Shown: positions 1-64,000 of the stretch, one piece after another
How positions within the stretch are numbered: the first letter of the stretch is position 1
How the letters are laid out: each line of letters opens with the position of its first letter
From: Halomicrobium zhouii
GTDB taxonomy: Archaea; Halobacteriota; Halobacteria; Halobacteriales; Haloarculaceae
Length of the DNA: 64,000 bases
Assembly (NCBI RefSeq): GCF_900114435.1
Contig: NZ_FOZK01000003.1
Coordinates: 558,001 to 622,000, forward strand
Reading direction: 5' to 3'
Notes under the pieces: model-generated
What the model was told of the DNA's origin: nothing
Seen by the model: only the letters and a program-made list of their open reading frames with translations
Databases searched by the model: none
Program-made: the position numbers and the translations under genes

Positions 1-1566
1 CAGTTGCACGGCCTCGTTCTGGGCCGCGTTGTTGTCGACGAACGTCTCGGTCACCTCGGCGAACTCGGGCTCCCTGCGGCCGAAGAGGACGTCCTTCTGC
101 TCGGGCGGCCGGGTGAGCACCGCGTCGTGGAGCGCCGTGAGCATCCGGTCGGTGCCGATCTCCGAGGGGTAGACGTCGAGCCGGCGGAGTTCGACCGGTT
201 CGTCCGACGTCACGATCACCTCGTCCTCGTCGAGTCGCTCGATCCGGCAGAGTTCGGCGGCGCCCGTTATCGGGTTTCCGTCGCTCGCCAGTGCCAGGTC
301 GCCCTCGCGGATCTTCGAGACGGCAGTCGTTCCCTTCGCCCGCAGTTCCCACTGGCCGTCGTCTAGCTGGGTCTGTCCGGCCGGTTCCAGATCCACGAGC
401 GCGCGGTCGTCGTCGGCCCGTTCCTGGGGCGTCTGGTCCCAGAGCTTCGCGTACTCGCGGTGGACGGCCCGGCGCTCCTGCTCGATTGCCTGGTAGAACC
501 GGTCAAAGTACTCGCGCTCTTCCTCGGGGATCGCCGACCCGATCTTGCCGGCCTTCGACTCCTGGTCGAGGCGGCCGGAGACCACCATGCAGGTGTCCTG
601 CTCGAAGCAGTACTCGCACCTGGCGTCGGCCTCGTAGCCGGTCGGGACGCTGGCGTCGTACTCCATCGCCGCGATCTCGTTGCGCGTCCGGACGACGAAG
701 TTCAGCAGGCCGCCGTTGATGGAGAACTCCTTGGCCGGCGAGAGGTCGCCCGACTCCTCGGTGCGCTCGACGGCGGCGTTCTTGGTGTACAGCAGCGTGC
801 CCGTATCGGGCGCCTCTCCGTTTCGCTCTTCGAGAATGAGCGCGTAACAGGCGGCCTGGATCTTGTCCTGGAACCGCGGGTCGCGCTTGGTGTTCTTCCC
901 GGTCTTCAGTTCGACCGGCATCCCGCGGCGGACGGCGTCGGCCCGCCCCTTCATCCCGAAGCGCTCGGAGACGAGCGTCATCTCGGAGCGCCACTCGTCT
1001 TCCTCGGTGAGGAGGCCCTGCTGGAGCCACCCCTCGATGGCAGAGGCGTGGTCCCGGACCTCCTGGCGTACCTCCTCGGCGTCCCGGCCCAGGAGGCCCA
1101 GGTCGAGGCCGGCGTCGTCGACGTGGTCGTCGATGGCCTCGTCGAGGTCCCGGCCGCGGAGCAGGTCGCCGAACACCTCGTGGACGATGGTCCCCTTGAC
1201 GACCGGGTAGGCGTGGTCGGTGCCGCCGATCTTGTTGAGGTAGTACATCCGCGGGCACTGCACCCACGAGCGGACGTCGGTCACGTCGACGAGGAAGTCG
1301 GGTTCGACGACGAGCGTCGAATCGCCGCCGACGGAGTACTGGGTCTCGCCCTGGTACTCGCGTTCGTCGGGGTCGTAGACGGCGACCTCCATCCCGGGTT
1401 CGAGGTAGTCGGCCGTCTCCGCCCACTTGCCCCACAGCGTCGCCGTGACCGGTTCGGCGACGCCGCCCTCCGGCTTGAACGTCACCTCGCAGAGGTCGCT
1501 CTCCCCGTACTGCGTGTTCACCGTCTTGGCGTCGGATACGTCCACGACGACCCCACGTAATTGCAC
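1..1566 (-). CDS. Dna2-like nuclease-helicase, N-terminal part (runs off the window)
   Basis: The 522 codons present encode the nuclease half of a Dna2/Cas4-type protein, which processes DNA flaps and ends in replication and repair. Seen: an N-terminal beta-rich segment that may be an OB fold, a cysteine in WVQCPRMYYL near residue 104, the RecB-type PD-(D/E)XK core motif VELKTGK near residue 217, and a C-x2-C-x5-C cluster (CEYCFEQDTC) near residue 320. One early plus three late cysteines is the 4Fe-4S arrangement of Cas4/Dna2 nucleases. The helicase domain expected for Dna2 would lie beyond base 1. I chose GTG at 1566 because it gives VQLRG and no in-frame ATG lies just upstream. It is the last visible gene on the strand carrying moxR, 163 bases downstream of it, and that gap holds a 16-bp inverted repeat. 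Confidence 0.85.
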   Translation of the reverse strand, partial: MQLRGVVVDVSDAKTVNTQYGESDLCEVTFKPEGGVAEPVTATLWGKWAETADYLEPGMEVAVYDPDEREYQGETQYSVGGDSTLVVEPDFLVDVTDVRSWVQCPRMYYLNKIGGTDHAYPVVKGTIVHEVFGDLLRGRDLDEAIDDHVDDAGLDLGLLGRDAEEVRQEVRDHASAIEGWLQQGLLTEEDEWRSEMTLVSERFGMKGRADAVRRGMPVELKTGKNTKRDPRFQDKIQAACYALILEERNGEAPDTGTLLYTKNAAVERTEESGDLSPAKEFSINGGLLNFVVRTRNEIAAMEYDASVPTGYEADARCEYCFEQDTCMVVSGRLDQESKAGKIGSAIPEEEREYFDRFYQAIEQERRAVHREYAKLWDQTPQERADDDRALVDLEPAGQTQLDDGQWELRAKGTTAVSKIREGDLALASDGNPITGAAELCRIERLDEDEVIVTSDEPVELRRLDVYPSEIGTDRMLTALHDAVLTRPPEQKDVLFGRREPEFAEVTETFVDNNAAQNEAVQL

Positions 1567-1621
1567 GGGAGAAGGCAAGAGAGCGGTCGGAAAAACCCTG
1601 TCGGTCGTCGGCCTGGATGTC

Positions 1622-1730
1622 ATAGTACCGGTTGTAACTACGCTCGACCTGCATCGGCTATCGAGGACAATCTGGGACTGCACCAACCATCGGCAGCAAA
1701 CTGCCGGGACAGAATTACAACCGGTACTAT
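1622..1730. repeat. 16-bp perfect inverted repeat between moxR and the dna2-like gene
   Basis: ATAGTACCGGTTGTAA at 1622-1637 recurs as its exact reverse complement at 1715-1730, with 77 bases between. Each arm contains the self-complementary hexamer ACCGGT. The right arm ends on the last base of the moxR stop codon and the left arm lies 56 bases upstream of the GTG start of the dna2-like gene. It could be a paired operator or a long-range hairpin in a moxR-dna2 transcript; the sequence does not decide. Confidence 0.7.
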
Positions 1731-2875
1731 CAGTCGACCTGGGACGGGCTATCGGCGAACGCGTCTCCCTCGCCGGGTGATCCGTCGGTCTCGGTCGTCC
1801 CGTCGGAGTCTGGCTGGTCTGTGGCCGGTTCGGCCGCGTCGGCGTCGCCAGCGGAGCCGTCCGCGTCCGTCGGTTCGCTCCCGTCCGCTGACTCGCTCGC
1901 GTCCGGCGACACCGCGGGGACGTCGAGCGAGTCGAGCGCGTCACGAATCACGTCACCGGGCTGGACCCCCTCGACGGTCGCTTCTGTCGTGAGCACGAGC
2001 CGGTGGGCCATCGTCGTCTCCGCGAGACGCTTGACGTCGTCGGGGGTGACGTACCGGCGCCCGGCGACGAGCGCCGCGGCCCGGGCGGCCTCGAACACGC
2101 GCTGGACGCCGCGGGGCGAGACGCCGACGTCGACGCGGTCGTCCGTCCGCGTCGCCCGCGCGACGTCGACGATGTACCGCCGGACCTTCTCGTCGACGCG
2201 GACGTCCTCGGCCAGGTCCTGTAGCTCGACGACGCGCTCGCGGTCGACGACCGGTTCGACGCTGGGCGAGAGCGTCCGGCGGCCGGCCCGCCGGTCGAGC
2301 AGGGCCATCTCCCCGTCGACGTCCGGGTAGCCGAAGGAGGTCTTCACGCTGAAGCGGTCGCGCTGGGCCTCCGGCAGGCGGAAGGTCCCCTCCTGCTCGA
2401 TGGGGTTCTGCGTCGCGATGACGACGAACGGCTCCGGGAGGTCGTAGGTCGTCCCGTCGACGCTCACCTGGCCCTCCTCCATCGCTTCGAGCAGTGCGGC
2501 CTGCGTTTTGGGGGGAGCGCGATTGATCTCGTCGGCCAGCACGACGTTGGCGAAGATGGGGCCCTTCGAGAACTCGAACTCCTTCGTGTGCTCGTCGTAG
2601 ACGTTCGACCCGGTGACGTCGGCCGGCAACAGGTCCGGGGTGAACTGGATGCGCTTGAACTCCAGGCCCAGCGCCTCGGCGAACACCCGCGCCGTGACGG
2701 TCTTGCCCGTCCCGGGGACGTCTTCGAGGAGGACGTGACCCTTCGAGACGACGGCGGCCAGGATAGCCAGCAGGACCCCCCGCTCGACCACGGCGGCTTC
2801 TTCCACCCGTTCGACCACGTCGAGGCAGGTGTCGGCGGCGGCCTCGACCGTCCGACCCTGCAGCTCGTCTGTCAT
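1730..2875 (-). CDS. MoxR family AAA+ ATPase
   Basis: 381-residue MoxR-type AAA+ ATPase, a chaperone-like remodeller usually paired with DUF58 or VWA proteins. Seen: Walker A GTGKT ending at residue 59, Walker B VVLADEIN with D115 and E116, and the sensor-1 stretch VVIATQNPIEQEG near residue 155. After about residue 330 the protein ends in an acidic Asp/Ser/Glu-rich tail that looks disordered. ATG at 2875 is preferred over an upstream in-frame start because AGAGGT lies seven bases before it and MTDELQ begins the conserved region. It is the fifth gene of the minus-strand operon, 70 bases after the DUF7519-like gene. Its client is unknown; the linked DUF58 and DUF4129 proteins are the obvious candidates. 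Confidence 0.93.
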   Translation of the reverse strand: MTDELQGRTVEAAADTCLDVVERVEEAAVVERGVLLAILAAVVSKGHVLLEDVPGTGKTVTARVFAEALGLEFKRIQFTPDLLPADVTGSNVYDEHTKEFEFSKGPIFANVVLADEINRAPPKTQAALLEAMEEGQVSVDGTTYDLPEPFVVIATQNPIEQEGTFRLPEAQRDRFSVKTSFGYPDVDGEMALLDRRAGRRTLSPSVEPVVDRERVVELQDLAEDVRVDEKVRRYIVDVARATRTDDRVDVGVSPRGVQRVFEAARAAALVAGRRYVTPDDVKRLAETTMAHRLVLTTEATVEGVQPGDVIRDALDSLDVPAVSPDASESADGSEPTDADGSAGDADAAEPATDQPDSDGTTETDGSPGEGDAFADSPSQVD

Positions 2876-2945
2876 ACGAACGACCTCTATGCCGACCACT
2901 ATCAATCCCGTGACTGACTTCGAGACGAGAAGTGGCGACGGGACC

Positions 2946-4394
2946 TCACCCGCGGACGGGGATCAGGAGCAGGAGGACGGCGACAACGGCGAGCAAGATG
3001 GCGGGGCCCGCCACGAGGCCGCCGGCGACCGCCGTCCGCAGGAGGTCGACCCCCGCCAGGACGGCGACGACGACGATACCGACGCCCACGCCGAGGACCC
3101 CGTGGAACAGTTCGAGGCGACGCGTCTCGGGGATGTGGCCCAGGTCGGCCGTCACGCCGAGGCCGAACGCCGAGACGTCCCAGGCGACCATGCCGGCGGT
3201 GATGCAGGCGAAGACGGCGACCGGCGGGACGCCGGCGAGACCCGCGCCCACGGTCGCGACGACCATCCCCGCCGAGGCCACGGCCGGGCCGCCGGCGCGG
3301 TCGGGCAAGACCCCGACGGTCACACCGCCCAGGAAGGCGAGCCCCGCGACGAACAGCGCTGGCGGGCCGAGGATTACGAGAAGGACCGCCACCACGACGC
3401 GAAGCAGGGGCATGCCCGGGACGACGGAGAAGTAGAACGGGATGGTGAGCACCGTGAACGCGAACCCCGCGACGACGGCGGCGAGCAACTGGTTGGCGCG
3501 CCTGTCGGTCGGCCGGGTCACCCGGCGGAGCGCGAGCGCGACGAGCGCGGTGGCGAGGACGGCGACGCCGACGAGCAACAGCGGCCCGAGGACGAACGGC
3601 GAGGAGAGGCCGCCGAATACGGCCGAGGACGGCGGGAGCGCCGCGTACAGCCGGTCGAATCCGCCCAGAAGCCAGGCGACCACTGCGACGACGATCCCGG
3701 CGAAGGCGACGAGCGCGACGACGGCGGTCACCAGACGGAACCGGCCGAGGTTTCGTTCCAGACGCGGGCGACGGTCGCGCGGCGTGAGCTGTCGGAACGG
3801 GAGCCACCGCGTCCCGAGCCAGACCAGGACGCCGGTGACACAGAGTGCGAACAGGAAGACGATCAGCGACGGCGTCGGCGGAACCGACGTCGCCGGGCCG
3901 GTGAGGAACGTCCACAGGGCCAGCACTGTCCCGGCGACGACGATCAGACAGACGAACCAGACGAGCATCGACACGAAGGAGGCGCCGCCCTGGAACAGCG
4001 CGGTTTTGGTACTCTCGGCGTCGGCCACGTCGGCCCAGGTCGTCGCCAGCCCGGTCAGTGCAAGGGCGAAGCCGGTGAGCACGAGCCCGTACGCCGGCGC
4101 GAGGAGGAGCACCAACAGGGCGAACCCGACCAGTCCCGTCCCGCCGAGCACGTAACAGAGCTGACCGAGGAACAGCGCGAGGAACCGCTCGCGGTTCAGC
4201 AGCGAGAGTCCGACGGTGAAGAGCCCGACGAGCGTCCCGAGCGCGAGCGTCAGGCGCATGAACCCACCGGCCCAGCCGGTTGCGGCGACGACGGCGAAGA
4301 CGACCACCGAGGCGATGGTGAGACTGGTCGCTCGCGGTCGCCCCTCGTCGCCGATGGCCGACGGCCTGTCGAGTCGCGGACCGAACAGCGGCAT
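2946..4394 (-). CDS. Polytopic membrane protein of MoxR loci (DUF7519-like)
   Basis: 482-residue integral membrane protein with many hydrophobic segments spread over its whole length (for example around residues 25-75, 85-125, 135-190 and throughout the C-terminal half) and no recognisable catalytic motif. By position and character it matches the haloarchaeal DUF7519 family that accompanies MoxR and DUF58 genes; that family name is from memory. Its start codon overlaps the DUF58 stop by one base (TAATG arrangement), so translation is probably coupled. The function is unknown; a membrane anchor or scaffold for the MoxR complex is inferred only from the linkage. Confidence 0.8.
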   Translation of the reverse strand: MPLFGPRLDRPSAIGDEGRPRATSLTIASVVVFAVVAATGWAGGFMRLTLALGTLVGLFTVGLSLLNRERFLALFLGQLCYVLGGTGLVGFALLVLLLAPAYGLVLTGFALALTGLATTWADVADAESTKTALFQGGASFVSMLVWFVCLIVVAGTVLALWTFLTGPATSVPPTPSLIVFLFALCVTGVLVWLGTRWLPFRQLTPRDRRPRLERNLGRFRLVTAVVALVAFAGIVVAVVAWLLGGFDRLYAALPPSSAVFGGLSSPFVLGPLLLVGVAVLATALVALALRRVTRPTDRRANQLLAAVVAGFAFTVLTIPFYFSVVPGMPLLRVVVAVLLVILGPPALFVAGLAFLGGVTVGVLPDRAGGPAVASAGMVVATVGAGLAGVPPVAVFACITAGMVAWDVSAFGLGVTADLGHIPETRRLELFHGVLGVGVGIVVVAVLAGVDLLRTAVAGGLVAGPAILLAVVAVLLLLIPVRG

Positions 4395-5722
4395 CAGGCG
4401 TCACCTCCAGTGCCGGCGCCGGTACCGGCGTCCGCGCGGCGGCGCGCCGCGTGGCCCGCGTCGGCGGCGAAGGCGTACTCCAGCGCGACCGGGAGCGGCG
4501 TGCCGCGACGCCAGTCGAGCGCGCGAGCGCCAGCGGCCTGACAGCGCGCCAGTCGGGCCCCCCTGCGGACCTGTTCGTACTGGCCGCTGACGGTGTTGCC
4601 GGTGATCACGTCCGGCGAGAGCACGACGACGGAGTGGTCGTGGGCGAGCCACGCCTCGACGGCGTCGGCCGGCGTGTCGTCGAGCAGCGGCGAGAACAGC
4701 GCGATCTGGGCGCCCGGCGGCGCGAGCCCGAGCAGTTGCGTGAACTGCGCTTCGGGGTCCTCCACCGTCGTCTCCGCGTCGGCCGCCAGTTCGAACCGGT
4801 CGAGTGCGCGCGAGCGCTGGCCGTCGCCACCGCCCGGCGGGAGCCAGTGGAGTCCCGCGGGCCCCGGCCCGTCGAGGCCGACGACGGCGACGGCGACGTC
4901 GTGGCCGGTGCGCAGGAACTCGCCGACGGCGTGGGTCGCGGCGTAGGCTTCCAGTTCGACCGCAGTCGGGCGACCCGGTCCGGGGACGACGCGACACACC
5001 TCGCGGGCGTCGACGACGGCGACGATGGAGGCCGACCGGTGTTCCCGGTAGTTGACAGTCGCGAGGGTGCCGCGCTTGGCGTAGTGGCGCCAGTCGATCC
5101 GTTTCGCGTCGTCGCCGTGACGGTACTCGCGCGTCGAGTGAAACTCCAGGCCCCGGCCCGGGCTGTCGGTCGTGATCTGACCCACGTGGTTGCTGGCGTC
5201 GTCGGCCAGCGGCGGCGCCTCGGCGTCGAGCCGGCAGACCAGTTCGACGTCGCCGTCGACCGGGAGGTCGGCCGTCGCCGCCGCGCCGGCGCCGAGACTC
5301 CGGAGGCGGACTCGCGGCGGGTCGAAGGCGTGCTCCCCGCGCCGGGCCACCATCGTGTATTCCAGGGTCACGGACTCGCCGGGTTCCAGCGTCGTGCCGA
5401 CGCGCGGCGACCCGTCCATCACGGCCAGGTCCCCGGGGACGCCGTCGACGACGCGGACGTCCGAGAGCGTCCGGTCGGAGTCGTTCGTCACGGTCAGCGT
5501 GACGGCCACCGGACGGCCCGGCGGCGCCGGCGTCGGCTCGACGGTTCGGCTCGCCGTCAGCTCCGTCGGAAGCTCCGCCGTCGCGAGCGACCCGTAGGCG
5601 ACGTAGGCGAGCGGAACGACCGCCGCCAGGAGTATCGGTCCGTTGCTGGTCGCGAGGCCGACGACGGCGAGGACGATAGTCGCCGCGACGCCGCCGCGCC
5701 AGCGCAGCGTCGGGTTGCTCAT
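4394..5722 (-). CDS. DUF58 domain protein (VWA-like MoxR partner)
   Basis: 442 residues. Two N-terminal hydrophobic stretches (about residues 12-50) are followed by a beta-rich CARDB-like region (about 55-160) with PGRPVAVTLTVTND. The DUF58 signature comes next (about 190-215): GLEFHSTREYRHGDDAKRID, then WRHYAKRGTL. After it comes a VWA-like fold containing IVAVVDAR. DUF58 proteins are the standard genomic partners of MoxR ATPases and are generally membrane-anchored. The gene overlaps the upstream DUF7269-like gene by four bases and the downstream membrane gene by one. The biochemical role is not established for the family; action at the cell envelope is likely. Confidence 0.9.
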   Translation of the reverse strand: MSNPTLRWRGGVAATIVLAVVGLATSNGPILLAAVVPLAYVAYGSLATAELPTELTASRTVEPTPAPPGRPVAVTLTVTNDSDRTLSDVRVVDGVPGDLAVMDGSPRVGTTLEPGESVTLEYTMVARRGEHAFDPPRVRLRSLGAGAAATADLPVDGDVELVCRLDAEAPPLADDASNHVGQITTDSPGRGLEFHSTREYRHGDDAKRIDWRHYAKRGTLATVNYREHRSASIVAVVDAREVCRVVPGPGRPTAVELEAYAATHAVGEFLRTGHDVAVAVVGLDGPGPAGLHWLPPGGGDGQRSRALDRFELAADAETTVEDPEAQFTQLLGLAPPGAQIALFSPLLDDTPADAVEAWLAHDHSVVVLSPDVITGNTVSGQYEQVRRGARLARCQAAGARALDWRRGTPLPVALEYAFAADAGHAARRRADAGTGAGTGGDA

Positions 5723-6693
5723 CGACGGGACACCCCCTCTCCCTCCTGGTCCTCGTCCACCGCTTCGTCGGCGACTACGTCGTCGGCCGCCGTTCCGTCC
5801 CGCTGGCTCCCGACCCGAATATCGGCCAGTGAGTCGGTCGCCGAACGGCGACGGGGCTCCCCGGCCGCTGGGTCGTCCTGCTGTGACTGACTGAGGCCGC
5901 CTCCGGCCGGCTCGTCGGTGGTACTGCCAGTGTGGTGGGCCGCCCGTCCGCCGTCGACGTCGCCATGGGTACGGCCACCGAGCGGCTCGACGGCACGCTG
6001 GAGGTGGCCATCGGCGCCGCGACGGAGATCTTCGAGCGTCGGCGCGAGGACTGGCACGGTGCGGGGAGCGTGCTGGCCGGGAACGGTCGGGAGTTCACGG
6101 TCCGCGACCGTCGCGATGGCCTGCATCGCCCGCCGGACCTCCTCACGGAGGACCTGTTCGGGGAAGAGCCACGCCTCGAACCGTTGCAGCACGCTCCAGC
6201 CCGGGTGGTCGACTGCGTCGTCGAGCACGGCGGCAGCCGTCGCGTCGTCTGTCCAGTCTCCCCGAGCGAGCAGGGCCTCCGCCGTGGACCGGTCGGTGCC
6301 ACCCTGGACGAACACGCCCAGGAGTGCCTCGCGAAGGTGGGGTCGAACCACGTCGACGCCGGCGGCCACCGTGCCGTCGTCACGTGCCGCCTCGCCGGCC
6401 GCCGCGACGACGTCGGCGAGCGCCTCTCCCGAGAGGTCGGACGCCGCCGGCGAGCGCTCGGGCGCGCGCTCGACGAGGACGCCCGATTCCTCCCAGGGGG
6501 CGGCCGCCACGCCCCCGTCGGACTCGGAGCCCGCGACCTTCACGAGCGCGCCGATGACGCCGACGACGCCCACGAGGACGGCCATCGAGAGGAGCAGGGC
6601 GCTGTCCGAGACCGTCCCGGAACTCGCCAGGAGTGCGACGACCGCACCGACGATGGTCGCGACCCCGAACACCGCAGCGAGGGCCGCTCTCAC
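5719..6693 (-). CDS. DUF7269-like membrane protein of the MoxR operon
   Basis: 324 residues: two N-terminal transmembrane helices (about 3-25 and 32-52), then a soluble part with a helical region (about 85-215) and a polar, low-complexity, probably disordered C-terminus from about 225 onward (GGRTHGDVDGGRAAHH, SQSQQDDPA). The order after the DUF4129-type protein and before DUF58 is that of haloarchaeal DUF7269 proteins; the name is from memory. It overlaps its neighbours by four bases on each side (5719-5722 and 6690-6693), the tightest coupling in the window. No enzymatic motif is visible. Confidence 0.8.
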   Translation of the reverse strand: MRAALAAVFGVATIVGAVVALLASSGTVSDSALLLSMAVLVGVVGVIGALVKVAGSESDGGVAAAPWEESGVLVERAPERSPAASDLSGEALADVVAAAGEAARDDGTVAAGVDVVRPHLREALLGVFVQGGTDRSTAEALLARGDWTDDATAAAVLDDAVDHPGWSVLQRFEAWLFPEQVLREEVRRAMQAIATVADRELPTVPGQHAPRTVPVLAPTLEDLRRGADGHLQRAVEPLGGRTHGDVDGGRAAHHTGSTTDEPAGGGLSQSQQDDPAAGEPRRRSATDSLADIRVGSQRDGTAADDVVADEAVDEDQEGEGVSRR

Positions 6694-8675
6694 GACCCGC
6701 TCACCTCGCCGCCGTCGTCGGCGTCGGTCGCTCCGTCGCCGTCAGTCCCATCAGACTCGTTCTCCCCGGCGTCGAGGGCGTCGTACGCGCGCTGGGCCTG
6801 CAGGTACCGGTCGTCGGAGAGGGACTCGCCGCCGTACTCGACGTCGCGGAACACCGACGTGAGTTCCACCACGGAGTCTCTCGGGAAGCCCGCGTCGATG
6901 GCCTGGCGCGACACCTCGCCAGGCGTCCGCTGGGGCCAGCGGTCCGGAACGACGCGCCGGGCGAAGCGACGCCAGAGTTCGCGAATCGCCGGGCCCGGCG
7001 GTCGGCGCTCGGGGGTCGGTTGCCCCGTTGGGTCGGTCACTTCCGACTCGTCGTCGGACGACCCGGGCAGTATCGATCCGAGGAGGCGCCGGGGAAGGCC
7101 GACGAGGAACCGGATCCCGGCCACGAACCGCCGAGGGAGCCCACCGAACAGGGTCCGGACGTCTGCGAGGAGTGCGGCGAGTTCGAACTCGCGAAGCCGA
7201 CGGAGGACCGCACCCAGACTCGTCTCGATCCGGTCCACGAGGCGCTCGACGCGCCGCGTGATCCAGAGCACGCCATCGGTCACGCGGTCGATCCACGAAC
7301 GGGCGACGTCACCCGCCGATCCGCCGGGCGTCACCAGCGCCGTGAGCCTGTCGCCCGCCCCGGAGACCAGGTCGGGCCGGCGGACGGCGAGGACGAGCGC
7401 CAGCAGTAACAGCGTCGAACCGACGGCGACGAGGGCACCGTCGCGGCCGGCCACGACGTAGCCAGCGGTCCCGGCGAGAAGGTTCGCGGCGAGGGCGACG
7501 AGCACGGCGAGGCCGCGCCGGCCGTCCGCCCAGTAGACGGCGAGCGGGCTCCCGACGAGCAGGAGGAGGGCGGCAACGGGAGTGACGATCGTCGGCGCGA
7601 ACACCGACAGCATCGACCTGCTCGCGGTCCGGTCGCCGGTGGTCACGGTCACCGTCGCCAGCGGATCCCCGGGGAGCGTGATCGCTGCCTGCCCCGTCGC
7701 GTTCGTCGTGGCGACCCGCTCACCGTCGAGGGTCACCGCGGCGTCCGCGGCCGCGTCGGTGCCGATGGCCGCCCGGACCGTCGCGGACTGGCCCGGGAGG
7801 GGGAACCGCTCGCCCTGGACCGCGACGCGCAACAGCCTGACGTCGACGAACGTCCGGCCCTCTATCTCCCCGCGCTGGACGTTCACCCGGAGCCGTTCGG
7901 TCCCGTCGTCGGGAATCGTCAGCGCGTACTCCCCGTTCTCGTCGGTCCGTCCGACCCGGTCGCCGTCGACGGACACCGTCGCCGCGGGGACCGGGTCGCC
8001 CCGGATAGTGGCGACGAGCGTCACGGTCTCGCCGGGGTTGGGTTCCCCCACCACGTCGACGCCGATGGGGCCGAGGAAGCGGAACGAGTCAGAGACGTTG
8101 ACCGCGTCTGTCGGCCGCGTGGGGGTCGGACTGTCGGTCGCCTGCGCGGCGGCCTGTCCCGTGGACTGACCCGTCTCTGGCGCGGCGTTCCCGGCGAGAT
8201 TCGACGAGCCGGCTGGGGCGCCGAGCGCGGCAGACTGGTGCTGCACCGCGGTTCCTCCAGTCACCGTTTCGAACTCGCAGGACCCGCCGCCGGGCAGCCC
8301 CACTTTCACCGACAGTTTCCGAACGTAGGGCACCGTGCCCGTGACCTGGCCGGACCGGTTCGTGACGCCGATAGACCGGTCGTCGAACCACACGCGAACG
8401 TCCTGGATCGGTTCGCCACCGCGACGGACGGCGACCGTCACGTCGCGTCCCGGGACGGGATTTTCGGAGAGGAGGACGACGCAGTCGCCGGTCTGCCCGG
8501 ACTCGTTGCCGAACAGGTCCCCGAGGGGGACGTCGGGGGAAGACGACCCCTGAGCGGTCGGCGGGGCCGCGAATGCAGCGACGACGAGTGCGAGGCTACA
8601 CAGCGCGAGGAAGACGAGCTGTCGGGGCTCGCCTGCCAGCTTCGGGAGGGGTCCAGCCGGGTTCGTGTGTGACAT
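6690..8675 (-). CDS. Secreted/membrane protein with Ig-like repeats and a DUF4129 C-terminus
   Basis: 661 residues and first gene of the MoxR operon. Seen: an N-terminal hydrophobic signal or anchor (LVFLALCSLALVVAAFAA); three extracellular carboxypeptidase-regulatory-like repeats, each reading 'proline-glycine, value, DG-R, GQ or GEY' (PGRDVTVAVRRGG, PGETVTLVATIRG, PGQSATVRAAIG); a cluster of transmembrane helices around residues 350-430; and a cytoplasmic C-terminus ending in a DUF4129-like helical domain (residues about 570-640, with TPGEVSRQAIDAGFP and LSDDRYLQAQRAYDAL). DUF4129 is the tail found on transglutaminase-like proteins of MoxR clusters; no transglutaminase triad is seen here. 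ATG at 8675 is preferred over GTG at 8690 because it gives a normal signal sequence. A possible TATA element lies near 8788-8794, giving a leader of roughly 90 bases. Confidence 0.82.
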   Translation of the reverse strand: MSHTNPAGPLPKLAGEPRQLVFLALCSLALVVAAFAAPPTAQGSSSPDVPLGDLFGNESGQTGDCVVLLSENPVPGRDVTVAVRRGGEPIQDVRVWFDDRSIGVTNRSGQVTGTVPYVRKLSVKVGLPGGGSCEFETVTGGTAVQHQSAALGAPAGSSNLAGNAAPETGQSTGQAAAQATDSPTPTRPTDAVNVSDSFRFLGPIGVDVVGEPNPGETVTLVATIRGDPVPAATVSVDGDRVGRTDENGEYALTIPDDGTERLRVNVQRGEIEGRTFVDVRLLRVAVQGERFPLPGQSATVRAAIGTDAAADAAVTLDGERVATTNATGQAAITLPGDPLATVTVTTGDRTASRSMLSVFAPTIVTPVAALLLLVGSPLAVYWADGRRGLAVLVALAANLLAGTAGYVVAGRDGALVAVGSTLLLLALVLAVRRPDLVSGAGDRLTALVTPGGSAGDVARSWIDRVTDGVLWITRRVERLVDRIETSLGAVLRRLREFELAALLADVRTLFGGLPRRFVAGIRFLVGLPRRLLGSILPGSSDDESEVTDPTGQPTPERRPPGPAIRELWRRFARRVVPDRWPQRTPGEVSRQAIDAGFPRDSVVELTSVFRDVEYGGESLSDDRYLQAQRAYDALDAGENESDGTDGDGATDADDGGEVSGS

Positions 8676-8896
8676 TGGCGTTGTCTGCACGCCGCCGGTT
8701 CGGCTCTCGCTCGTCTGACTCCCGCACCCACGACGGGAGGCCGACCGAACGGCGGCGTACTGGAACTAGTCCCACTGTCACTTTCGGTAGTAAAGAAGCC
8801 CCGGGTCTCGATGCAGGCTGTGCAGTCGACGGTCCTCCGGGGCGCACCGTCGCGGGAACCGACACGTACTTTTCTGCCGGGACGCATGCGATATCT

Positions 8897-9442
8897 ATGC
8901 GCGTTCGCGACTGGCAGGACATCCTCGACGACGTGGTCGAATCGAACGCCGACGCCGGGCAGTGGCGCGCGGTGGGCGGGGACCGCGCCAGCGGTATCGG
9001 CGAGGACCTCTACCTGGGCCACCCCTCTGCCGGCGTCTTCCAACTGAAGACGTACGCGAAGAACCCCTTCGAGGTCCAGGGCGTCGGGTCACAGGTCGCC
9101 CGGAAGATCGACGACGAACTCGAGCCGCTCTTTCCCGACCGGGGCGCTGGCGGCTTCGGCGTCCAGCAACCCGTCGAAGACGAGGACGAGGCCGAGGCGG
9201 TGGCCGGGAAACTGGAGAGCGTCCTGGAAGCCCACGCCGACGCGCCGACGACGCCGGACGCCCTCTTCGAGGACGTGATGGACGCGATGGACTCGCCGGC
9301 CTACGGCCCGATGGAGTTCGACCAGTACGACCGACCCGAGCAGATGGACGACCTGGCCGACACCTTCGAGGAGGCCGAGGAACTGCTCGAGGCGGAGTTC
9401 GACGACGTGGTCGAGGAGGACGTCGACCGCGGATTCTACTGA
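8897..9442 (+). CDS. Conserved haloarchaeal acidic protein of unknown function
   Basis: 181 residues, soluble and strongly acidic, with no transmembrane segment. The N-terminal half has a compact conserved look (MRVRDWQDILDDV, DLYLGHPSAGVFQLKTYAKN) and the C-terminal half is a run of acidic helices (EEAEELLEAEFDD). I do not recognise the family. ATG at 8897 is supported by an AT-rich TATA-like element (tactttt) about 27 bases upstream, giving a leaderless mRNA. It is divergent from the MoxR operon, with about 220 bases between the two starts. Confidence 0.75.
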   Translation: MRVRDWQDILDDVVESNADAGQWRAVGGDRASGIGEDLYLGHPSAGVFQLKTYAKNPFEVQGVGSQVARKIDDELEPLFPDRGAGGFGVQQPVEDEDEAEAVAGKLESVLEAHADAPTTPDALFEDVMDAMDSPAYGPMEFDQYDRPEQMDDLADTFEEAEELLEAEFDDVVEEDVDRGFY

Positions 9443-9472
9443 TTTATACCGCCGGGATTACTCTGATCTCGT

Positions 9473-9898
9473 ATGAGCGACGACGCCGTCGGGACGGAGT
9501 CCAGCGCGCGGGAGACGGTCCGCGCGTACTACGACGCGCTCCGCAACGGTGACCCGCTGGGACCGTTCTTCGCGGACGACGAGGACCTGGTCAAGTTCGG
9601 CATCTCCGAGCGACTCGTCGGCGGGGAGGCGGTGGCCGACGGACTGCGCGAACAGACAGAGACGACCAGCGGCTGGACGGTCGACAGCCGTGCGCTGGCC
9701 GTCACCGAACGCGACGACCACGCCTGGTTCTCGGACGAGGTGTTCCTGGGCTGGACCGGCTCCGATCCGCCGATCCGGTACGAGTTCGAGACACGCTGGA
9801 GCGGGACGCTCGAACGACGCGAGGGGGACGGTTCACCCTCCGCCGACGGCGACTGGCGCGTCGTCGGGATGCACGTCTCCACGGCGGGCGATATCTGA
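9473..9898 (+). CDS. SnoaL/NTF2-like protein
   Basis: 141 residues with the pattern of an NTF2-like alpha+beta barrel: an N-terminal helix ETVRAYYDALRNGD, a middle region ISERLVGGEAVADGLREQ, and C-terminal strands HAWFSDEVFLGW and DWRVVGMHVS. These folds bind small ligands or act as small enzymes; the substrate cannot be read from the sequence. The TATA element TTTATA at about 9443-9448 overlaps the end of the preceding gene and sits 25-30 bases before this ATG, so the message should be leaderless. The stop overlaps the next start (ATGA). Confidence 0.8.
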   Translation: MSDDAVGTESSARETVRAYYDALRNGDPLGPFFADDEDLVKFGISERLVGGEAVADGLREQTETTSGWTVDSRALAVTERDDHAWFSDEVFLGWTGSDPPIRYEFETRWSGTLERREGDGSPSADGDWRVVGMHVSTAGDI

Positions 9899-10125
9899 TG
9901 GTCGGCCCGTCGATCACCGACGAGGAACGAGAGCAGTTTCTCTTCCGCCTCCGCGTCGGGTTCTCGCTGTTCGTCGGCGCGTCGATGGCCCTGGTCGTGG
10001 TGGCCGGCGACGGGTCCCTGCCGATGCTCGCGGGAGCCTTTCTGGCGGGCACCGCCGCAGGCGCTGCGCTCGCGTGGTGGGTGTTCCCGGACAGCATGGC
10101 CACGGGCCCGCGCGGGCGGCGGTAG
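9898..10125 (+). CDS. Small two-helix membrane protein
   Basis: 75 residues with two transmembrane helices (about 20-39 and 43-63) joined by a short turn (AGDGSLP), a charged cytoplasmic N-terminus (TDEEREQFLFRLRVG) and a basic C-terminus (GPRGRR). It is translationally coupled to the SnoaL-like gene by an ATGA overlap. No family is recognised. The coupling suggests the two products act together, but that is only inference. Confidence 0.75.
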   Translation: MVGPSITDEEREQFLFRLRVGFSLFVGASMALVVVAGDGSLPMLAGAFLAGTAAGAALAWWVFPDSMATGPRGRR

Positions 10126-10245
10126 ACGGGGCCAGAGCCGAGAGAGGCGCCACCACCGGGCTCGTTGCTATCGCACGGACGGTATCCGTTACGACCCGCG
10201 TACCCGCCGATAGCTCTTTGCGTCCGCCGGTCACAGTTCCCCGAC

Positions 10246-11271
10246 GTGACTGACCATCGGGAGGACGACGAGGACGCGGCCGAGACGGACGTGTTCACGC
10301 CGAGCGACGCGTTCCAGAGCCTCGGCGGCGAGGCGCGTACCGCCGTCCTTCGGGCGCTCGCCGCCGACGGACCACAGCAGTTCTCCGAACTGCACGACGC
10401 CAGCGGCGTCGACACCTCTGCCGGCTTCGCCTACCACCTCCGGCAACTGGACGGCCATTTCGTCCGCCAGCGCGCGGACGACAGGTACGAACTGACCTGG
10501 GCCGGCCGGGAAGTCGCGCGCGGAATTCGGGCCGGCGTCTACACCGATAGCGTGGCCGTCGGCCCGGTCGAACTCGACGAACGATGCCCGTTCTGCCAGG
10601 AGACCGGTCTCGTCGCGCACGCGGCGGACAACGTGACAGAGGTCGCCTGCGAGGACTGTGAGACGCCGGTACTGGGCCTGTCACTTCCGCCCAGTGGATA
10701 CGCCAAGCGAGACGACGGGTCGCTCCCGGCCGCGCTCGACTCGTTCTATCGCCACCGGATCCGCTCGTACGGCGACGGCGTCTGTCCGGACTGCGGGGGC
10801 GCCGTCACCGTGGCCGTCGAACCCGCGTCCGGGGGCGAACTCGCGGACGGCGGCGAGCGGGACCGGGACGAGACGGCACACGGACCGGTGCAGGCGACCT
10901 TCGACTGCGAGGGGTGCGGGAGGGGCCTCCGCTGTCCGCTGTCGCTGACAGTCCTCGACCACCCCGCCGTCGTCTCGTTCTACCGTGACCACGGCGAGGA
11001 CGTCCGCGACCGGCCGGTGTGGAACGTCGGCCCCGAGTGGCGCGAACACGTCGTCTCGCGCGAGCCGTGGTGCGTACTGGTCAGTACTCGTCTCGACAAC
11101 GACGTCCTCGACCTGTACGTCTCCGTCGACGGAAACATCGTCGAACACCGTCGACGCACCGTTAGCGACGCCGGTCTCGGCGCGAACCGTGCGAACCTGG
11201 ACCCCACCGGTTCGGCAGGTGGCGAGAACGGGCCCGCCGACGAGATGCGAGAAGACGACGCCACTGCGTGA
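10246..11271 (+). CDS. ArsR-like winged-helix regulator with zinc ribbons
   Basis: 341 residues. The N-terminal winged helix (about residues 15-80) shows GGEARTAVLRALAADGPQQF and a recognition region SAGFAYHLRQLDGHFV, typical of ArsR-type haloarchaeal regulators. C-terminal to it are three C-x2-C pairs (CPFCQETG, CEDCETP, CPDCGG) and a further pair (CEGCGRG), suggesting one or two zinc ribbons, plus a ligand-type domain. I chose GTG at 10246, since the protein then begins VTDHRED before the conserved core and the upstream extension is unusually basic. The gene stands alone and converges on the proteasome pair. Its target genes are unknown. Confidence 0.85.
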   Translation: MTDHREDDEDAAETDVFTPSDAFQSLGGEARTAVLRALAADGPQQFSELHDASGVDTSAGFAYHLRQLDGHFVRQRADDRYELTWAGREVARGIRAGVYTDSVAVGPVELDERCPFCQETGLVAHAADNVTEVACEDCETPVLGLSLPPSGYAKRDDGSLPAALDSFYRHRIRSYGDGVCPDCGGAVTVAVEPASGGELADGGERDRDETAHGPVQATFDCEGCGRGLRCPLSLTVLDHPAVVSFYRDHGEDVRDRPVWNVGPEWREHVVSREPWCVLVSTRLDNDVLDLYVSVDGNIVEHRRRTVSDAGLGANRANLDPTGSAGGENGPADEMREDDATA

Positions 11272-11283
11272 GCGGAAACCGAC

Positions 11284-12012
11284 TTACGACGCCCGGGAGA
11301 GCCCGGCCTCGTCGAGTGCACGCTGGCGGCGGCCCCGGTCGAACGATTCGAACCCGTCGGCGTCGACGGACGCGAGGGCGAGGTCCGACGCCGTCAGGTC
11401 GCGGTCGATTCCCTCGGCGAGCGACCGAAGTGCCAGCGTGAGTCCGGTCTCGACGTCGACCTCCCGGTCGTACTCGGCTTCGAGGTGCGATCGGATCGCC
11501 TCGCTCCCGGCGCCGACGGCCGTCGCCCGCCACTCGGTGGGCGTCCCGGACGGGTCGAGTTCGTAGAGAGATGGAGCGTCGTCGACGGCACCCCCGAGAA
11601 GCACTGCCGCGCCGAATGGTCGGGTTCCACCGGTCTGAGTCGACTCCTGGACGTAGTCGGCGAGAGCTTTCGCGACGGGTTCCACGCCCGGGGCTTCCCC
11701 GTACCGCAGGCGCTCGCGCTGGGCGTACTGTCGACCGTAGTCGACGAGGTGGCGGCCGTCGGCGACGTGCCCCGCCGTGGCCATTCCCAGGCGCCCGTCC
11801 ACGTCGTGGAGTTTCTCGATGCTCTCCGGTTCGACCAGGGACGACCGGCGGCGCCTGTGCGTCGCGAGGACGACGCCGTCGATCGTGCGAACACCGACGG
11901 TCGAACTCCCGCGTTCGACGGCCTCGCGGGCGTACTCGACCTGGTAGAGGCGCCCGTCCGGCGAGAAGATGGTACTGCCCCGGTCGTAGGCTCGCTGGCG
12001 ATCGGACTGCAT
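11284..12012 (-). CDS. psmA: Proteasome alpha subunit, divergent paralogue
   Basis: 242 residues, structural outer-ring subunit of a 20S proteasome. The N-terminal gate segment AYDRGSTIFSPDGRLYQVEY is intact, followed by AREAVERG and the usual GHVADGRHLVDYGRQ and DPSGTPTEW blocks. Compared with the main haloarchaeal alpha subunits as I remember them, it has a basic patch THRRRRSSL where a lysine-containing loop is usual and lacks the long acidic C-terminal tail. It follows psmB with a one-base TAATG overlap, so both are made from one message. In haloarchaea the main psmA and psmB are usually unlinked, so this pair is probably an alternative or stress proteasome; that part is inference. Confidence 0.9.
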   Translation of the reverse strand: MQSDRQRAYDRGSTIFSPDGRLYQVEYAREAVERGSSTVGVRTIDGVVLATHRRRRSSLVEPESIEKLHDVDGRLGMATAGHVADGRHLVDYGRQYAQRERLRYGEAPGVEPVAKALADYVQESTQTGGTRPFGAAVLLGGAVDDAPSLYELDPSGTPTEWRATAVGAGSEAIRSHLEAEYDREVDVETGLTLALRSLAEGIDRDLTASDLALASVDADGFESFDRGRRQRALDEAGLSRAS

Positions 12013-12734
12013 TAGCTGGCCCTCCGTTCGTCGAAGGCGACTCCGTCGGCGGTGACCGTGGTGAGAGTGACCCCGTCACCGCTGGCCGTGTCTCGTTCGC
12101 ACGCCGCCTCGACGGCAGCGACGGCCGTGTCGGCGGCCGCCTCGACGTCCGCGTCGGCGTCGACACGTCGTTCGAGCACGCCGTAAGCGACCTGCATCCC
12201 GCTGCCGCCCGCGGCGTAGCTATCCCCCACCACGCTTCCGCCACCGTCGAGTTCGAACACGTGTCCACCCGACTCGTCGACGCCGGCGAGCAGCGGGGCG
12301 ACGGGCAGTCCCCGAACGTGCTCTCCGGCGGCGTTCGAGAGCGCCGTCATACTCATGGGTTCGTCGCGTCGCGATTCGTACAGGCTCGCCTCGGCCCGGA
12401 GCGACTGTATCAGGTCCTGTGCTGGGCCGACGGACCCGGCGATAGCCATCGTCGCCGTCGGGTGGACCTGTTCGATCTTCTGGACGTCCTTGTTCGCTGT
12501 GAACTGACCGCCAAGGCTCATGCGCTGGTCGGCGGCCATCATGACGCCGTCCGTCGCTCGCAGCGCGACGATGGTCGTCCCGGTTTCGAATCTCGGGGCA
12601 TCGTGCGACACGTCGTCCGTCTGCCTACCGGACGACGGACGTTTCGCTAGGGACGCTTCTGGGATCAGTTCGGCGTCTTCTGGCGAGCCAATCGGTCGTG
12701 CGGGTGAGTTCGGTCGCAGTTCTGGTCGGGTCAT
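12012..12734 (-). CDS. psmB: Proteasome beta subunit, paralogue
   Basis: 240 residues, catalytic inner-ring subunit. A propeptide of about 52 residues ends at RFETG, so autocleavage would expose Thr53 of TTIVAL as nucleophile Thr1. The mature chain keeps D17 and R19 (AADQR) and the catalytic lysine in NKDVQK, with the one-residue loop insertion usual for haloarchaeal beta subunits (SLGGQF). The later motifs GSVGPAQ, GSGMQVAYG and ERDTASGDG are present. The long propeptide has no hydrophobic segment. I chose ATG at 12734 over the GTG just before it. A 20-bp palindrome containing the TATA box lies 36-55 bases upstream. Confidence 0.92.
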   Translation of the reverse strand: MTRPELRPNSPARPIGSPEDAELIPEASLAKRPSSGRQTDDVSHDAPRFETGTTIVALRATDGVMMAADQRMSLGGQFTANKDVQKIEQVHPTATMAIAGSVGPAQDLIQSLRAEASLYESRRDEPMSMTALSNAAGEHVRGLPVAPLLAGVDESGGHVFELDGGGSVVGDSYAAGGSGMQVAYGVLERRVDADADVEAAADTAVAAVEAACERDTASGDGVTLTTVTADGVAFDERRAS

Positions 12735-12769
12735 CACCCCGGACTTCGGGCAGGGGTGGAAAATATGTT

Positions 12770-12789
12770 AGCTAAAATATATTTTAGCT
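12770..12789. promoter_or_regulatory. 20-bp perfect palindrome over the psmB-psmA promoter
   Basis: AGCTAAAATATATTTTAGCT reads identically on both strands. Its AT core supplies a TATA box at the right distance for a start about 20 bases upstream of the psmB ATG (12734). Such an operator fused to a TATA element would be expected to bind a dimeric winged-helix repressor or a global regulator that blocks or assists TBP/TFB. It is the longest perfect gapless palindrome I noticed in the window. Confidence 0.8.
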
Positions 12790-12839
12790 GGTGGGCTGAG
12801 ACGACCGGGTACCGAACGCGAGAGAAAACGGACCAGAAG

Positions 12840-13790
12840 TTATTCTGCGACTCGCCCGAGCCAGAGCCGGGGGTGGTCGAGTTCCTCGTCCGTCGGGAGG
12901 TGCGAGGGGTCCTCCCAGACCTTGCTCGCGCCCGCGACGCCGCGTTCGTCGGCGACGACGTCGAAGAAGGCCTTGCCTCGCTCGTACTGGCGGCGCTTCA
13001 TGCCCAGGCCGAGCAGGCGGCGGACCAGCATCGCGATCGGGCCACGACCGCTCCGGCGGGCCTCGAGTTTCGCCCGGAGGTCGTCGTACTCGTCGTCGAA
13101 AGCACGGTCCATGACGAGTTCGGCGTACCCCTCGACGGCGGTCATCGTGGTGTCGAGTTCGCCCAGCGAGTCCCGGTCGAGTCGCCCGTCGGTCAGCGCG
13201 CCGATGGTCTCCTCCATCGTCTCCTCGAGGTGGGTCGAGAGCCACGGGGCGGCGCCGAACTCGGCGGCGTGGGCCACCTCGTGGAAGGCGATCCACCGGC
13301 GGAATCGGTCCCGGTTCACGTCGAGTTGTCCAGCGACGCGCTCGATGTTCGGGTGGACGAAGTACAGCGCGTGGTCGTCGGCCTCGGCCAGGAGGAGCGG
13401 GTCGTACTGACCGAGCACGTTGTTGCCGAGGAAGGAGAGCGCGAAGGCCATCGACCCGGTGTTGGCGAGCCGGGCGAGGCCCGGCATGTACTTCGCCTGC
13501 TGTTCGAGCGGGCGCATGAGGCGCTCGAACGTCGTCACGTTGGCGTCGATCCAGTGGTGGCGGTCCTGGACCTCGACGGTCCCGGGGAGGTCGAACTCCA
13601 CCGCGCCGACGTCGCTGACCCGGTCGCGGGCGTCGCGGACGTCCCCCGCGTAGCCCTCGCGTTCCGCCTCGGACAGGTCGACAGAGCCGGGTGCGACCGA
13701 CCCCTTGGCCGCCTCGGCGACGGCGTGCCAGTCGATAGGACCGTCGCCTGACGCGTTCGCGACGGCCTGGACGCTCCGATACAGTCCCAT
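12840..13790 (-). CDS. Zinc-dependent metalloprotease (DUF2342 / F420-associated family)
   Basis: 316 residues. The zinc motif HEVAH with following AAEFG lies near residue 170, and a downstream glutamate candidate lies in AVEGYAELVMD. Flanking blocks (WIDANVTTFERLM, LGQYDPLLLAEADDHALYFVHPNI) match the family called 'zinc-dependent metalloprotease' or 'coenzyme F420 biosynthesis-associated protein' in archaea and actinobacteria. Its substrate is not known. No signal peptide is seen, so it is probably cytoplasmic. It lies 105 bases before psmB on the same strand, but the palindromic promoter between them suggests separate control. Confidence 0.85.
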   Translation of the reverse strand: MGLYRSVQAVANASGDGPIDWHAVAEAAKGSVAPGSVDLSEAEREGYAGDVRDARDRVSDVGAVEFDLPGTVEVQDRHHWIDANVTTFERLMRPLEQQAKYMPGLARLANTGSMAFALSFLGNNVLGQYDPLLLAEADDHALYFVHPNIERVAGQLDVNRDRFRRWIAFHEVAHAAEFGAAPWLSTHLEETMEETIGALTDGRLDRDSLGELDTTMTAVEGYAELVMDRAFDDEYDDLRAKLEARRSGRGPIAMLVRRLLGLGMKRRQYERGKAFFDVVADERGVAGASKVWEDPSHLPTDEELDHPRLWLGRVAE

Positions 13791-13827
13791 ACCACCGTTT
13801 TGGTGTCAGTCGGGATATGCCTTCTCC

Positions 13828-14115
13828 CTAGAACACCGGGGCCTGCTCGGTCGCTTCGGCGTCCGAGCGGTCGGAACGACCGCGGGAGAGCAGCTTCCGG
13901 CCGAGCGCGATGGCGCCGGCCGCGAGGACGAGGCCCGCGAAGAGTGCAGCGGGCGACGTCCCGACGCCCGACGGCTCCGCGTCTCCCTGGAGTCGCTCCT
14001 CGATCGTCTCACCGACGCTCTCCGTGGCGCTATCGGCGTCGGCCCCGCTGAAGGGTGCCGCGGCGTTGAACTCCGCACCGTCCAGGTTGACCTCGAACAG
14101 GGTGAATCGAACCAT
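13828..14115 (-). CDS. Small protein with a C-terminal membrane anchor
   Basis: 95 residues. A soluble N-terminus (MVRFTLFEVNLDGAEFNAAAP) and an acidic linker precede one transmembrane helix (PAALFAGLVLAAGAIALG) and a basic stop-transfer segment (RKLLSRGRSDR). I chose ATG at 14115 because an AT-rich element (gaataag) about 25-30 bases upstream fits a leaderless start; a GTG at 14139 would add eight residues. No family is recognised. Confidence 0.7.
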   Translation of the reverse strand: MVRFTLFEVNLDGAEFNAAAPFSGADADSATESVGETIEERLQGDAEPSGVGTSPAALFAGLVLAAGAIALGRKLLSRGRSDRSDAEATEQAPVF

Positions 14116-14262
14116 ACGTACACTTGTTCCGTCTGTCACTTATTCGTTCGTACCGGGCGACGGTTCCACACGCGTCGCTTCTCTGACGGCGGCCCGCTCC
14201 CTGATCCGACGGCTGACAGGTCAATGAAGATTTACGTATTGGTTGACTACTATTCCGTGTCA

Positions 14263-15564
14263 ATGGCCTCCTACGAGGTGACCCTCCTCTTCGTCGGTCT
14301 CGCGATCATGGGCGCCGTCGCACTGCCTCGCGTCCTGTCTGACAAGCCGATGTCGTTCCCGCTGGTGTACGTGATCGTCGGCTTCGTCCTGTTCGCCCTC
14401 CCCCTGGAGACGACCCCCCCGGACCCGATCGAACAGGTCCTCGTCGCCGAACACCTGACAGAACTGGTCGTCATCGTCGCGCTGATGGGGGCCGGCCTGA
14501 AGATCGACCGCCCGTTCGATCCGCGGGGCTGGTCGACGACCTGGCGACTCCTCCTGATCGCGATGCCGATCACCATCCTTGTCACCGCCGTGCTCGGGGT
14601 GACCGTGCTCGGCACGCTCACCGCTACCGCCATCCTGCTCGGCGCCATCGTCGCACCGACGGACCCGGTGCTCGCCTCGGACGTCCAGGCGACGCCGCCG
14701 ACCGAAGAAGTCGACGAGGACGTCGACGCAACCAGACAGGAGGGGACGATCCGGTTCGCGCTGACCTCGGAAGCGGGCCTCAACGACGGGCTGGCGTTCC
14801 CGTTCACGTACCTCGCCATCGCGGTGGCCGCCGCCAGCGGCACGTCGTCGCTCGTCTGGCTCGCCGACTGGGCACTGTACGAACTGCTCTACAAGATCGC
14901 GGCCGGCACGGTGATCGGCTACGTCTCCGGTCGGGTCTTCGCCTGGTTCATCTTCGGCTCGCCGGCGACGACCGACCTGGCGCGCGTCATGGCGGGCGCC
15001 GAGGCGCTGGCCGCGACGCTGATCTCGTACGCGGCCGCCGAGCTGATGGGGGGATACGGGTTCATCGCCGTGTTCGTCGCCGCGCTGGTCCTCCGGAACT
15101 ACGAGTGGGACCACGACTACTACTTCGACCTCCACGACTTCGCCGTGACGACGGAGCGGTTGCTGATGGCGGCCGTGCTCGTGCTGTTCGGCGGCGCCAT
15201 CGCCGGCGGGTTGCTCGCCCCACTGACCTGGACCGGTGCGCTGGTCGGCCTCGTGGTCGTCTTCGTCGTCCGGCCCGTCGCGGGGATGATCGCCCTCCTC
15301 GGCAGCTCCGTCTCGATGGCCGAACGGCTCGTCATCTCGGCGTTCGGCATCCGGGGAATCGGCTCGTTCTACTACCTCGCCTACGCGCTCAACGAGGCGT
15401 CGTTCCAGGAGATCGAACTGCTGCTTGCCGCCGACGAACTCTGGGCTATCCTCGGATTCGTCGTTCTGGTCTCCGTCGTCGTCCACGGCATCAGCGCGAA
15501 CTACGTGATGGACGCGCTCGACCGCCGGCGGAAGGGTCACGAGGTGACCGAGTCGGCGCACTGA
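14263..15564 (+). CDS. Na+/H+ antiporter (CPA1/NhaP type)
   Basis: 433 residues with about twelve transmembrane helices and a short charged C-terminus. The cation-binding segment GAIVAPTDPVLASDVQ carries the TDP motif of CPA1 antiporters, and SEAGLNDGLAFPF carries the conserved ND of helix 6. The conserved arginine region ISAFGIRGIGSFYY is also present. It should exchange cytoplasmic Na+ for H+. ATG at 14263 is supported by a TATA-like tttacgtatt about 30 bases upstream; an in-frame ATG at 14224 is less likely because it would put that element inside the coding region. The gene is divergent from the small anchored protein. Confidence 0.92.
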   Translation: MASYEVTLLFVGLAIMGAVALPRVLSDKPMSFPLVYVIVGFVLFALPLETTPPDPIEQVLVAEHLTELVVIVALMGAGLKIDRPFDPRGWSTTWRLLLIAMPITILVTAVLGVTVLGTLTATAILLGAIVAPTDPVLASDVQATPPTEEVDEDVDATRQEGTIRFALTSEAGLNDGLAFPFTYLAIAVAAASGTSSLVWLADWALYELLYKIAAGTVIGYVSGRVFAWFIFGSPATTDLARVMAGAEALAATLISYAAAELMGGYGFIAVFVAALVLRNYEWDHDYYFDLHDFAVTTERLLMAAVLVLFGGAIAGGLLAPLTWTGALVGLVVVFVVRPVAGMIALLGSSVSMAERLVISAFGIRGIGSFYYLAYALNEASFQEIELLLAADELWAILGFVVLVSVVVHGISANYVMDALDRRRKGHEVTESAH

Positions 15565-15660
15565 CGCGAGTGACGACCTGTGCACGGCTCGCAGGCGGTC
15601 CGGAGCGGCCGAACGGCCGGCGCCCCTGTTTTTATCACCTCGCCACCGGTCCCGGCTAGT

Positions 15661-16836
15661 ATGTCGCCCGAAATCACGAAGATAGAGAGCGTCGAGTTCG
15701 CCTACGAGATCCCGGACGTGGGCACCGACGAGAACGGGTTCAACCTCGTCTACGAACCCGGAACGACGACCGAACGCAAACTGTTCGGCATCAAAATCTA
15801 CACTGACGAGGGGATCACCGGCGAGTACGTCGGCGGCAACTCCCCCGGCGCCGCCCAGATCAACACCTTCGCCGACTACCTCGTCGGCAAAGACCCCCTC
15901 CAGCGGGAGAAACACTGGTCGGAGATCAAACGCGCCCTGCGCAAGTACGACCGGATGGGTATCGGCCCAATCGACATCGCGCTGTGGGACTACGCGGGCA
16001 AACGATACGACGCCCCCATCCACGAACTGCTGGGCACGTACCGCGAGCGCCTCCCCGCCTACGCGTCGACCTATCACGGTGACGACGCCGGCGGGCTGGA
16101 CTCGCCGGAGGCGTTCGCCGACTTCGCCGAGGAGTGCCTGGAGATGGGCTACGGCGGCTTCAAGATCCACGGCTGGGGCGGCGGCGACGAACTCCGCAAC
16201 CTCGACCGCGAGATCGCGGCGGTCCACGCCGTCGGCGAGCGCGTCGGCGACGAGATGGACCTGATGCACGACCCCGCCTGCGAGCTGGAGACGTTCGCCG
16301 ACGCGCTCGAGCTGGGGCGCGCCCTCGACGAGGAAGGCTTCTTCTGGTACGAGGACCCGTACCGCGACGGCGGCATCTCCCAGCACGCCCACCGCAAACT
16401 CCGCCAGATGCTCGACACGCCGATTCTCCAGACCGAGCACGTCCGCGGGCTCGAACCCGCGACGGACTTCGTCGCCAACGAGGCCACGGACTTCGTGCGC
16501 GCGGACCCCGAGTACGACGGCGGTATCACCGGCGCGATGAAGCGCGCCAAAGTAGCGGAAGGATTCGGCATCGACGTCGAGTTCCACGCGCCCGGGCCCG
16601 CACAGCGACACTGCATCGCCGCCGCGCGCAACGCCAACTACTACGAACTCGCCCTCGTCCACCCCGAGGCGCCCAACACCCAGCCGCCGGTCTACGAGGG
16701 CGACTACTCCGACATGATCGACACCGTCGACGAGAACGGCACCGTCCCCGTCCCCGACGGCCCTGGCCTCGGCGTCGAGTACGAATGGGACTACATCGAG
16801 CGCAACGCGACGGGCAGCGTCCACGTCTACGAGTGA
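15661..16836 (+). CDS. Enolase-superfamily (MR/MLE) acid-sugar dehydratase candidate
   Basis: 391 residues with the two-domain enolase-superfamily layout. Likely active-site residues: K and H in GGFKIHGWGG (the K-x-K/H position), metal ligands D in LMHDPAC, E in WYEDPYRD and E in QTEHVRG, and an Asp/His pair in RADPEYDGG and EFHAPGPAQ. This pattern fits acid-sugar dehydratases such as gluconate, xylonate or arabinonate dehydratases, or a relative; the exact sugar cannot be read. A TATA element (gtttttatc) at 15628-15636 lies about 27 bases before the ATG, so the mRNA is leaderless. The next gene is a sugar-type oxidoreductase, supporting a carbohydrate role. Confidence 0.88.
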   Translation: MSPEITKIESVEFAYEIPDVGTDENGFNLVYEPGTTTERKLFGIKIYTDEGITGEYVGGNSPGAAQINTFADYLVGKDPLQREKHWSEIKRALRKYDRMGIGPIDIALWDYAGKRYDAPIHELLGTYRERLPAYASTYHGDDAGGLDSPEAFADFAEECLEMGYGGFKIHGWGGGDELRNLDREIAAVHAVGERVGDEMDLMHDPACELETFADALELGRALDEEGFFWYEDPYRDGGISQHAHRKLRQMLDTPILQTEHVRGLEPATDFVANEATDFVRADPEYDGGITGAMKRAKVAEGFGIDVEFHAPGPAQRHCIAAARNANYYELALVHPEAPNTQPPVYEGDYSDMIDTVDENGTVPVPDGPGLGVEYEWDYIERNATGSVHVYE

Positions 16837-16895
16837 ACCGTCTCGGTCCCGCGTAGAGACGAACTACCAAGGGGACTTGTCCCGTAGCGAGCGGT

Positions 16896-17996
16896 ATGAC
16901 ACCGTATCGCGCAGGCATCGTCGGCACCGGCGGCATCGCCGGGATGGGCATCCTGGGGATGCACGAGGAGGACGAACTCGGCCAGCAGAAGGTCGAGGCG
17001 AGCCACGCGGGCGGCTACGACGCGACGGACGGGATAGAACTCGTCGCCGTCGCGGACGTGGACGAGGAGAAGCTCCGGCGCTTCGGTGACGTCTGGGGAA
17101 TTCCCCAGGAACGGCAGTACGTCGGTCACGAGGCGATGCTCGCGTCCGAGGACCTCGACGTCGTCTCCGTCTGTACTCCCTCCTTCCTCCACCACGACCA
17201 CGTCGTCGACGCGGCCCGTTCGGCCGCCGACCCGGCCGTCGTCTGGTGCGAGAAACCCATCGCCGCCGCTGTCGCCGACGCCGAAGAGATGGTCGCCGCC
17301 TGTGAGGAGACCGACACGGCGTTGCTCGTCAACCACTCGTTCCGGTTCACCGAGAAACTCCAGCGGCTCCGTGAACTGGTCCAGGAGGAGGGGATTCTGG
17401 GCGAGGTTCACTCGGTCACCACCCAGTTCCGCATGGAACTCCTGCGAAACTCGACGCACCTGCTCGACACGCTCGTCTACCTGCTCGACGCCCGCGCCGA
17501 CCAGGTGTCGGGGTACATCACCGGGGAGAACGAGGCGATCGACTCGCTCGGCGCCGACCGGGAGGTCGACGACGCCGGTGGCGGCGGGTTCGTCGTGATG
17601 GACGACGGCACCTTCGTCACCGTCGACTGCACCGTCCCGCGGGCCGACTCGTCGATGCTGCTGAACTTCGTGGGCAGCGAGGGCAAACTGTACGTGAACA
17701 ACGACGACGGCGAGTGGCGCTACTGGCGACTGGAGGACGGCGACCACGTCGAGGCACCACTCCCGGGCATCGACGGCTCCTGGACCTGGGAGGACGACTA
17801 CCAGCGGGCGTTCGCCAACGCCGCCCGCCACGTCGAGGAGCTGCTCGACGGAACGGCCACCAATCGGTCGACGGGGCGGGAGGCGACTCGCTCGCTGGAG
17901 ATCATCGTCGGCTTCTACCTCTCACACTACACCGGCGGCCAGGTCGACGTTCCGCTCGAACGACCGCTCCGGGACGTCGAGATAACCTCCTGGTAG
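16896..17996 (+). CDS. Gfo/Idh/MocA family NAD(P)-dependent oxidoreductase
   Basis: 366 residues. The N-terminal Rossmann fold starts AGIVGTGGIAGMGILG, followed by VSVCTPSFLHHDHV and the family signature CEKPIAAAVADAEEMV with the conserved EKP. The C-terminal alpha/beta domain contains the substrate-side residues FRMELLRNSTHLLDT. These enzymes oxidise or epimerise sugars, inositols or their derivatives. It follows the enolase-superfamily gene by 59 bases on the same strand, so the two may serve one sugar-acid or polyol pathway. The substrate is unknown. Confidence 0.9.
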   Translation: MTPYRAGIVGTGGIAGMGILGMHEEDELGQQKVEASHAGGYDATDGIELVAVADVDEEKLRRFGDVWGIPQERQYVGHEAMLASEDLDVVSVCTPSFLHHDHVVDAARSAADPAVVWCEKPIAAAVADAEEMVAACEETDTALLVNHSFRFTEKLQRLRELVQEEGILGEVHSVTTQFRMELLRNSTHLLDTLVYLLDARADQVSGYITGENEAIDSLGADREVDDAGGGGFVVMDDGTFVTVDCTVPRADSSMLLNFVGSEGKLYVNNDDGEWRYWRLEDGDHVEAPLPGIDGSWTWEDDYQRAFANAARHVEELLDGTATNRSTGREATRSLEIIVGFYLSHYTGGQVDVPLERPLRDVEITSW

Positions 17997-18067
17997 CCGC
18001 GGTTCCACGTGTCGGCGCCGCGTCCGGAAGCGCAGGGTTTCTTGGTCGAATGCGACAAGGACCGGCC

Positions 18068-19129
18068 ATGGACGAACGACGACGCGAGTTCCTGGACGAC
18101 CTGCTGGCGACGGCCAACCCCTCGGGGTACGAGACCGCCGGCCAGCGGGTCTGGATCGACTACGTGAGCGAGTACGCCGACGACGTCCGGACGGACGACT
18201 ACGGCAACGCCGTGGCCGTCCTGAACGGCGACGGCGACAGCGAGGTCGCCTTCGCCGGCCACGGTGACGAGATCGGCTTCATCGTGCGTGACGTCACGGA
18301 CGACGGCTTCGTCCGCATCGCTCGCATCGGCGGGTCGGACAAGACCGTCTCGCGCGGGCAGCACGTCACCGTCCACACCGACGACGGGCCGGTCTCCGGC
18401 GTGATCGGTCAGACGGCGATCCACCTCCGGGACCGCGACGACGACTCCGTGCCGGAGATCAGCGAACAGCACGTCGACGTCGGTGCGACGGACAGCGACG
18501 AGGCCGAGGCACTCCTCGACCGCGGCGACCCGATCACCCTCGACCAGTCGGTCACCGAGCTCGCGAACGGCCGCCTGGCCGCCCGCGGGATGGACAACCG
18601 CATCGGCACCTGGGCGGCCGCCGAGGGGTTGCGTCGTGCGAGCGAGCGTGGTACCGACGCGACGGTGTACGCCGTCTCCACGGTCCAGGAGGAGGTCGGC
18701 GTCCAGGGCGCCAAGATGGTCGGCTTCGACCTCGACCCCGACGCCGCCGTCGCGGTCGACGTCACCCACGCCACGGACACGCCCGACTCGCCCGGCAAGC
18801 ACTCCTCCGGCGTCGAACTCGGCGGCGGTCCCGTCGTCGCCCGCGGCAGCGCGAACCACCCGGTCCTCGTCGAGGGGTTCCGCGAGGCGGCCGACGGCGA
18901 CGACATCGACGTCCAGTTGCAGGCGACGGGGAGCCGGACCGGGACCGACGCGGACGCCTTCTACACCTCCCGCGGCGGCATCCCCTCGCTCAACCTCGGC
19001 CTGCCGAACCGGTACATGCACACCCCCGTCGAGGTGATCGACCCCGACGATCTCGACGCGGTCGCGGATCTGCTTGCCGGCTTCGCGGTGCGAGCCGAGG
19101 AATTCGCCCCATTTAGCGTCTCGATATAG
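18068..19129 (+). CDS. M42 family aminopeptidase/endoglucanase-like metallopeptidase
   Basis: 353 residues, related to TET-type dinuclear zinc or cobalt aminopeptidases that degrade peptides released by the proteasome. Metal ligands fit H in FAGHGDEIGF, D in ARGMDNRIG, the E-E pair in VSTVQEEVGVQG, D in VAVDVTHATDTP and H in NRYMHTPVEV. ATG at 18068 is chosen as the start closest to the conserved DDLLATANPSGYE; an in-frame ATG at 18050 is possible. It lies downstream of the sugar gene pair and upstream of lsm, each with its own gap. Confidence 0.9.
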   Translation: MDERRREFLDDLLATANPSGYETAGQRVWIDYVSEYADDVRTDDYGNAVAVLNGDGDSEVAFAGHGDEIGFIVRDVTDDGFVRIARIGGSDKTVSRGQHVTVHTDDGPVSGVIGQTAIHLRDRDDDSVPEISEQHVDVGATDSDEAEALLDRGDPITLDQSVTELANGRLAARGMDNRIGTWAAAEGLRRASERGTDATVYAVSTVQEEVGVQGAKMVGFDLDPDAAVAVDVTHATDTPDSPGKHSSGVELGGGPVVARGSANHPVLVEGFREAADGDDIDVQLQATGSRTGTDADAFYTSRGGIPSLNLGLPNRYMHTPVEVIDPDDLDAVADLLAGFAVRAEEFAPFSVSI

Positions 19130-19176
19130 GAGTGCAAGCGGTACGTTTATGCACGAGTCGCCAGCCCGTTAGTGGT

Positions 19177-19359
19177 ATGAGTGGAAGACCGCTCGACGTG
19201 CTGGAGGCGTCGCTGGGCGAGACCGTCACAGTGTCACTCAAGGACGGCGAGGTATTCGAAGGCGAGCTCTCGGGATACGACCAGCACATGAACCTGGTCA
19301 TCGAGGGCGAAGACACAACGATTATACGCGGCGACAACGTCGTTTCCATCAACACATGA
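19177..19359 (+). CDS. lsm: Lsm (Sm-like) RNA-binding protein
   Basis: 60 residues, a minimal archaeal Sm protein that forms a ring binding U-rich RNA. Sm1 is [20 protein letters not shown] with YDQHMNLV, and Sm2 is [15 protein letters not shown] element (acgtttatgc) about 27-35 bases upstream of the ATG gives a leaderless transcript. The stop overlaps the start of rpl37e (ATGA). The lsm-rpl37e pair, here followed by purF, is a conserved archaeal arrangement. Confidence 0.95.
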
Positions 19360-19529
19360 CTGGCGCAGGAACTCCGAGTCAGGGCAAGAAGAACACGACC
19401 ACGCACGTCAAGTGTCGCCGCTGTGGCGAGAAATCCTACCACTCGAAGAAGGGCGTCTGTGCGTCCTGCGGCTTCGGGAAGTCCGCGAAGCGCCGAGACT
19501 ACGCCTGGCAGAGCAAGTCCGGCGAATAG
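19356..19529 (+). CDS. rpl37e: 50S ribosomal protein L37e
   Basis: 57 residues, a small zinc-binding protein of the large ribosomal subunit. Zinc ligands are [11 protein letters not shown] and [11 protein letters not shown]; the tail ([13 protein letters not shown]) is basic. It starts inside the lsm stop codon (four-base overlap) and ends nine bases before purF. The basic composition stands out against the acidic neighbours, as expected for an rRNA-binding protein. Confidence 0.95.
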
Positions 19530-19538
19530 CTCCACACT

Positions 19539-20981
19539 ATGCACGAAAAGTGCGGCGTCGTCGGCATCGCACTTGACGACCGAGACGCCGCCCGACCTCT
19601 CTACTACTCTCTGTACGCCCTCCAGCACCGCGGCCAGGAGTCGGCGGGCATCATCACCCACGACGGGTTCCAGCAGCACGACCACGTCGAGATGGGGCTC
19701 GTCGGGGACGCGTTCGCACCCGACGACCTGGCGTCGCTGAACGGCGCCAACGGCATCGGTCACGTCCGCTATCCCACCGCAGGGAGCGTCGACTCCTCGT
19801 GTGCCCAGCCCTTCTCCGTCTCGTTCAAGTCCGGCTCGCTCGGGCTCTCGCACAACGGGAACCTCGTCAACGCCGGCGAGATTCGCGAGGAACTCGCGGA
19901 ACTGGGCCACGCGTTCACGAGCGACGGCGACACGGAAGTCATCGCCCACGACCTGGCGCGCAACCTCCTCGAGGCCGACCTCGTCCGTGCGGTCAAGCGG
20001 ACGATGTCCCGGATCCACGGCTCGTACTCGCTGACCATCATGCACGACGAGACCGTGATGGGCGTGCGCGACCCCGAGGGCAATCGCCCGCTCTGTATCG
20101 GCGAACTGAAGGACGGCTACGTGCTCGCCTCCGAGTCCGCCGCGATCGACACCCTCGACGGAGAACTCGTCCGGGACGTCCGACCGGGCGAACTCGTCGT
20201 CCTCCACGACGACGGGTCGGGCTACGACACCTACCAGCTCATCGAGCAGGAGAACACGGCCCACTGCTTCTTCGAACACGTCTACTTCGCGCGGCCGGAC
20301 TCCACCATCGACGAGAAGCTGGTGTACGACGTCCGGCGGGAGCTGGGCCGGTCGCTCTGGGAGGAATCGGGCATCGAATCCGACGTCGTCCTGCCCGTGC
20401 CCGACTCCGGGCGCGCGTTCGCCTCGGGCTACGCCGAGGCGGCCCAGGACGCCGGCAGAGACATCGAGTTCGCCGAGGGACTGATGAAGAACCGGTACGT
20501 CGGCCGGACGTTCATCATGCCGACCCAGGACGAGCGCGAGCGGGCCGTCCGGCTGAAGCTCAACCCGATCAAGTCCACCATCGAGGGGCGAACCGTCACT
20601 ATCATCGACGACTCCATCGTCCGCGGCACCACCTCCAACCAGCTCGTCGAACTGCTCAGGGACGCCGGGGCCGAGGCCGTCCACGTCCGCATCGGCGCAC
20701 CGAAGATCCTGGCACCCTGTTACATGGGCATCGACATGGCGACCCGCGAGGAACTGATCGGCGCCGAGAAAGGGGTCGACGAGATACGCGAGGAGATCGG
20801 TGCCGACTCGCTGTCGTACCTCTCCATCGACGCCGTCGCAGGCGCCCTGGAGACGAGCGAGTCGGACCTCTGTCTCGGCTGTGTCACTGGCGAGTATCCC
20901 TACGAGATCGAGGGCGAGGAGACGGACCGGGACGTTCAGCGGCCAGTCATCGGCGGCGGTGAAGTCAGCGCCGACGATTAG
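19539..20981 (+). CDS. purF: Amidophosphoribosyltransferase (first step of purine synthesis)
   Basis: 480 residues; makes phosphoribosylamine from PRPP and glutamine. The N-terminal glutaminase nucleophile is Cys5 (MHEKCGVVGI), so a four-residue propeptide must be removed. HRGQESAGI and GNLVNAGEIREEL are further glutaminase motifs. The PRPP-binding loop is TIIDDSIVRGTT. Cysteines in HCFFEH, APCYMG and LCLGCVTGE match the four ligands of the 4Fe-4S type of PurF (Bacillus-like), so the enzyme is probably oxygen-sensitive. It is nine bases downstream of rpl37e and likely cotranscribed. Confidence 0.97.
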   Translation: MHEKCGVVGIALDDRDAARPLYYSLYALQHRGQESAGIITHDGFQQHDHVEMGLVGDAFAPDDLASLNGANGIGHVRYPTAGSVDSSCAQPFSVSFKSGSLGLSHNGNLVNAGEIREELAELGHAFTSDGDTEVIAHDLARNLLEADLVRAVKRTMSRIHGSYSLTIMHDETVMGVRDPEGNRPLCIGELKDGYVLASESAAIDTLDGELVRDVRPGELVVLHDDGSGYDTYQLIEQENTAHCFFEHVYFARPDSTIDEKLVYDVRRELGRSLWEESGIESDVVLPVPDSGRAFASGYAEAAQDAGRDIEFAEGLMKNRYVGRTFIMPTQDERERAVRLKLNPIKSTIEGRTVTIIDDSIVRGTTSNQLVELLRDAGAEAVHVRIGAPKILAPCYMGIDMATREELIGAEKGVDEIREEIGADSLSYLSIDAVAGALETSESDLCLGCVTGEYPYEIEGEETDRDVQRPVIGGGEVSADD

Positions 20982-21066
20982 ATCGCTCCCGGACCAACAC
21001 GTTCGGCGGGTGGACGTGCCCGACAGTGCGAAATTTTGAGTGGCCCGTCCCCGTCCCTTCGATCAC

Positions 21067-21264
21067 ATGAACCTCGAACTCGTGCTGGCGCTCCTGACCG
21101 GTCTGGTCGCCGGCGCACTGTTCCGAACGCTCCAGATCCCGATCCCGGCACCGCCGAACCTCGCCGGCATCCTCGGCATCGTCGGCATCTACCTGGGGTA
21201 CAAACTCGTGGAGTGGGCCGACGTCGGCGTCGACCTGCTGGGAATGCTGAACGAGCTCGTCTAG
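21067..21264 (+). CDS. XapX domain small membrane protein
   Basis: 65 residues with two hydrophobic helices (LVLALLTGLVAGALF and IPAPPNLAGILGIVGIYLGYKLVEW). The PIPAPPNLAGI centre is the XapX signature. These small proteins have no settled function. The 3' end overlaps by four bases the 3' end of the convergent gene at 21261-21593. Confidence 0.85.
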   Translation: MNLELVLALLTGLVAGALFRTLQIPIPAPPNLAGILGIVGIYLGYKLVEWADVGVDLLGMLNELV

Positions 21265-21593
21265 TACCAGTCGAATTTCTCCCCGTCGAGAGCGAGCACG
21301 AGGCCGAGCGTGAGCGGGACGGCGGCGACGGTTACTGCACCGACGCCGGCCAGCATCGCGTCGAATCCGAAGACGCTCCGGATGTCGAGCACGAACGTCG
21401 TCGACAGCGCGACGAGCGTCGTGAATGAGGCCACCGCGCCGAAGCCGAAGGAGCTACGGGCGAGTTTTCGTCGTCCCGTGGTTCGATACCGGTCACGTTC
21501 GAGGGTGCGAAACACCGCGACGAGAACCGCAGTGAAACCGCCGAAGAAGACGAGACTCACGGCGACAGTGCCGAGCGCGACTGTACCGACCAT
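21261..21593 (-). CDS. Small membrane protein, unknown
   Basis: 110 residues with three hydrophobic helices (about 5-27, 50-70 and 78-102) separated by a basic loop (RTLERDRYRTTGRRKLARS). I do not recognise the family. It precedes a convergent XapX gene and lies 40 bases downstream of the DUF420 gene on the same strand, so the two could form a small membrane-protein operon. Confidence 0.65.
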   Translation of the reverse strand: MVGTVALGTVAVSLVFFGGFTAVLVAVFRTLERDRYRTTGRRKLARSSFGFGAVASFTTLVALSTTFVLDIRSVFGFDAMLAGVGAVTVAAVPLTLGLVLALDGEKFDWY

Positions 21594-21632
21594 GTCAACG
21601 GGGTCAGTATCGCACGTAATGAGCGTTCCGGC

Positions 21633-22193
21633 TCAGTAGACCACGTACAGGAGCAGGTAGACGACGATGCCCAGCGCGAAGGAGACGAGCCAGAGGACGG
21701 CCGCGACGCGGCCGACGCGGGGGTGGTTCGTGGCGGGGAGTTCGGCGACGGGATAACTGTAGGCGAGCAACAGGACGTAGTACAGCAGGGGGAGACAGAC
21801 GATGGCCAGTCCCATGTGGACGACCAAGATCGGGAGGTAGAGGGACGTCTCGACCCACCCCGGGCCGGCGAAGTGGGTGGGGCCGACGAGCGAGACGCGG
21901 TAGAGGTAGAGCACCAGGAAGGCCAGGAAGAGGCCGAATCCGGTGAGCATCAGGCGGCGGTGGCGGTCGACGTTCCCTCGCTTGATCGCGCGTAGCCCAG
22001 ACAGGACGACGACGATGGCGAGCGCACTGATCGCGGCGTTGACCGGCGGAATCGCGTCGAGGACGACCTCGGGTGCGCGGGGAAGGACCGCGGCCGGAAC
22101 GTAGCCGCGGACGGCACCGACGACGAGGGCGAGCGACACGATCGTAAGCAGGGCAGTCAGCGACGGAATCCGGTCGCGGACCTGCAGCTCCAT
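21633..22193 (-). CDS. DUF420 membrane protein
   Basis: 186 residues with about five transmembrane helices. RHRRLMLTGFGLFLAFLVLYLYR and the histidine-bearing segment LPILVVHMGLAIVCLPLLYY are typical of DUF420, a family often near respiratory oxidase or SCO-type genes and suspected to act in oxidase assembly. Here there is no oxidase nearby. I chose ATG at 22193 because upstream residues are polar and not membrane-like. It is divergent from bcp, with 82 bases between. Confidence 0.8.
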   Translation of the reverse strand: MELQVRDRIPSLTALLTIVSLALVVGAVRGYVPAAVLPRAPEVVLDAIPPVNAAISALAIVVVLSGLRAIKRGNVDRHRRLMLTGFGLFLAFLVLYLYRVSLVGPTHFAGPGWVETSLYLPILVVHMGLAIVCLPLLYYVLLLAYSYPVAELPATNHPRVGRVAAVLWLVSFALGIVVYLLLYVVY

Positions 22194-22275
22194 AGTGGGT
22201 GGTGGCCGTCGGGAGACAAGCCGGTTTCCTTCTCGGGATGGCCAGCGTTTTGTCCCGCGCGTCCCGACGGCCACC

Positions 22276-22731
22276 ATGCTCGACACCGGCGAAGTCGCTC
22301 CCGAGTTCGAACTGACCGACCAGGAGGGCGAGCCCGTCGCCCTCTCGGATTACGCCGACCAGCGCGTCGTCCTCTACTTCTACCCGCGCGCCGACACACC
22401 CGGCTGTACGACCGAAGCCGCCGGCTTCCGCGACACCCTGGCTGAGTTCCAGGCACGAGACGTCGCGGTCCTGGGCATCAGCGACGACCCGGTCGCCGAC
22501 CTGGCGGCGTTCGCCGAGGAGTACGACCTGTCCTTCCCGCTGCTCTCCGACGAGGACGGCGAGGTGGCCAGCGCCTACGACAGCTACGGCGAGAAGAACA
22601 TGTTCGGCGACACCTTCGACGGCGTCTTCCGGAACACGTACGTCGTCGGGACGGACGGGACGATAACGCACGTCTACGAGGACGTCGACCCGGAAGGCCA
22701 CGCCGAGGAACTCCTCGACGACCTGGACTGA
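22276..22731 (+). CDS. bcp: Bcp/PrxQ-type peroxiredoxin
   Basis: 151 residues; thioredoxin-fold thiol peroxidase that reduces H2O2 and organic peroxides. The peroxidatic cysteine is in YPRADTPGCTTEAAG. The resolving cysteine found five residues later in E. coli Bcp is alanine here and no other cysteine exists, so this is a 1-Cys form that needs an external thiol. The catalytic Thr and Pro of the TPGC loop are present. It is divergent from the DUF420 gene. Confidence 0.93.
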   Translation: MLDTGEVAPEFELTDQEGEPVALSDYADQRVVLYFYPRADTPGCTTEAAGFRDTLAEFQARDVAVLGISDDPVADLAAFAEEYDLSFPLLSDEDGEVASAYDSYGEKNMFGDTFDGVFRNTYVVGTDGTITHVYEDVDPEGHAEELLDDLD

Positions 22732-22755
22732 ACGGTCCGGGGTTTTCTCGAACCC

Positions 22756-22950
22756 TCAGTCCGACGGCTGGCGGCCGTTGCTACCGCGTGAACCAACGGT
22801 AGCGCCGGTGAGCGGCGCTATCGGTCTGTCGACGTCGGGATTGCACTCCCGGCAGGTCCACCTGATCGTTCGGTGCGTCATCGATTCTGATCGTTCGCTG
22901 TGGCGCCATACCTCCGACACGGTGGCACCGCAGTCGTCGCACTCTGGCAT
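22756..22950 (-). CDS. Small zinc-finger protein
   Basis: 64 residues with two C-x2-C knuckles, MPECDDCGATV and WTCRECNPD, about 25 residues apart, forming one predicted zinc site. The rest is polar, with a Gly/Ser/Arg-rich tail. The ATG at 22950 is supported by a clear TATA element (cgtatatac on the minus strand, about 22975-22983) 25-30 bases upstream, so the mRNA is leaderless. Small CPxCG-like proteins are common in haloarchaea; the partner is unknown. It converges on bcp. Confidence 0.7.
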   Translation of the reverse strand: MPECDDCGATVSEVWRHSERSESMTHRTIRWTCRECNPDVDRPIAPLTGATVGSRGSNGRQPSD

Positions 22951-23125
22951 GTTACCTGTTATCACACACCGCCAGTATATACGTCCTTCCCTAAACGGCC
23001 ATGAACCGGTTGGGAACGGCTGAATATCCCTAATACAATTGAAGGTCACGAAGGCAGCCCACCCCAGTGAGTCTCGGTACCTCGTCACAATAACGCACAC
23101 AAATCCCCGGCCCGACGTTCGACGC

Positions 23126-23839
23126 ATGCCGGACGCCTTCGGCCGCGCGATCCGCGACTGGGACCGGGACGAGCAGAACGAGCCGCTGCTGCAGCGCGAC
23201 GGGGAGCAAGTCCTCGAACACCCCATCGAGGCGTTCTACTTCGGCGAGTTCGACGCCGAGAGCGACTACGGCTCCTGGCTCGAATTGTGGCTGGACGGGC
23301 CACTGCTGGATCTGGGTGCCGGCGCCGGCCGGGACGCGCTTCACTTTCAGGACCGCTTCGAGACGGTGGCTATCGAGGTCAGCGACCACCTCGTCGAGAC
23401 GATGGCGTCCCGGGGCGTCGAGGACGCTCGGCGTGGGAACATGTTCGAACTCCGCGAGCAGTTCGAGGCAGGACGGTTCCAGTCGGCCCTCGCCCTCGGG
23501 ACCCAGCTGTGCCTCGCGGGTTCCATGCAGGGCCTCCGGACGTTCCTCGCCGACCTCGCCCACGTCACGACGCCCGACGCCACCGCCGTCGTTCACAGCT
23601 ACGACCCAGGTGCCGACGGCATCGAGGACCTGCTCGGATTTCGGGACGATCCGACGCCGGGCCTCGCTCATCGCGTTCAGTGGTTCGAGTACGAGGACGA
23701 GGTGGACGAGGCGCTCTACTTCAGACTGTTCAGCCCCGCCAAATTGCGCGAGGCAGCAGACGCTACTGGCTGGAAAGTGTGCGAGGTACGACGACCGTTC
23801 GACCCGGTCAGTTACCGGGCGGCGTTGGAAAAACGATAG
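23126..23839 (+). CDS. Class I SAM-dependent methyltransferase
   Basis: 237 residues. SAM motif I is LLDLGAGAGRDALHF (about residues 57-71), followed by an acidic motif II region (ETVAIEVSDHLVETM) and a motif IV region (FQSALALGTQLCLAG). The fold is that of small-molecule methyltransferases; the substrate is unknown. I chose ATG at 23126 because residues upstream are basic and unlike the family. The 3' end is followed by the hairpin array that separates it from the convergent cdc48 gene. Confidence 0.85.
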   Translation: MPDAFGRAIRDWDRDEQNEPLLQRDGEQVLEHPIEAFYFGEFDAESDYGSWLELWLDGPLLDLGAGAGRDALHFQDRFETVAIEVSDHLVETMASRGVEDARRGNMFELREQFEAGRFQSALALGTQLCLAGSMQGLRTFLADLAHVTTPDATAVVHSYDPGADGIEDLLGFRDDPTPGLAHRVQWFEYEDEVDEALYFRLFSPAKLREAADATGWKVCEVRRPFDPVSYRAALEKR

Positions 23840-23877
23840 TGGCGGGGCGGTCGCGGAAGCGGTGAAACGAGCAGACC

Positions 23878-24110
23878 GCGACCGAAGGTCGCCGAAAGAT
23901 GCGCAGCATCTTTCGAGCCTTCGCTCACTCCGTTCGCGAAGACGCGGTTTCACTTCTCGCGAGGCGAAGCCGAGCGAGAAGGACGTTGGTAGCGTAGATT
24001 TTTACGACGAGAGGTGCCCACAGGGGCGCGAAGCGCCCCGAGGACACCCGAGGTGGTTCGAAAGAGCGCGGAGCGCTCTTTCGTCATCACGAGAGAGCGA
24101 AGCTCTCTCG
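23878..24110. repeat. Array of GNA-triloop hairpins between convergent genes
   Basis: Seven stem-loops lie in 233 bases and six of them have a three-base GNA loop closed by C-G. They are 23878-23892 (6-bp stem, GAA), 23893-23915 (10 bp, GCA), 23953-23981 (8 bp plus tandem G.A mismatches plus 3 bp, GAA), 24023-24039 (7 bp, GAA), 24059-24083 (11 bp, GGA) and 24090-24110 (9 bp, GAA). The seventh (23919-23941) has an 11-base loop. A 7-bp outer stem pairs 23862-23868 with 23947-23953. Stem sequences differ, so this is not a simple duplication. GNA triloops are known for exceptional DNA hairpin stability. Confidence 0.85.
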
Positions 24111-24119
24111 AACGAAAGT

Positions 24120-24124
24120 AAAAA
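24120..24124 (-). terminator. T-run after cdc48
   Basis: Five T residues on the minus strand begin five bases after the cdc48 stop, immediately before the hairpin array. Archaeal polymerase stops at such T-runs, so this is the likely end of the DUF7127-cdc48 message. The array beyond it would catch read-through. Confidence 0.5.
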
Positions 24125-24128
24125 GGGA

Positions 24129-26408
24129 CTACTGGAACGTCCGGCCGACCGTCTCCTCGTCGCCGATACCGGCCTCGTTGTGGTCGAAGCGCTTCTCGAT
24201 CTCCTCGTAGCGCTCGCGGACCTCCTCGTCGACGCTGGGGCCGACCTCGTCGAGGGCGTGCTCGAAGTGGTCCATCGTGATACGAACGTTCGAGACCGTG
24301 TCACCGATCTCCTCGGGGTCGACGCTGTTGACGAACTCGCGGGTCGCGGCCATGGAGGCCTCGCGGGTGACGGCCTCGATGTCCGCGCCGACGTAGCCCT
24401 CGGTGCGACGGGCGAGCTGGTCGAGGTCGACGCCGTCGGCCAGGGGCTTGTTCCGGGTGTGGACCTGGAAGATGGCCCTGCGGGCCTCCTCGTCCGGCAC
24501 CGGCACGTGGACGTGACGGTCCAGGCGACCGGGGCGGATGAGCGCCGAGTCGATGAGGTCGGGTCGGTTGGTCGTGGCGACCACGACGACGTCCTGCATC
24601 TCTTCGAGGCCGTCGAGCTCCGTCAGGAGCTGGGAGACGACGCGTTCGCCGACGCCCGAGTCCGTGCTCGTGCCACCACGTTCGGCGGCGATGGAGTCGA
24701 TCTCGTCGAAGAAGATCACGGTCGGGGCGTTCTCGCGGGCCTTCTCGAAGACCTCGCGGACGCCCTTCTCGGACTCGCCGACGAACTTGTTCAGCAGTTC
24801 GGGCCCCTTCACGGAGATGAAGTTCGACTGGGCCTCGTTGGCGACGGCCTTGGCCAGGAGCGTCTTCCCGGTCCCCGGCGGGCCGTACAGCAGGACGCCC
24901 TTGGCGGCGTTGAGGTCCATCGCCTCGAACACGTCGGGGTACTCGAGTGGCCACTGGATCGTCTCGCGGAGGCGTTCCTTGGTGTCCTCCAGGCCACCGA
25001 CGTCCTCCCAGGAGACGTCCGGGACCTCGACGAACACTTCGCGGAGCGCCGAGGGCGAGATGCCCTTCATCGCGTCCTTGAAGTCGTCCTCGCTGACCTC
25101 CAGCCGTTCCAGCACCTCGGCGTCTATCTCGTCCGATTCGAGGTCGAGTTCGGGCCGGATGCGACGGAGCGCGTTCATCGCGCTCTCTTTCGTCAGCTGT
25201 TCGAGGTCGGCGCCGACGAAGCCGTGGGTGCTCTCGGCGTACGCGTCGAGGTCGATCCCCTCGGCCAGAGGCATCCCGCGGGTGTGGACCTGCAGGACTT
25301 CCTTGCGGCCCTCCTTGTCCGGGACGCCGATCTCGATCTCGCGGTCGAAGCGGCCACCGCGGCGCAGCGCCGGGTCGATGGCGTCGACGCGATTGGTGGC
25401 GCCGATGACGATGACCTGTCCGCGCTCCTCGAGGCCGTCCATCAGCGAGAGCAGCTGTGCGACGACGCGGCGTTCCACGTCGCCCTGGGTCTCGCCGCGC
25501 TTGGGCGCGATGGAGTCGATCTCGTCGATGAAGACGATGGCGGGGGCGTTCTCCTCGGCCTCCTCGAAGACCTCGCGGAGCTGCTCTTCGGACTCCCCGT
25601 AGTACTTCGACATGATCTCCGGGCCGCTGATGGTCGTGAAGTACGCGTCGATCTCGTTGGCGACGGCCTTGGCCATCAGCGTCTTCCCGGTACCCGGCGG
25701 ACCGTGGAGGAGCACGCCCTTCGGCGGCTCGATGCCGAGCTGCTGGAACAGCTCGGGGTGGCGCATCGGGAGCTCGATCATCTCGCGGACCTGTTCGAGT
25801 TCGTCGTCGAGGCCACCGATGTCCTCGTATGCGACGTCGGGCGTCTCGCGGTCACCGCCCCCGCCACCGCGACCGGGGCCGCCGCTGATCTGCTCGGCGG
25901 GCTGTTCGGAGACCTCGATGTCGGTCTGGTCCGTGACGACGACCGTCCCCTCGGGTTCGGTCTCGGCGATCTTGAGGGGAATCTTCTGTCCGCTCATGCT
26001 CGAGAGCGGGCCGAGGCCGAAGCTCACGGGCACGGTCTGTCCCTGCGTGACGGCCTGGCCGCTGAGGTTGTTGCGGATCATCGGGCCGACGTTGCCCCGG
26101 ACGCGGAGGTTCTGGGGGAGGGCGACCGTCACGGCCTTGGCGACCTGGACGTCCGCCTTCTCGACGTTCACGTTGTCGTCGATGCCGACGTTGGCCTCCT
26201 GGCGGAGCTGGCCGTCGATGCGGACGACGCCCCGGCCCTCGTCCTCGGGGTAGCCGGGCCAGACGCGTGCGACGACGCGGTTCTCGCCGCCCTCGATGAC
26301 GATGTAGTCACCGTTCTCCAGGTCCATCTCGTTCATCGCGCCCCGGTCGATGGCGGCGAGCCCACGACCGGCGTCCTTCTGCTTGAGTGGTTTGACAGTG
26401 AGTTTCAT
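24129..26408 (-). CDS. cdc48: Cdc48/p97/VAT-type AAA+ ATPase
   Basis: 759 residues. The N-domain (about 1-190) with [14 protein letters not shown] is followed by a glycine-rich linker ([10 protein letters not shown]) and two AAA+ domains. D1 has [17 protein letters not shown] near residue 236 and D2 has [17 protein letters not shown] near residue 509; Walker B ([20 protein letters not shown]) and the arginine-finger region ([26 protein letters not shown]) are present in both. It unfolds proteins, probably feeding the proteasome. The start overlaps the upstream DUF7127-like stop by one base, so they are coupled. Confidence 0.97.
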
Positions 26409-26659
26409 TAGTGGGCCTCCTCGGAGTCGCTCGTCACTTCGACAGTGAGGACCCCGTTTTTGATAAACGCTTGCGCGTCGCCTGCAGGGAGCGCCAGGTC
26501 GTACTGGTCGGACCCGGAGACGACGATGGCCGTCTCGTCGACGACGTCGACGGAGGCGTCACCGGCGACGCCGAGGTCTGCCGCGAGTACTCTCGTACCG
26601 TCGTCGTACTCGAATCGGCGCACCGGCGCGTCGTCGACGAGCTGCTGGTTTCCATTCAT
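26408..26659 (-). CDS. DUF7127-like protein, Hsp20-type fold, coupled to cdc48
   Basis: 83 residues with the strand pattern of a small Hsp20/alpha-crystallin domain: [28 protein letters not shown] and [11 protein letters not shown]. The last stretch resembles the 'nGvL.i.v' end of Hsp20 proteins. It is very acidic and lacks the long C-terminal extension with an I-x-I motif. The family name DUF7127 is from memory. The gene precedes cdc48 with a TAATG overlap and shares its promoter, so it may be a Cdc48 adaptor or substrate-presenting chaperone (inference). Confidence 0.78.
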
Positions 26660-26684
26660 ACTAACCAATAGTAAACACCGAGAG

Positions 26685-26692
26685 TATTTAAA
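26685..26692 (-). promoter_or_regulatory. TATA box of the DUF7127-cdc48 operon
   Basis: TTTAAATA on the minus strand lies 26-33 bases upstream of the ATG at 26659, the standard spacing for a leaderless haloarchaeal transcript. The surrounding purine-rich GCGCAAAC just upstream could serve as the BRE. Confidence 0.7.
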
Positions 26693-26808
26693 GTTTGCGC
26701 CGCCGAACACCACCCGTTGTCGGGATCACGCGGAAGATGACTGAAAGCGGTTCACACCGATCGGTTCGACCGCCCGGCGCTTATCAGTGCTGCTTTCGAA
26801 CGACAGGT

Positions 26809-27600
26809 ATGGACACCGTCGCCCACGACGGCCGGACCACGGCGTTTCGCCGGACGAGCGGCGCCGGCGAATCGGTCGGTGACGCTACGATCCTCTACGT
26901 CCACGGCAGCGGCGCGACGCATCGCGCGTGGGCACACCAGTACGGCCCCGACGGACCTCGCCACCCGGCCGCTGCAGTCGACCTGAGCGGCCACGGCGAC
27001 AGTGTGGACGTCGACACCGACCCCGGCCCGGAGACGCTCACAGCGTACGTTGCGGACGTCACGGCGGTTGCCAGGGAAACGAACGCCGACGTCTTCGTCG
27101 GGAACTCGCTCGGCGGCGCAGTCGTCCTCCAGGCCGTCCTCGACGGCGTGGTTTCACCGTCGGCACTCGTTCTCGCCGGAACGGGTGCGAGGCTCACCGT
27201 CCACGAGCACCTCCGGGAGTTACTCGCCCAGGACTTCGGGCGGGCCGTCGACTTCCTCCACGGCGACGACCGCCTGTTTCACGACGCGGGCGCAGAGACC
27301 GTCGAACGGTCGAAGGCGGAGATGCGGAACGTCGGTCAGCGGATTACCCGGCGGGACTTCCTGACCTGCCACGCGTTCGACGTCCGCGACAGGCTGGACA
27401 GAATCGGCGTTCCGACGCTCGCCGTCTGCGGCGAGTACGACCAGCTAACCCCGCCGGAGTACCACGAGTATCTGGCCGATAACGTGTGGAACGGGCAGTT
27501 CGAGACCGTCCCCGACGCGGCGCACCTGGCGATGGTCGAGCGACCGGACGAGTTCGACGAGGCGGTCGCAGACTTCCTCGACTCAGTAGAGGTCGTCTAG
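26809..27600 (+). CDS. Alpha/beta hydrolase
   Basis: 263 residues, soluble. The oxyanion-hole segment is LYVHGSGATHRAWAHQ, the nucleophile elbow GNSLGG (Ser), the acid D in VCGEYDQLTPPE and the catalytic His in PDAAHLAMVERP. The substrate is unknown; esterases, lactonases and C-C hydrolases share this layout. The 3' end overlaps the 3' end of panB by 18 bases. Confidence 0.88.
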   Translation: MDTVAHDGRTTAFRRTSGAGESVGDATILYVHGSGATHRAWAHQYGPDGPRHPAAAVDLSGHGDSVDVDTDPGPETLTAYVADVTAVARETNADVFVGNSLGGAVVLQAVLDGVVSPSALVLAGTGARLTVHEHLRELLAQDFGRAVDFLHGDDRLFHDAGAETVERSKAEMRNVGQRITRRDFLTCHAFDVRDRLDRIGVPTLAVCGEYDQLTPPEYHEYLADNVWNGQFETVPDAAHLAMVERPDEFDEAVADFLDSVEVV

Positions 27601-28389
27601 CTCGTCCTCGACGTAGCTGTGCTCGTCGGCCGGGAACTCCCCGCTCTCGACGGCGTCGAGGTAGTCGCCGACGGCGCGTTCCATCTCGCCGCGGACGTCG
27701 CCGAAGCGCTTCGAGAACGGCGCGGCGCCCTCCGTGAGTCCGACCACTTCGTCCACAGTCAGCACCTGTCCGTCGCAGTCCGGTCCAGCGCCGATGCCGA
27801 TGGTGGGGATGTCGATGGCATCGGTGACGGCGGCGCCGAGGTTGGCCGGGACGTGTTCGAGGACGAGCGAGAACGCGCCCGCGTCCTCGTGCTCGCGCGC
27901 GAGGTCCAGTATCTCCTGGGCTGTCTCCTCCTCGGTCCCCTGCCGGAAGAGGCCGGTCTCGTTCTCGTGCTGGGGTGTCAGGCCGAGGTGGGCCTGAACG
28001 GGGACGCCGAGTTGTGTCAGCCGCCGCGTCAGGTCGACGGTGTGGGGGCCACACTCGAGTTTCACGCCGTCGGCCCCGGCCTCCTTGACCATCCGGCCGC
28101 AGTTCTCGATCGCCGCGGCCTCGTCCGCGCCGAACGAGAGGAAGGGCATGTCCGCCAGGACGAAGGCGTCCTCGACCACTCGGGCGACCGCTGCCGTCGC
28201 GCTGGCCATCTCGTCGACGGTCACCGGCAGCGTCGAGTCGTGGCCGAGGCGGAGGTTCCCCATCGAGTCGCCGACCAGGACGACGTCCGTCCCGGCCTCG
28301 TCGACGATTCTCGCGGTGGGCGCGTCGTAAGCTGTGAGCATCGTCACCGGCTCCTCGCCGGCCTTTGCCCGGATGTCTTTGGCCCGCAT
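27583..28389 (-). CDS. panB: 3-methyl-2-oxobutanoate hydroxymethyltransferase (ketopantoate synthesis)
   Basis: 268 residues, the usual PanB length. It adds a hydroxymethyl group from methylene-folate to 2-ketoisovalerate on the route to pantothenate and CoA. Motifs: MLTAYDAPTARIVDEAG, LVGDSMGNLRLGHD, GADGVKLECG, VQAHLGLTPQ and GIGAGPDCDGQVLTV. Longer starts exist upstream, but a TATA element (gtttaac, about 28415-28421) lies 26-32 bases before ATG 28389 (MRAKDIRAKAGEEP) and supports it as a leaderless start. Confidence 0.93.
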   Translation of the reverse strand: MRAKDIRAKAGEEPVTMLTAYDAPTARIVDEAGTDVVLVGDSMGNLRLGHDSTLPVTVDEMASATAAVARVVEDAFVLADMPFLSFGADEAAAIENCGRMVKEAGADGVKLECGPHTVDLTRRLTQLGVPVQAHLGLTPQHENETGLFRQGTEEETAQEILDLAREHEDAGAFSLVLEHVPANLGAAVTDAIDIPTIGIGAGPDCDGQVLTVDEVVGLTEGAAPFSKRFGDVRGEMERAVGDYLDAVESGEFPADEHSYVEDELDDLY

Positions 28390-28517
28390 ACCCCCGTCTG
28401 CGGCGGGCGACTGGTTAAACACTGTCATGGAACCGCGGCCGACGGGGCGCTCCGGCGACACGTGACGCGCCGACGCCATCCGTAACTGATTACCGCCGGA
28501 ACGACGAGTGTGGCCGT

Positions 28518-28751
28518 ATGCCCGAGCAGGTAGAGCGGACCGACCCAGAGGGCGTCGACTTCGGGTGGGTGATGCAGGTCACCTTCGTCGTGACGATACT
28601 GGTCGGTGCGCCGCTGGTCGCCGTGCTCTCGCTCGGGACGGAACTGCCGACCTGGGGTGCGCGCGCGGAGTTCGCCATCCGCGTCGGCGCCGTCGTCTGG
28701 TTTCTGACCGCCGCGAGCGCCTTCGGCTACGCGAAGAAGTACCAGGACTGA
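28518..28751 (+). CDS. Small membrane protein (DUF5822-like)
   Basis: 77 residues: polar N-terminus (PEQVERTDPEGVDFGW), two transmembrane helices (VTFVVTILVGAPLVAVLSL and FAIRVGAVVWFLTAASAFGY) and a short KKYQD tail. I believe this is the haloarchaeal DUF5822 family, of unknown function. It is divergent from panB and converges on the HAD gene. Confidence 0.7.
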   Translation: MPEQVERTDPEGVDFGWVMQVTFVVTILVGAPLVAVLSLGTELPTWGARAEFAIRVGAVVWFLTAASAFGYAKKYQD

Positions 28752-28775
28752 GGCTGCAGGTCCGGACCCGAAAAT

Positions 28776-29309
28776 TTAGACGCGGTCCCGGACCCACTGG
28801 AAGTCCGTCCCGGCCCGTTCCGCCGTCGTCCTGTCGCTCTCCGAATCGCCGACGAACAGCGCCTGCGACGGCTCGCTACCGAGTTCCTCGACCGCGGCCA
28901 GCAGCGGTTCGGGGTCGGGCTTGAACGTCCCGACGGTGTCGCGACCGATCACGACGTCGACGTGGTCGGCCAGGTCGTGGCGGTCGAGCGCGCGCCGGCA
29001 GGCGTCCTCGCAGTTGAGCGAGACGACGCCGACGGGCACCTCGTGGGGCAGGTCCTCGGCGAGCGCCAGTATCGACGCCGTCTCCGCGCCGTCTCGCTCG
29101 TGGGCCGCGATGGCCTCCTCGACGATGTCCCGGTGACCGGTCTCGACGGAGCGTTCGAGCACGTCCCAGAGGTCGTGGCCGTCGGTGTCGATATCGTGGT
29201 CGGCCAGCGCCGCGTCCACGTCCCGGGCCACCGAGTCCCAGTCGACGTCGAGGCGCACGAGCGTCCCGTCCAGGTCGTAGACGACGGCGTCGTAGTCGGC
29301 TGCTGTCAC
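28776..29309 (-). CDS. HAD-family phosphatase
   Basis: 177 residues. Motif I is VVYDLDGTLVRLD (nucleophile and acid Asp), motif II is VVSLNCEDA, motif III Lys is TFKPDPEPL and motif IV is LFVGDSESDRTTAERAG. This is the phosphoglycolate phosphatase-like HAD subgroup, with a helical cap after motif I. I chose GTG at 29309 (VTAADYD) because the family core starts there and residues further upstream are arginine-rich shadow coding. Confidence 0.88.
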   Translation of the reverse strand: MTAADYDAVVYDLDGTLVRLDVDWDSVARDVDAALADHDIDTDGHDLWDVLERSVETGHRDIVEEAIAAHERDGAETASILALAEDLPHEVPVGVVSLNCEDACRRALDRHDLADHVDVVIGRDTVGTFKPDPEPLLAAVEELGSEPSQALFVGDSESDRTTAERAGTDFQWVRDRV

Positions 29310-29410
29310 GCCCGTGGATAGTCGGCGGGCCGTCAAATGAGCGTCGGTTAGCCGGCCCGCCTCACCGCCCGGGCTCCCGCCTGGATTCCCCGCCGGACCG
29401 CGTGGGCCGC

Positions 29411-30541
29411 TCAGTCCTCCAGTAGCTCCCTGGCGATTACGTTCCGCTGGATCTGGGTAGTCCCCTCGTAGATGGTCGTCACCTTCGCGTCGCGGTAGAA
29501 CCGTTCGACGGGGAACTCGGAGACGTAGCCGTAGCCGCTGTGGATCTGGACGGCCTCGTTGCTGACGTCCATCGCACCCTCCGTCGCGAAGGACTTCGCC
29601 ATACTCGCGAGGCCACGGGCGTTCTCGCCGGCGTCCATCGCCCGCGCGGCGTCCCAGGTGAGGAGGCGGCCGGCGCGGACCGTCGTCCACATCTCCGCGA
29701 GTTTGTGCCGGATACTCTGGATATCCGCGATGGGGCCGTCGAACTGCTCGCGGTCCTGCGCGTACTCCACTGCCTCGTCCAGGGCCGCCTGGGAAAGGCC
29801 GACGGACTGCGCAGCGATGCCGACGCGCCCGCCCGTGAGAATCGAGAGCGCCGCGGCCAGCCCGTCGCCCTCGTCGGTCAGCCGGTACCGTTCGGGAATC
29901 CTGACGCCGTCGAATGTCAGGCTCGTCGTGTCGCTCGCGCGCAGGCCGAGTTTGTCTTCCGGGTCGCCGACGGACAGCCCGTCCGTCTCCTTCGGGACGA
30001 GGAACTGCGTTATCGAATCGGGGTCGCCGGGGTCAGTCCTGGCGAAGACGACCAGCACGCCCGAGCGCTCCCCGTTCGTGATCCACTGCTTCTCGCCGTC
30101 GAGGACGTACTCGTCCCCGTCGCGCCGCGCGACGGTGCTCATCTCCCGCGGGTTCGACCCCGCGCCGGGTTCGGAGAGGGCGAACGCGCCGACCGGGCGG
30201 CCGTCGACCATCTCCGGGAGCCACTCCTCGCGCAGCTCCTCGTCGCCGAACTCCGCGACGCAGGAGGTGGCCAGACAGTGCACCGACAGCGCCGTCGCGA
30301 CGGCGAGCGAGCCGTAGGCCACCTCCTCGTTGACGAGCGCGTACGTCCGCCGGTCGGCGTCGAAGCCGCCGTACTGTTCCGGCACCGTCAGTCCGGTCAG
30401 GTCCAACTCGGCGAGTGCGTCCCAGACGTCCTCGGGGAACCGCTCCTCCCGGTCGCACTCGGCGGCCGTCGGCCGTATCTCCTCGACGGCGACCTCGCGG
30501 ACGGTCTCGCGTATCGCCGCCTGCTCGGGCGACAGATCCAT
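29411..30541 (-). CDS. Acyl-CoA dehydrogenase
   Basis: 376 residues, FAD-dependent, the first step of fatty or branched acyl-CoA oxidation. Motifs: VGAFALSEPGAGSNPREM and DGEKQWITNG (FAD and substrate binding), LGLRASDTTSLTFDGVRIP, and the C-terminal TTIYEGTTQIQRNVIARE carrying the probable catalytic glutamate. Length is normal. A second paralogue lies at 41386-42543. No electron-transfer flavoprotein genes are nearby. Confidence 0.93.
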   Translation of the reverse strand: MDLSPEQAAIRETVREVAVEEIRPTAAECDREERFPEDVWDALAELDLTGLTVPEQYGGFDADRRTYALVNEEVAYGSLAVATALSVHCLATSCVAEFGDEELREEWLPEMVDGRPVGAFALSEPGAGSNPREMSTVARRDGDEYVLDGEKQWITNGERSGVLVVFARTDPGDPDSITQFLVPKETDGLSVGDPEDKLGLRASDTTSLTFDGVRIPERYRLTDEGDGLAAALSILTGGRVGIAAQSVGLSQAALDEAVEYAQDREQFDGPIADIQSIRHKLAEMWTTVRAGRLLTWDAARAMDAGENARGLASMAKSFATEGAMDVSNEAVQIHSGYGYVSEFPVERFYRDAKVTTIYEGTTQIQRNVIARELLED

Positions 30542-30625
30542 AGCTGGCCTACGACGGCCTCCGCAAAAGGTGTGGGCCCGTCGAAACGGTCCGGGCCCGT
30601 GGAGGTACCGAGCTCGTCCGCCCGC

Positions 30626-31171
30626 TCAGGTATCTTCGGCGAGCTGAACGTCGAGGCGCTTCTCGAGCGCGCCGATGACGGAGCCGCCGACGCCGGCCTT
30701 GGTCGCGCGGCCCTGTTCGACGGCGAGCAGGTCCGACTCGTCGACGTCGATCTCGTCGGCAAGCTCCTGGGTCTGGAGGCCCGCGTCCTGGCGCGCCTCG
30801 GTCACGCGCTCGCCGTAGTCCCTGACGAGGTAGGGAAGCTGGTCGTCGTCGTAGTCCGCGCCGTCCTCCCAGTGGGAGCTGTCGGCCTGCTGGGCGTCGC
30901 GCATCCGCGCGGCGTTGCGGGCGGCGCGCCGGCGTCGGTCCGACTCGCTCCCGCTACCGGGCTGTCCGCCACTGGACTGTCCACCGCCCCCGCCGCCTCC
31001 GCCGCCCGAACGGCGCGACTGGGCGTCGTCGCCGTGGGTGACGCAGTCCGAACAGAGTTGCAGGGTCGCGCCGGCGACGGTCCCCGTCTGGAGATCGACG
31101 CCGTCCGCGCCACAGAGTTCGCAACTGTCGCTCTCGCTCCCACCGCCACTACCGGTGGAGTACTTGGCCAT
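30626..31171 (-). CDS. MBF1-family transcription factor
   Basis: 181 residues. N-terminal zinc ribbon SCELCGADGV ... LQLCSDCVTHG, then a poly-glycine linker (about residues 57-65), a basic helix (RRRRAARNAARMRD), and a C-terminal Cro/C1-type helix-turn-helix (ERVTEARQDAGLQTQELADE ... VDESDLLAVEQG). This is the archaeal multiprotein bridging factor 1 layout; in archaea MBF1 associates with ribosomes and transcription. A TATA-like tcaaatag about 25 bases upstream supports a leaderless start. Confidence 0.92.
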   Translation of the reverse strand: MAKYSTGSGGGSESDSCELCGADGVDLQTGTVAGATLQLCSDCVTHGDDAQSRRSGGGGGGGGGQSSGGQPGSGSESDRRRRAARNAARMRDAQQADSSHWEDGADYDDDQLPYLVRDYGERVTEARQDAGLQTQELADEIDVDESDLLAVEQGRATKAGVGGSVIGALEKRLDVQLAEDT

Positions 31172-31303
31172 GGGCCGCTTTGGGTCCCGTGTCTATTTGA
31201 AACACGCGCTTCACGAGCGGGTGCGAACGAGTGCCGTCCGGACACGCAAACGAAAGCGCTTTTATCCAACCGTCGGATAGCACAGAGTGCAGAGAGACAG
31301 CGA

Positions 31304-31388
<85 letters not shown>

Positions 31389-31500
31389 TCGCACGGCGGC
31401 ACACCCGCCGAGAACGATGCAGGTGTTGTCCCTACCCGGGATCAGCACCCACGCACAATTCCTACCGACGCAAACTACAGACTGGCGAGACCATCGACAG

Positions 31501-31639
31501 AGGACGCTGTCCCGTAAGGGTCCGCCGGTGAGCAATCGCGCCAGCGATTGCGAACCCTGGAAGTCGCAGCCCGCGCAGGGCCGACGGCCCGAGCAGGAAC
31601 GTCTTCGTCCGGTGAGCAATCGCGCCAGCGATTGCGAAC
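31501..31639 (+). repeat. Partial tRNA-Leu copy and 31-bp direct repeats
   Basis: 31501-31529 matches tRNA-Leu bases 31341-31369 at 27 of 29 positions, exactly 160 bases downstream; both differences are G to A. The match stops where the T-loop would begin, and a 31-bp sequence starting CCGGTGAGCAATCGC replaces it. That sequence recurs perfectly at 31609-31639. Each copy contains an 8-bp hairpin (GCAATCGC/GCGATTGC). Between the copies, 31557-31607 holds a further imperfect hairpin whose ends and centre recur beside tRNA-Glu. Confidence 0.8.
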
Positions 31640-31861
31640 GCCGTCACGAACCGGGTCACCAGCGTGGCGATTCGTACGAATGTTCCTCCCCCAGAGAATC
31701 ACCAGTGATAATTCGAGGTAGTTGCGTACAGATTTGGCCTATACTGCCTATGACCGCATTCTCGAACCGATCTTCGCGCTACCCATCAAACCAGATCCGA
31801 TAATCGGCCACAACGGTTTTAATCGTGCAGCCACCAGTTTTCGATAGGCACCATCCCGGTG

Positions 31862-31883
31862 CCACCCCACCCACCCACCCACC
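31862..31883 (-). other. Potential G-quadruplex downstream of sdhA
   Basis: The minus strand reads three GGGT units followed by GGGG, that is, four G-tracts joined by single T loops, the arrangement known to give very stable parallel quadruplexes. It lies 125-146 bases past the sdhA stop on the coding strand, so a read-through sdh transcript would carry it in the 3' UTR. Confidence 0.65.
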
Positions 31884-32007
31884 TTTCCTACTTTCGTCAC
31901 TCGATAGCGCCAGCGGTGGTCGGCGATCGTTCGCACGAGTGTGCACGTACGAATGATGGCTCTCCGGGGAGCGACGGCGAACGGCGAGAAAAGTCGACGG
32001 CGGCGGC

Positions 32008-33834
32008 TCAGTAGGAGCGTTCCTTCGGCTCGTACTCCTTCCACTGGCTCTCCAGCAGGACGGGCTTGTAGTACAGTTCAGGGGTTCCGTCGTTCCAGGC
32101 GAGCATCGTGTGCTTGATCCAGTCCTCGTCGCGCCGTTCCTGATACTCCGCGCGCCAGTGGGCGCCGCGGAACTCGCGTCGGGCAAGCGCGCCCAGCGCG
32201 ATGGCTTCGGCGACGTCGAGGACGTTGCGCGTCTCGATGGTGTGGATGAGGTCGGTGTTGTACGTGCGCGATGGGTCGGAGACGGAGACGTCCTCGTAGC
32301 GCTCGCGCGCGTGTCGGATGTCGCGCAGGGCCTCACGGAGGTTCTCCTCCTGGCGGAAGACGTTGACGTTGGCCGTCATCGACTCCTGGACCTCCGAGCG
32401 GACCTCGGCGTGGTTGAGGCCGTCGCCCTCCATCAGGTCCTCGATGCGCTGGCGCTCGCGCTCGATTGTGTGCTCGAGAACCTGGTCGGCGTCGACCACC
32501 GCCCCGTCGGCGGCGGCGTCCTCACCGCTCGCGCCGACCGCACCGGGTTCGACCGGCGGTTCGACGTCGCCGTCCTCGCTCTTGGCCGAGTAGCCGGTCT
32601 GGATTTCGGCCTCTTTCATGTCCCGGCCGGCGGCGTGGTGGCCGGCGCGGGCGCCGAAGACGAGCAGTTCGGGCAGGGCGTTTCCGCCGAGGCGGTTGGC
32701 GCCGTGGAGCGAGACGCAGGCGGTCTCGCCGGCGGCGTAGAGGCCGTCGATGCAGGTCTCGCCGTTCTCGTCGCACTCGACGCCGCCCATGGCGTAGTGC
32801 TGGCCGGGCTTGACCGGCATCGGCTCCTCGAGGCCGTCGACGCCCTCGAAGTCCTCCGCGAGGTGGAGGATGTTCTCCAGGCGGTCGAGGATGCGGTCCT
32901 CGCCGAGGTGGCGCATGTCGAGGTCGACGTACTCGTCCTCGATGCCCCGGCCCTCGTTGACTTCCGTCAGCTCGGCGCGGGCGACGACGTCGCGTGAGGC
33001 GAGTTCGCCGGCGTTGTTCGCGTAGCCGTACTCGTACATCAGGCGCTCGCCCTCGTCGTTGTAGAGGATGCCGCCCTCGCCGCGGACCCCCTCGGAGATG
33101 AGGACGCCCGTGCTCGGGAGCGTCGTCGGGTGGAACTGGATCATCTCCATGTCCTCCATCGGGACGCCGGCGCGGTAGGCCATCGCGGCGCCGTCGCCGG
33201 TGTTGGCGATGGCGTTCGTGGTGTGGTCGAAGGCCTGGCCCGGGCCGCCGGTGGCGAGGATGACGCCGTCGTTGGCGCGGAAGCCCTCGATCTCGCCAGT
33301 GGCGATCTCGTAGGCGACGACGCCGTGACACTGGCGGTCCTCGGGGTCGTCGTGGTCGGTGACGGCCAGGTTGGTGACGTACCACTCGTCGTACACCTCG
33401 ATGCCGCGCTTGACGACCTGCTGGTACATCGTGTGCAGCATGTGGTGGCCGGTCTCGGCGCCGGCGTAGGTCGTCCGCGGGTGCGAGAGGCCGCCGAAGG
33501 GGCGCTGGGAGACGGTGCCGTCCTCCTCGCGGGAGAAGGGCATCCCCCAGTGTTCGAGGTTGATGACCTCTTCGGGGGCGTCCCGGGCGAAGGTGTCGAC
33601 CGCGGGGGCGTCCGCGAGGTAGTCCGACCCCTTCATGGTGTCGTAGGCGTGCAGCTCCCAGGAGTCCTCCTCGTGGAGCGCCGCGTTGATACCGCCCTCG
33701 GCCGCGCCCGTGTGGCTCCGGACCGGGTGGAGTTTCGTCACGAGGGCGACGTCGGCGCCTTCCTCGTGAGCCGCGATCGCCGCACGGAGGCCGGCGCCGC
33801 CCGCGCCGACCACGATGACGTCGTGTTCGTACAT
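32008..33834 (-). CDS. sdhA: Succinate dehydrogenase flavoprotein subunit
   Basis: 608 residues; oxidises succinate to fumarate on the cytoplasmic face of complex II. FAD-binding GAGGAGLRAAIAA near the N-terminus, the likely FAD-linking His in VRSHTGAAEGGINA, active-site FHPTTLPSTG, RGEGGILYN and HGANRLGGNALPELLVFG, and the arginine-rich C-terminal domain (ARREFRGAHWRAEYQ) are all present. It is the last gene of sdhCDBA and starts four bases after the sdhB stop. Confidence 0.97.
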   Translation of the reverse strand: MYEHDVIVVGAGGAGLRAAIAAHEEGADVALVTKLHPVRSHTGAAEGGINAALHEEDSWELHAYDTMKGSDYLADAPAVDTFARDAPEEVINLEHWGMPFSREEDGTVSQRPFGGLSHPRTTYAGAETGHHMLHTMYQQVVKRGIEVYDEWYVTNLAVTDHDDPEDRQCHGVVAYEIATGEIEGFRANDGVILATGGPGQAFDHTTNAIANTGDGAAMAYRAGVPMEDMEMIQFHPTTLPSTGVLISEGVRGEGGILYNDEGERLMYEYGYANNAGELASRDVVARAELTEVNEGRGIEDEYVDLDMRHLGEDRILDRLENILHLAEDFEGVDGLEEPMPVKPGQHYAMGGVECDENGETCIDGLYAAGETACVSLHGANRLGGNALPELLVFGARAGHHAAGRDMKEAEIQTGYSAKSEDGDVEPPVEPGAVGASGEDAAADGAVVDADQVLEHTIERERQRIEDLMEGDGLNHAEVRSEVQESMTANVNVFRQEENLREALRDIRHARERYEDVSVSDPSRTYNTDLIHTIETRNVLDVAEAIALGALARREFRGAHWRAEYQERRDEDWIKHTMLAWNDGTPELYYKPVLLESQWKEYEPKERSY

Positions 33835-33837
33835 GAG

Positions 33838-34740
33838 TTACCAGAACTTCAGGTTGGACTTGACTGCCTCCCGCTTGAGCTCCTGAATGTGCTCGGTGAG
33901 CGGGATGTCTTTCGGACAGACCTCGGTACAGGAGAACTGGGTCTGGCAGCGCCAGACGCCGTGTTCCTGTTCGACGATCTTCAGCCGGTCCTCCTTGCGG
34001 ATCTCGCCTTCGCGTTCGTCCATGGCGAAGCGGTAGGCCATGTTGATCGCGGCCGGGCCGAGGTACTGGTTGTCCTCGGCGGCGATGTTGCAGGAGGACA
34101 TGCAGGCGCCACACCAGATACACCGCGTGGACATCTTCACCTTCTCGCGGTTCTCGGGCGTCTGGCGCTGGGTCTCGTCGTCCTCGGGGAGTTCGTCGGC
34201 GTCGAAGTACGGCTCGACCGAGTCCATCTGGTCGTAGAAGTGCTCCATGTCGACGACCAGGTCCTTGACGACGTCCTGGTGAGGGAGCGGTTCGACGCGG
34301 ACCGTTTCCGAATCGAGGTCGGCGATTTGCGTCTGGCACGCCAGCCGCTGGCGACCGTTGATGAATAGCGCGTCGGAGCCACAGACGGCCTGTCGACAGG
34401 AGTGGCGGAACGTGAGCGACGAGTCGTAGGTATCGCGCGCGTAGATGAGCGCATCGAGGACGGTCATCCCCTTGAAGAAGGGGACGTGGAAGTCGTCGAA
34501 GCGTGGTTCCTGCTTGCCCTCGACCTCGGGGTCGTAGCGGAACACCTTGATCTGGACCGTCTCCTCCTCGTCGAGCGTCTCTTCGGCCTCCGCCCGCTCG
34601 GCCTCGCGCTCGGTCGCGCGCTCTTGCTTCTCGCGGCGACGGCGGTCACCGGGCGATTCGACGGCCGACTCCGTCTCCGTCGCGGCGGCCTCTGACTCTT
34701 CGATCTCTGTCTCGGATTCGGGTTCTGTTTGCGTGCTCAT
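33838..34740 (-). CDS. sdhB: Succinate dehydrogenase iron-sulfur subunit
   Basis: 300 residues; passes electrons from FAD to quinone through three clusters. 2Fe-2S ligands lie in RHSCRQAVCGSD and RLACQTQ (the aspartate variant, as in E. coli). 4Fe-4S and 3Fe-4S ligands lie in CIWCGACMSSCN and CTEVCPKDIP with a further cysteine in RCQTQFS. A charged extension of about 65 residues precedes the domain (ETEIEESEAAATETES, then an Arg/Glu-rich stretch), possibly a salt adaptation. It lies between sdhD and sdhA with three-base gaps. Confidence 0.97.
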   Translation of the reverse strand: MSTQTEPESETEIEESEAAATETESAVESPGDRRRREKQERATEREAERAEAEETLDEEETVQIKVFRYDPEVEGKQEPRFDDFHVPFFKGMTVLDALIYARDTYDSSLTFRHSCRQAVCGSDALFINGRQRLACQTQIADLDSETVRVEPLPHQDVVKDLVVDMEHFYDQMDSVEPYFDADELPEDDETQRQTPENREKVKMSTRCIWCGACMSSCNIAAEDNQYLGPAAINMAYRFAMDEREGEIRKEDRLKIVEQEHGVWRCQTQFSCTEVCPKDIPLTEHIQELKREAVKSNLKFW

Positions 34741-34743
34741 TGT

Positions 34744-35109
34744 TTAGACGAGATTCGTCATGGCGATAGCGACGCGGGTCCCCTGGGCGATCAGTAGCAG
34801 GCTGGCTAGGACGAGCAGCCACTTGACTGCGTTCTTCCGGGTTCCCTCCAGGCCCTGGTTGATCAGCGCGTTGTAGACGCCGTTGACGCCGTGGAACGTC
34901 GCGGTGACCAGGAACAGCCACATCGTCGCGAAGTAGCCGAACTGGCTCATCCGAGCTTGCGTGCCCATGAACGTGATCTCCGAGGCGTGGTTCACGAAGT
35001 GCAACAGGAAGAAGTGGAAGGCGAGAACGCCGATCAGGAAGACGGCGGTGACCCGCTGGAGCAGCCAGCGCGTGCCGCCGCGCTGGAACGAGGAGTAGTG
35101 TTCTGCCAT
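34744..35109 (-). CDS. sdhD: Succinate dehydrogenase membrane anchor subunit
   Basis: 121 residues with three transmembrane helices (about 18-40, 58-80 and 95-115). Histidines in FHFFLLHFVNHASE and TATFHGVNGVYN are candidate haem or quinone-site residues. It starts directly after the sdhC stop (no gap) in the usual haloarchaeal order sdhC-sdhD-sdhB-sdhA. Confidence 0.9.
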   Translation of the reverse strand: MAEHYSSFQRGGTRWLLQRVTAVFLIGVLAFHFFLLHFVNHASEITFMGTQARMSQFGYFATMWLFLVTATFHGVNGVYNALINQGLEGTRKNAVKWLLVLASLLLIAQGTRVAIAMTNLV

Positions 35110-35508
35110 CTACGCGAGCACCCCCCCGATGAACGTGGGCACGCTCGCGACGGTGATGGCGCCGGTCAGGACCAGCGACGCGTAGAAGCTGCGGTCCTGG
35201 GCCTCCAGGCCGACGCCGAGGTCGACGAACAGGAGGCGCACGCCGTTGAGGATGTGGAACACCGCGACGGCGAGCAGGCCGACTTCCAGGAACCGGACGA
35301 TAACGAGCGCCTCCAGCCCCTGCAACGTGTCGGTGTACACCGCCGGGTCGCTGGCGGTCGCGGTACTCAGGACCGCGATGTGCGTAAAGAGGTAGCCGAT
35401 GAGTACCCAGCCGGTGAACTTGTGGAAGATCCACGCCCACATCCCGGCCGAGAACTCACGCCACCGCCCGAAGTCCTCGATAAAGCCGCGGTCGTACGAG
35501 TGGCTCAT
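35110..35508 (-). CDS. sdhC: Succinate dehydrogenase cytochrome b subunit
   Basis: 132 residues with three transmembrane helices. The segment [20 protein letters not shown], with the conserved His-Lys and Ser/Thr-Gly pattern, and [16 protein letters not shown], with a histidine before NG-R, match SdhC haem-binding and quinone-site regions. First gene of the operon. A TATA element (tatttatc on the minus strand, about 35529-35537) lies 21-29 bases before the ATG. Confidence 0.92.
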
Positions 35509-35528
35509 ACAGTTGGGGGTTGGAGCGG

Positions 35529-35537
35529 TGATAAATA
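35529..35537 (-). promoter_or_regulatory. TATA box of the sdhCDBA operon
   Basis: CTATTTATC on the minus strand lies about 25 bases upstream of the sdhC ATG, the only clear promoter in front of the four closely packed sdh genes. Confidence 0.65.
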
Positions 35538-35646
35538 GAAGTTTCCTTAAAGGGGCGTGAGTTTTCGGACGAGGTGGACAAAGTAGTGTTTTCTGGCCTG
35601 CATTTCGAACGAATCGACGACGCAGTGGGATAACCTATCGGCGGTC

Positions 35647-37167
35647 TCAGCAGTCGCTCGACCCGTCGCCGGCCACGCGCACGACGTCGGTGAACTCGAA
35701 GCGCGCACCGCCCGCGCCGTGGCGCTGGCCAGACGCAAGCTCGGTCCGGCCGCCGGAGTCGCCGCCGTCCGCGGCGTCCGTTACCGCGACCGACCAGTTG
35801 TGGGCTTCCGCGATGTTCCGGACGATAGGGAGACCGAACCCGGTTCCGCCCTCGCTGGTCGAGAACCCGCGATCGAACACCTCCTCGCGCGCGTCGGTCG
35901 GGATCCCGGGGCCGTCGTCGGCGACGTAGAAACCGTCTGCCAGGTCACCGACGGTCACGGAGACGCCTGATCCGGCGTGCTCCACCGCGTTCCGGTAGAC
36001 GTTTTCGAACAGTCGGCTGAGCCGGTCCGGATCCGCGCGGATCGTCTGGGTCGCCGGTACGTCGAGGCTGGCGTCGGCCGTTTCGACGGCGCGCCAGGCG
36101 TCGCGGGCGACCGTCTCGACGTCGACCGGGTCCGGCGACGCAACCGTCTGGCCCTGGATGACGAACGTGCGGAGCTTCGAGATCATCGTCGACATCCGGT
36201 CGAGGGCGGCCTCGGCCTTCTCCGCAGTGGGGTCGTCGTATTCCTCCCGAAACATCCCGACGCAGGACGTCGCCACGCTCAGCGGATTCCGCAGGTCGTG
36301 GGCGAGCACCTCCGTGAACTCTTCGAGGCGCTCGTTCTGCCGTTCGAGTTCCCGCTCGTAGACCAGCCGGTCGGTGACGTCCATCGTCACCCCGACGATG
36401 CCGACGACGTCGCCGTTCGCGTCGTACCGCGGCGCCTTCGTCGTCGACGTGAAGATCGTCTCGCCGAGGTTGGTCGTCGACTCGACGACGTCGTCGACCA
36501 CCGACTCCTCTGACTCCATGACCGCCCGGTCCTGGGCGACCGCCCCTTCGGCCAGATCCGGGTCGTAGAGGTCGAAGTCCGTCTTGCCGACGATATCCGC
36601 CGGGTGAACGTGCCGTTTCCCCTCCGGGCCCGTGATGTAGCTGTCCGGGTCCGAACAGAGCATGGCGGCGCTCACGCGCTCGTGGCGGCTCCGCCGGTCC
36701 TTGAAGTAGATGGACATCGGGATGTTGTCGAGCAGGGACTCGAGCATCTCCCGCTCGCGTTCGAGTTCCGCGTCGCGGCGGACGGAGTCCGTGACGTCCC
36801 GGAGCGCGCCGACGAGCCTCCGGTCGTCGCGTCCCTCGCCGACCGTCCACTCGCTCTCGACGACGACCGCGTCGGCCTCGGTTCCGGCCGCGTTCCCGTC
36901 GGTTCGATCGAGGTCGAACCGGACCCTGATGGGGTCGTCGACGCCCGCCGCGTCGTCGGCGTTCGCCAGCGCCTCGGTCACCCGTTCACGGTCGCTGGCG
37001 GCGACGAAGTCGGGAAAGCGCGAGCCCACGAGCGACCCCGACCCGGCGCCGAACAGGCGTTCCATCGCCGGGTTCGCGTAGGTGATCGTTCCGTCCCGGA
37101 TGACGCAGTGCGCGGTAGCGCTCCGCTCGATAGCGTCCCGCGGTGGGGGCGAGCTCTCCGAGGTCAT
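35647..37167 (-). CDS. PAS domain sensor histidine kinase
   Basis: 506 residues, soluble. Two PAS domains: about 12-120 (VIRDGTITYANPAMERLFGA) and about 128-265 (LDNIPMSIYFKDRRSRH, the PAS_4-type opening). A HisKA helix follows with the phospho-accepting His near residue 291 (EVLAHDLRNPLSVA), then HATPase_c with the N box (NVYRNAVEHA), G1 (VADDGPGIP) and G2 (GGTGFGLPIV). No transmembrane segment, so it senses a cytoplasmic cue. No response regulator is adjacent. ATG 37167 is chosen because a TATA-like aaataac lies about 28 bases upstream. Confidence 0.92.
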   Translation of the reverse strand: MTSESSPPPRDAIERSATAHCVIRDGTITYANPAMERLFGAGSGSLVGSRFPDFVAASDRERVTEALANADDAAGVDDPIRVRFDLDRTDGNAAGTEADAVVVESEWTVGEGRDDRRLVGALRDVTDSVRRDAELEREREMLESLLDNIPMSIYFKDRRSRHERVSAAMLCSDPDSYITGPEGKRHVHPADIVGKTDFDLYDPDLAEGAVAQDRAVMESEESVVDDVVESTTNLGETIFTSTTKAPRYDANGDVVGIVGVTMDVTDRLVYERELERQNERLEEFTEVLAHDLRNPLSVATSCVGMFREEYDDPTAEKAEAALDRMSTMISKLRTFVIQGQTVASPDPVDVETVARDAWRAVETADASLDVPATQTIRADPDRLSRLFENVYRNAVEHAGSGVSVTVGDLADGFYVADDGPGIPTDAREEVFDRGFSTSEGGTGFGLPIVRNIAEAHNWSVAVTDAADGGDSGGRTELASGQRHGAGGARFEFTDVVRVAGDGSSDC

Positions 37168-37331
37168 ATCCGTCACGTCTGGATCGGAACGAATAGTTAT
37201 TTCGACTACACGACGTGCGGGTTCGCTGGCCGTCACTCGCCACGGGAACGACTCACCGAAGAGTGGCAGCGTCGAACGGCGAGTCGGCCAGTAGTGTCGG
37301 TCGTCGCTGAAAGGAGGTGCAACCGACAGTA

Positions 37332-38351
37332 TCAGTCCCCGTCGCTCACGCCGCCGTTGCGCGCGAGTGCTCGCTGTGTCCGCTCGTCGAGTTCCACAAG
37401 GTGACAGATCGGGTTCCCGGGGTAGACGAGCGGGTTCTCGAGGCTCCCGACGAGGAGGCCCGGGAACGGCGCCTCGACGGTCGTCGTCTCCGTCTTGAAG
37501 GGGTTCGTGATCGTACAGATTGGGTCACCCTCCGGGACGAACGCGCCGCGCGCGTGGTGCATCTCGACGAGCCCACCGACGTCGGCGCGGATCCACGTCT
37601 TCTCGTCCTGACCGTCGACGACCGTCCGCCAGCCGGGCCAGTGGACCGACTCGTCCGGGTCGAGTCCGAACTCGGCCATGACCGACCGGACGCCGTCGAG
37701 GGCGCGGTCGATGAGGTCGCGCTGGAACCGGTGGGCCTCCCCCATCTCGACGGTGATGGTCGGAACGGCCTGGTCCGAGGCCTCGCGGCGCAGGGTCCCC
37801 GACGGACCCGAAGAGGAGATGATGACGTTCGAGGCGAACGAGTTGGCCAGGCGCGAGACGTCGGGGTCGTCCATGTCCGCGCGGACGTGGAGCATGTTCG
37901 TCCGGCCGCGCGTGGAGGTGTGGAAGTCCAGGCCGATGTCACAGGGCTCGACGAAGTTGTGGAAGATGCGGTGGGCCATCCGCCTGGCGCTCGTCGACGT
38001 CTCGTGGCCCGGGAACGACCGGTTCAGGTCCCGGTCGTAGATCGGCAAGTAGCGTTGCTGGGCGATGAACCCGGGGACGTTCAGCACGGGCAGGCAGACG
38101 AGCGTGCCCTCGAGTCCCGCGTGGTCCCACTCGTGGGCCACCTCGCGGACGACCTCGACGCCGTTGAGCTCGTCGCCGTGGGCGGCCGCCGAGAGGAACA
38201 TCGTCGGGCCCGGCTGCTCGCCGTTGACGATGGTGACTGGCATCCGCACCGGGTCCCCCATGTACGTCTCGCTTATCGTGTACCGGACGTTCTGCGTCTC
38301 GCCCGGGTCCACCCGGCCACCGTCGTAGGTGAACGGGTCGGCCTCGCTCAT
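37332..38351 (-). CDS. Succinylglutamate desuccinylase/aspartoacylase (M14-like) family protein
   Basis: 339 residues. Zinc ligands fit AAAHGDELNGVEVV (H and E) and a second His in GLDFHTSTRG; the arginines of DRDLNRSFPG are the usual substrate-binding residues. The C-terminal beta domain (about 230-330) is typical of the AstE/AspA branch. Relatives are found next to RimK-type ligases, and here the gene is divergent from a RimK-RimB fusion across 174 bases. It may remove or trim amino acid modifications made by that ligase (inference). Confidence 0.85.
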   Translation of the reverse strand: MSEADPFTYDGGRVDPGETQNVRYTISETYMGDPVRMPVTIVNGEQPGPTMFLSAAAHGDELNGVEVVREVAHEWDHAGLEGTLVCLPVLNVPGFIAQQRYLPIYDRDLNRSFPGHETSTSARRMAHRIFHNFVEPCDIGLDFHTSTRGRTNMLHVRADMDDPDVSRLANSFASNVIISSSGPSGTLRREASDQAVPTITVEMGEAHRFQRDLIDRALDGVRSVMAEFGLDPDESVHWPGWRTVVDGQDEKTWIRADVGGLVEMHHARGAFVPEGDPICTITNPFKTETTTVEAPFPGLLVGSLENPLVYPGNPICHLVELDERTQRALARNGGVSDGD

Positions 38352-38512
38352 AGCGCCACAAAGACGTGGAGGACATTAACCTGTGGGACACGACGGCGTG
38401 ATAGTGATTGTTGTCGCTGTTTACCGGCTATCAGCTCCCTCGTTCGGATTATCGCGGGTCAGAGATCAGAACAATCGCCGTGAGTCGACCGTCACCAATT
38501 TGTGGTGGCCAG

Positions 38513-38524
38513 CGGTAATTACCG
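38513..38524. promoter_or_regulatory. 12-bp palindrome abutting the rimK start
   Basis: CGGTAATTACCG is a perfect palindrome ending two bases before the ATG at 38526. A TATA-like caattt lies near 38495, so with leaderless transcription the palindrome would cover -13 to -2, between the TATA box and the start site, a typical repressor position. Confidence 0.55.
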
Positions 38525-38525
38525 T

Positions 38526-39881
38526 ATGAGCGCTTCTGACGACATCACTGTCGGTGTTTTGAGCCTACACAACAGCAAGGAGACGAAGGCAATCCTCAAC
38601 GCGGCCGAGGACCTGGGCTACGACACAGAGTGGCTCCGTACCGAGAACACGGCCGTCGACGTCACCGCCGGGAGCGCCGCGCTGGAACCGGACGTGGACG
38701 TCATCGCCAATCGCATGCTGCTGTCGAACGACGAACAGCCCATCGAGGGGCTCGGCCTCGCCCTGACGCTGGAACGGCTCCAGCCGATGCTGAATCCGCC
38801 GCGGGCCGTCGCGACGGCGCTCCACAAGTTCGCGACGGCGGCCGCCCTCATCGAGGCGGACGTCCAGGTTCCGGACGCGCTGCTCGCGCTCTCGGGCGAC
38901 CGGCTCAACGCGGGCCGCGAGCGCTTCGGTGAGAGCGCCGTCTACAAGACCGCCATCGGCACCCACGGCGGCGGGACGTGGATGGTCGACCTCGACGAAC
39001 CGCTGAACCCGCAGGTCGGGCAACGACACGCCTTCCTGCAGAAGTTCATCGACCGCGACGAGACCCAGCACCACGACCTGCGCGTCTACGTCGTCGACGG
39101 CCAGGTCATCGGCGCGATGAACCGCTACGCGCCGGAGGGCGACTGGCGGACGAACGTCGCCCTCGGCGGCGCCGTCGAGGACATGAGCGAGGACCTCCCG
39201 AGCGAAGTGGCCGAAATCGCCAGGCGGTCGGCCGAGGTCGTCGGCCTCGACTACGCCGGCGTCGACGTCGTCGAGGGCGAGGACGGCTACTACGTCCTCG
39301 AGGTGAACCCGACGGCAGGATTCAAGGGATTCTTCGAGGCGACCGGTATCAGCCCCGCGCCCTACATCGCCAAGCTCGCCATCGAGCGCGCCGGCGGCGA
39401 GGTCGACGACGAGGACGTCCGGCGGATCTCCCAGCACCTCGACGACTCGCGGCCGTCGAGCATGCCAGCGAAGGACAAGGTCCAGAAGTCGGAGAACGTC
39501 TCCGTCGGCTACATCGAGGAAGTCATCGTCTCCGGCACGCGCGGGTCCGAGACGGTGCTGGCCAAGTCCGACACCGGCGCGACGCGGACGAGCATCGACA
39601 CGGAACTGGCGGCCGGCATCGGGACGGGTCCGATCAAGGACATCGTCCGCGTGAAGTCCGGGAGTTCCAAGAGCGGTCGGTCCCGTCCGGTCGTCGACAT
39701 CGTCGTCGGCGTCGGCGGCACCCAGCACACCGTCACCGCCAGCATCGAGGACCGCGACCACATGGACTACCCGCTCCTGCTGGGCCGGGACATCCTCAAG
39801 CACTACCAGGTCGACGTGACGCGCCGCGCGGACGAGGAGAGCGTCCCCGAGTCCGAAGAGGAAGAAGAAGCACTGGAGTAA
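38526..39881 (+). CDS. RimK-type ATP-grasp glutamate ligase fused to a RimB-like retropepsin domain
   Basis: 451 residues in two parts. Residues 1 to about 300 are a RimK-family ATP-grasp ligase: pre-ATP-grasp domain (SLHNSKETKAILNAAE), lysine region AVYKTAIGTHGGG, and metal-binding VLEVNPTAGFKGFF. Residues about 325-440 match the 'ATP-dependent zinc protease' family (DUF785), which has a retropepsin fold: SDTGATRTSID with D349, and LLLGRDILKHYQVDV. RimK adds glutamates to protein or makes poly-glutamate, and RimB-like proteins are aspartic peptidases acting on such chains, so one polypeptide may both build and trim. Confidence 0.88.
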   Translation: MSASDDITVGVLSLHNSKETKAILNAAEDLGYDTEWLRTENTAVDVTAGSAALEPDVDVIANRMLLSNDEQPIEGLGLALTLERLQPMLNPPRAVATALHKFATAAALIEADVQVPDALLALSGDRLNAGRERFGESAVYKTAIGTHGGGTWMVDLDEPLNPQVGQRHAFLQKFIDRDETQHHDLRVYVVDGQVIGAMNRYAPEGDWRTNVALGGAVEDMSEDLPSEVAEIARRSAEVVGLDYAGVDVVEGEDGYYVLEVNPTAGFKGFFEATGISPAPYIAKLAIERAGGEVDDEDVRRISQHLDDSRPSSMPAKDKVQKSENVSVGYIEEVIVSGTRGSETVLAKSDTGATRTSIDTELAAGIGTGPIKDIVRVKSGSSKSGRSRPVVDIVVGVGGTQHTVTASIEDRDHMDYPLLLGRDILKHYQVDVTRRADEESVPESEEEEEALE

Positions 39882-39927
39882 GCGCGGTCCGACGCACAGT
39901 CCGGTAGAGAAGCAATTTTGCCGGCAC

Positions 39928-40488
39928 TCAGGCCGGAATGGCGTCGTCACAGGAGACGTCGCCCAGGTCCTCGTCCGGTTCGTCGACCGGTTCGGCCGGG
40001 ACGCCGACGACCGTCGTTCCGGGTGCGACGTCGTCGACGACGACCGCTCCCGCACCGATGGTCGCTTCCGTCCCGACGGTGATGTCGCCGATGAGCGTCG
40101 AGTCCGCGCCCAGCGTGACGCCGTCGCAAACCGTCGGGTGGCGCTTCTCGGGGTTCGAGGACTTGCCGCCGAGCGTGACGCCGTGGTACATCTGGACGTC
40201 GTCGCCGACGACGCTCGTCTCGCCGATGACCGTGCCCATCCCGTGGTCGATGAACACACGGTCCCCAAGCGTCGCGCCGGGGTGTATCTCGACGCCGGTG
40301 GCGAACCGGGCGAAGTGGGCGATCAGTCGGGCGGTGAGGGTGTGTCCCCGGTTCCAGGCGGCGTGGGCGACGCGGTGGATCCAGACGGCGTGGAGACCGG
40401 AGTAGGTCAGCAGGACCGCCAGCGGGCTCGTGGCGGCAGGGTCGTTTTCCGTGGCGGTTCGAACGTCCGTTTTGAGTCGGTCGAACAT
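39928..40488 (-). CDS. cysE: Serine O-acetyltransferase
   Basis: 186 residues; makes O-acetylserine for cysteine synthesis. Short helical N-terminus, then a left-handed beta-helix of hexapeptide repeats: GVEIHPGATLGDRVFIDHGM with the catalytic His, VIGETSVVGDDVQMYHGVTLGG, KRHPTVCDGVTLGADSTLIG. This is the short EpsC/CysE type without the long N-terminal helical domain of enterobacterial CysE. No cysteine synthase gene is next to it. Confidence 0.92.
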   Translation of the reverse strand: MFDRLKTDVRTATENDPAATSPLAVLLTYSGLHAVWIHRVAHAAWNRGHTLTARLIAHFARFATGVEIHPGATLGDRVFIDHGMGTVIGETSVVGDDVQMYHGVTLGGKSSNPEKRHPTVCDGVTLGADSTLIGDITVGTEATIGAGAVVVDDVAPGTTVVGVPAEPVDEPDEDLGDVSCDDAIPA

Positions 40489-40572
40489 CGATTGTGGTGG
40501 TGTGAGTCGGGTACCGTGGATAGTGACGAAGGCGATACGGGCGCGGAGAAGAGCGGACGTTCACCGACAACA

Positions 40573-40599
40573 GCCGGCCGACGCGGCGTCGGCTGGCTG
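40573..40599. repeat. 12-bp stem-loop between cysE and the glycosylase gene
   Basis: AGCCGGCCGACG (40573-40584) pairs with CGTCGGCTGGCT (40588-40599) over a CGG loop, with one G.T wobble. It lies in the 258-base divergent gap, nearer to cysE (start 40488) than to the glycosylase (start 40747). Confidence 0.6.
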
Positions 40600-40746
40600 G
40601 ACGGCGGTGCGGTCGGACGGTGACGCGCGCCCGTGGGACATGATCAGAAGTCAACGCTGGACGACCTTAAAGGCAGTCGATGCGTCCGGCGCCGCCGGTC
40701 GGACCGAGAGAGTTTCCTGCCTCGGTCCCCTGTTCCCACTACTCGA

Positions 40747-41340
40747 ATGATCGACGACGCGAAACCAGTACTGCGGGAGGACCCCGTGATGGCCGAACTG
40801 CTCGAGGAACACGACCCCTACGCCGAGGCGGACTGGACCGAGTTCGAGCGGCTGTGCGTCTCCATCATCAACCAGCAGCTCTCGACGGCGTCGGCGGCGG
40901 CCGTCAAGGAGCGCGTGTTCGACCTGCTCGACGAGGACGTGACGCCCGAAGCCGTCCTCGAGGCCGACGAGGACGCCCTCGGTGAGGCCGGCCTCTCCGG
41001 GATGAAGATAGAGTACATGCGCAACGCCGCCGAAGCGTTCCAGGAGAACGACCTCACGCGAGCGGGACTGGCAGACCACACGCCCGACGAGGTGATCGAC
41101 GAGCTGACCGAGATCAAGGGCGTCGGCGAGTGGACCGCCCGGATGTACATGATGTTCGTCCTGGAACACGAGGACGTCCTCCCGCTGGGCGACCTGGCGA
41201 TACGGCGCGGGATCGAACAGCTGTACGGCGACGGCGAGGAGGAGCTGACCCGGGAGGAGATGCGCGAGATCGCCGAAGCGTGGCGGCCCTACCGGTCGGT
41301 CGCGGCGCGGTACATCTGGGCGGCCTACGAGTCGGACTAG
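40747..41340 (+). CDS. DNA-3-methyladenine glycosylase (HhH-GPD superfamily)
   Basis: 197 residues; excises alkylated bases in base-excision repair. SIINQQLSTASAAAVKER is the AlkA-type helix, EIKGVGEWTARMYMM is the helix-hairpin-helix DNA-binding element, and PLGDLAIRRG carries the catalytic aspartate. No iron-sulfur cysteines, so it is not of the EndoIII/MutY type. ATG 40747 starts MIDDAKPVLRED; the upstream extension is basic and not family-like. A taaa-rich element lies about 70 bases upstream. Confidence 0.92.
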   Translation: MIDDAKPVLREDPVMAELLEEHDPYAEADWTEFERLCVSIINQQLSTASAAAVKERVFDLLDEDVTPEAVLEADEDALGEAGLSGMKIEYMRNAAEAFQENDLTRAGLADHTPDEVIDELTEIKGVGEWTARMYMMFVLEHEDVLPLGDLAIRRGIEQLYGDGEEELTREEMREIAEAWRPYRSVAARYIWAAYESD

Positions 41341-41385
41341 CCGGTAGCGGAGAGCGACCCGTCGGCGGCGCGACGGAACGGCCGC

Positions 41386-42543
41386 TCAGACCATCCCCTT
41401 GCCGAGCAACTCGCGGGCGACGATGTTCTTCTGTATCTCGCTCGTCCCCTCGTAGATCTGGGTGATCTTGGCGTCGCGGTAGAGGCGTTCGACGTCGAAG
41501 TCGTCGACGTAGCCCGCGCCACCGTGGATCTGGAGGGCTTCGTCGGCGACGTCGACGGCGACCTGCGAGGCGAACTCCTTGGCCATCGAGGCGAGCATCG
41601 TCAGGTCGTCGTCCGAATAATCGACGCTCCAGGCGGACCTGTAGGTGAGCAGCCTGGCGGCCTCCGTCCGGGTGTGCATCTCCGCGAGTTTGTGCTGGAT
41701 GGCCTGGAACTCGCTGATGGACCGGCCGAACTGCTCGCGCTCCTGGGCGTACTCCAGCGCGCGCTCGGCGGCACCCTTCGCGATGCCGACGGCCTGGGCG
41801 GCGACGCCGGTCCGGGTCTCGTCGAAGAACTGCATCAACTGGAGGAAGCCGGCCCCCGGCGTGCCGATCAGGTTCTCCTCGGGCACGCGGACGCCGTCGA
41901 AGACGAGTTCGGCCGTGTCGGAGGCCCGGATCCCCATCTTGCCGGTGATCTTCTCGGCCTCGAAGCCGTCGCGATCCGACTCGACGACGATCTGTGAGAA
42001 GCCGTTGTACCGGCCCTCGGCGTCCGGGTCGGTCTGGCAGAGGACGACGAAGAAGTCGCCGACGGAGCCGTTCGTGATCCACATCTTGGATCCGTCGATC
42101 ACCCACTCGTCTCCCTCCTTCTCCGCGGCCGTCGACACCGAGGAGACGTCCGACCCGGCGTGGGGCTCGGAGATCGCGGCGCCCATGACGGCCTCGCCGG
42201 TCGCGACGGGTTCGAGGAAGCGTTCCTTCTGGTCCTCCGTCCCGAAGCCGATGATCGCGTCCGAGCCGAACGCCGCGGACTGGACGCACAGCCCGATGCC
42301 GGGGTCGACGGCAAACAGTTCCTCGGCGATTATCGCGTTGGTGAGCGTGTCGTAGCCGACGCCGCCGTACTCGACCGGGATGTTCGCGCCGGTCAGTCCG
42401 AGTTCAGCGGCCTGATCGACGATGTCTCGAGGATACGTCTCCCCCCGGTCGTGCTCCCGTGCGACGGGGGCGATCTCGTTCTCCGCGAAGCGGCGGACCT
42501 CCTCGCGCACCTGCCGTTGTTCGTCAGAGAGAGCGAACTCCAT
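41386..42543 (-). CDS. Acyl-CoA dehydrogenase
   Basis: 385 residues, full length. [45 protein letters not shown] and the C-terminal [19 protein letters not shown] with the probable catalytic glutamate are present. Divergent from the HAD/ECH fusion (42658), so the two may be co-induced for beta-oxidation. AT-rich TATA-like elements on both strands lie in the 114-base gap (ttttaatc and gaataaac around 42575-42595). Confidence 0.94.
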
Positions 42544-42657
42544 GTGGTCTTTGTTATCGATGCCCAGGCATAATGGTTTTTAATCTTGAATAAACTCGAT
42601 CGTTGTTGTTTCCCGAGAGAAACGTTGAAACGGCTCCCGGGAGTGGAAATCAGTGAC

Positions 42658-44628
42658 ATGGACTTCGAGGACATCGACACCGTCGCGGTACTCGGCGCCG
42701 GTAACATGGGACACGGCATCACCGAGGTGGCGGCGCTGGCCGGCTACGACGTCCGGATGCGCGACATCGAGGACGAGTTCGTCCAGGACGGCTACGACAG
42801 CATCGAGTGGTCCCTCGACAAACTGGCCGAGAAGGACCAGATCACCGAGGAGGAGGCCGAGGCGGCCCTCGACCGGGTGACGCCACTGGTCGACCTGGAA
42901 GAAGCTGTCGGCGACGCCGACGTCGTCGTCGAGGCCGTCCCCGAGAAGATGGAGATCAAGAAAGACGTCTACACCGACGTCGAGGAACACGCTCCCGACG
43001 AGGCCATCTTCGCGACCAACACTTCCAGTCTCTCTATCACCGAACTTTCGGAAGTCACAGAGCGCCCCGAGCAGTTCTGCGGCATGCACTTTTTCAACCC
43101 GCCGGTCCGGATGCAGCTCGTCGAGGTCATCTCCGGCGCCCACACGAGCGACGAGACGCTCGACGCCGTCGAGGAACTCGCCGAGGCGTTCGGCAAGACG
43201 CCGGTCCGCGTCCGCAAGGACTCGCCCGGCTTCATCGTCAACCGCATCGCCGTCCCGCAGATGAACGAGGCCGCGTGGCTCGTCTCCGAGGACGAGGCGA
43301 CGATCGCCGAGGTCGACGCGACGACGAAACACGACATGGGCCTGCCGATGGGCGCGTTCGAGCTCTCCGATTACGTCGGTCTCGACGTCTCCTTCGACGT
43401 TCTCGAGTACGTTAACGGCGAGCTGGGCCGCGCTTACGAGCCCTGTCCACTGCTCCGGGAGAAGGTCGAGGCAGAGGAGTTCGGCACGAAGAGCGGGAAA
43501 GGCTTCTACGACTACGACGGGGGCGAGGGCGTCCAGATCCCCCGCGACGAGGGCCGCGAAGACCTCCAGTCGCTGTTCGTCGCCGTGACCGCCAACGAGG
43601 TCGCGAAGCTGGTCGACGAGGACGTCGCCGACCCCGCAGAGATAGACGAGGCGGTCATGCTCGGCCTCGGCTGGCCGCAAGGACCCGCGAAGATGGCCGA
43701 CGAGCACGGCCTGGCTGACCTCGTCGAGACGCTCGATGAGTGGCACGAGCGACACGATCACCCGCGCTACGAGGCCGCCGACTACCTGCGCGAAGTCGCC
43801 GAGTCGGGCGGCTTCTACGGGACCGAGGAGTCCGGAGGCCGAGACCGCGAGTTCGAGACCATCACCGTCTCCGTCGAAGAACGCGTCGGACGGGTAGAGA
43901 TCGACCGTCCCCACCGGATGAACACCATCACGCTGGAGATGCTCGACGAGATCGACGCCGCGATAGACGAGTTCGAGGCCGACGAGGACGTCCGCGCGGT
44001 CCTCCTGACCGGCGCCGGCGACCGGGCCTTCTCGGCCGGGTTCGACGCCTCGACCGCTGCGGCCGGGAGCGGCATCGAGGCCCAGGAACTGTCCCGGAAG
44101 GGCCAGCAGACGTTCGGTCGGTTCGAGGAGTGCCCGAAGCCCGTCGTCGCGGCGATCGACGGCTACTGCCTCGGCGGCGGCATGGAACTCGCGACCGCCG
44201 CCGACATACGGATCGCGAGCGAGCGCGCGCAGTTCGGCCAGCCCGAGCACAACCTCGGCCTCTTGCCCGGCTGGGGTGGCACCCAGCGGCTCCGCGCCAT
44301 CGTCGGCGAGGGACGGGCCAAGGAGATCATCTTCACGGCGCGCCGGGACTACGACCCCGAGACGATGTACGACTACGACTTCGTCAACGAGGTCGTCGCG
44401 AACGACGAGTTCGAAGCCCGCGTCGCGGAGCTGACCAGCGACCTGGCCGCCGGCCCGCCGGTCGCCCAGAAGTTCACCAAGATGGCGATGCACGCCGGCC
44501 GGGACGACACCGACGCCGGGCTCGAAGTCGAGAACTTCGCCTTCGGTCATCTGTTCACCACCGACGACATGTGGGAGGGGATGGCCGCGTTCCAGGAGGA
44601 CCGCGAACCCGAGTTCGAAGGGAAGTGA
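42658..44628 (+). CDS. 3-hydroxyacyl-CoA dehydrogenase / enoyl-CoA hydratase fusion
   Basis: 656 residues doing steps two and three of beta-oxidation. N-terminal NAD-binding GAGNMGHGI, catalytic His in GMHFFNPPVR, and NRIAVPQMNEA form the dehydrogenase (about 1-385). The C-terminal crotonase domain (about 400-656) has AVLLTGAGDRAFSAGFD (oxyanion hole), AAIDGYCLGGGMELATA and the glutamate region QPEHNLGLLPGWGG. This dehydrogenase-hydratase order is the archaeal one, the reverse of bacterial FadB. ATG 42658 is chosen because MDFEDIDTVAVLG starts the domain. Confidence 0.95.
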   Translation: MDFEDIDTVAVLGAGNMGHGITEVAALAGYDVRMRDIEDEFVQDGYDSIEWSLDKLAEKDQITEEEAEAALDRVTPLVDLEEAVGDADVVVEAVPEKMEIKKDVYTDVEEHAPDEAIFATNTSSLSITELSEVTERPEQFCGMHFFNPPVRMQLVEVISGAHTSDETLDAVEELAEAFGKTPVRVRKDSPGFIVNRIAVPQMNEAAWLVSEDEATIAEVDATTKHDMGLPMGAFELSDYVGLDVSFDVLEYVNGELGRAYEPCPLLREKVEAEEFGTKSGKGFYDYDGGEGVQIPRDEGREDLQSLFVAVTANEVAKLVDEDVADPAEIDEAVMLGLGWPQGPAKMADEHGLADLVETLDEWHERHDHPRYEAADYLREVAESGGFYGTEESGGRDREFETITVSVEERVGRVEIDRPHRMNTITLEMLDEIDAAIDEFEADEDVRAVLLTGAGDRAFSAGFDASTAAAGSGIEAQELSRKGQQTFGRFEECPKPVVAAIDGYCLGGGMELATAADIRIASERAQFGQPEHNLGLLPGWGGTQRLRAIVGEGRAKEIIFTARRDYDPETMYDYDFVNEVVANDEFEARVAELTSDLAAGPPVAQKFTKMAMHAGRDDTDAGLEVENFAFGHLFTTDDMWEGMAAFQEDREPEFEGK

Positions 44629-44687
44629 GGCGAGCGTAGCGACCCGAGAACGCCGTCGTTAAGACCCGCCCTCGCACAGGTTGCGGT

Positions 44688-45101
44688 ATGGAGGCCACGC
44701 GACTCGCCCCGTCCGTCGGTATCGTCGCCTCGGCGCTCGTCCTCTTCGTGCTGACGATTCCGTACGCGCTCGTCGACGCCGGGAGCGCTGTCGCCACGTA
44801 CTACGCCAGCGGCGCCGTCAACCCACTCGTCGTCGGGCTGTTCGCACTCGTCGCCGTCATGGTCTTCGCCGCCGGCCGGCAGGGCCGGTCACCGCCCGAC
44901 CTGGTCGCCGGCGCAGCGCTGGTCCTCGGGCTGTTCATGTTCGTCATCTCGCTGCTGTGGGCCGTCACTCTCCCCGGGAACCCGCTCCTGGAGTTCTCGA
45001 TGTCCACGATACTCGAGTACCACCGGACAGCGCTCGTCCTGACGAGTCTGGGAGTGCCGGTGAGCGCTGTCTGGTACGCCCGCGCGCTACGGATTTTCTG
45101 A
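44688..45101 (+). CDS. Four-helix haloarchaeal membrane protein, unknown
   Basis: 137 residues with four transmembrane helices (about 8-29, 44-63, 73-96 and 108-130), short loops and almost no soluble part. I recognise no functional residue. It follows the beta-oxidation fusion by 59 bases on the same strand. A weak TATA-like gttaag lies about 28-33 bases upstream of the ATG. Confidence 0.7.
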   Translation: MEATRLAPSVGIVASALVLFVLTIPYALVDAGSAVATYYASGAVNPLVVGLFALVAVMVFAAGRQGRSPPDLVAGAALVLGLFMFVISLLWAVTLPGNPLLEFSMSTILEYHRTALVLTSLGVPVSAVWYARALRIF

Positions 45102-45865
45102 ATACGTCGATTCGTGATCAGTACAGTGTGTAGGGGTATCGTTTGGTAGGTTTCGAACTGGTGACGCGACTGGTAACGACAACACCTCGAAAGCCCTCGG
45201 CGCGCTCGACTCGTGCGAACCCGCTGTGCGCGCTCGTGCCTCGCGTGCTTGCGGGTTCGGACGTCGTCGACCGCACCTCGCCCTTTCAGTCCTCCAGGCA
45301 CAGCCTCGCTCGCGCGATAAAACGCGCTCGCGATTGGGACCACCAAACCTCCCCGGTCGCGCCTGGCGGCGCGACACGCTTCCTGCCCGCTCCGCACCCG
45401 CCCGGCCGGGAGCGAGTAGCCGAGCGAAAGCGAGGCTCTCGCGGCCATGGGAAGGGCAGGGCTGCGGTGCCTGGCTGACTGAAAGGGCGAGCGCCGCGAG
45501 GGCTTTCTGGGTGTTAGCGGTCTTGTTTCTTCCATCGAGATCGCGACGAACCACCCACTCAGTACACAGGTGTACGTTCCATCCTACGGCGGAACGGAGT
45601 CACGCAATAGAGAATCCCTAAAACGCCCGTTCAGGGCGGAGTTGAACCAGAGACCAGCGAGAGTCGCGTTCGCGACCGTCCAGCGCGGGAGGTGTGGCAT
45701 CGGTCCACACGAGTGAACGTTAGTTATTCTGTCTCCCTGTACTAAACAAACGGCCACAAACGCCGATAAACCGTACAAAACGTTCTGCACTCGTATCGAC
45801 CAATTCGAACAGAACCGAACGTCCGACCGGGTTTATCTCCCATCCTCGCTCACGAACCGAGTGCA
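45102..45865. other. Gene-free 764-bp stretch with a structured element
   Basis: No credible gene. 45181-45515 is a GC-rich block bounded by terminal inverted repeats and full of hairpins (listed separately). 45516-45865 is AT-richer: it contains a small hairpin (CGCCC 45624-45628 / GGGCG 45634-45638) and, at its end, the TATA box ttta near 45832 that serves the secreted-protein gene. Reading frames here overlap the inverted repeats and resemble no family. Confidence 0.75.
45181..45515. repeat. 335-bp element with nested inverted repeats
   Basis: The ends 45181-45199 (AACACCTCGAAAGCCCTCG) and 45497-45515 are inverted repeats, 17 of 19 matching. A second pair, 45277-45301 and 45467-45491, matches 23 of 25 (CTCGCCCTTTCAGTC, two mismatches, CCAGGCAC). 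The right arms of both pairs are contiguous, while on the left about 77 bases separate them. Inside are more hairpins: CGAACCCGC/GCGGGTTCG, GTCGCGCC/GGCGCGAC, and 45414-45440 with a GAAA loop and tandem G.A mismatches. It could be a structured RNA, a MITE-like element or a remnant. Confidence 0.75.
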
Positions 45866-46831
45866 ATGTTCGCCAACCGAACCCTGCTGACGATCGCGGT
45901 CGCGGCGGCGGTGCTCCTCGCGGGCACGGCGCCCGCGGCCGCCCAGACGAGTGGTACAGCCAGCCAGACGTTCACGGCGACCGTCGAGGTGACCGAGGAC
46001 GCGACCATCGTCACCGTCGAGGAGAACGGCTCCGCCGCGGCGGACGTGGACGTCCACGTCGACTCGGTCGGTGACGCGTCCTACAGCGGCGACGGCACGC
46101 ACACGACGGACGCGGACGGGCAGGTCGTGTTGGCCCACCCGGACGCGGAGACGACCGTCGAACTGACCGTCGAGTCCGACGACGCCCGCGCGAACGGGAC
46201 GGTCGTCCTGGACCCCGACCCGGCAGTCGAGGGCGAGGCGACCATCACGCTCTCGGCCACGTCGGCGGGTGAGGTCGCGAGCGAGGCCGGCGACGAGACC
46301 GAAACGAACGAGTCGAACGAGTCGGACGAGGCGACTGAATCGAACGAGTCTAGCACCGAGAGCGACGACGGCGACGACCGCCAGTCCAGCGGTGAGTCCG
46401 ACGACCGGTCCGCGGCAGAGAGCCAGGGCGGCTTCGGCGCCCAGATCTCCGCCTTCGTCGGCTCCATCGTCGACGCCAGCGCGTCCATCGGCCAGGACGT
46501 CTCGGCGTTCGCACAGGAGAACAACCCCGCGGCGAACGACGACCGACCGGGCGCGAACGCGTCCGCTGACGTCCGCGCGAACGCTTCGGCTGACGCCGGT
46601 GTAGACGCCGGCAACGCCTCGGCTGACGCTGGTGTGGACGCCGGTAACGCTTCGGCTGACGCCGGTGTGGACGCGAGCGCGAACGGTGACGCCGATGCCG
46701 ACGCCGACGCGGACGCCTCGGTCGAGTCGGACAGTACGGTCGACGCCAACACGACGAACGGGACCGTGAACGCCAGCGGCAACGTCAGCGCCTCCGGGAA
46801 CGCCGACGCCGGGCTGTTCGGTCTCCTGTAA
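45866..46831 (+). CDS. Secreted low-complexity repeat protein
   Basis: 321 residues. Signal peptide LLTIAVAAAVLLAGTAPAAAQ, then a beta-rich domain (about 30-135), an acidic Ser/Glu/Asn/Asp stretch (about 145-185), a hydrophobic patch (FGAQISAFVGSIVDA), and three 11-residue repeats NASADAGVDAG (residues 239-271; 33-bp DNA repeats at 46580, 46613 and 46646) followed by an Asp-Ala run. Many N-x-S/T sites suggest N-glycosylation. There is no anchor at the C-terminus (GLFGLL), so it is probably released or held by other surface proteins. A TATA box lies about 30 bases upstream. Confidence 0.8.
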   Translation: MFANRTLLTIAVAAAVLLAGTAPAAAQTSGTASQTFTATVEVTEDATIVTVEENGSAAADVDVHVDSVGDASYSGDGTHTTDADGQVVLAHPDAETTVELTVESDDARANGTVVLDPDPAVEGEATITLSATSAGEVASEAGDETETNESNESDEATESNESSTESDDGDDRQSSGESDDRSAAESQGGFGAQISAFVGSIVDASASIGQDVSAFAQENNPAANDDRPGANASADVRANASADAGVDAGNASADAGVDAGNASADAGVDASANGDADADADADASVESDSTVDANTTNGTVNASGNVSASGNADAGLFGLL

Positions 46832-46868
46832 GGAGTCACCTGTAGCCCGAAGTCCCCCTCTCGGTCTG

Positions 46869-46874
46869 TTTTTT
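46869..46874 (+). terminator. T-run after the secreted-protein gene
   Basis: Six T residues 38 bases past the stop, followed by a GC-rich hairpin (GCGAGC/GCTCGC). Archaeal polymerase terminates at T-runs, so this is a plausible transcript end. Confidence 0.5.
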
Positions 46875-47033
46875 CGACGCGAGCGACCGCGCTCGCGCTA
46901 CTCGGACGTGACCGAACTCGACGAGTGTCGCCGAACGGAACTGAGAGAGCGTCTGCTACGTGACTTCGACTCCGAGCGTGAGGTGAGGGGACGTGAGAAC
47001 GAGCGTTACCGCTCGGACGGAGGTGAACCCGAA

Positions 47034-49202
47034 CTACGCCAGCTCGCGCTCGAAGACGTCACGAAGTTCGGCGATTGCAGCCGCGTCGTAAGCCAGCGAT
47101 TCGCCGTTGACGGTCACGTCGAGCGTACCGGAGTCGTCGGCCTCGCCCAGGTCGTACACCGGCGCGACGCCGTCGAAGGCCTGCCGGACAGCCTGCGGAT
47201 CCGTCGTCTCGACGATCACGCGCCCGGCCTGTTCGCCGAACAGCAACTCGGCGGCGCTCCCTTTGTTCGGCGCGTCGATGGCGACGTCCGCGCCGGCGCC
47301 CTCGGTGACCATCTCCGCCAGTCCGACGGCGAGCCCGCCGTGGCTCAGGTCGTGGGTCGCCAGCGTGTTCGCCTCGTTCGCGACGTCGGCGATAGTGGCG
47401 ACGAGGCCGGCAGGGTCCGCGGGCAGTTCCGGGAAGCGATCCGTCCCGCCGAACTGGGCGAGGTACTCGGACCCACCGAGGCGGGGTTCGGCGTCGCCCT
47501 CGAGCGCGCGAGCGGCGACCAGCAGGAGCGTTCCCTCACCGGAGAGGCCCATCGGGGGTGCGTCGTACCCCTGCTTCGTCCCGGCGAGCGCGAGCGTCGG
47601 CGTCGGCGGGATGGGACCGGCGACGGAGTCGTTGTACAGCGAGACGTTACCACCCACGACAGGGACGTCGAGCGTCGAGCACATGTCCGCCAGGCCGTCG
47701 ACGATGTCCTTGAACGCGCCGTACACTTCCGGTTTCTCGGGGTTGCCGCCGTTGAGGCAGTCGACGGCGGCCAGCGGCTCGGCGCCCTTCGCGGCGACGT
47801 TCGTCGCGTTCTCCAGTGCGACGGCGCGGGCGCCCTCGTACGGCGCGGCGTCGGTCCAGTTAGGGTCGGCACCGGAGGAGAAGGCGAGCCCAGTGTTGGC
47901 CTCCCGAACCGCGAGCACGGCCGCATCGTCGCCCGGCAGCACCGACGTCCGGACCTGGACCTCATGGTCGTACTGTCGGTACACCCAGCGCTTGGAGGCG
48001 GTGTTGGGACTGCCGACGACGGCCTCGAACGCTTCCGTGAGGTCGACGTCCTCCGGCAGGTCGCGCTCCTGTTCCGCCGGTTCGACCATCGGGAGGTCGT
48101 TCATCGGGGCACCTTCACCGAGGAAGTGGGCGTCGACGTCGACGACCGTCTCGCCCTCGAACGTACACCGGTAGGTGCCGTCGGTGACCTCGCCGATGAC
48201 CGAACAGCCCAGGTCGAAGCGCTCGGCGACTTCGCGCACGCGGTCGACATTCTCCGGTTCGACCTCGTAACACATCCGCTCCTGGCTCTCGGCGAGCAGG
48301 TACTCCATGGCGTTCATGTTCGGCTCCCGTTCGTGGACGTTCGAGAGCTCGATATCGGCGCCGAGGCCGCCCTTGGCGACCATCTCGGAGCTCGCGCCGC
48401 CGAGGCCCGCGGCGCCGAGGTCACGGGCCGACTCGACCAGGTCCTCGTCGAGGAGCGCCTCGTTGGCCTCGACGAGGAGTTTCTCGGTGTAGGGGTCCCC
48501 GACCTGGACGGCCGGGCGGTCCTCCGTCTCTGCGTCTTCGGCGAGGTCCTCGCTGGCGAAGGACGCCCCGCCGAGGCCGTCACGCCCCGTCGAGTTGCCG
48601 ACGAGGACGAGCTTGTTGCCGGGCTCCTGGGCCTCGGCCGTGACCATGCGCTCGGGGTCGTCGATGAGACCGATGCAGGCCACGTTGACGAGGGGGTTCC
48701 CCTCGTAATCGTCGTGGAAGGCGGTGCTTCCCGTCACCGTCGGGACGCCGATGCAGTTGCCGTAGTGGCTGATCCCCTCGACGACGCCCTCCATGAGGTA
48801 GCGAGAGTGTTCACGGTCGAAGTCGCCGAAGTACAGCGAGTCCGCGAGCGCGATGGGGTAGGCGCCCATCGACAGCGTGTCGCGGACGATGCCGCCGACG
48901 CCCGTCGCTGCGCCGTCGAACGGGTCGACGTAGGAGGGGTGGTTGTGGCTCTCGACTCCCATCGTGATGTACGTCTCGCCGTCCCCGTCGCCGTGGTCCG
49001 GGAGGGCGACGACGGCGGCGTCGTCCCCGGGCCCGACGACGACCTGGTCGCCCTCGGAGTCGAAGGCCGAGAGCAGCGGCCGCGAGGACCGGTAGGCACA
49101 GTGCTCGCTCCAGAGGTTCTCGAAGAGAGCCGCCTCGGCGGGCGTCGGCTCCCGGCCGAGTTCGGCTACCACGAGGTCGTGGTCTGCGTCGGACAGGCTC
49201 AT
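47034..49202 (-). CDS. purL: Phosphoribosylformylglycinamidine synthase subunit PurL
   Basis: 722 residues, the small PurL of the PurLQS complex; converts FGAR to FGAM with [16 protein letters not shown] with the catalytic-site His, [32 protein letters not shown] in the active site, [16 protein letters not shown], and the second-half repeat [12 protein letters not shown] and [16 protein letters not shown] are all seen. Length is normal. purS and purQ are not in the window, and purF is 26 kb away. Confidence 0.96.
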
Positions 49203-49442
49203 TACCTGCCCGTCGCCACCGGCCGGCTAAATCGCTTTCCATGCGGGGTTGTACCCGCTGCCCTCAGTGACGGAACGTCGCTCTGACGAGCGTGCCACGT
49301 GTCCTCGCTGGCTCCGCCCCGGGATCCGGAATCCCTGTCTGGGCACCCCACCGTTCCGCCCTGACCTGACGTCGTAAGAGAATGTTATCGCAGGGTAAGA
49401 AACAGTTAAACCGCAGTACGGCAAACCGATGGCAACGCTACG

Positions 49443-50246
49443 ATGTCGGACGTTCCCCGCCGCGATCCGGCTGCCCTCCTCGCAGACCCCCGCATCAACT
49501 CCGAACAGTTACGTCTCTACGACGACCCCGACGGCTGTCCGGTGCTCGTCGTGGGATGCGTCCACGACCATCCGGCGAGCACGTTCCGGGCCCGCGCACT
49601 CGTCGAATCACTCCGACCGGACGTCGTCGGCGTCGAACTGCCCCGCCTCGCACTCCCCCTGTTCGAACGCGTCGGTCGCGATGCGAACGGCGACGCTTCC
49701 ACCGGTGGCGAGATGAGCGCCGCCCTCGCCGCGGCGGCGAACACCGGCGCGGACCGAACCGGAATCGACACGCTCGGTCCGCGGTTCGCCAGGTCGCTCC
49801 TGTCCGAACTCCGCCGGGAATCGGCGTCGCTCGACACCCTCGAACGGGTTCTGGGCTCCGTTTCGGACGTCGCCGGTCACGCGCTCTCCTGTCGCCTCTC
49901 GGCCGCGCTGGGCCGGTTCGGGACGGCAGCTCCCGTCAACGACCGCGCGAACGAACACGACATCGGACGGGACGCGACGCCGTCGATGCAGGCCGAGGAC
50001 GAACACCGACAGCTCACGCGGAGTCTCTCTGTGCTGCGAGCGTTCGAACAACCTCTCGCCAACGACGTCGTCGACGCGGCCCGCGAGGAGACCATGGTCG
50101 CGAGCCTGGCCGACGTCCGCCAGCGGGGCAGCGTCGTCGCGGTCGTGGGGTTCGACCACCTCTCCGGGATGACGAAGCTACTCGACGCCCGGGGCTGGAC
50201 ACGATACGATCCGGACGCCGAATCGCTGGAGCGGTTCCTGCACTGA
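49443..50246 (+). CDS. TraB/PrgY-like domain protein without membrane part
   Basis: 267 residues. VVGCVHDHPASTFRARALV, RPDVVGVELPRLALPLF and the C-terminal AREETMVASLADV followed by VVAVVGFDHLSGM match the TraB-family pattern 'G-x-H..S, PD-v-vEL, RD..M, vvGagHl.Gi'. The usual transmembrane C-terminus is absent and the middle is variable, so this is a short soluble relative. TraB proteins may be peptidases or signal modulators; the role here is unknown. A TATA-like agttaaac lies about 32-38 bases before the ATG. Confidence 0.65.
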   Translation: MSDVPRRDPAALLADPRINSEQLRLYDDPDGCPVLVVGCVHDHPASTFRARALVESLRPDVVGVELPRLALPLFERVGRDANGDASTGGEMSAALAAAANTGADRTGIDTLGPRFARSLLSELRRESASLDTLERVLGSVSDVAGHALSCRLSAALGRFGTAAPVNDRANEHDIGRDATPSMQAEDEHRQLTRSLSVLRAFEQPLANDVVDAAREETMVASLADVRQRGSVVAVVGFDHLSGMTKLLDARGWTRYDPDAESLERFLH

Positions 50247-50374
50247 CCTCTCGTCTCCGAACCGCCCGTGACGACGGCCAGACGACGACGGCCGGACGAC
50301 GACGGCCCGATCCCGTCGCAGTGTGTGAGAAACGACTGCATAACTCAAGTACTTCCATCTCCTAGCCGCAGGTG

Positions 50375-50554
50375 ATGACCTCAAACGACGACGCCCCCAG
50401 CGGACCCGGGGCCCCAGTCCGTCAGTCGGAGAGCGGCGACAGCTACGTCGCCTACGAGACCGAGGACGGCGCCTTCGTCATCCGCGACGAGTCCCAGCCC
50501 GAGGCGTGGATCCGCTCGGACACGGTGGTGGGCCTCTCCGCGGACGGCGCGTGA
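50375..50554 (+). CDS. Small acidic protein (DUF7331-like)
   Basis: 59 residues, polar N-terminus then a compact core (SYVAYETEDGAFVIRDES, AWIRSDTVV). I believe it is the haloarchaeal DUF7331 family, of unknown function. GTG at 50372 directly precedes the ATG. A TATA-like cataactcaag about 30 bases upstream fits a leaderless start. Confidence 0.6.
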   Translation: MTSNDDAPSGPGAPVRQSESGDSYVAYETEDGAFVIRDESQPEAWIRSDTVVGLSADGA

Positions 50555-50757
50555 CGGGCCGGGCGTTCCTGCCCGCTCACGACGCAGTAAGGCCCTTTCT
50601 TCCGCTGGTTTCGACGTTGTTACTGGCGATCTAGTTGCGAGTGCCCGATCACCAGCCCAGTAATCTCGGTTTCGCCCGATAGCAGCCGTCTTAGAGGCAT
50701 CTGACGGGCGTATCGCGGACCGGGGCGTTTTTCATACTACGTCGCCAACCCACGGGC

Positions 50758-51444
50758 GTGCTATCGGTCGAGCTTCACGCCCACTCCGCGCTGTCGTACG
50801 ACGGCCGCGACCCGGTCGAACTCCTGCTCGAACAGGCGGCGGCCGTCGGGCTCGACGCGCTGGCGATCACCGACCACGACGAGATCGACGCGAGCCTCGA
50901 AGCGGCCGAACTGGCCCCGGAGTACGGGCTGGTCGGCATCCCGGGGATGGAGGTGACCAGTCGCGCCGGCCACGTGCTCGCGCTCGGCATCCACGAGGCG
51001 ATCCCTGCCGGTCTCCCGTTTCACGAGACGCTCGCCGCCATCCGCGACCAGGGCGGGATCGCCGTCGTTCCTCACCCGTTCCAGGAGTCCCGCAGCGGCG
51101 TCCTCGCGAACATCTCGAAGGAAGACCTCGCCGACGCGGACGCCATCGAGGTGTACAACTCCAGGTTACTGACCGGCCGGGCGAACCGCCAGGCTGCCCG
51201 GTACGCCCGCCGACGTAGCCTGCCGATGACCGCCGGCAGCGACGCCCACATCAGCGAGATGGTCGGCCAGGCCGTCACCCTGGTCGACGCCGAAGCGTCG
51301 TCGGCAGACGCGATTCTCGACGCGGTCGCCGACGGACAGACGACAGTGGAGGGAAAGCGGACGCCGTGGCGCATCAGCTTCCGGCAGGCGGCCGGCGGGG
51401 CGAAACGGCGCGCCAGAAACTGGCTCACGCAGTTCCTCGCATGA
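50758..51444 (+). CDS. PHP-domain metal-dependent phosphoesterase
   Basis: 228 residues. Metal ligands: ELHAHSALSYDG (two His), AITDHDEID (Asp-His), GMEVTSRAGH (Glu, His), VVPHPFQES (His) and TAGSDAHISEMVG (Asp-His). This is the PHP family that includes histidinol phosphatases and 3',5'-nucleotide phosphoesterases. The start is GTG at 50758, with a TATA-like tttttcatact 20-30 bases upstream. The stop overlaps the next start (ATGA), so it is cotranslated with the asparagine-synthase-like gene. Confidence 0.88.
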   Translation: MLSVELHAHSALSYDGRDPVELLLEQAAAVGLDALAITDHDEIDASLEAAELAPEYGLVGIPGMEVTSRAGHVLALGIHEAIPAGLPFHETLAAIRDQGGIAVVPHPFQESRSGVLANISKEDLADADAIEVYNSRLLTGRANRQAARYARRRSLPMTAGSDAHISEMVGQAVTLVDAEASSADAILDAVADGQTTVEGKRTPWRISFRQAAGGAKRRARNWLTQFLA

Positions 51445-52532
51445 TGGACGGCGCCGACCCAGCAGTCGTGCGTCGCGCGCTCTCCGACAGAGACCCGCTG
51501 TCGGGTACGGACGGCTTCGCCGGCGAACTGGACGGCGCGCTCGTCCGCGACGTCCTCGGCCGCTATCCGGCGTTCTACGAGCGCGAAGCGGGAGACCCGG
51601 CCGCTTCGGGCGACTGGAGTTTCGACCCGACCGAGTTGACCGACCCGGAGAGCGTTCCCGCTGGACATCGCGTGGACGCGTCCAGGAGCGAGCAGGTGCT
51701 CTCGCTCCCCGACCCATCGCCGTGTCCGGACGACGCAGCAGCCGTCGCGGCGGTCCGCGACGCCGTCTCGGAGAGCGTCGACGCCGTCTCGACGGACGGC
51801 CTCGCGATCGCGTTCTCCGGCGGCCTCGACTCGGCGATTCTGGCCGCCCGACTGGACGCGCCGCTGTACGTCGCCGGGTTCCCGGACAGCCACGACGTCG
51901 AGGCGGCTCGATCCGCAGCCGAACTGCTGGACGCGGACCTGACCGTCGTCGAACTCACCCACGACGACCTCGTGGATGCGGTCCCGCGAATCGCCCGCGC
52001 CACCGGCCGGACCAACGCGATGGACGTCCAGATAGCGCTGGGCCTGTTCCTGGCCGCGGACCGGGCCGCCGGCGACGGGTTCGACCGCCTCGCCGTCGGG
52101 CAGGGCGCCGACGAACTGTTCGGCGGCTACGCGAAGGTCGCCAAAGCGCCCGACGACCCCCGCGTCGACGCCGACACCGTTCGTGGCGCGCGACGCGAGG
52201 TCGTGCTGGGGCTCCCCGACCAGCTGGAACGGGACGTGCTCACGTTACGGGCCGCGGGCGTCGAACCGGTCGCGCCGCTGCTCCACGATTCAGTGGTCGA
52301 GGCGGCACTCGAACTCCCGGGCGACCTGCTCGTTGCCAGTGACGGAACCCGAAAGGTCGCGCTCCGGCGGGCAGCGCGCGAGTGGCTTCCGGACGAAATC
52401 GCCGAGCGCGACAAGAAGGCGGTCCAGTACGGGAGCCTGGTCTCCCGAGAACTGGACCGACTTGCCCGTCAGGCCGGGTTCAAACGCCGGATGGACGACC
52501 ACGTCGGCAAGTACGTGGCGTCGCTGCTGTAG
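51441..52532 (+). CDS. Asparagine synthase-like ATP pyrophosphatase lacking the glutaminase domain
   Basis: 363 residues. The PP-loop AFSGGLDSAILAARL is followed by the synthase-type GQGADELFGGYAKV and the C-terminal HDSVVEAALELPGDLL with KKAVQYGSLV, all of the AsnB synthetase half. The N-terminal Cys-dependent glutaminase of AsnB is absent: there is no N-terminal Cys and only a degenerate 120-residue region. It may use ammonia or another amine, or act in a biosynthetic amidation. It is fused in translation to the PHP gene (four-base overlap), suggesting a joint pathway. Confidence 0.85.
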   Translation: MMDGADPAVVRRALSDRDPLSGTDGFAGELDGALVRDVLGRYPAFYEREAGDPAASGDWSFDPTELTDPESVPAGHRVDASRSEQVLSLPDPSPCPDDAAAVAAVRDAVSESVDAVSTDGLAIAFSGGLDSAILAARLDAPLYVAGFPDSHDVEAARSAAELLDADLTVVELTHDDLVDAVPRIARATGRTNAMDVQIALGLFLAADRAAGDGFDRLAVGQGADELFGGYAKVAKAPDDPRVDADTVRGARREVVLGLPDQLERDVLTLRAAGVEPVAPLLHDSVVEAALELPGDLLVASDGTRKVALRRAAREWLPDEIAERDKKAVQYGSLVSRELDRLARQAGFKRRMDDHVGKYVASLL

Positions 52533-52693
52533 CGAACGGACGGCACGATTGTTGTCCGTGACGGTGTGCCGCCGGCGTCGCGAGGCCGTCACGGGGAGAT
52601 CCTCAGCGCACGCGCTTTCTGGCCCCGTGTTCTTACTTGAAGCTGAGGGCGGGGTGTCGCTGGTCGACCAAGTTTGACATCGCGCACGTTCCA

Positions 52694-52903
52694 TCAAACG
52701 TCGGCGTAGAGCAACACCCTCCCACAGTCGGGACAGAGATGTGCATCGACGTCGTTTTTCTTTGAAACGCCGAGCGTTCCGAGCAATCCACCACTGGATC
52801 GTTCGGTCTTGACGTACGGACTCCAGGCGTCGTTGACGCCAACCTTCATGCCGAAGCTGACCGTCTGGAGGGCGACGTCGCAGTCGGGGCAGTTCCTGTC
52901 CAT
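52694..52903 (-). CDS. Small zinc-ribbon protein, copy A
   Basis: 69 residues. Zinc knuckles MDRNCPDCDVAL and HLCPDCGRVLLYADV frame a conserved middle with LLGTLGV followed by KKNDVDAHL. ATG 52903 is chosen because a TATA element (gtttattgg, about 52923-52935) lies about 25-30 bases upstream and MDRNCPDC begins the zinc site; an upstream TTG is less likely. Its paralogue lies immediately upstream on the same strand (53027-53227). The role is unknown; a nucleic-acid or protein-binding adaptor is possible. Confidence 0.8.
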   Translation of the reverse strand: MDRNCPDCDVALQTVSFGMKVGVNDAWSPYVKTERSSGGLLGTLGVSKKNDVDAHLCPDCGRVLLYADV

Positions 52904-53026
52904 GAACTGCAACCCTCACCTGTTTGCCAATAAACTCCCGAAATCGAGCGTCAGTGACTGCCACAATCGTCACGCCGTCGCTACTCCGTACGACGGCTAC
53001 CGCCACCGCTGTTCGCCTCGCCCGGA

Positions 53027-53227
53027 CTATTCGATGTCCGCGTAGAACCGGAGCAGTCCGCACTCCGGGCACATGAACACCGAGACGTCGCGTCGCTCCT
53101 TCACGCCCAGCGACCCGAGGATACCCTCGCTTCGCTCGGGGAGCTTGACGTTCGGATGGTAGGCGTTACTCATCTGGAAGTCGACCTCGCCCATCTCGAC
53201 GCCGCAGTCGGGACACCGTCGGGGCAT
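53027..53227 (-). CDS. Small zinc-ribbon protein, copy B
   Basis: 66 residues. MPRRCPDCGVEMG and FMCPECGLLRFYADIE form the zinc site; the middle carries ILGSLGV followed by KERRDVSVF, matching copy A. The two copies share spacing, the G-LG-LGV-DV core and the YAD end, so they are a tandem duplication that has diverged. The gap between them is 123 bases. Confidence 0.82.
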   Translation of the reverse strand: MPRRCPDCGVEMGEVDFQMSNAYHPNVKLPERSEGILGSLGVKERRDVSVFMCPECGLLRFYADIE

Positions 53228-53264
53228 GGCTTCGAATTGGGGCCGCGCCGTCTTTTCCCTGGTG

Positions 53265-53747
53265 CTATTGCTGGGCGACAGTCCGGATGGCCCGCCGTCC
53301 GATCTCGGTCACGTCGGACGGGATCTCTTCGCGGTCCGCCAGTTCCGCGTTCGTGACCCACTCCCAGTGATCGGCCGGCTGTTCGCCGGGTTCCGGGTCG
53401 ATGTCACGGTGTGGAGCCTCGGCGTAGTAGATCAGGTCGATATGCTGGTGGCCGATTCCCTCGTCAGTGACGTTGATGTCGGCCAGTTGCACGTGGGTGG
53501 GCTGGGGGAGCGACCGGGTGGTTTCGCTCTCGACGTCGTCCCGGTCGGCGACGAGTTCCACCTCGAAGCCGAGTTCTTCCCGAACCTCGCGGAGGCCGGC
53601 CTCGTGGGGGAGTTCGTCGCGTTCGACGTGGCCGCCCGGGGCGAGCCAGAGCCCGTGCTTGTCGTGTTCGTGCAGGGCGACCGCGTCACCGCTGTCGCTC
53701 GGATGTACGACGTAGACGGTCGCGGTAAAATGGCGCGTCGTCTCCAT
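53265..53747 (-). CDS. NUDIX hydrolase
   Basis: 160 residues. The Nudix box G-x5-E-x7-R-E-x2-E-E is present from GGHVERDELPHE through LREVREELGFE (about residues 38-62). An acidic insert and a C-terminal helix follow. NUDIX enzymes cleave nucleoside diphosphates linked to another group; the substrate cannot be read. Same strand as tfb, 57 bases downstream. Confidence 0.9.
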   Translation of the reverse strand: METTRHFTATVYVVHPSDSGDAVALHEHDKHGLWLAPGGHVERDELPHEAGLREVREELGFEVELVADRDDVESETTRSLPQPTHVQLADINVTDEGIGHQHIDLIYYAEAPHRDIDPEPGEQPADHWEWVTNAELADREEIPSDVTEIGRRAIRTVAQQ

Positions 53748-53804
53748 GCCATCGCCGTGGGCGACGGGGGAGATTGGCGTTTCGGTCTCGCTGAAAAAGT
53801 GTCC

Positions 53805-54785
53805 TCAGACCGCCTGGATGTCCTCTTCCGTCTCGAGCAGCTCGTGGTACCGGTTGCGGATGGTCACTTCCGAGATGTTCGCGACGTCGCTGACCTGGCT
53901 CTGGGTCACCTTCTCGTTGGTGAGCAGCGAGGCGGCGTACACCGCCGCGGCAGCGAGGCCGACGGGGGACTTGCCGGAGTGGACGCCCTCGGCCTTGGCG
54001 TTCTGGAGGAGCTGTCGGGCGCGGCGTTCCACCTCCTCGGAGAGGTCCAGATCGCTGGCGAAGCGGGGGACGTAGCTCTCCGGGTCAGCTGGCTGGATCT
54101 CGAGGCCGAGTTCGCGGATGACGTACCGGTACGTGCGGGCGATCTCGTCTTTCTCCACGCGGGAGACGGCCGTCAACTCGTCGAGCGACCGGGGCGTGCC
54201 CGCCTGTCGCGCGGCGGCGTAGAGCGACGACGTCGCCACGCCCTCGATGGAGCGGCCGGGAAGCAGGTCGTCGTCGAGCGCGCGGCGGTAGATGACGGAG
54301 GCGGTCTCGCGAACGTTCTCGGGCAGGCCGAGGGCGCTCGCCATGCGGTCGATCTCGCCGAGCGCCTGCTTGAGGTTGCGCTCCTTGGAGTCGCGGGTCC
54401 GGAAGCGCTCGTTCCAGGTACGCAGTCGCTGCATCTTCTCGCGCTGGCGCGAGGACAGGGAGTTGCCGTAGGCGTCCTTGTCCTGCCAGCCGATGTTGGT
54501 CGACAGGCCCTTGTCGTGCATCATGTTCGTCGTGGGGGCACCGACGCGAGACTTCTGATCTTTCTCGGCGGCGTCGAAGGCGCGCCACTCCGGCCCGGGG
54601 TCGATCTCGTCCTCGTCGACGACGAGCCCGCAGTCCTCACACACGGTCTCGCCACGCTCCCCGTCCGAAACGAGATTCCCGCTACATTCCGGACAGACCA
54701 TCTGCTCTCCCTGCGTCTCGTCCGCTCGGCTCTCCTCGTCGTCCTCCTCCTCGCTCGTATAACGCCGGATGGTAGTGTCTGTCAT
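53805..54785 (-). CDS. tfb: Transcription initiation factor TFB (TFIIB)
   Basis: 326 residues. The N-terminal zinc ribbon MVCPECSGNLV ... VCEDCGLVV (about 29-55) is followed by the B-finger/reader region (WRAFDAAEKDQKSR) and two cyclin folds (about 120-210 and 225-310) with SSLYAAARQ and AAAVYAASLL. Haloarchaea carry several TFBs; this cannot be placed among the numbered paralogues from sequence alone. The upstream 60 bases contain the palindrome ACTGTACAGT and AT-rich TATA elements. Confidence 0.95.
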   Translation of the reverse strand: MTDTTIRRYTSEEEDDEESRADETQGEQMVCPECSGNLVSDGERGETVCEDCGLVVDEDEIDPGPEWRAFDAAEKDQKSRVGAPTTNMMHDKGLSTNIGWQDKDAYGNSLSSRQREKMQRLRTWNERFRTRDSKERNLKQALGEIDRMASALGLPENVRETASVIYRRALDDDLLPGRSIEGVATSSLYAAARQAGTPRSLDELTAVSRVEKDEIARTYRYVIRELGLEIQPADPESYVPRFASDLDLSEEVERRARQLLQNAKAEGVHSGKSPVGLAAAAVYAASLLTNEKVTQSQVSDVANISEVTIRNRYHELLETEEDIQAV

Positions 54786-54982
54786 TGGTTACTGACTGAC
54801 GGGTCGGACACCCGCAAAACTCACTGTACAGTAGATATATTGTGAGTGTCAGAACTTAAAACCTTTCCCTATCTGTGAAGGCCTGTTTTCGATTCGGAAA
54901 CTCAGGTTTGCGTAACTGTTCATATCGTTTGTTCGCGGCTCGCGTACCGGGCTGTGGGCCGTCGGTTACCACACCCGCGGTA

Positions 54983-55014
54983 TCGAAACGCTTACCGCTG
55001 GGCCAGCGTTTCGA
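54983..55014. promoter_or_regulatory. 10-bp inverted repeat upstream of gatC
   Basis: TCGAAACGCT (54983-54992) and AGCGTTTCGA (55005-55014) are perfect complements, 12 bases apart, ending six bases before the gatC ATG. A TATA-like cttacc falls inside the left arm and spacer, about 28 bases before the start, so the repeat spans the core promoter. It could be an operator, or, if the message starts further upstream, a hairpin in the leader. Confidence 0.6.
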
Positions 55015-55020
55015 AGCGAT

Positions 55021-55299
55021 ATGAGCGACGACGCCGTCGACCCGGAGGACGTCCGCCACGTCGCGGACCTGGCCCGGGTCGACCTCGACGACGAGGAGGT
55101 CGACCGGTTCACCGACCAGTTCGCCGACATCCTCGAATCGTTCGACCGCCTCGACGCGGTCCCAGAAGTCGACCGGGAGGAGGAACTGGCGAACGTGATG
55201 CGACCGGACGAACCGCACGACTGCCTCAGCCAGGAGGAGGCGCTCCGGAACGCGCCCGAGTCCGAGGAGGGCCACTTCAAGGGCCCGAAGGTGTCCTGA
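55021..55299 (+). CDS. gatC: Asp/Glu-tRNA(Asn/Gln) amidotransferase subunit C
   Basis: 92 residues; small stabilising subunit of GatCAB, which amidates misacylated tRNA (in archaea mainly Asp-tRNA(Asn), since Gln uses GatDE). VRHVADLARVDLDDEEVDRF and the C-terminal MRPDEPHDCLSQEEALRNAP and GHFKGPKV are typical. It precedes gatA by two bases, so the pair is coupled; gatB is not adjacent. Confidence 0.93.
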   Translation: MSDDAVDPEDVRHVADLARVDLDDEEVDRFTDQFADILESFDRLDAVPEVDREEELANVMRPDEPHDCLSQEEALRNAPESEEGHFKGPKVS

Positions 55300-55301
55300 C
55301 C

Positions 55302-56636
55302 ATGGCGACGGATCCAGCCGACGCCGTCGACGTGGGCGACGAAACGGACGACGCCACCGACTACAACGGCTACGTCACCACGACGGAGATAGCCGGCGAC
55401 GACGACGGACCGCTCGCCGGGAAGACGATCGCTGTCAAGGACAACATCTCCACCGAGGGCGTCCGGACGACCTGTGGCTCCGCGATGCTGGCGGACTACG
55501 TCCCGCCGTACGACGCCACCGTCGTCGAGCGCCTGAAGCAGGCCGGCGCGACCATCACCGGCAAGACGAACATGGACGAGTTCGGGATGGGCAGCACGAC
55601 CGAGACCTCGGCGTTCGGCCCGACCGACAACCCCGCGGCGCCGGGACACGTCCCCGGAGGGTCCTCCGGTGGGTCGGCCGCCGTCGTCGCCGCCGGTGAC
55701 GCCGACCTCGCGCTGGGGACCGACACCGGTGGGTCGGTCCGGAACCCCGCCGCCTTCTGCGGCGTCGTCGGCATCAAACCGACGTACGGCCTGGTTTCGC
55801 GCTACGGCCTGGTCGCCTACGCCAACAGTCTCGAGCAGATCGGTCCCATCGCCCCCAGCGTCGAGGAGGCCGCCGAACTGCTGGAGGTCGTCGCCGGGCC
55901 CGACCCGAACGACGCGACGACCGAAGACGCGACCGACCACGGCACCGACTACGACTTCGCCGCCGCCGCGGACGGCGACGTCGACGGCCTCTCAATCGGC
56001 GTCCCGACGGAACTGGTCGAACCCGCCGACGAGGCGGTCACCGACTCGTTCTGGTCGGCCATCGACGACCTCGAATCCCAGGGCGCGTCCTACCACGACG
56101 TCGACCTTCCCTCCGTCGAGCACGCCGTCGAGGCCTACTACGTCATCGCGATGTCCGAGGCGTCCTCGAACCTCGCCCGCTTCGACGGCGTCCGCTACGG
56201 CTACTCCAGTGATTCGGACGGGAACTGGAACGAGGCCTTCGCCGAGACGCGCGAGGAGGGCTTCGGCAAGGAGGTCAAGCGCCGCGTCGTCCTCGGCACG
56301 TACGCCCTCTCCGCGGGCTACCACGACAAGTACTACAAGCAGGCCCAGGACGCCCGCGCCTGGGTCAAGCAGGACTTCGACGAGTCCCTCTCGGACGCGG
56401 ACGTGCTCGCCGCGCCGACGATGCCCGTCCCGCCGATGGAGCGGGGCGAGAACCTCGAGGACCCGATGGCGCTGTACCTCGCCGACGCCAACACGACGCC
56501 GGTTAACCTCGCCGACCTGCCCGCCATCTCGGTCCCCATCGAGGAGACCAGCGACGGCCTCCCGGTCGGGATGCAGTTCGTCGGCCCTGCCTTCGGCGAG
56601 AAGGCGATTATCCGCGCCGGCAGCGCACTCGCGTAG
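55302..56636 (+). CDS. gatA: Asp/Glu-tRNA amidotransferase subunit A
   Basis: 444 residues, the amidase subunit releasing ammonia from glutamine. The Ser-cis-Ser-Lys triad fits Lys in IAVKDNIST, the first serine in GGSSGGSAAVVAAG and the nucleophile in LGTDTGGSVRNPA. Further motifs: KTNMDEFGMGSTTE and GIKPTYGLVSRYGL. An N-terminal acidic segment of about 25 residues precedes the domain. ATG 55302 is two bases past gatC. Confidence 0.95.
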   Translation: MATDPADAVDVGDETDDATDYNGYVTTTEIAGDDDGPLAGKTIAVKDNISTEGVRTTCGSAMLADYVPPYDATVVERLKQAGATITGKTNMDEFGMGSTTETSAFGPTDNPAAPGHVPGGSSGGSAAVVAAGDADLALGTDTGGSVRNPAAFCGVVGIKPTYGLVSRYGLVAYANSLEQIGPIAPSVEEAAELLEVVAGPDPNDATTEDATDHGTDYDFAAAADGDVDGLSIGVPTELVEPADEAVTDSFWSAIDDLESQGASYHDVDLPSVEHAVEAYYVIAMSEASSNLARFDGVRYGYSSDSDGNWNEAFAETREEGFGKEVKRRVVLGTYALSAGYHDKYYKQAQDARAWVKQDFDESLSDADVLAAPTMPVPPMERGENLEDPMALYLADANTTPVNLADLPAISVPIEETSDGLPVGMQFVGPAFGEKAIIRAGSALA

Positions 56637-56717
56637 TCCGGTACGGTTTGCAGACGATTCGCCAGACGTTCGTTTCGTTCGACAGTTTTTTCGTTCGCCG
56701 ACGAGTGGCGTCGAACG

Positions 56718-57824
56718 ATGGCCCTGCGTCACCGATCCTCGCTCCGACGTCACCTCCGCCTCGTCGCCCTCCTCGCCGTCCTCGTCGCTTTCGACGTCGT
56801 CGCGGTCGTCGCCGCGTACGTGCTCGGACACCTCTTTTTCGCCGTCATGATGGCGACGCAGTTCAATCCCGACCTGGCTGCCGCGACGCTCGCGATGGAC
56901 GTCGTCCCGCTCGACCTGTTCGTCCTCCTCGGGACGCCCGCCGTCCTGGTCGCCCAGTCCGTGTTCGGCTACCGGAAGACACTGCGTCACGTCGAGACGA
57001 TCGACGCATCGGCTGACGACGCGCCCGTGGACGAAGCGCGGGTCGCCGCGCTCGAAGGACGCGTCACGAAGTTAGCGCACACGGCCAGCATGTCGCCCCC
57101 GAGCGTCTCCGTCGTCCCCGACGAGACGCCGAACAGCTTCGTCGTCAGTCGCCCTGGCAAGCGGACGCTGTTCGTGACGACGGGCCTCCTCGACACATTC
57201 GACGACGACGTCCTCGACGGCGACGAACTCGACGCCATACTGGCCCACGAACTCGCGCACCTCGACAACGGCGACGCGTTCGTGATGACGGCCGCAGCGT
57301 TCCTCCCGACGGCAACGCGCCGAGTCGTCCGCTCGTTCGGAACCGAACTAGGCGACGGATGGTTGAGCGCCAGACTCCGCGGCGAGGACGCCGAGTGGCG
57401 GTGGCGAGACGTGGTTCACGGCTACAATACGCTCAGGAACCTGCTGTTCGTGGTCGTCCTCGTACCGGTCGCGGGCGTCATCTACTTCGCCAGCTCGGGC
57501 TGCTATCGCCTCCTCTCCCGCGTTCGAGAGTACGGGGCCGACGCCGGTGGGGTCGCCATCTGCGGGTCGCCCGCGGCGCTGGCGAGCGCGCTCGAGACCC
57601 TGACCGGAGACCGTCGGCCGGAGGCCGACCTGCGGACTGCGACGCCCGGCATCAGGGAACTGTGTATCCTCCCGTACGCGGTCGGTGAATCCACGAGCCC
57701 CGACGACGGCGACGCGGACCGGTTCGACCGCATCGCCGCCCGCTGGGACCGGTTCTGCGAACGGACCCTTCCGAGTTCCCATCCAGAACCCGACGAACGG
57801 ATCGCCGCGCTCCGGGACCGATAG
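56718..57824 (+). CDS. M48-family (HtpX-like) membrane metalloprotease
   Basis: 368 residues. Two N-terminal transmembrane helices (about 15-40 and 62-85), the zinc motif HELAHLDNGD near residue 177, a third hydrophobic segment (LLFVVVLVPVAGVIYFASSG) and the glutamate-bearing REYGADAGG that supplies the third zinc ligand. The layout matches HtpX/M48 proteases that degrade or trim membrane proteins under stress. It is downstream of gatA with an 81-base gap and probably its own promoter. Confidence 0.9.
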   Translation: MALRHRSSLRRHLRLVALLAVLVAFDVVAVVAAYVLGHLFFAVMMATQFNPDLAAATLAMDVVPLDLFVLLGTPAVLVAQSVFGYRKTLRHVETIDASADDAPVDEARVAALEGRVTKLAHTASMSPPSVSVVPDETPNSFVVSRPGKRTLFVTTGLLDTFDDDVLDGDELDAILAHELAHLDNGDAFVMTAAAFLPTATRRVVRSFGTELGDGWLSARLRGEDAEWRWRDVVHGYNTLRNLLFVVVLVPVAGVIYFASSGCYRLLSRVREYGADAGGVAICGSPAALASALETLTGDRRPEADLRTATPGIRELCILPYAVGESTSPDDGDADRFDRIAARWDRFCERTLPSSHPEPDERIAALRDR

Positions 57825-57918
57825 GCGACACCGGGCTGGTTTCGGAGGCGGCTGTCGGTGGCCGCGAACACTGACGGGGGTCCGAGTCACGCCCTTGCAT
57901 ACCCGACGAAGAAAGACG

Positions 57919-57929
57919 ATTTTTTATAC
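57919..57929 (+). promoter_or_regulatory. TATA box of tRNA-Glu
   Basis: The AT-rich tract gattttttatac lies about 27-37 bases upstream of the tRNA 5' end at 57956, in an otherwise GC-rich neighbourhood. Confidence 0.65.
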
Positions 57930-57955
57930 CCCCAGCCGAACCATTCTATTGCAGC

Positions 57956-58030
57956 GCTCGGTTGGTGTAGTCCGGCCAATCATTTCGGCCTTTCGAGCCG
58001 ATGACCGGGGTTCAAATCCCCGACCGAGCA
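57956..58030 (+). tRNA. tRNA-Glu (anticodon TTC)
   Basis: 75 bases. Acceptor arms GCTCGGT (57956-57962) and ACCGAGC (58023-58029) pair, discriminator A at 58030, no encoded CCA. The anticodon arm TCGGC-CTTTCGA-GCCGA gives TTC (57992-57994), and the T arm contains GGTTCAAATCC. No intron. Two further copies of its 3' 22 bases follow within 280 bases. Confidence 0.95.
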
Positions 58031-58310
58031 TGGATTTTCGAGCGACCAACGGGAGCGAGAAACATCCACGCGCAGGGAGCGGGATTTGAACACGCGAGTC
58101 GCAGCCCGGCCGGCCGAGCGAAGCGAGGCCGCACGCCCGGACCGTCTCGCCTCGGTTCAAATCCCCGACCGAGCATGTTTCTGAGGAACGCAGTGACGAA
58201 GAAACAGCACAGGGAGCGGGATTTGAAGTAGACCAGACGCAGCCCGCGCAGTGAGCGAAGCGAACGAGCAGGAACGTCTGGGCGTGGTTCAAAATATCCC
58301 CGACCGAGCA
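58031..58310 (+). repeat. Two tandem modules ending in copies of the tRNA-Glu 3' end
   Basis: The last 22 bases of tRNA-Glu (58009-58030) recur perfectly at 58154-58175 and with a three-base insertion at 58286-58310. Each copy closes a module of 145 or 135 bases. Both modules contain GGGAGCGGGATTTGAA (58075-58090 and 58212-58227), whose GGGATTTGAA part is the inverse of the T-loop sequence TTCAAATCCC and can pair with it. Inner hairpins: 58111-58131 and 58251-58265 (GAA loops with tandem G.A mismatches) and CCAGACG/CGTCTGG at 58233-58239 / 58275-58281. No protein gene is here. Confidence 0.85.
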
Positions 58311-58332
58311 ATTTCTCTGGTTTAGCGCGCCG

Positions 58333-58656
58333 TCACTCCTCTTCGAACCCGAAGACGCGTCGCAACTCGACCTCGATTTGCTCGGTGAACTCCCGGAGGA
58401 CGTCGTCGAATCGCTCGTCGCTGACGGAGAGGTCGCCGACTCGCTCACGGGGATTCTCGGGAAGTTCGACGCGGAACTCGCCGTCCCCTTCGTAGAACGG
58501 CTCGCTCCCGTCGAGCACCTGTCGGTCGATGGCCCTCAGAAGTGAGGAGTCGTACCGCCCGTGGAAGTGCTGGTAGGCGTCGTGGTAGGCGGTCTGGAGT
58601 TCGTCCATGTAGTGGACGTACTTGTCCTCGAACTTCTCGGGGTCGAAGGTCGTCAT
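58333..58656 (-). CDS. DUF5783-like haloarchaeal protein
   Basis: 107 residues, soluble and acidic, mostly helical: TFDPEKFEDKYVHYMDELQT, AYHDAYQHFHGRYDSSLLRA, and a C-terminal helix REFTEQIEVELRRVFGFEEE. I believe it is the DUF5783 family; function unknown. ATG 58656 is supported by a TATA-like tgtttaca about 25 bases upstream; longer frames upstream are basic and not family-like. It converges on the tRNA-Glu repeat field. Confidence 0.75.
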   Translation of the reverse strand: MTTFDPEKFEDKYVHYMDELQTAYHDAYQHFHGRYDSSLLRAIDRQVLDGSEPFYEGDGEFRVELPENPRERVGDLSVSDERFDDVLREFTEQIEVELRRVFGFEEE

Positions 58657-58786
58657 GGGTCCCCGTTGGTCCGGTGGCCTGTAAACAACCAGCGTTCGGG
58701 ACTCCGTGGTGCTTCGAGACCAGAATACACCATCGACTTCGGTGAGTAGCGCCGGGCGAAAAAAGCGGGGACCTCGGTGACGGCCG

Positions 58787-59143
58787 TTACGCGCCTGCCA
58801 TCCTCCGGCAACTCTCGGCGCAGTCCTGGAGGACGTCGGCACAGACCTGGCAGTGATTCGCATCGTGCTGGCTGCACTCTTCGGCGCAGGCCTCACAGGC
58901 CTCGGCGCAGGTCTCCGCGAGGTCGCTGCTGTAGTCCGACCCGCGAGCCATGAACCGGGCGTGCAGCGACGCGATGTCGGCGACGTCGCGACAGAGGCGG
59001 GCGCACTCCTCCATATCGGCGTCGCCGAGACACTCGTCGGCGCACCACTCGCACACCTCTGTGGCCTCGTTGCAGTTCTCGATACACTCGCGCTGGTCGT
59101 CGTTCAGTCGGTCGATTTTGGAGACCGTCTCTGCCAAGGACAT
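58787..59143 (-). CDS. Four-helix-bundle copper-binding protein (Csp-like)
   Basis: 118 residues with 13 or so cysteines arranged as C-x3-C and C-x2-C pairs along four helices: CIENCNEATEVCEWCADECLG, MEECARLCRDV, TCAEACEACAEECSQH and HCQVCADVLQDCAESC. This is the DUF326 / copper storage protein pattern, in which the cysteines line the bundle core and hold many Cu(I) ions. No signal peptide is seen, so it is a cytosolic (Csp3-type) form. ATG 59143 is chosen because MSLAETVSKI begins the first helix. Confidence 0.88.
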   Translation of the reverse strand: MSLAETVSKIDRLNDDQRECIENCNEATEVCEWCADECLGDADMEECARLCRDVADIASLHARFMARGSDYSSDLAETCAEACEACAEECSQHDANHCQVCADVLQDCAESCRRMAGA

Positions 59144-59323
59144 AGCAGGTCTTCGTTCGGGCGAGAGAGACTTCATCAGACGGCCTGCGTGTTCAGGGTT
59201 ATGTCAACAGGCAATAGATCGGCGGGATCGGACCGCTATTGGGCACCGGTTCGCGAGGTGCTCGGGACCCGTTGTCGTGCGAATGGCGGTAGGCATATAC
59301 CGGGTCCCTGCGACCTGTCGGGC

Positions 59324-60514
59324 ATGCAAGCAGTCATCCTCGCCGCGGGTGAGGGAACCAGGATGCGGCCGCTGACGGAGTCGACGCCGAAACCGATGCT
59401 GCCCGTCGCGGACCGACCGCTGGTCGCGCACACGGTCGACGCCGCCGTCGACGCCGGCGTCACGGACCTGGTCCTGGTCGTCGGCTACGAGGCGGAGGAG
59501 GTCCGGGGCTACTTCGGCGACGAGTACCGGGGCGTCCCCGTCGACTACGCCGTCCAGGAGGAGCAACTCGGGACCGCACACGCCGTCCGGTCGGCTCGCG
59601 AACACCTCGAGGGAGCGTTCATCGTCCTCAACGGCGACGACCTCTACGACGACGAGAGCGTGGCCGAACTCGTCGAGGCCGGTGAGCGCGGGCCCGTAGT
59701 GGGGACCTATCGGGTCGACGACCCGACGAGCTACGGCGTGTTCGAACTCGAGGACGACGTCGTCACCGGCATCGTCGAGAAGCCCGCCGACCCGCCGAGT
59801 GACCTGGTCAACGTCGGCGCCTACGTCTTCCCCGCCGAAGCCAGAGACTGGCTGGACGTCGAGATGAGCGAACGCGGCGAGTACGAGATCACCGACGTCC
59901 TCGCGCGCGTCATCGACGAGCGCTCCGTCGGGACGGTCGAAGTCGACCGCTGGCTCGGCTGCGGGCGGCCCTGGGAACTGCTGGAGGCCAACGAGTGGAA
60001 GATCGGGGAACTCGACCGTCGCATCGACGGCGAGGTCCGCGGCGACGCGGAACTGCGCGGCGACGTCGTCGTCGAAGCGGGGGCGACTGTCGAACACGGC
60101 GTCGTTATCGAGGGCCCGGTGCTCGTCCGCGCGGGCGCCGAAATCGGACCGAACGCCTACGTCCGGGGCGCAACGCTGCTCGGCGAGGATACCCACGTCG
60201 GCCACGGCGTCGAGATAAAGAACTCGGTCGTCCGCGCGGGGTCGGCCGTCCCGCACGTCTCCTACGTCGGCGACAGCGTGCTCGGGAAAGACGTCAACTT
60301 CGGCGCCGGGACGCAGGTGGCGAACCTGCGACACGACGACGCCACCGTCTCCCACACCGTCAAGGGTGAACGCGTCTCGACCGGTCGCCGAAAGTTCGGC
60401 GTCGTCGCGGGCGACGGCGTCAAGACCGGCATCAACACCAGCATCAACCCCGGTGTGACGCTGTCGACCGGCGCTGTGTCCAGGCCCGGCGAATCGGTCA
60501 CTCGCGACCGCTGA
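59324..60514 (+). CDS. Bifunctional sugar-1-phosphate nucleotidylyltransferase/acyltransferase
   Basis: 396 residues. The N-terminal nucleotidyltransferase (about 1-225) has LAAGEGTRMRPLTESTPKP, LGTAHAVRSA, LNGDDLYDDE and GIVEKP. The C-terminal left-handed beta-helix (about 245-390) has repeats such as VIEGPVLVRAGAEIGPNAYV and YVGDSVLGKDVNFGAGTQVANLR, as in GlmU/ST0452-type proteins that make UDP-GlcNAc or dTDP-sugars. The sugar cannot be fixed from sequence. A TATA element (catatacc) lies about 25-31 bases upstream. Confidence 0.9.
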   Translation: MQAVILAAGEGTRMRPLTESTPKPMLPVADRPLVAHTVDAAVDAGVTDLVLVVGYEAEEVRGYFGDEYRGVPVDYAVQEEQLGTAHAVRSAREHLEGAFIVLNGDDLYDDESVAELVEAGERGPVVGTYRVDDPTSYGVFELEDDVVTGIVEKPADPPSDLVNVGAYVFPAEARDWLDVEMSERGEYEITDVLARVIDERSVGTVEVDRWLGCGRPWELLEANEWKIGELDRRIDGEVRGDAELRGDVVVEAGATVEHGVVIEGPVLVRAGAEIGPNAYVRGATLLGEDTHVGHGVEIKNSVVRAGSAVPHVSYVGDSVLGKDVNFGAGTQVANLRHDDATVSHTVKGERVSTGRRKFGVVAGDGVKTGINTSINPGVTLSTGAVSRPGESVTRDR

Positions 60515-60578
60515 CGGCCGCTGGCCATTTTCGCACCAACCGGTGACTTGAGACCTATCCCCGCCGTGTGAAGACGTA

Positions 60579-60770
60579 ATGGTAGATCCGACTTCGGACC
60601 TCAACGAGGACGTCGACGACGCCGACGCGCCGACGTGTGCGACGTGCGGGGCGACGGTCGCGATGGAATCGACCCACCGGGTGACCACCAGCGTCGAAGA
60701 CGGCGCAGTGGAGACGGTGCACTTCTGCGACGACGACTGTCGCGATAGCTGGGACGCCGACGGCCTCTAG
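60579..60770 (+). CDS. Small zinc-finger protein (DUF7576-like)
   Basis: 63 residues. CATCGATVAMESTH and HFCDDDCRDSW give a C-x2-C ... C-x3-C zinc site similar to TRASH-type metal-binding modules. An acidic N-terminal tail (SDLNEDVDDADA) precedes it. The family name is from memory. Function unknown; metal sensing or a protein-interaction finger is possible. It follows the nucleotidyltransferase by 64 bases. Confidence 0.7.
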   Translation: MVDPTSDLNEDVDDADAPTCATCGATVAMESTHRVTTSVEDGAVETVHFCDDDCRDSWDADGL

Positions 60771-60807
60771 CACCGGACCGCGACCGCGAGGGACCGGTAT
60801 TCCCTGT

Positions 60808-61728
60808 TCACACGACTTCGTTCGCCAGCGACCGACCGGCTTCCAGGCGACGGCAGTTCTCCCGGACCAAAGCCGCGATGCGGTCCGCGTAGTCCCGCGT
60901 CGCGGCCGCGACGTGCGGTGTAACGACCACGTCGTCCATCTCCCAGAGCGGTGAGTCGGCCGGGAGCGGTTCGTCTTCGAAGACGTCCAGGGCCGCGCCG
61001 GCGAGCCCACCCGATTCGAGCGCATCGAGGAGCGCCGCCTGGTCGACGACGGCGCCGCGGGCGACGTTGATCAGGTAGGCGTCGGACCGCATCGCGTCGA
61101 GTTCGAACTCGCCGACCAGTTTCCGCGTCTCTTCTGTCAGCGGGACTGTGAGGACGACGAATCGCGCGTCGGCGACGGCCTCGGTCAGGTCCGTCGGCGT
61201 GTAGACGCGCTCGACGTGGTCGACGGGTGTCGGTGTGCGCCGGACCCCCGTGACGTGCATCCCCAGGCAGTCGGCCCGGCTGGCCACCCCGCGGCCGAGC
61301 GTCCCGAGGCCGACGACGGTGACGGACTGTCCGGCGAGCGTGAACGCCTCGTCCCACGCCGGCGGCCCCCACTCCCGTCGCTCCTGATTCGACCGGTAGA
61401 CGTGGAGGCGACGGGCGAAGCTCGTCATGTAGCCGAAGACCGTCTCGCCGACGGCGTCGCCGTGGATGCCGGTGCTGTTCGTCAACCGGATCCCACGGTC
61501 CGAGAGGTCCTCGAAGGGAAATCGGTCGACGCCCGCCTGGACGGAGTGGATCCAGTCGAGATCGGCGTCGAGGAACGCCGGCTCGTAGGCGAAGGTGACC
61601 AGCGCGTCGCAGTCCTCCACCGGCCGGTCGTCCGGGACGACGGCGACCGAGCCGACGTCGGCGATCAGTTCGCGGAGGTGGCCCGGTGGGAAGATCTGCC
61701 GAACCGAGCGGTGGATACCGACGTCCAT
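60808..61728 (-). CDS. D-2-hydroxyacid dehydrogenase
   Basis: 306 residues. NAD-binding VVGLGTLGRGVASRAD, the substrate Arg in LINVARGAVVDQAALLDAL, the catalytic Glu in ALDVFEDEPLP and His in VTPHVAAATRDYA are present. The family reduces or oxidises 2-keto/2-hydroxy acids; the substrate (glyoxylate, phosphoglycerate or other) is not clear, but the lack of an ACT domain argues against a standard SerA. ATG 61728 is supported by a TATA-like gtttag about 27 bases upstream. Confidence 0.9.
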   Translation of the reverse strand: MDVGIHRSVRQIFPPGHLRELIADVGSVAVVPDDRPVEDCDALVTFAYEPAFLDADLDWIHSVQAGVDRFPFEDLSDRGIRLTNSTGIHGDAVGETVFGYMTSFARRLHVYRSNQERREWGPPAWDEAFTLAGQSVTVVGLGTLGRGVASRADCLGMHVTGVRRTPTPVDHVERVYTPTDLTEAVADARFVVLTVPLTEETRKLVGEFELDAMRSDAYLINVARGAVVDQAALLDALESGGLAGAALDVFEDEPLPADSPLWEMDDVVVTPHVAAATRDYADRIAALVRENCRRLEAGRSLANEVV

Positions 61729-61865
61729 GTGCGACCGGTACACACGCGAGGTCCTAAACTGTCGTCCTCGGCCGTGAGCATGGCGACTCCGGATCCTGAT
61801 CCCGGAGTCGGCCGGGACCCCAACGTATATGTGAGTCCCCGTCGTCGCCCATACCAAGCCAGTTT

Positions 61866-61893
61866 GGGTTAACCAAAGCGAGCTTGTTAACCC
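61866..61893. promoter_or_regulatory. Inverted repeat upstream of the CbiX-like gene
   Basis: GGGTTAAC (61866-61873) and GTTAACCC (61886-61893) are perfect complements 12 bases apart; each includes the self-palindromic GTTAAC. The repeat ends 12 bases before the ATG at 61906, where the core promoter of a leaderless gene would be. A separate TATA-like gtatatgt lies near 61822-61829. Likely an operator for a regulator of cobalamin genes (inference). Confidence 0.6.
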
Positions 61894-61905
61894 GCGAATC
61901 CACCC

Positions 61906-62691
61906 ATGCCACGAGACACGCTCCTTCTCGTCTGTCGCGAGAGCGAGGGTCGGTCCGCCGTCGAAACGCACCGCGAGCGCCTGCGAACCCGCGGCGTGGC
62001 CGACGCCGTCGAAGTCGCCAGGTACCAGCACGAGCCCGTCCGGGAGCTCCGCGACCGGCTCGCCGGCCTCGACGCGGACCGCGTGTTCGCGATTCCGATG
62101 TGTCTGTCACACTCACGCGAGACCACGGACGCCATCCCGTCGGCGCTGTCGGCCGTCTCCGCTCCAGTCACCTACTGCGAGCCGGTCGGTCACAGTCCGG
62201 CCGTCACCGGGGCGGTCCTGGAACGCGCGACGAGCCACGTCGCGGCCGGCGCTAATGCGTCAATCGTCCTCGTCGGGTTCGGCTCCGGCGGGACGCCGTA
62301 CAACCGCCAGGCCGTCGAGTACCACGCCGCCCGGATCCGCCGCCAGTCCGACTACGGCGAGGTGATGGCGTGCTACCTGATGCAGAACCCCGCCGTCGAG
62401 TGCGTCCGGTACAACGTCTCGACGGACCGCGCCGTCGCCGCACCGATGTTCGTCGATCCCGGCGCGGCGACGGAGGAAGAGATTCCCGCGAAGCTCGAAC
62501 TCGAGCGCGGCGGTATCGAGTACGCGGACCCACTCGGCGACCACTCGCTGGTGACGGATGCCATCGAGGCGGAGGTCGCCAGGCAACGGGTGTTGACGGA
62601 CGCGAGGAGAGGGAGCCCGCACTCCTTCGAAGCCGCGCTGAGGTCGGGGGCGCACGCTCTCGCTAGCGACGGCGAGGGCGAGCCGCTGTAG
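61906..62691 (+). CDS. CbiX/SirB-like protein without the canonical histidines
   Basis: 261 residues in two chelatase-like halves, the layout of long CbiX cobaltochelatases. The fold marks are DTLLLVCRESEGRSA in the first half, AIPMCLSHSRETTDAIP in the loop, and IVLVGFGSGGTPYNRQAV in the second. Where CbiX has 'GHGS' in each half this protein has CRESE and GFGS, so the usual metal-binding His is missing; one His remains in CLSHSRET. It converges on cbiC and lies in the cobalamin neighbourhood. It may be a catalytically altered chelatase or a chaperone for cobalt. Confidence 0.75.
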   Translation: MPRDTLLLVCRESEGRSAVETHRERLRTRGVADAVEVARYQHEPVRELRDRLAGLDADRVFAIPMCLSHSRETTDAIPSALSAVSAPVTYCEPVGHSPAVTGAVLERATSHVAAGANASIVLVGFGSGGTPYNRQAVEYHAARIRRQSDYGEVMACYLMQNPAVECVRYNVSTDRAVAAPMFVDPGAATEEEIPAKLELERGGIEYADPLGDHSLVTDAIEAEVARQRVLTDARRGSPHSFEAALRSGAHALASDGEGEPL

Positions 62692-62783
62692 CCCGCCGGA
62701 GAATCTTCTCGGCCAACGCCGTTCGGGATAGCGCAGGCCTCCGTCGCGGTCAGAGTGAAAGAACTGTGAGCGGCCGGCGTAAC

Positions 62784-63503
62784 CTATAGCCCGACCTCGC
62801 CCTCCCGGACGTCGCTCGCGACGTGGACCAGTTCGTTTGTCAGCCCGGCGGCGAGTCCGCTGCCGCCGCGCCGACCGACGTTGGTGATAGCGGGAACGCC
62901 GTGGTCGGCCGCCACCTCCCGCAGTCGCTCGCGGCTCTCCGCGGCTTTGACGAACCCCACGGGCGTCGCGACCACGACGGCGGGCCGAGTGCCCTGTTCG
63001 ATGCAGTCCGCGAGGGCGAGCGCGGCGGTCGGCGCGTTCCCGACGACGGCTATCGCGCCGTCGTAGACGCCCTCGCTGTCGAGTTCGAGGACGGAGGCCG
63101 CCGTCCGCGTCATCCCCGTCTCGGCGGCCAGTTCCGCGCCGTTGCCGATGGCCTTCCGGACCGGGCAGTCGTGGCCGCGGCCGGTGATCCCCGCCTGCAC
63201 CATCGTGATGTCCGTGACGATGGGCTGTTCGTCGAGAACCGCGCGCGCTCCCACTCTGACGGGTTCGTCCTCGTCCGCGCCAGTGAACCGGACGAGATAC
63301 TGAAATTCGGGGTCGCCGGTGGCGTGGACGGACTTCTGGCGGATCCGGTCGGCCAGCGTCTCGTCGGGGACGAGCTCCCGGACGCGGTCCATGCTCGTCT
63401 CGGCGATCTCCATCGCGTCCGCGGTGGTCGCCCCGAGGTCGGCGTACTCTTCGAACGCTTCGTCATGCCCTTTACCGGCCTCGTTTTCCGGGTTAGTCGT
63501 CAT
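62784..63503 (-). CDS. cbiC: Precorrin-8X methylmutase
   Basis: 239 residues; rearranges precorrin-8X to hydrogenobyrinate (cobalt-precorrin-8 to cobyrinate) in cobalamin synthesis. The catalytic His is in RQKSVHATGDPEF; MVQAGITGRGHDCPV and VVGNAPTAALALADCIEQG and VVATPVGFVKAAESRERL are family motifs. The start overlaps the cobN stop by 11 bases, so cobN-cbiC are coupled. Confidence 0.95.
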   Translation of the reverse strand: MTTNPENEAGKGHDEAFEEYADLGATTADAMEIAETSMDRVRELVPDETLADRIRQKSVHATGDPEFQYLVRFTGADEDEPVRVGARAVLDEQPIVTDITMVQAGITGRGHDCPVRKAIGNGAELAAETGMTRTAASVLELDSEGVYDGAIAVVGNAPTAALALADCIEQGTRPAVVVATPVGFVKAAESRERLREVAADHGVPAITNVGRRGGSGLAAGLTNELVHVASDVREGEVGL

Positions 63504-64000
63504 CGCTGGTCACCTCCGATTGATTCGCACCACTCGCTCTGGCCTCCAGATCACCGTCCACCTGCAAATTGACGTCTCGTAGCCTGTCTCGCATCTCGTC
63601 GTCGGCCTCCCAGAGGTCGCGGTTGATGGCCTCCAGCAGGGTTTCAGTGATGGAGTCGAGCGCCCAGGGATTGACCTCGCGGAGCCACTCCTGGCGGTCC
63701 TCGTCGAGCGCGTAGCGCTCGGCCACGTCCTCCCAGAGCCGATCACTGACGACGCCAGTCGTCGCGTCCCAGCCCAGCACCACGTCGACCGTCGTCGAGA
63801 GGTCGCCGGCGCCCTTGTAGCCGTGTTCCTCCATGGAGTCGAGCCAGTCGGGGTTGAGCACGCGGGCGCGCATCGCCTTCCGGACCTTCTCCTCGTTGGT
63901 GTAGACGTCGACGTTATCGGGGTCGCTGGAGTCGCCGACGTAGGAGGCCGGCTCCTCGCCCGCCATCTCCGTGACGGCGGTGATGAAGCCGCCGTGGAAG
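63493..64000 (-). CDS. cobN: Cobaltochelatase subunit CobN, C-terminal end (runs off the window)
   Basis: The 169 C-terminal residues of a CobN/BchH-type chelatase, which inserts cobalt with ATP. NVDVYTNEEKVRKAMRARVLN followed by PDWLDSMEEHGYKGAGDLS and VNPWALDSITETLLEAINR match the CobN C-terminus. The reading frame stays open to base 64000, so Met at 63966 is internal. The tail after about residue 150 (ASGANQSEVTSDDD) is short and acidic. The gene overlaps cbiC by 11 bases. Confidence 0.92.
   Translation of the reverse strand, partial: FHGGFITAVTEMAGEEPASYVGDSSDPDNVDVYTNEEKVRKAMRARVLNPDWLDSMEEHGYKGAGDLSTTVDVVLGWDATTGVVSDRLWEDVAERYALDEDRQEWLREVNPWALDSITETLLEAINRDLWEADDEMRDRLRDVNLQVDGDLEARASGANQSEVTSDDD

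Follow-up and report, generated by a model that had tools for sequence, protein, structure and literature searches.

The six hairpins that lie between two convergent genes at positions 23878-24110 of the 64-kb window (the whole stretch of DNA analyzed, from the genome designated G000) are a mosaic of separate parts and comprise more than one element. The explanation that we favor as probable is that a bidirectional oligo-T terminator has been invaded here by R1, a short repeat whose spread would be non-autonomous and would act through hairpins, and whose stems would be kept paired by template switching. The sister genomes compared with G000 were G001, G002, G003, G004, and G006.

Hairpin 1 (23878-23892), identified from the sequence and by alignment to relatives, is a perfect GCGACC-GAA-GGTCGC stem-loop with a GAA triloop, and hairpin 2 (23893-23915) has a perfect 10-bp stem and a GCA triloop. 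Hairpin 3 (23953-23981) carries a GAA loop on an imperfect stem with 11 of 13 pairs, while hairpin 4 (24023-24039) is perfect, with a 7-bp stem and a GAA triloop. Hairpins 5 (24059-24083; 11-bp stem, GGA loop) and 6 (24090-24110; 9-bp stem, GAA loop), both perfect, are the first and second hairpins of R1. The sequence-only reading, which had reported six perfect or near-perfect hairpins sharing one C-GNA-G loop class, is borne out on both points: five stems are perfect, and the closing pair of all six is 5'-C...G-3'. C-G-closed GNA triloops are unusually stable in DNA, as in GCGAAGC mini-hairpins. Extraordinarily stable DNA mini-hairpins have been treated in general elsewhere (PMC10527192). 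The array is also non-random, as had been proposed: within a 290-bp region, five GNA triloop hairpins with stems of at least 6 bp were observed, whereas 2000 composition-matched dinucleotide shuffles gave none in 1981 runs and one in 19. Predicted DNA folding of the region lay well under that of shuffles on both strands (z = -5.8 and -6.9), and the 64-kb window held one cluster of at least three C-GNA-G hairpins per 300 bp, with none in five window shuffles.

Hairpins of this kind are also enriched beyond the array. In samples of 400-800 kb, C-GNA-G hairpins with stems of at least 8 bp numbered 27 for G000 (800 kb sampled) and 20 for G154 (400 kb sampled), while shuffled sequence yielded 0-3 per 400 kb. 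This excess of about 10-fold or more in two element-bearing genomes, mostly intergenic, agrees with the enrichment over shuffled sequence that had been anticipated. No such hairpin occurred in the samples of G030, a haloarchaeon free of R1, or of G315, which lies outside the order, and clusters of at least three in 300 bp were confined to G000 and G154, the shuffles, G030, and G315 having none. A run of N in G000_C2 inflates the triloop totals and leaves the GNA counts unaffected; the cluster counts are corrected for it. Adjacent hairpins are spaced 24-28 bp apart, and the C-GNA-G excess is partly R1 and partly a second double-hairpin family, R2. The expected enrichment at convergent gene ends held only for these hairpins in general, 9 of 19 intergenic ones in one genome lying at such ends, a lean that way. 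R1 itself had no such preference (18 of 70 sites versus a 24% background of non-coding sites), its site classes coming from a crude ORF caller of whose 26 'CDS' calls many are probably false.

The convergent genes said to flank the array were confirmed. Upstream, an ORF on the plus strand (23039-23839, stop at 23839) gives a weak methyltransferase-domain match (Pfam Methyltransf_23, E 1.7e-4, under the family cut-off), and downstream lies cdc48, an AAA ATPase gene on the minus strand (24129-26408, stop at 24129; Pfam CDC48_N, CDC48_2, and AAA). A small gene on the same strand directly upstream of cdc48 (26408-26713) matches DUF7127 (E 3.2e-10), and farther along the window a hairpin, GCAATCGC-GCCA-GCGATTGC, is present twice, at 31540 and 31624, 84 bp apart.

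Two T5 tracts visible in the sequence are likely terminators, one for the plus-strand gene at 23999-24003 and one for cdc48 on the minus strand at 24120-24124 (A5 on the plus strand). Alignment and a repeat search delimit a terminator scaffold, GGTG-CCCACAG-hairpin 4-GAGGA-CACC (24013-24048), which together with TTTTTACG before it and GTAAAAA after it forms a local structure common to the window and sister genomes; its GGTG/CACC stem is GGTT/AACC in G004. Scaffold variants were found again between T5 and A5 tracts at further G000 loci, and the R1 insertion lies in a bidirectional oligo-T terminator, shared at genus level, of which hairpin 4 is a part. This terminator repeat, TTTTTCGAGGAG-GGTTCCCGCAG-hairpin-CGAGGAAACCCGACGAAGAAAAAGG, was seen at G000:C1:49795, 106619, and 179125 as well as at 23999-24124 of the window, and its GGTN/NACC stem shows paired changes.

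In Haloferax, T stretches terminate transcription efficiently (95% in one test), and hairpins upstream of some stops also terminate (59% for the one tested; PMC7237163). At the cdc48 site, transcription would stop at the two T tracts. Each of these tracts precedes hairpins 4-6 in its own direction of transcription, and A tracts, not T, come next after the hairpins on both strands; hairpins 4-6 are therefore not hairpin-then-U terminators. The earlier suggestion of a bidirectional terminator thus survives for the T5 tracts on both strands and fails for hairpins 4-6 as its hairpin-then-U signals. Hairpins 1-3 are probably located in the 3' UTR of the upstream gene. The position aligned to hairpin 1 holds the GAA-loop hairpin GGCGCGC-GAA-GCGCGCC in G004 and a mismatched hairpin in G006, hairpin 2 is missing from the aligned site in both genomes, and a search pattern for repeats of hairpin 3 returned no copies.

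Hairpins 5 and 6 belong to the 62-bp R1 copy at 24054-24115 (plus strand), which runs from TGGTTCGA to TCGAACGA, lies between ACCCGAGG and AAGTAAAAA, and is dispersed and missing at sister sites. R1 is a non-coding repeat, 54-70 bp long among its copies, with the plan GTGG-TT-hp1-TCATCA-hp2-AA-CGAC, in which two inverted hairpins each stand 2 nt from a GT(G/C)G foot; the terminal inverted repeats are complementary at 7 of 8 positions. When relatives were searched with the region, 24053-24118 recurred at many places in many genomes. G000 contains 22 strong copies and the sister genome G006 at least 30, and copies in one orientation share G-TGGTTCGA-hairpin-TCGTCATCACGA-hairpin-TCGAACGA-C with unlike stems. 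The unpaired linker TCATCA (24084-24089) is conserved in the alignment; the search patterns behind a set of 175 copies fixed the linker and feet and left the loops, and the stems past their first bases, free, so that the invariance of linker and feet is partly by construction. The sequence-only reading had taken different stems with a shared loop as a sign of selection and not of copying, and the six hairpins as one array element. Neither view was upheld: hairpins 5 and 6 form one of many copies of a repeat that is dispersed through the genome, inserted here beside terminator hairpin 4, which itself lies in a repeated module.

A covariance model built from 18 copies and applied at E ≤ 0.001, its E-values being rough, matched 254 of 293 Halobacteriales genomes and 78 of 87 genera; Halorubrum, Haloarcula, Natrinema, Halosimplex, and Haladaptatus are among the carriers. 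No R1 was detected at this threshold in at least 10 near-complete haloarchaea. Outside Halobacteriales, about 204 genomes of the same phylum gave no match, and all 42 matching genomes of a phylum-wide sample belonged to the order. R1 also occurs on 24 haloarchaeal plasmid records, in 22 of them without an annotated gene beneath the match. Viral spread was rejected, with no match in viral contigs by exact pattern search and none in the phage records searched.

Comparison of sister genomes revealed two clean insertions of R1. At the cdc48 site, G004 reads ...ACCCGAGG^AAGTAAAAAGG where the window carries R1 between ACCCGAGG and AAGTAAAAAGG; G006 likewise lacks the 62 bp, and no R1 module was seen in the corresponding intergenic region in G001, G002, and G003. 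At a second locus (L300 in G006), R1 sits in a palindrome at TCG^CTACGCTC that is uninterrupted in G000, G001, and G002. Target duplication is absent at both sites. A candidate third empty site (L288/L307) was rejected, since the terminator interior there is wholly different and replacement instead of insertion is possible.

Non-redundant R1 sites numbered 75, with G before the element in 69 and C after it in 69, and with flanks matching G^CNNCG in 42; the window site, GAGG^AAGT, falls outside this main consensus. Palindromic targets are over-represented: inverted arms of at least 8 bp surround R1 at 14 of the 75 sites, against 4.6 expected and a maximum of 10 in 200 permutations that re-paired left and right flanks. 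At one locus (L140) a 17-bp arm flanking R1 doubles as a T-tract/A-tract terminator, and some copies lie inside apparent IS605-type end palindromes. At G000:C2:1186900-1187440 (L110), the palindrome that holds R1 adjoins an apparent tRNA gene (anticodon CAT), and partial tRNA-like 3' ends (GGATTTGAACC) are found around it.

Stem pairing in R1 is preserved through change on both sides. The alignment analyzed has 141 distinct rows, which hold both reading directions and are partly redundant; 99.2% of its cells are paired and 463 show double changes, compared with 150 in shuffles. Where the search patterns did not constrain the pairs, double changes numbered 345, wobbles 8, and non-pairs 18; an RNA helix would be expected to show wobble intermediates, and these are nearly missing. 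The 175 copies contain 350 hairpins, of which 278 have triloops, all but one of these closed by C-G (277/278), and the loop kinds include GNA (131), its inverse TNC (96), and AAA or TTT (34). Exact inversion of the loop, with the same stem and similar flanks, was found in 31 R1 comparisons, which are comparisons and not independent events, and two R2 copies in G000 differ solely by GAA versus TTC.

Homogenized arms and inverted spacers are established effects of template switching between inverted repeats, 3-bp GAA/TTC spacers in yeast being among those inverted (PMC8604942). Because this process yields both outcomes, two-sided paired change in R1 is not proof of a selected structure. We infer that R1 stem pairing arises from template switching, perhaps with added selection for hairpin stability; selection for pairing could be an alternative source of the perfect stems. 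The pairing points to maintenance at the DNA level, in single-strand hairpins or cruciforms, and not to an RNA terminator.

Rfam gave no match above the gathering score in the region, with chance-level matches only. Inspection led us to reject a C/D-box reading (GTGATGA, bottom strand), which has no D box and a variable context, and a hammerhead reading (TGATGA beside CGAAA), in which the CGARA base varies and the second core strand is absent; an attC-like integron site was rejected by inspection only, on an unfitting core motif. RNA folds include an alternative GTGGT/ATCAC pairing that is favored at L110, with the outer stem favored at L119; the outer stem hardly varies.

R2, TCAGA-hairpin-TCTGAYKGGCT-hairpin-GAACGYC, has variable paired stems and a sequence unrelated to R1; it is as widespread as R1, occurring in 133 of 146 genomes of Halobacteriales (53 of 56 genera), with copies at G000:C1:169877-169937 and G000:C2:514093-514154 and in many relatives. 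Six candidates (L049, L177, L246, L433, L434, and L438) that adjoin R1 or other hairpins may form a single-hairpin family, R3 (CCATGCGAAC-hairpin-GTGAGCAGA). A larger nested-palindrome repeat around R1, with ends GAAAGCCC/GGGCTTTC (or CAAAGGGG/GGGGCTTTGG) and GACTGAAAGGG, occurs at L098-L108 and L113-L118 of G000 and looks like a PATE. Four copies in G302 (L419-L422), with R1 inside, are near-identical over 100-200 bp, pointing to recent spread. In G163 (L423-L426), four copies have one identical 58-bp R1 core while their flanks, in the repeat around it, become dissimilar within about 10-20 bp; it looks as though the core had been homogenized independently of them. R1 moves within the larger repeat in several genomes, and the case for its own mobility therefore rests on the two clean empty sites.

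A Y1 transposase (PF01797) was present in 13 of 18 R1-rich genomes and in 6 of 12 R1-free genomes, and the five R1-rich genomes with no PF01797 match (G080, G092, G097, G149, and G178) are near-complete. Y1 TnpA was rejected as the R1 mobilizer on these counts; R1 therefore does not currently depend on a canonical RAYT or IS200 TnpA, and it is possible that a Y1 transposase was lost after R1 spread.

In the scenario that we favor, the T5-flanked bidirectional terminator around hairpin 4, between convergent genes, would have been invaded by R1, which would spread as a non-autonomous element through single-stranded or extruded hairpins and would enter palindromic sites near G^CNNCG without target duplication. 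Template switching between arms during replication would correct one arm from the other, which would explain why R1 stems stay perfect, and would sometimes invert the loop; C-GNA-G loops may prevail because they form the most stable DNA hairpins. It is unlikely, on balance, that R1 lacks independent mobility and is the conserved inner part of PATE-like or IS605-related repeats, spread elsewhere by palindrome recombination. The larger repeat does house most R1 copies and is common to the recent G302 copies, and composites of R1 and the terminator scaffold were found again at L109 and L297, but clean insertions occur in unrelated palindromes, the 75 flank contexts range over terminators, the tRNA-side palindrome, and IS605-type ends, and the identical cores of G163 lie within diverged flanks.

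We regard as distinctly unlikely a host function at the DNA level, in which a cruciform, nucleoid-protein site, or topoisomerase site would be selected for C-GNA-G hairpins and mobility would be secondary. The regular pitch of 24-28 bp, the conserved linkers and feet, the limitation of the enrichment to element-bearing genomes among those sampled, and the architecture shared by the sequence-unrelated R1 and R2 would all suit such a function; presence at the same site nevertheless differs among sister species, at least 10 near-complete haloarchaea do without R1 (E ≤ 0.001), and no binding protein is known. The hairpins might instead be RNA signals, either a bidirectional intrinsic terminator or a 3'-UTR stabilizer, kept by selection for RNA folding. 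This accords with the convergent genes and the T5 on either strand, with hairpins 1-3 preceding the plus-strand T5, with the Haloferax hairpin that terminates ahead of a stop (59%, one tested; PMC7237163), and with a T5 or A5 tract adjoining 12 of the 75 non-redundant R1 sites. It is nonetheless improbable: hairpins 4-6 sit past the two T tracts, with A following on whichever strand is read, hardly any G.U intermediates occur, loops are inverted between strands, the majority of R1 copies lie away from convergent ends, and the terminator of the sister species lacks R1.

Among described systems, the SMR-A elements of Haloquadratum walsbyi (HqIRS42, HqIRS43, and HqIRS55), whose mobilization was called 'enigmatic' (PMC3119063), appear to be the closest kind to R1. 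Both are short, non-coding, and multi-copy, with terminal inverted repeats, no mobilizer yet found, and no target duplication (in R1, at two clean empty sites), and both lie in palindromes, SMR-A chiefly in PATE/IS605 elements and R1 also in apparent IS605-type ends. SMR-A is, however, about 110 bp long and commonly more than 95% identical within a type, whereas R1 has 54-70 bp, freely varying stems, two hairpins, and an order-wide range; R1 is set apart from HqIRS42/43/55 by description, not by sequence. In bacterial REPs, which occur as mostly intergenic inverted doublets, a hairpin of 7-20 bp with a loop of 2-5 nt is preceded on its 5' side, at a distance of 0-2 nt, by GTAG or GTGG (PMC6006769). 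The first R1 hairpin fits this rule, its 9-11 bp stem lying 2 nt from GTGG, and the inverted layout resembles that of REPINs (BIMEs); the second foot is GTCG instead of GT(A/G)G, no Y1 transposase, the class to which RAYT (TnpA-REP) belongs, was matched in five high-copy genomes, R1 is archaeal, and stems vary fully within the one family. R1 may thus be filed as akin to SMR-A and REPINs and a member of neither.

Haloarchaeal PATE/IS605-type elements (PMC3119063) have near-terminal palindromes, and the larger repeat around many R1 copies resembles one, but R1 is an insert in such elements and is also found elsewhere. The T5 tracts around hairpin 4 on both strands match archaeal oligo-T terminators (PMC7237163), from which the site differs in having hairpins 4-6 past the T tracts; unlike an intrinsic terminator, it has no T tract directly 3' of these hairpins. 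A structured RNA family is set apart from R1 by the lack of an Rfam match and by the ratio of wobbles to double changes (8 versus 345). MITEs share terminal repeats with an autonomous transposon and often leave a target duplication; R1 left none at two sites. R2 often begins with CGTC-A-hairpin, like the CGTC-tagged REPs as the available part of their source presents them (PMC3733652), and differs in loop, tail, and host group, the hosts named in that part being bacterial. The element had been unfamiliar to the sequence-only reader and is apparently undescribed as such in the open-access literature; subscription journals and ISfinder may differ.

More tentatively, R1, R2, and perhaps R3 could belong to an order-wide class of hairpin-doublet elements, with at least the first two as members, that spread by an unrecognized, Y1-independent single-stranded DNA mechanism and whose C-GNA-G hairpins would evolve by repeated template switching, so that every copy would be a record of hairpin formation in vivo. 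If this picture is right, nearly every haloarchaeal genome would carry small elements that report the places and the frequency of DNA hairpin formation in vivo, and the spread of these elements would require an enzyme as yet undiscovered. They would be an archaeal counterpart to bacterial REPINs and would explain some of the palindromic sequence that lies unannotated between genes in haloarchaea. Paired stem changes alone would then not prove a selected RNA structure, and the puzzle of SMR-A mobilization, stated in 2011, would become testable through model elements in culturable genera.
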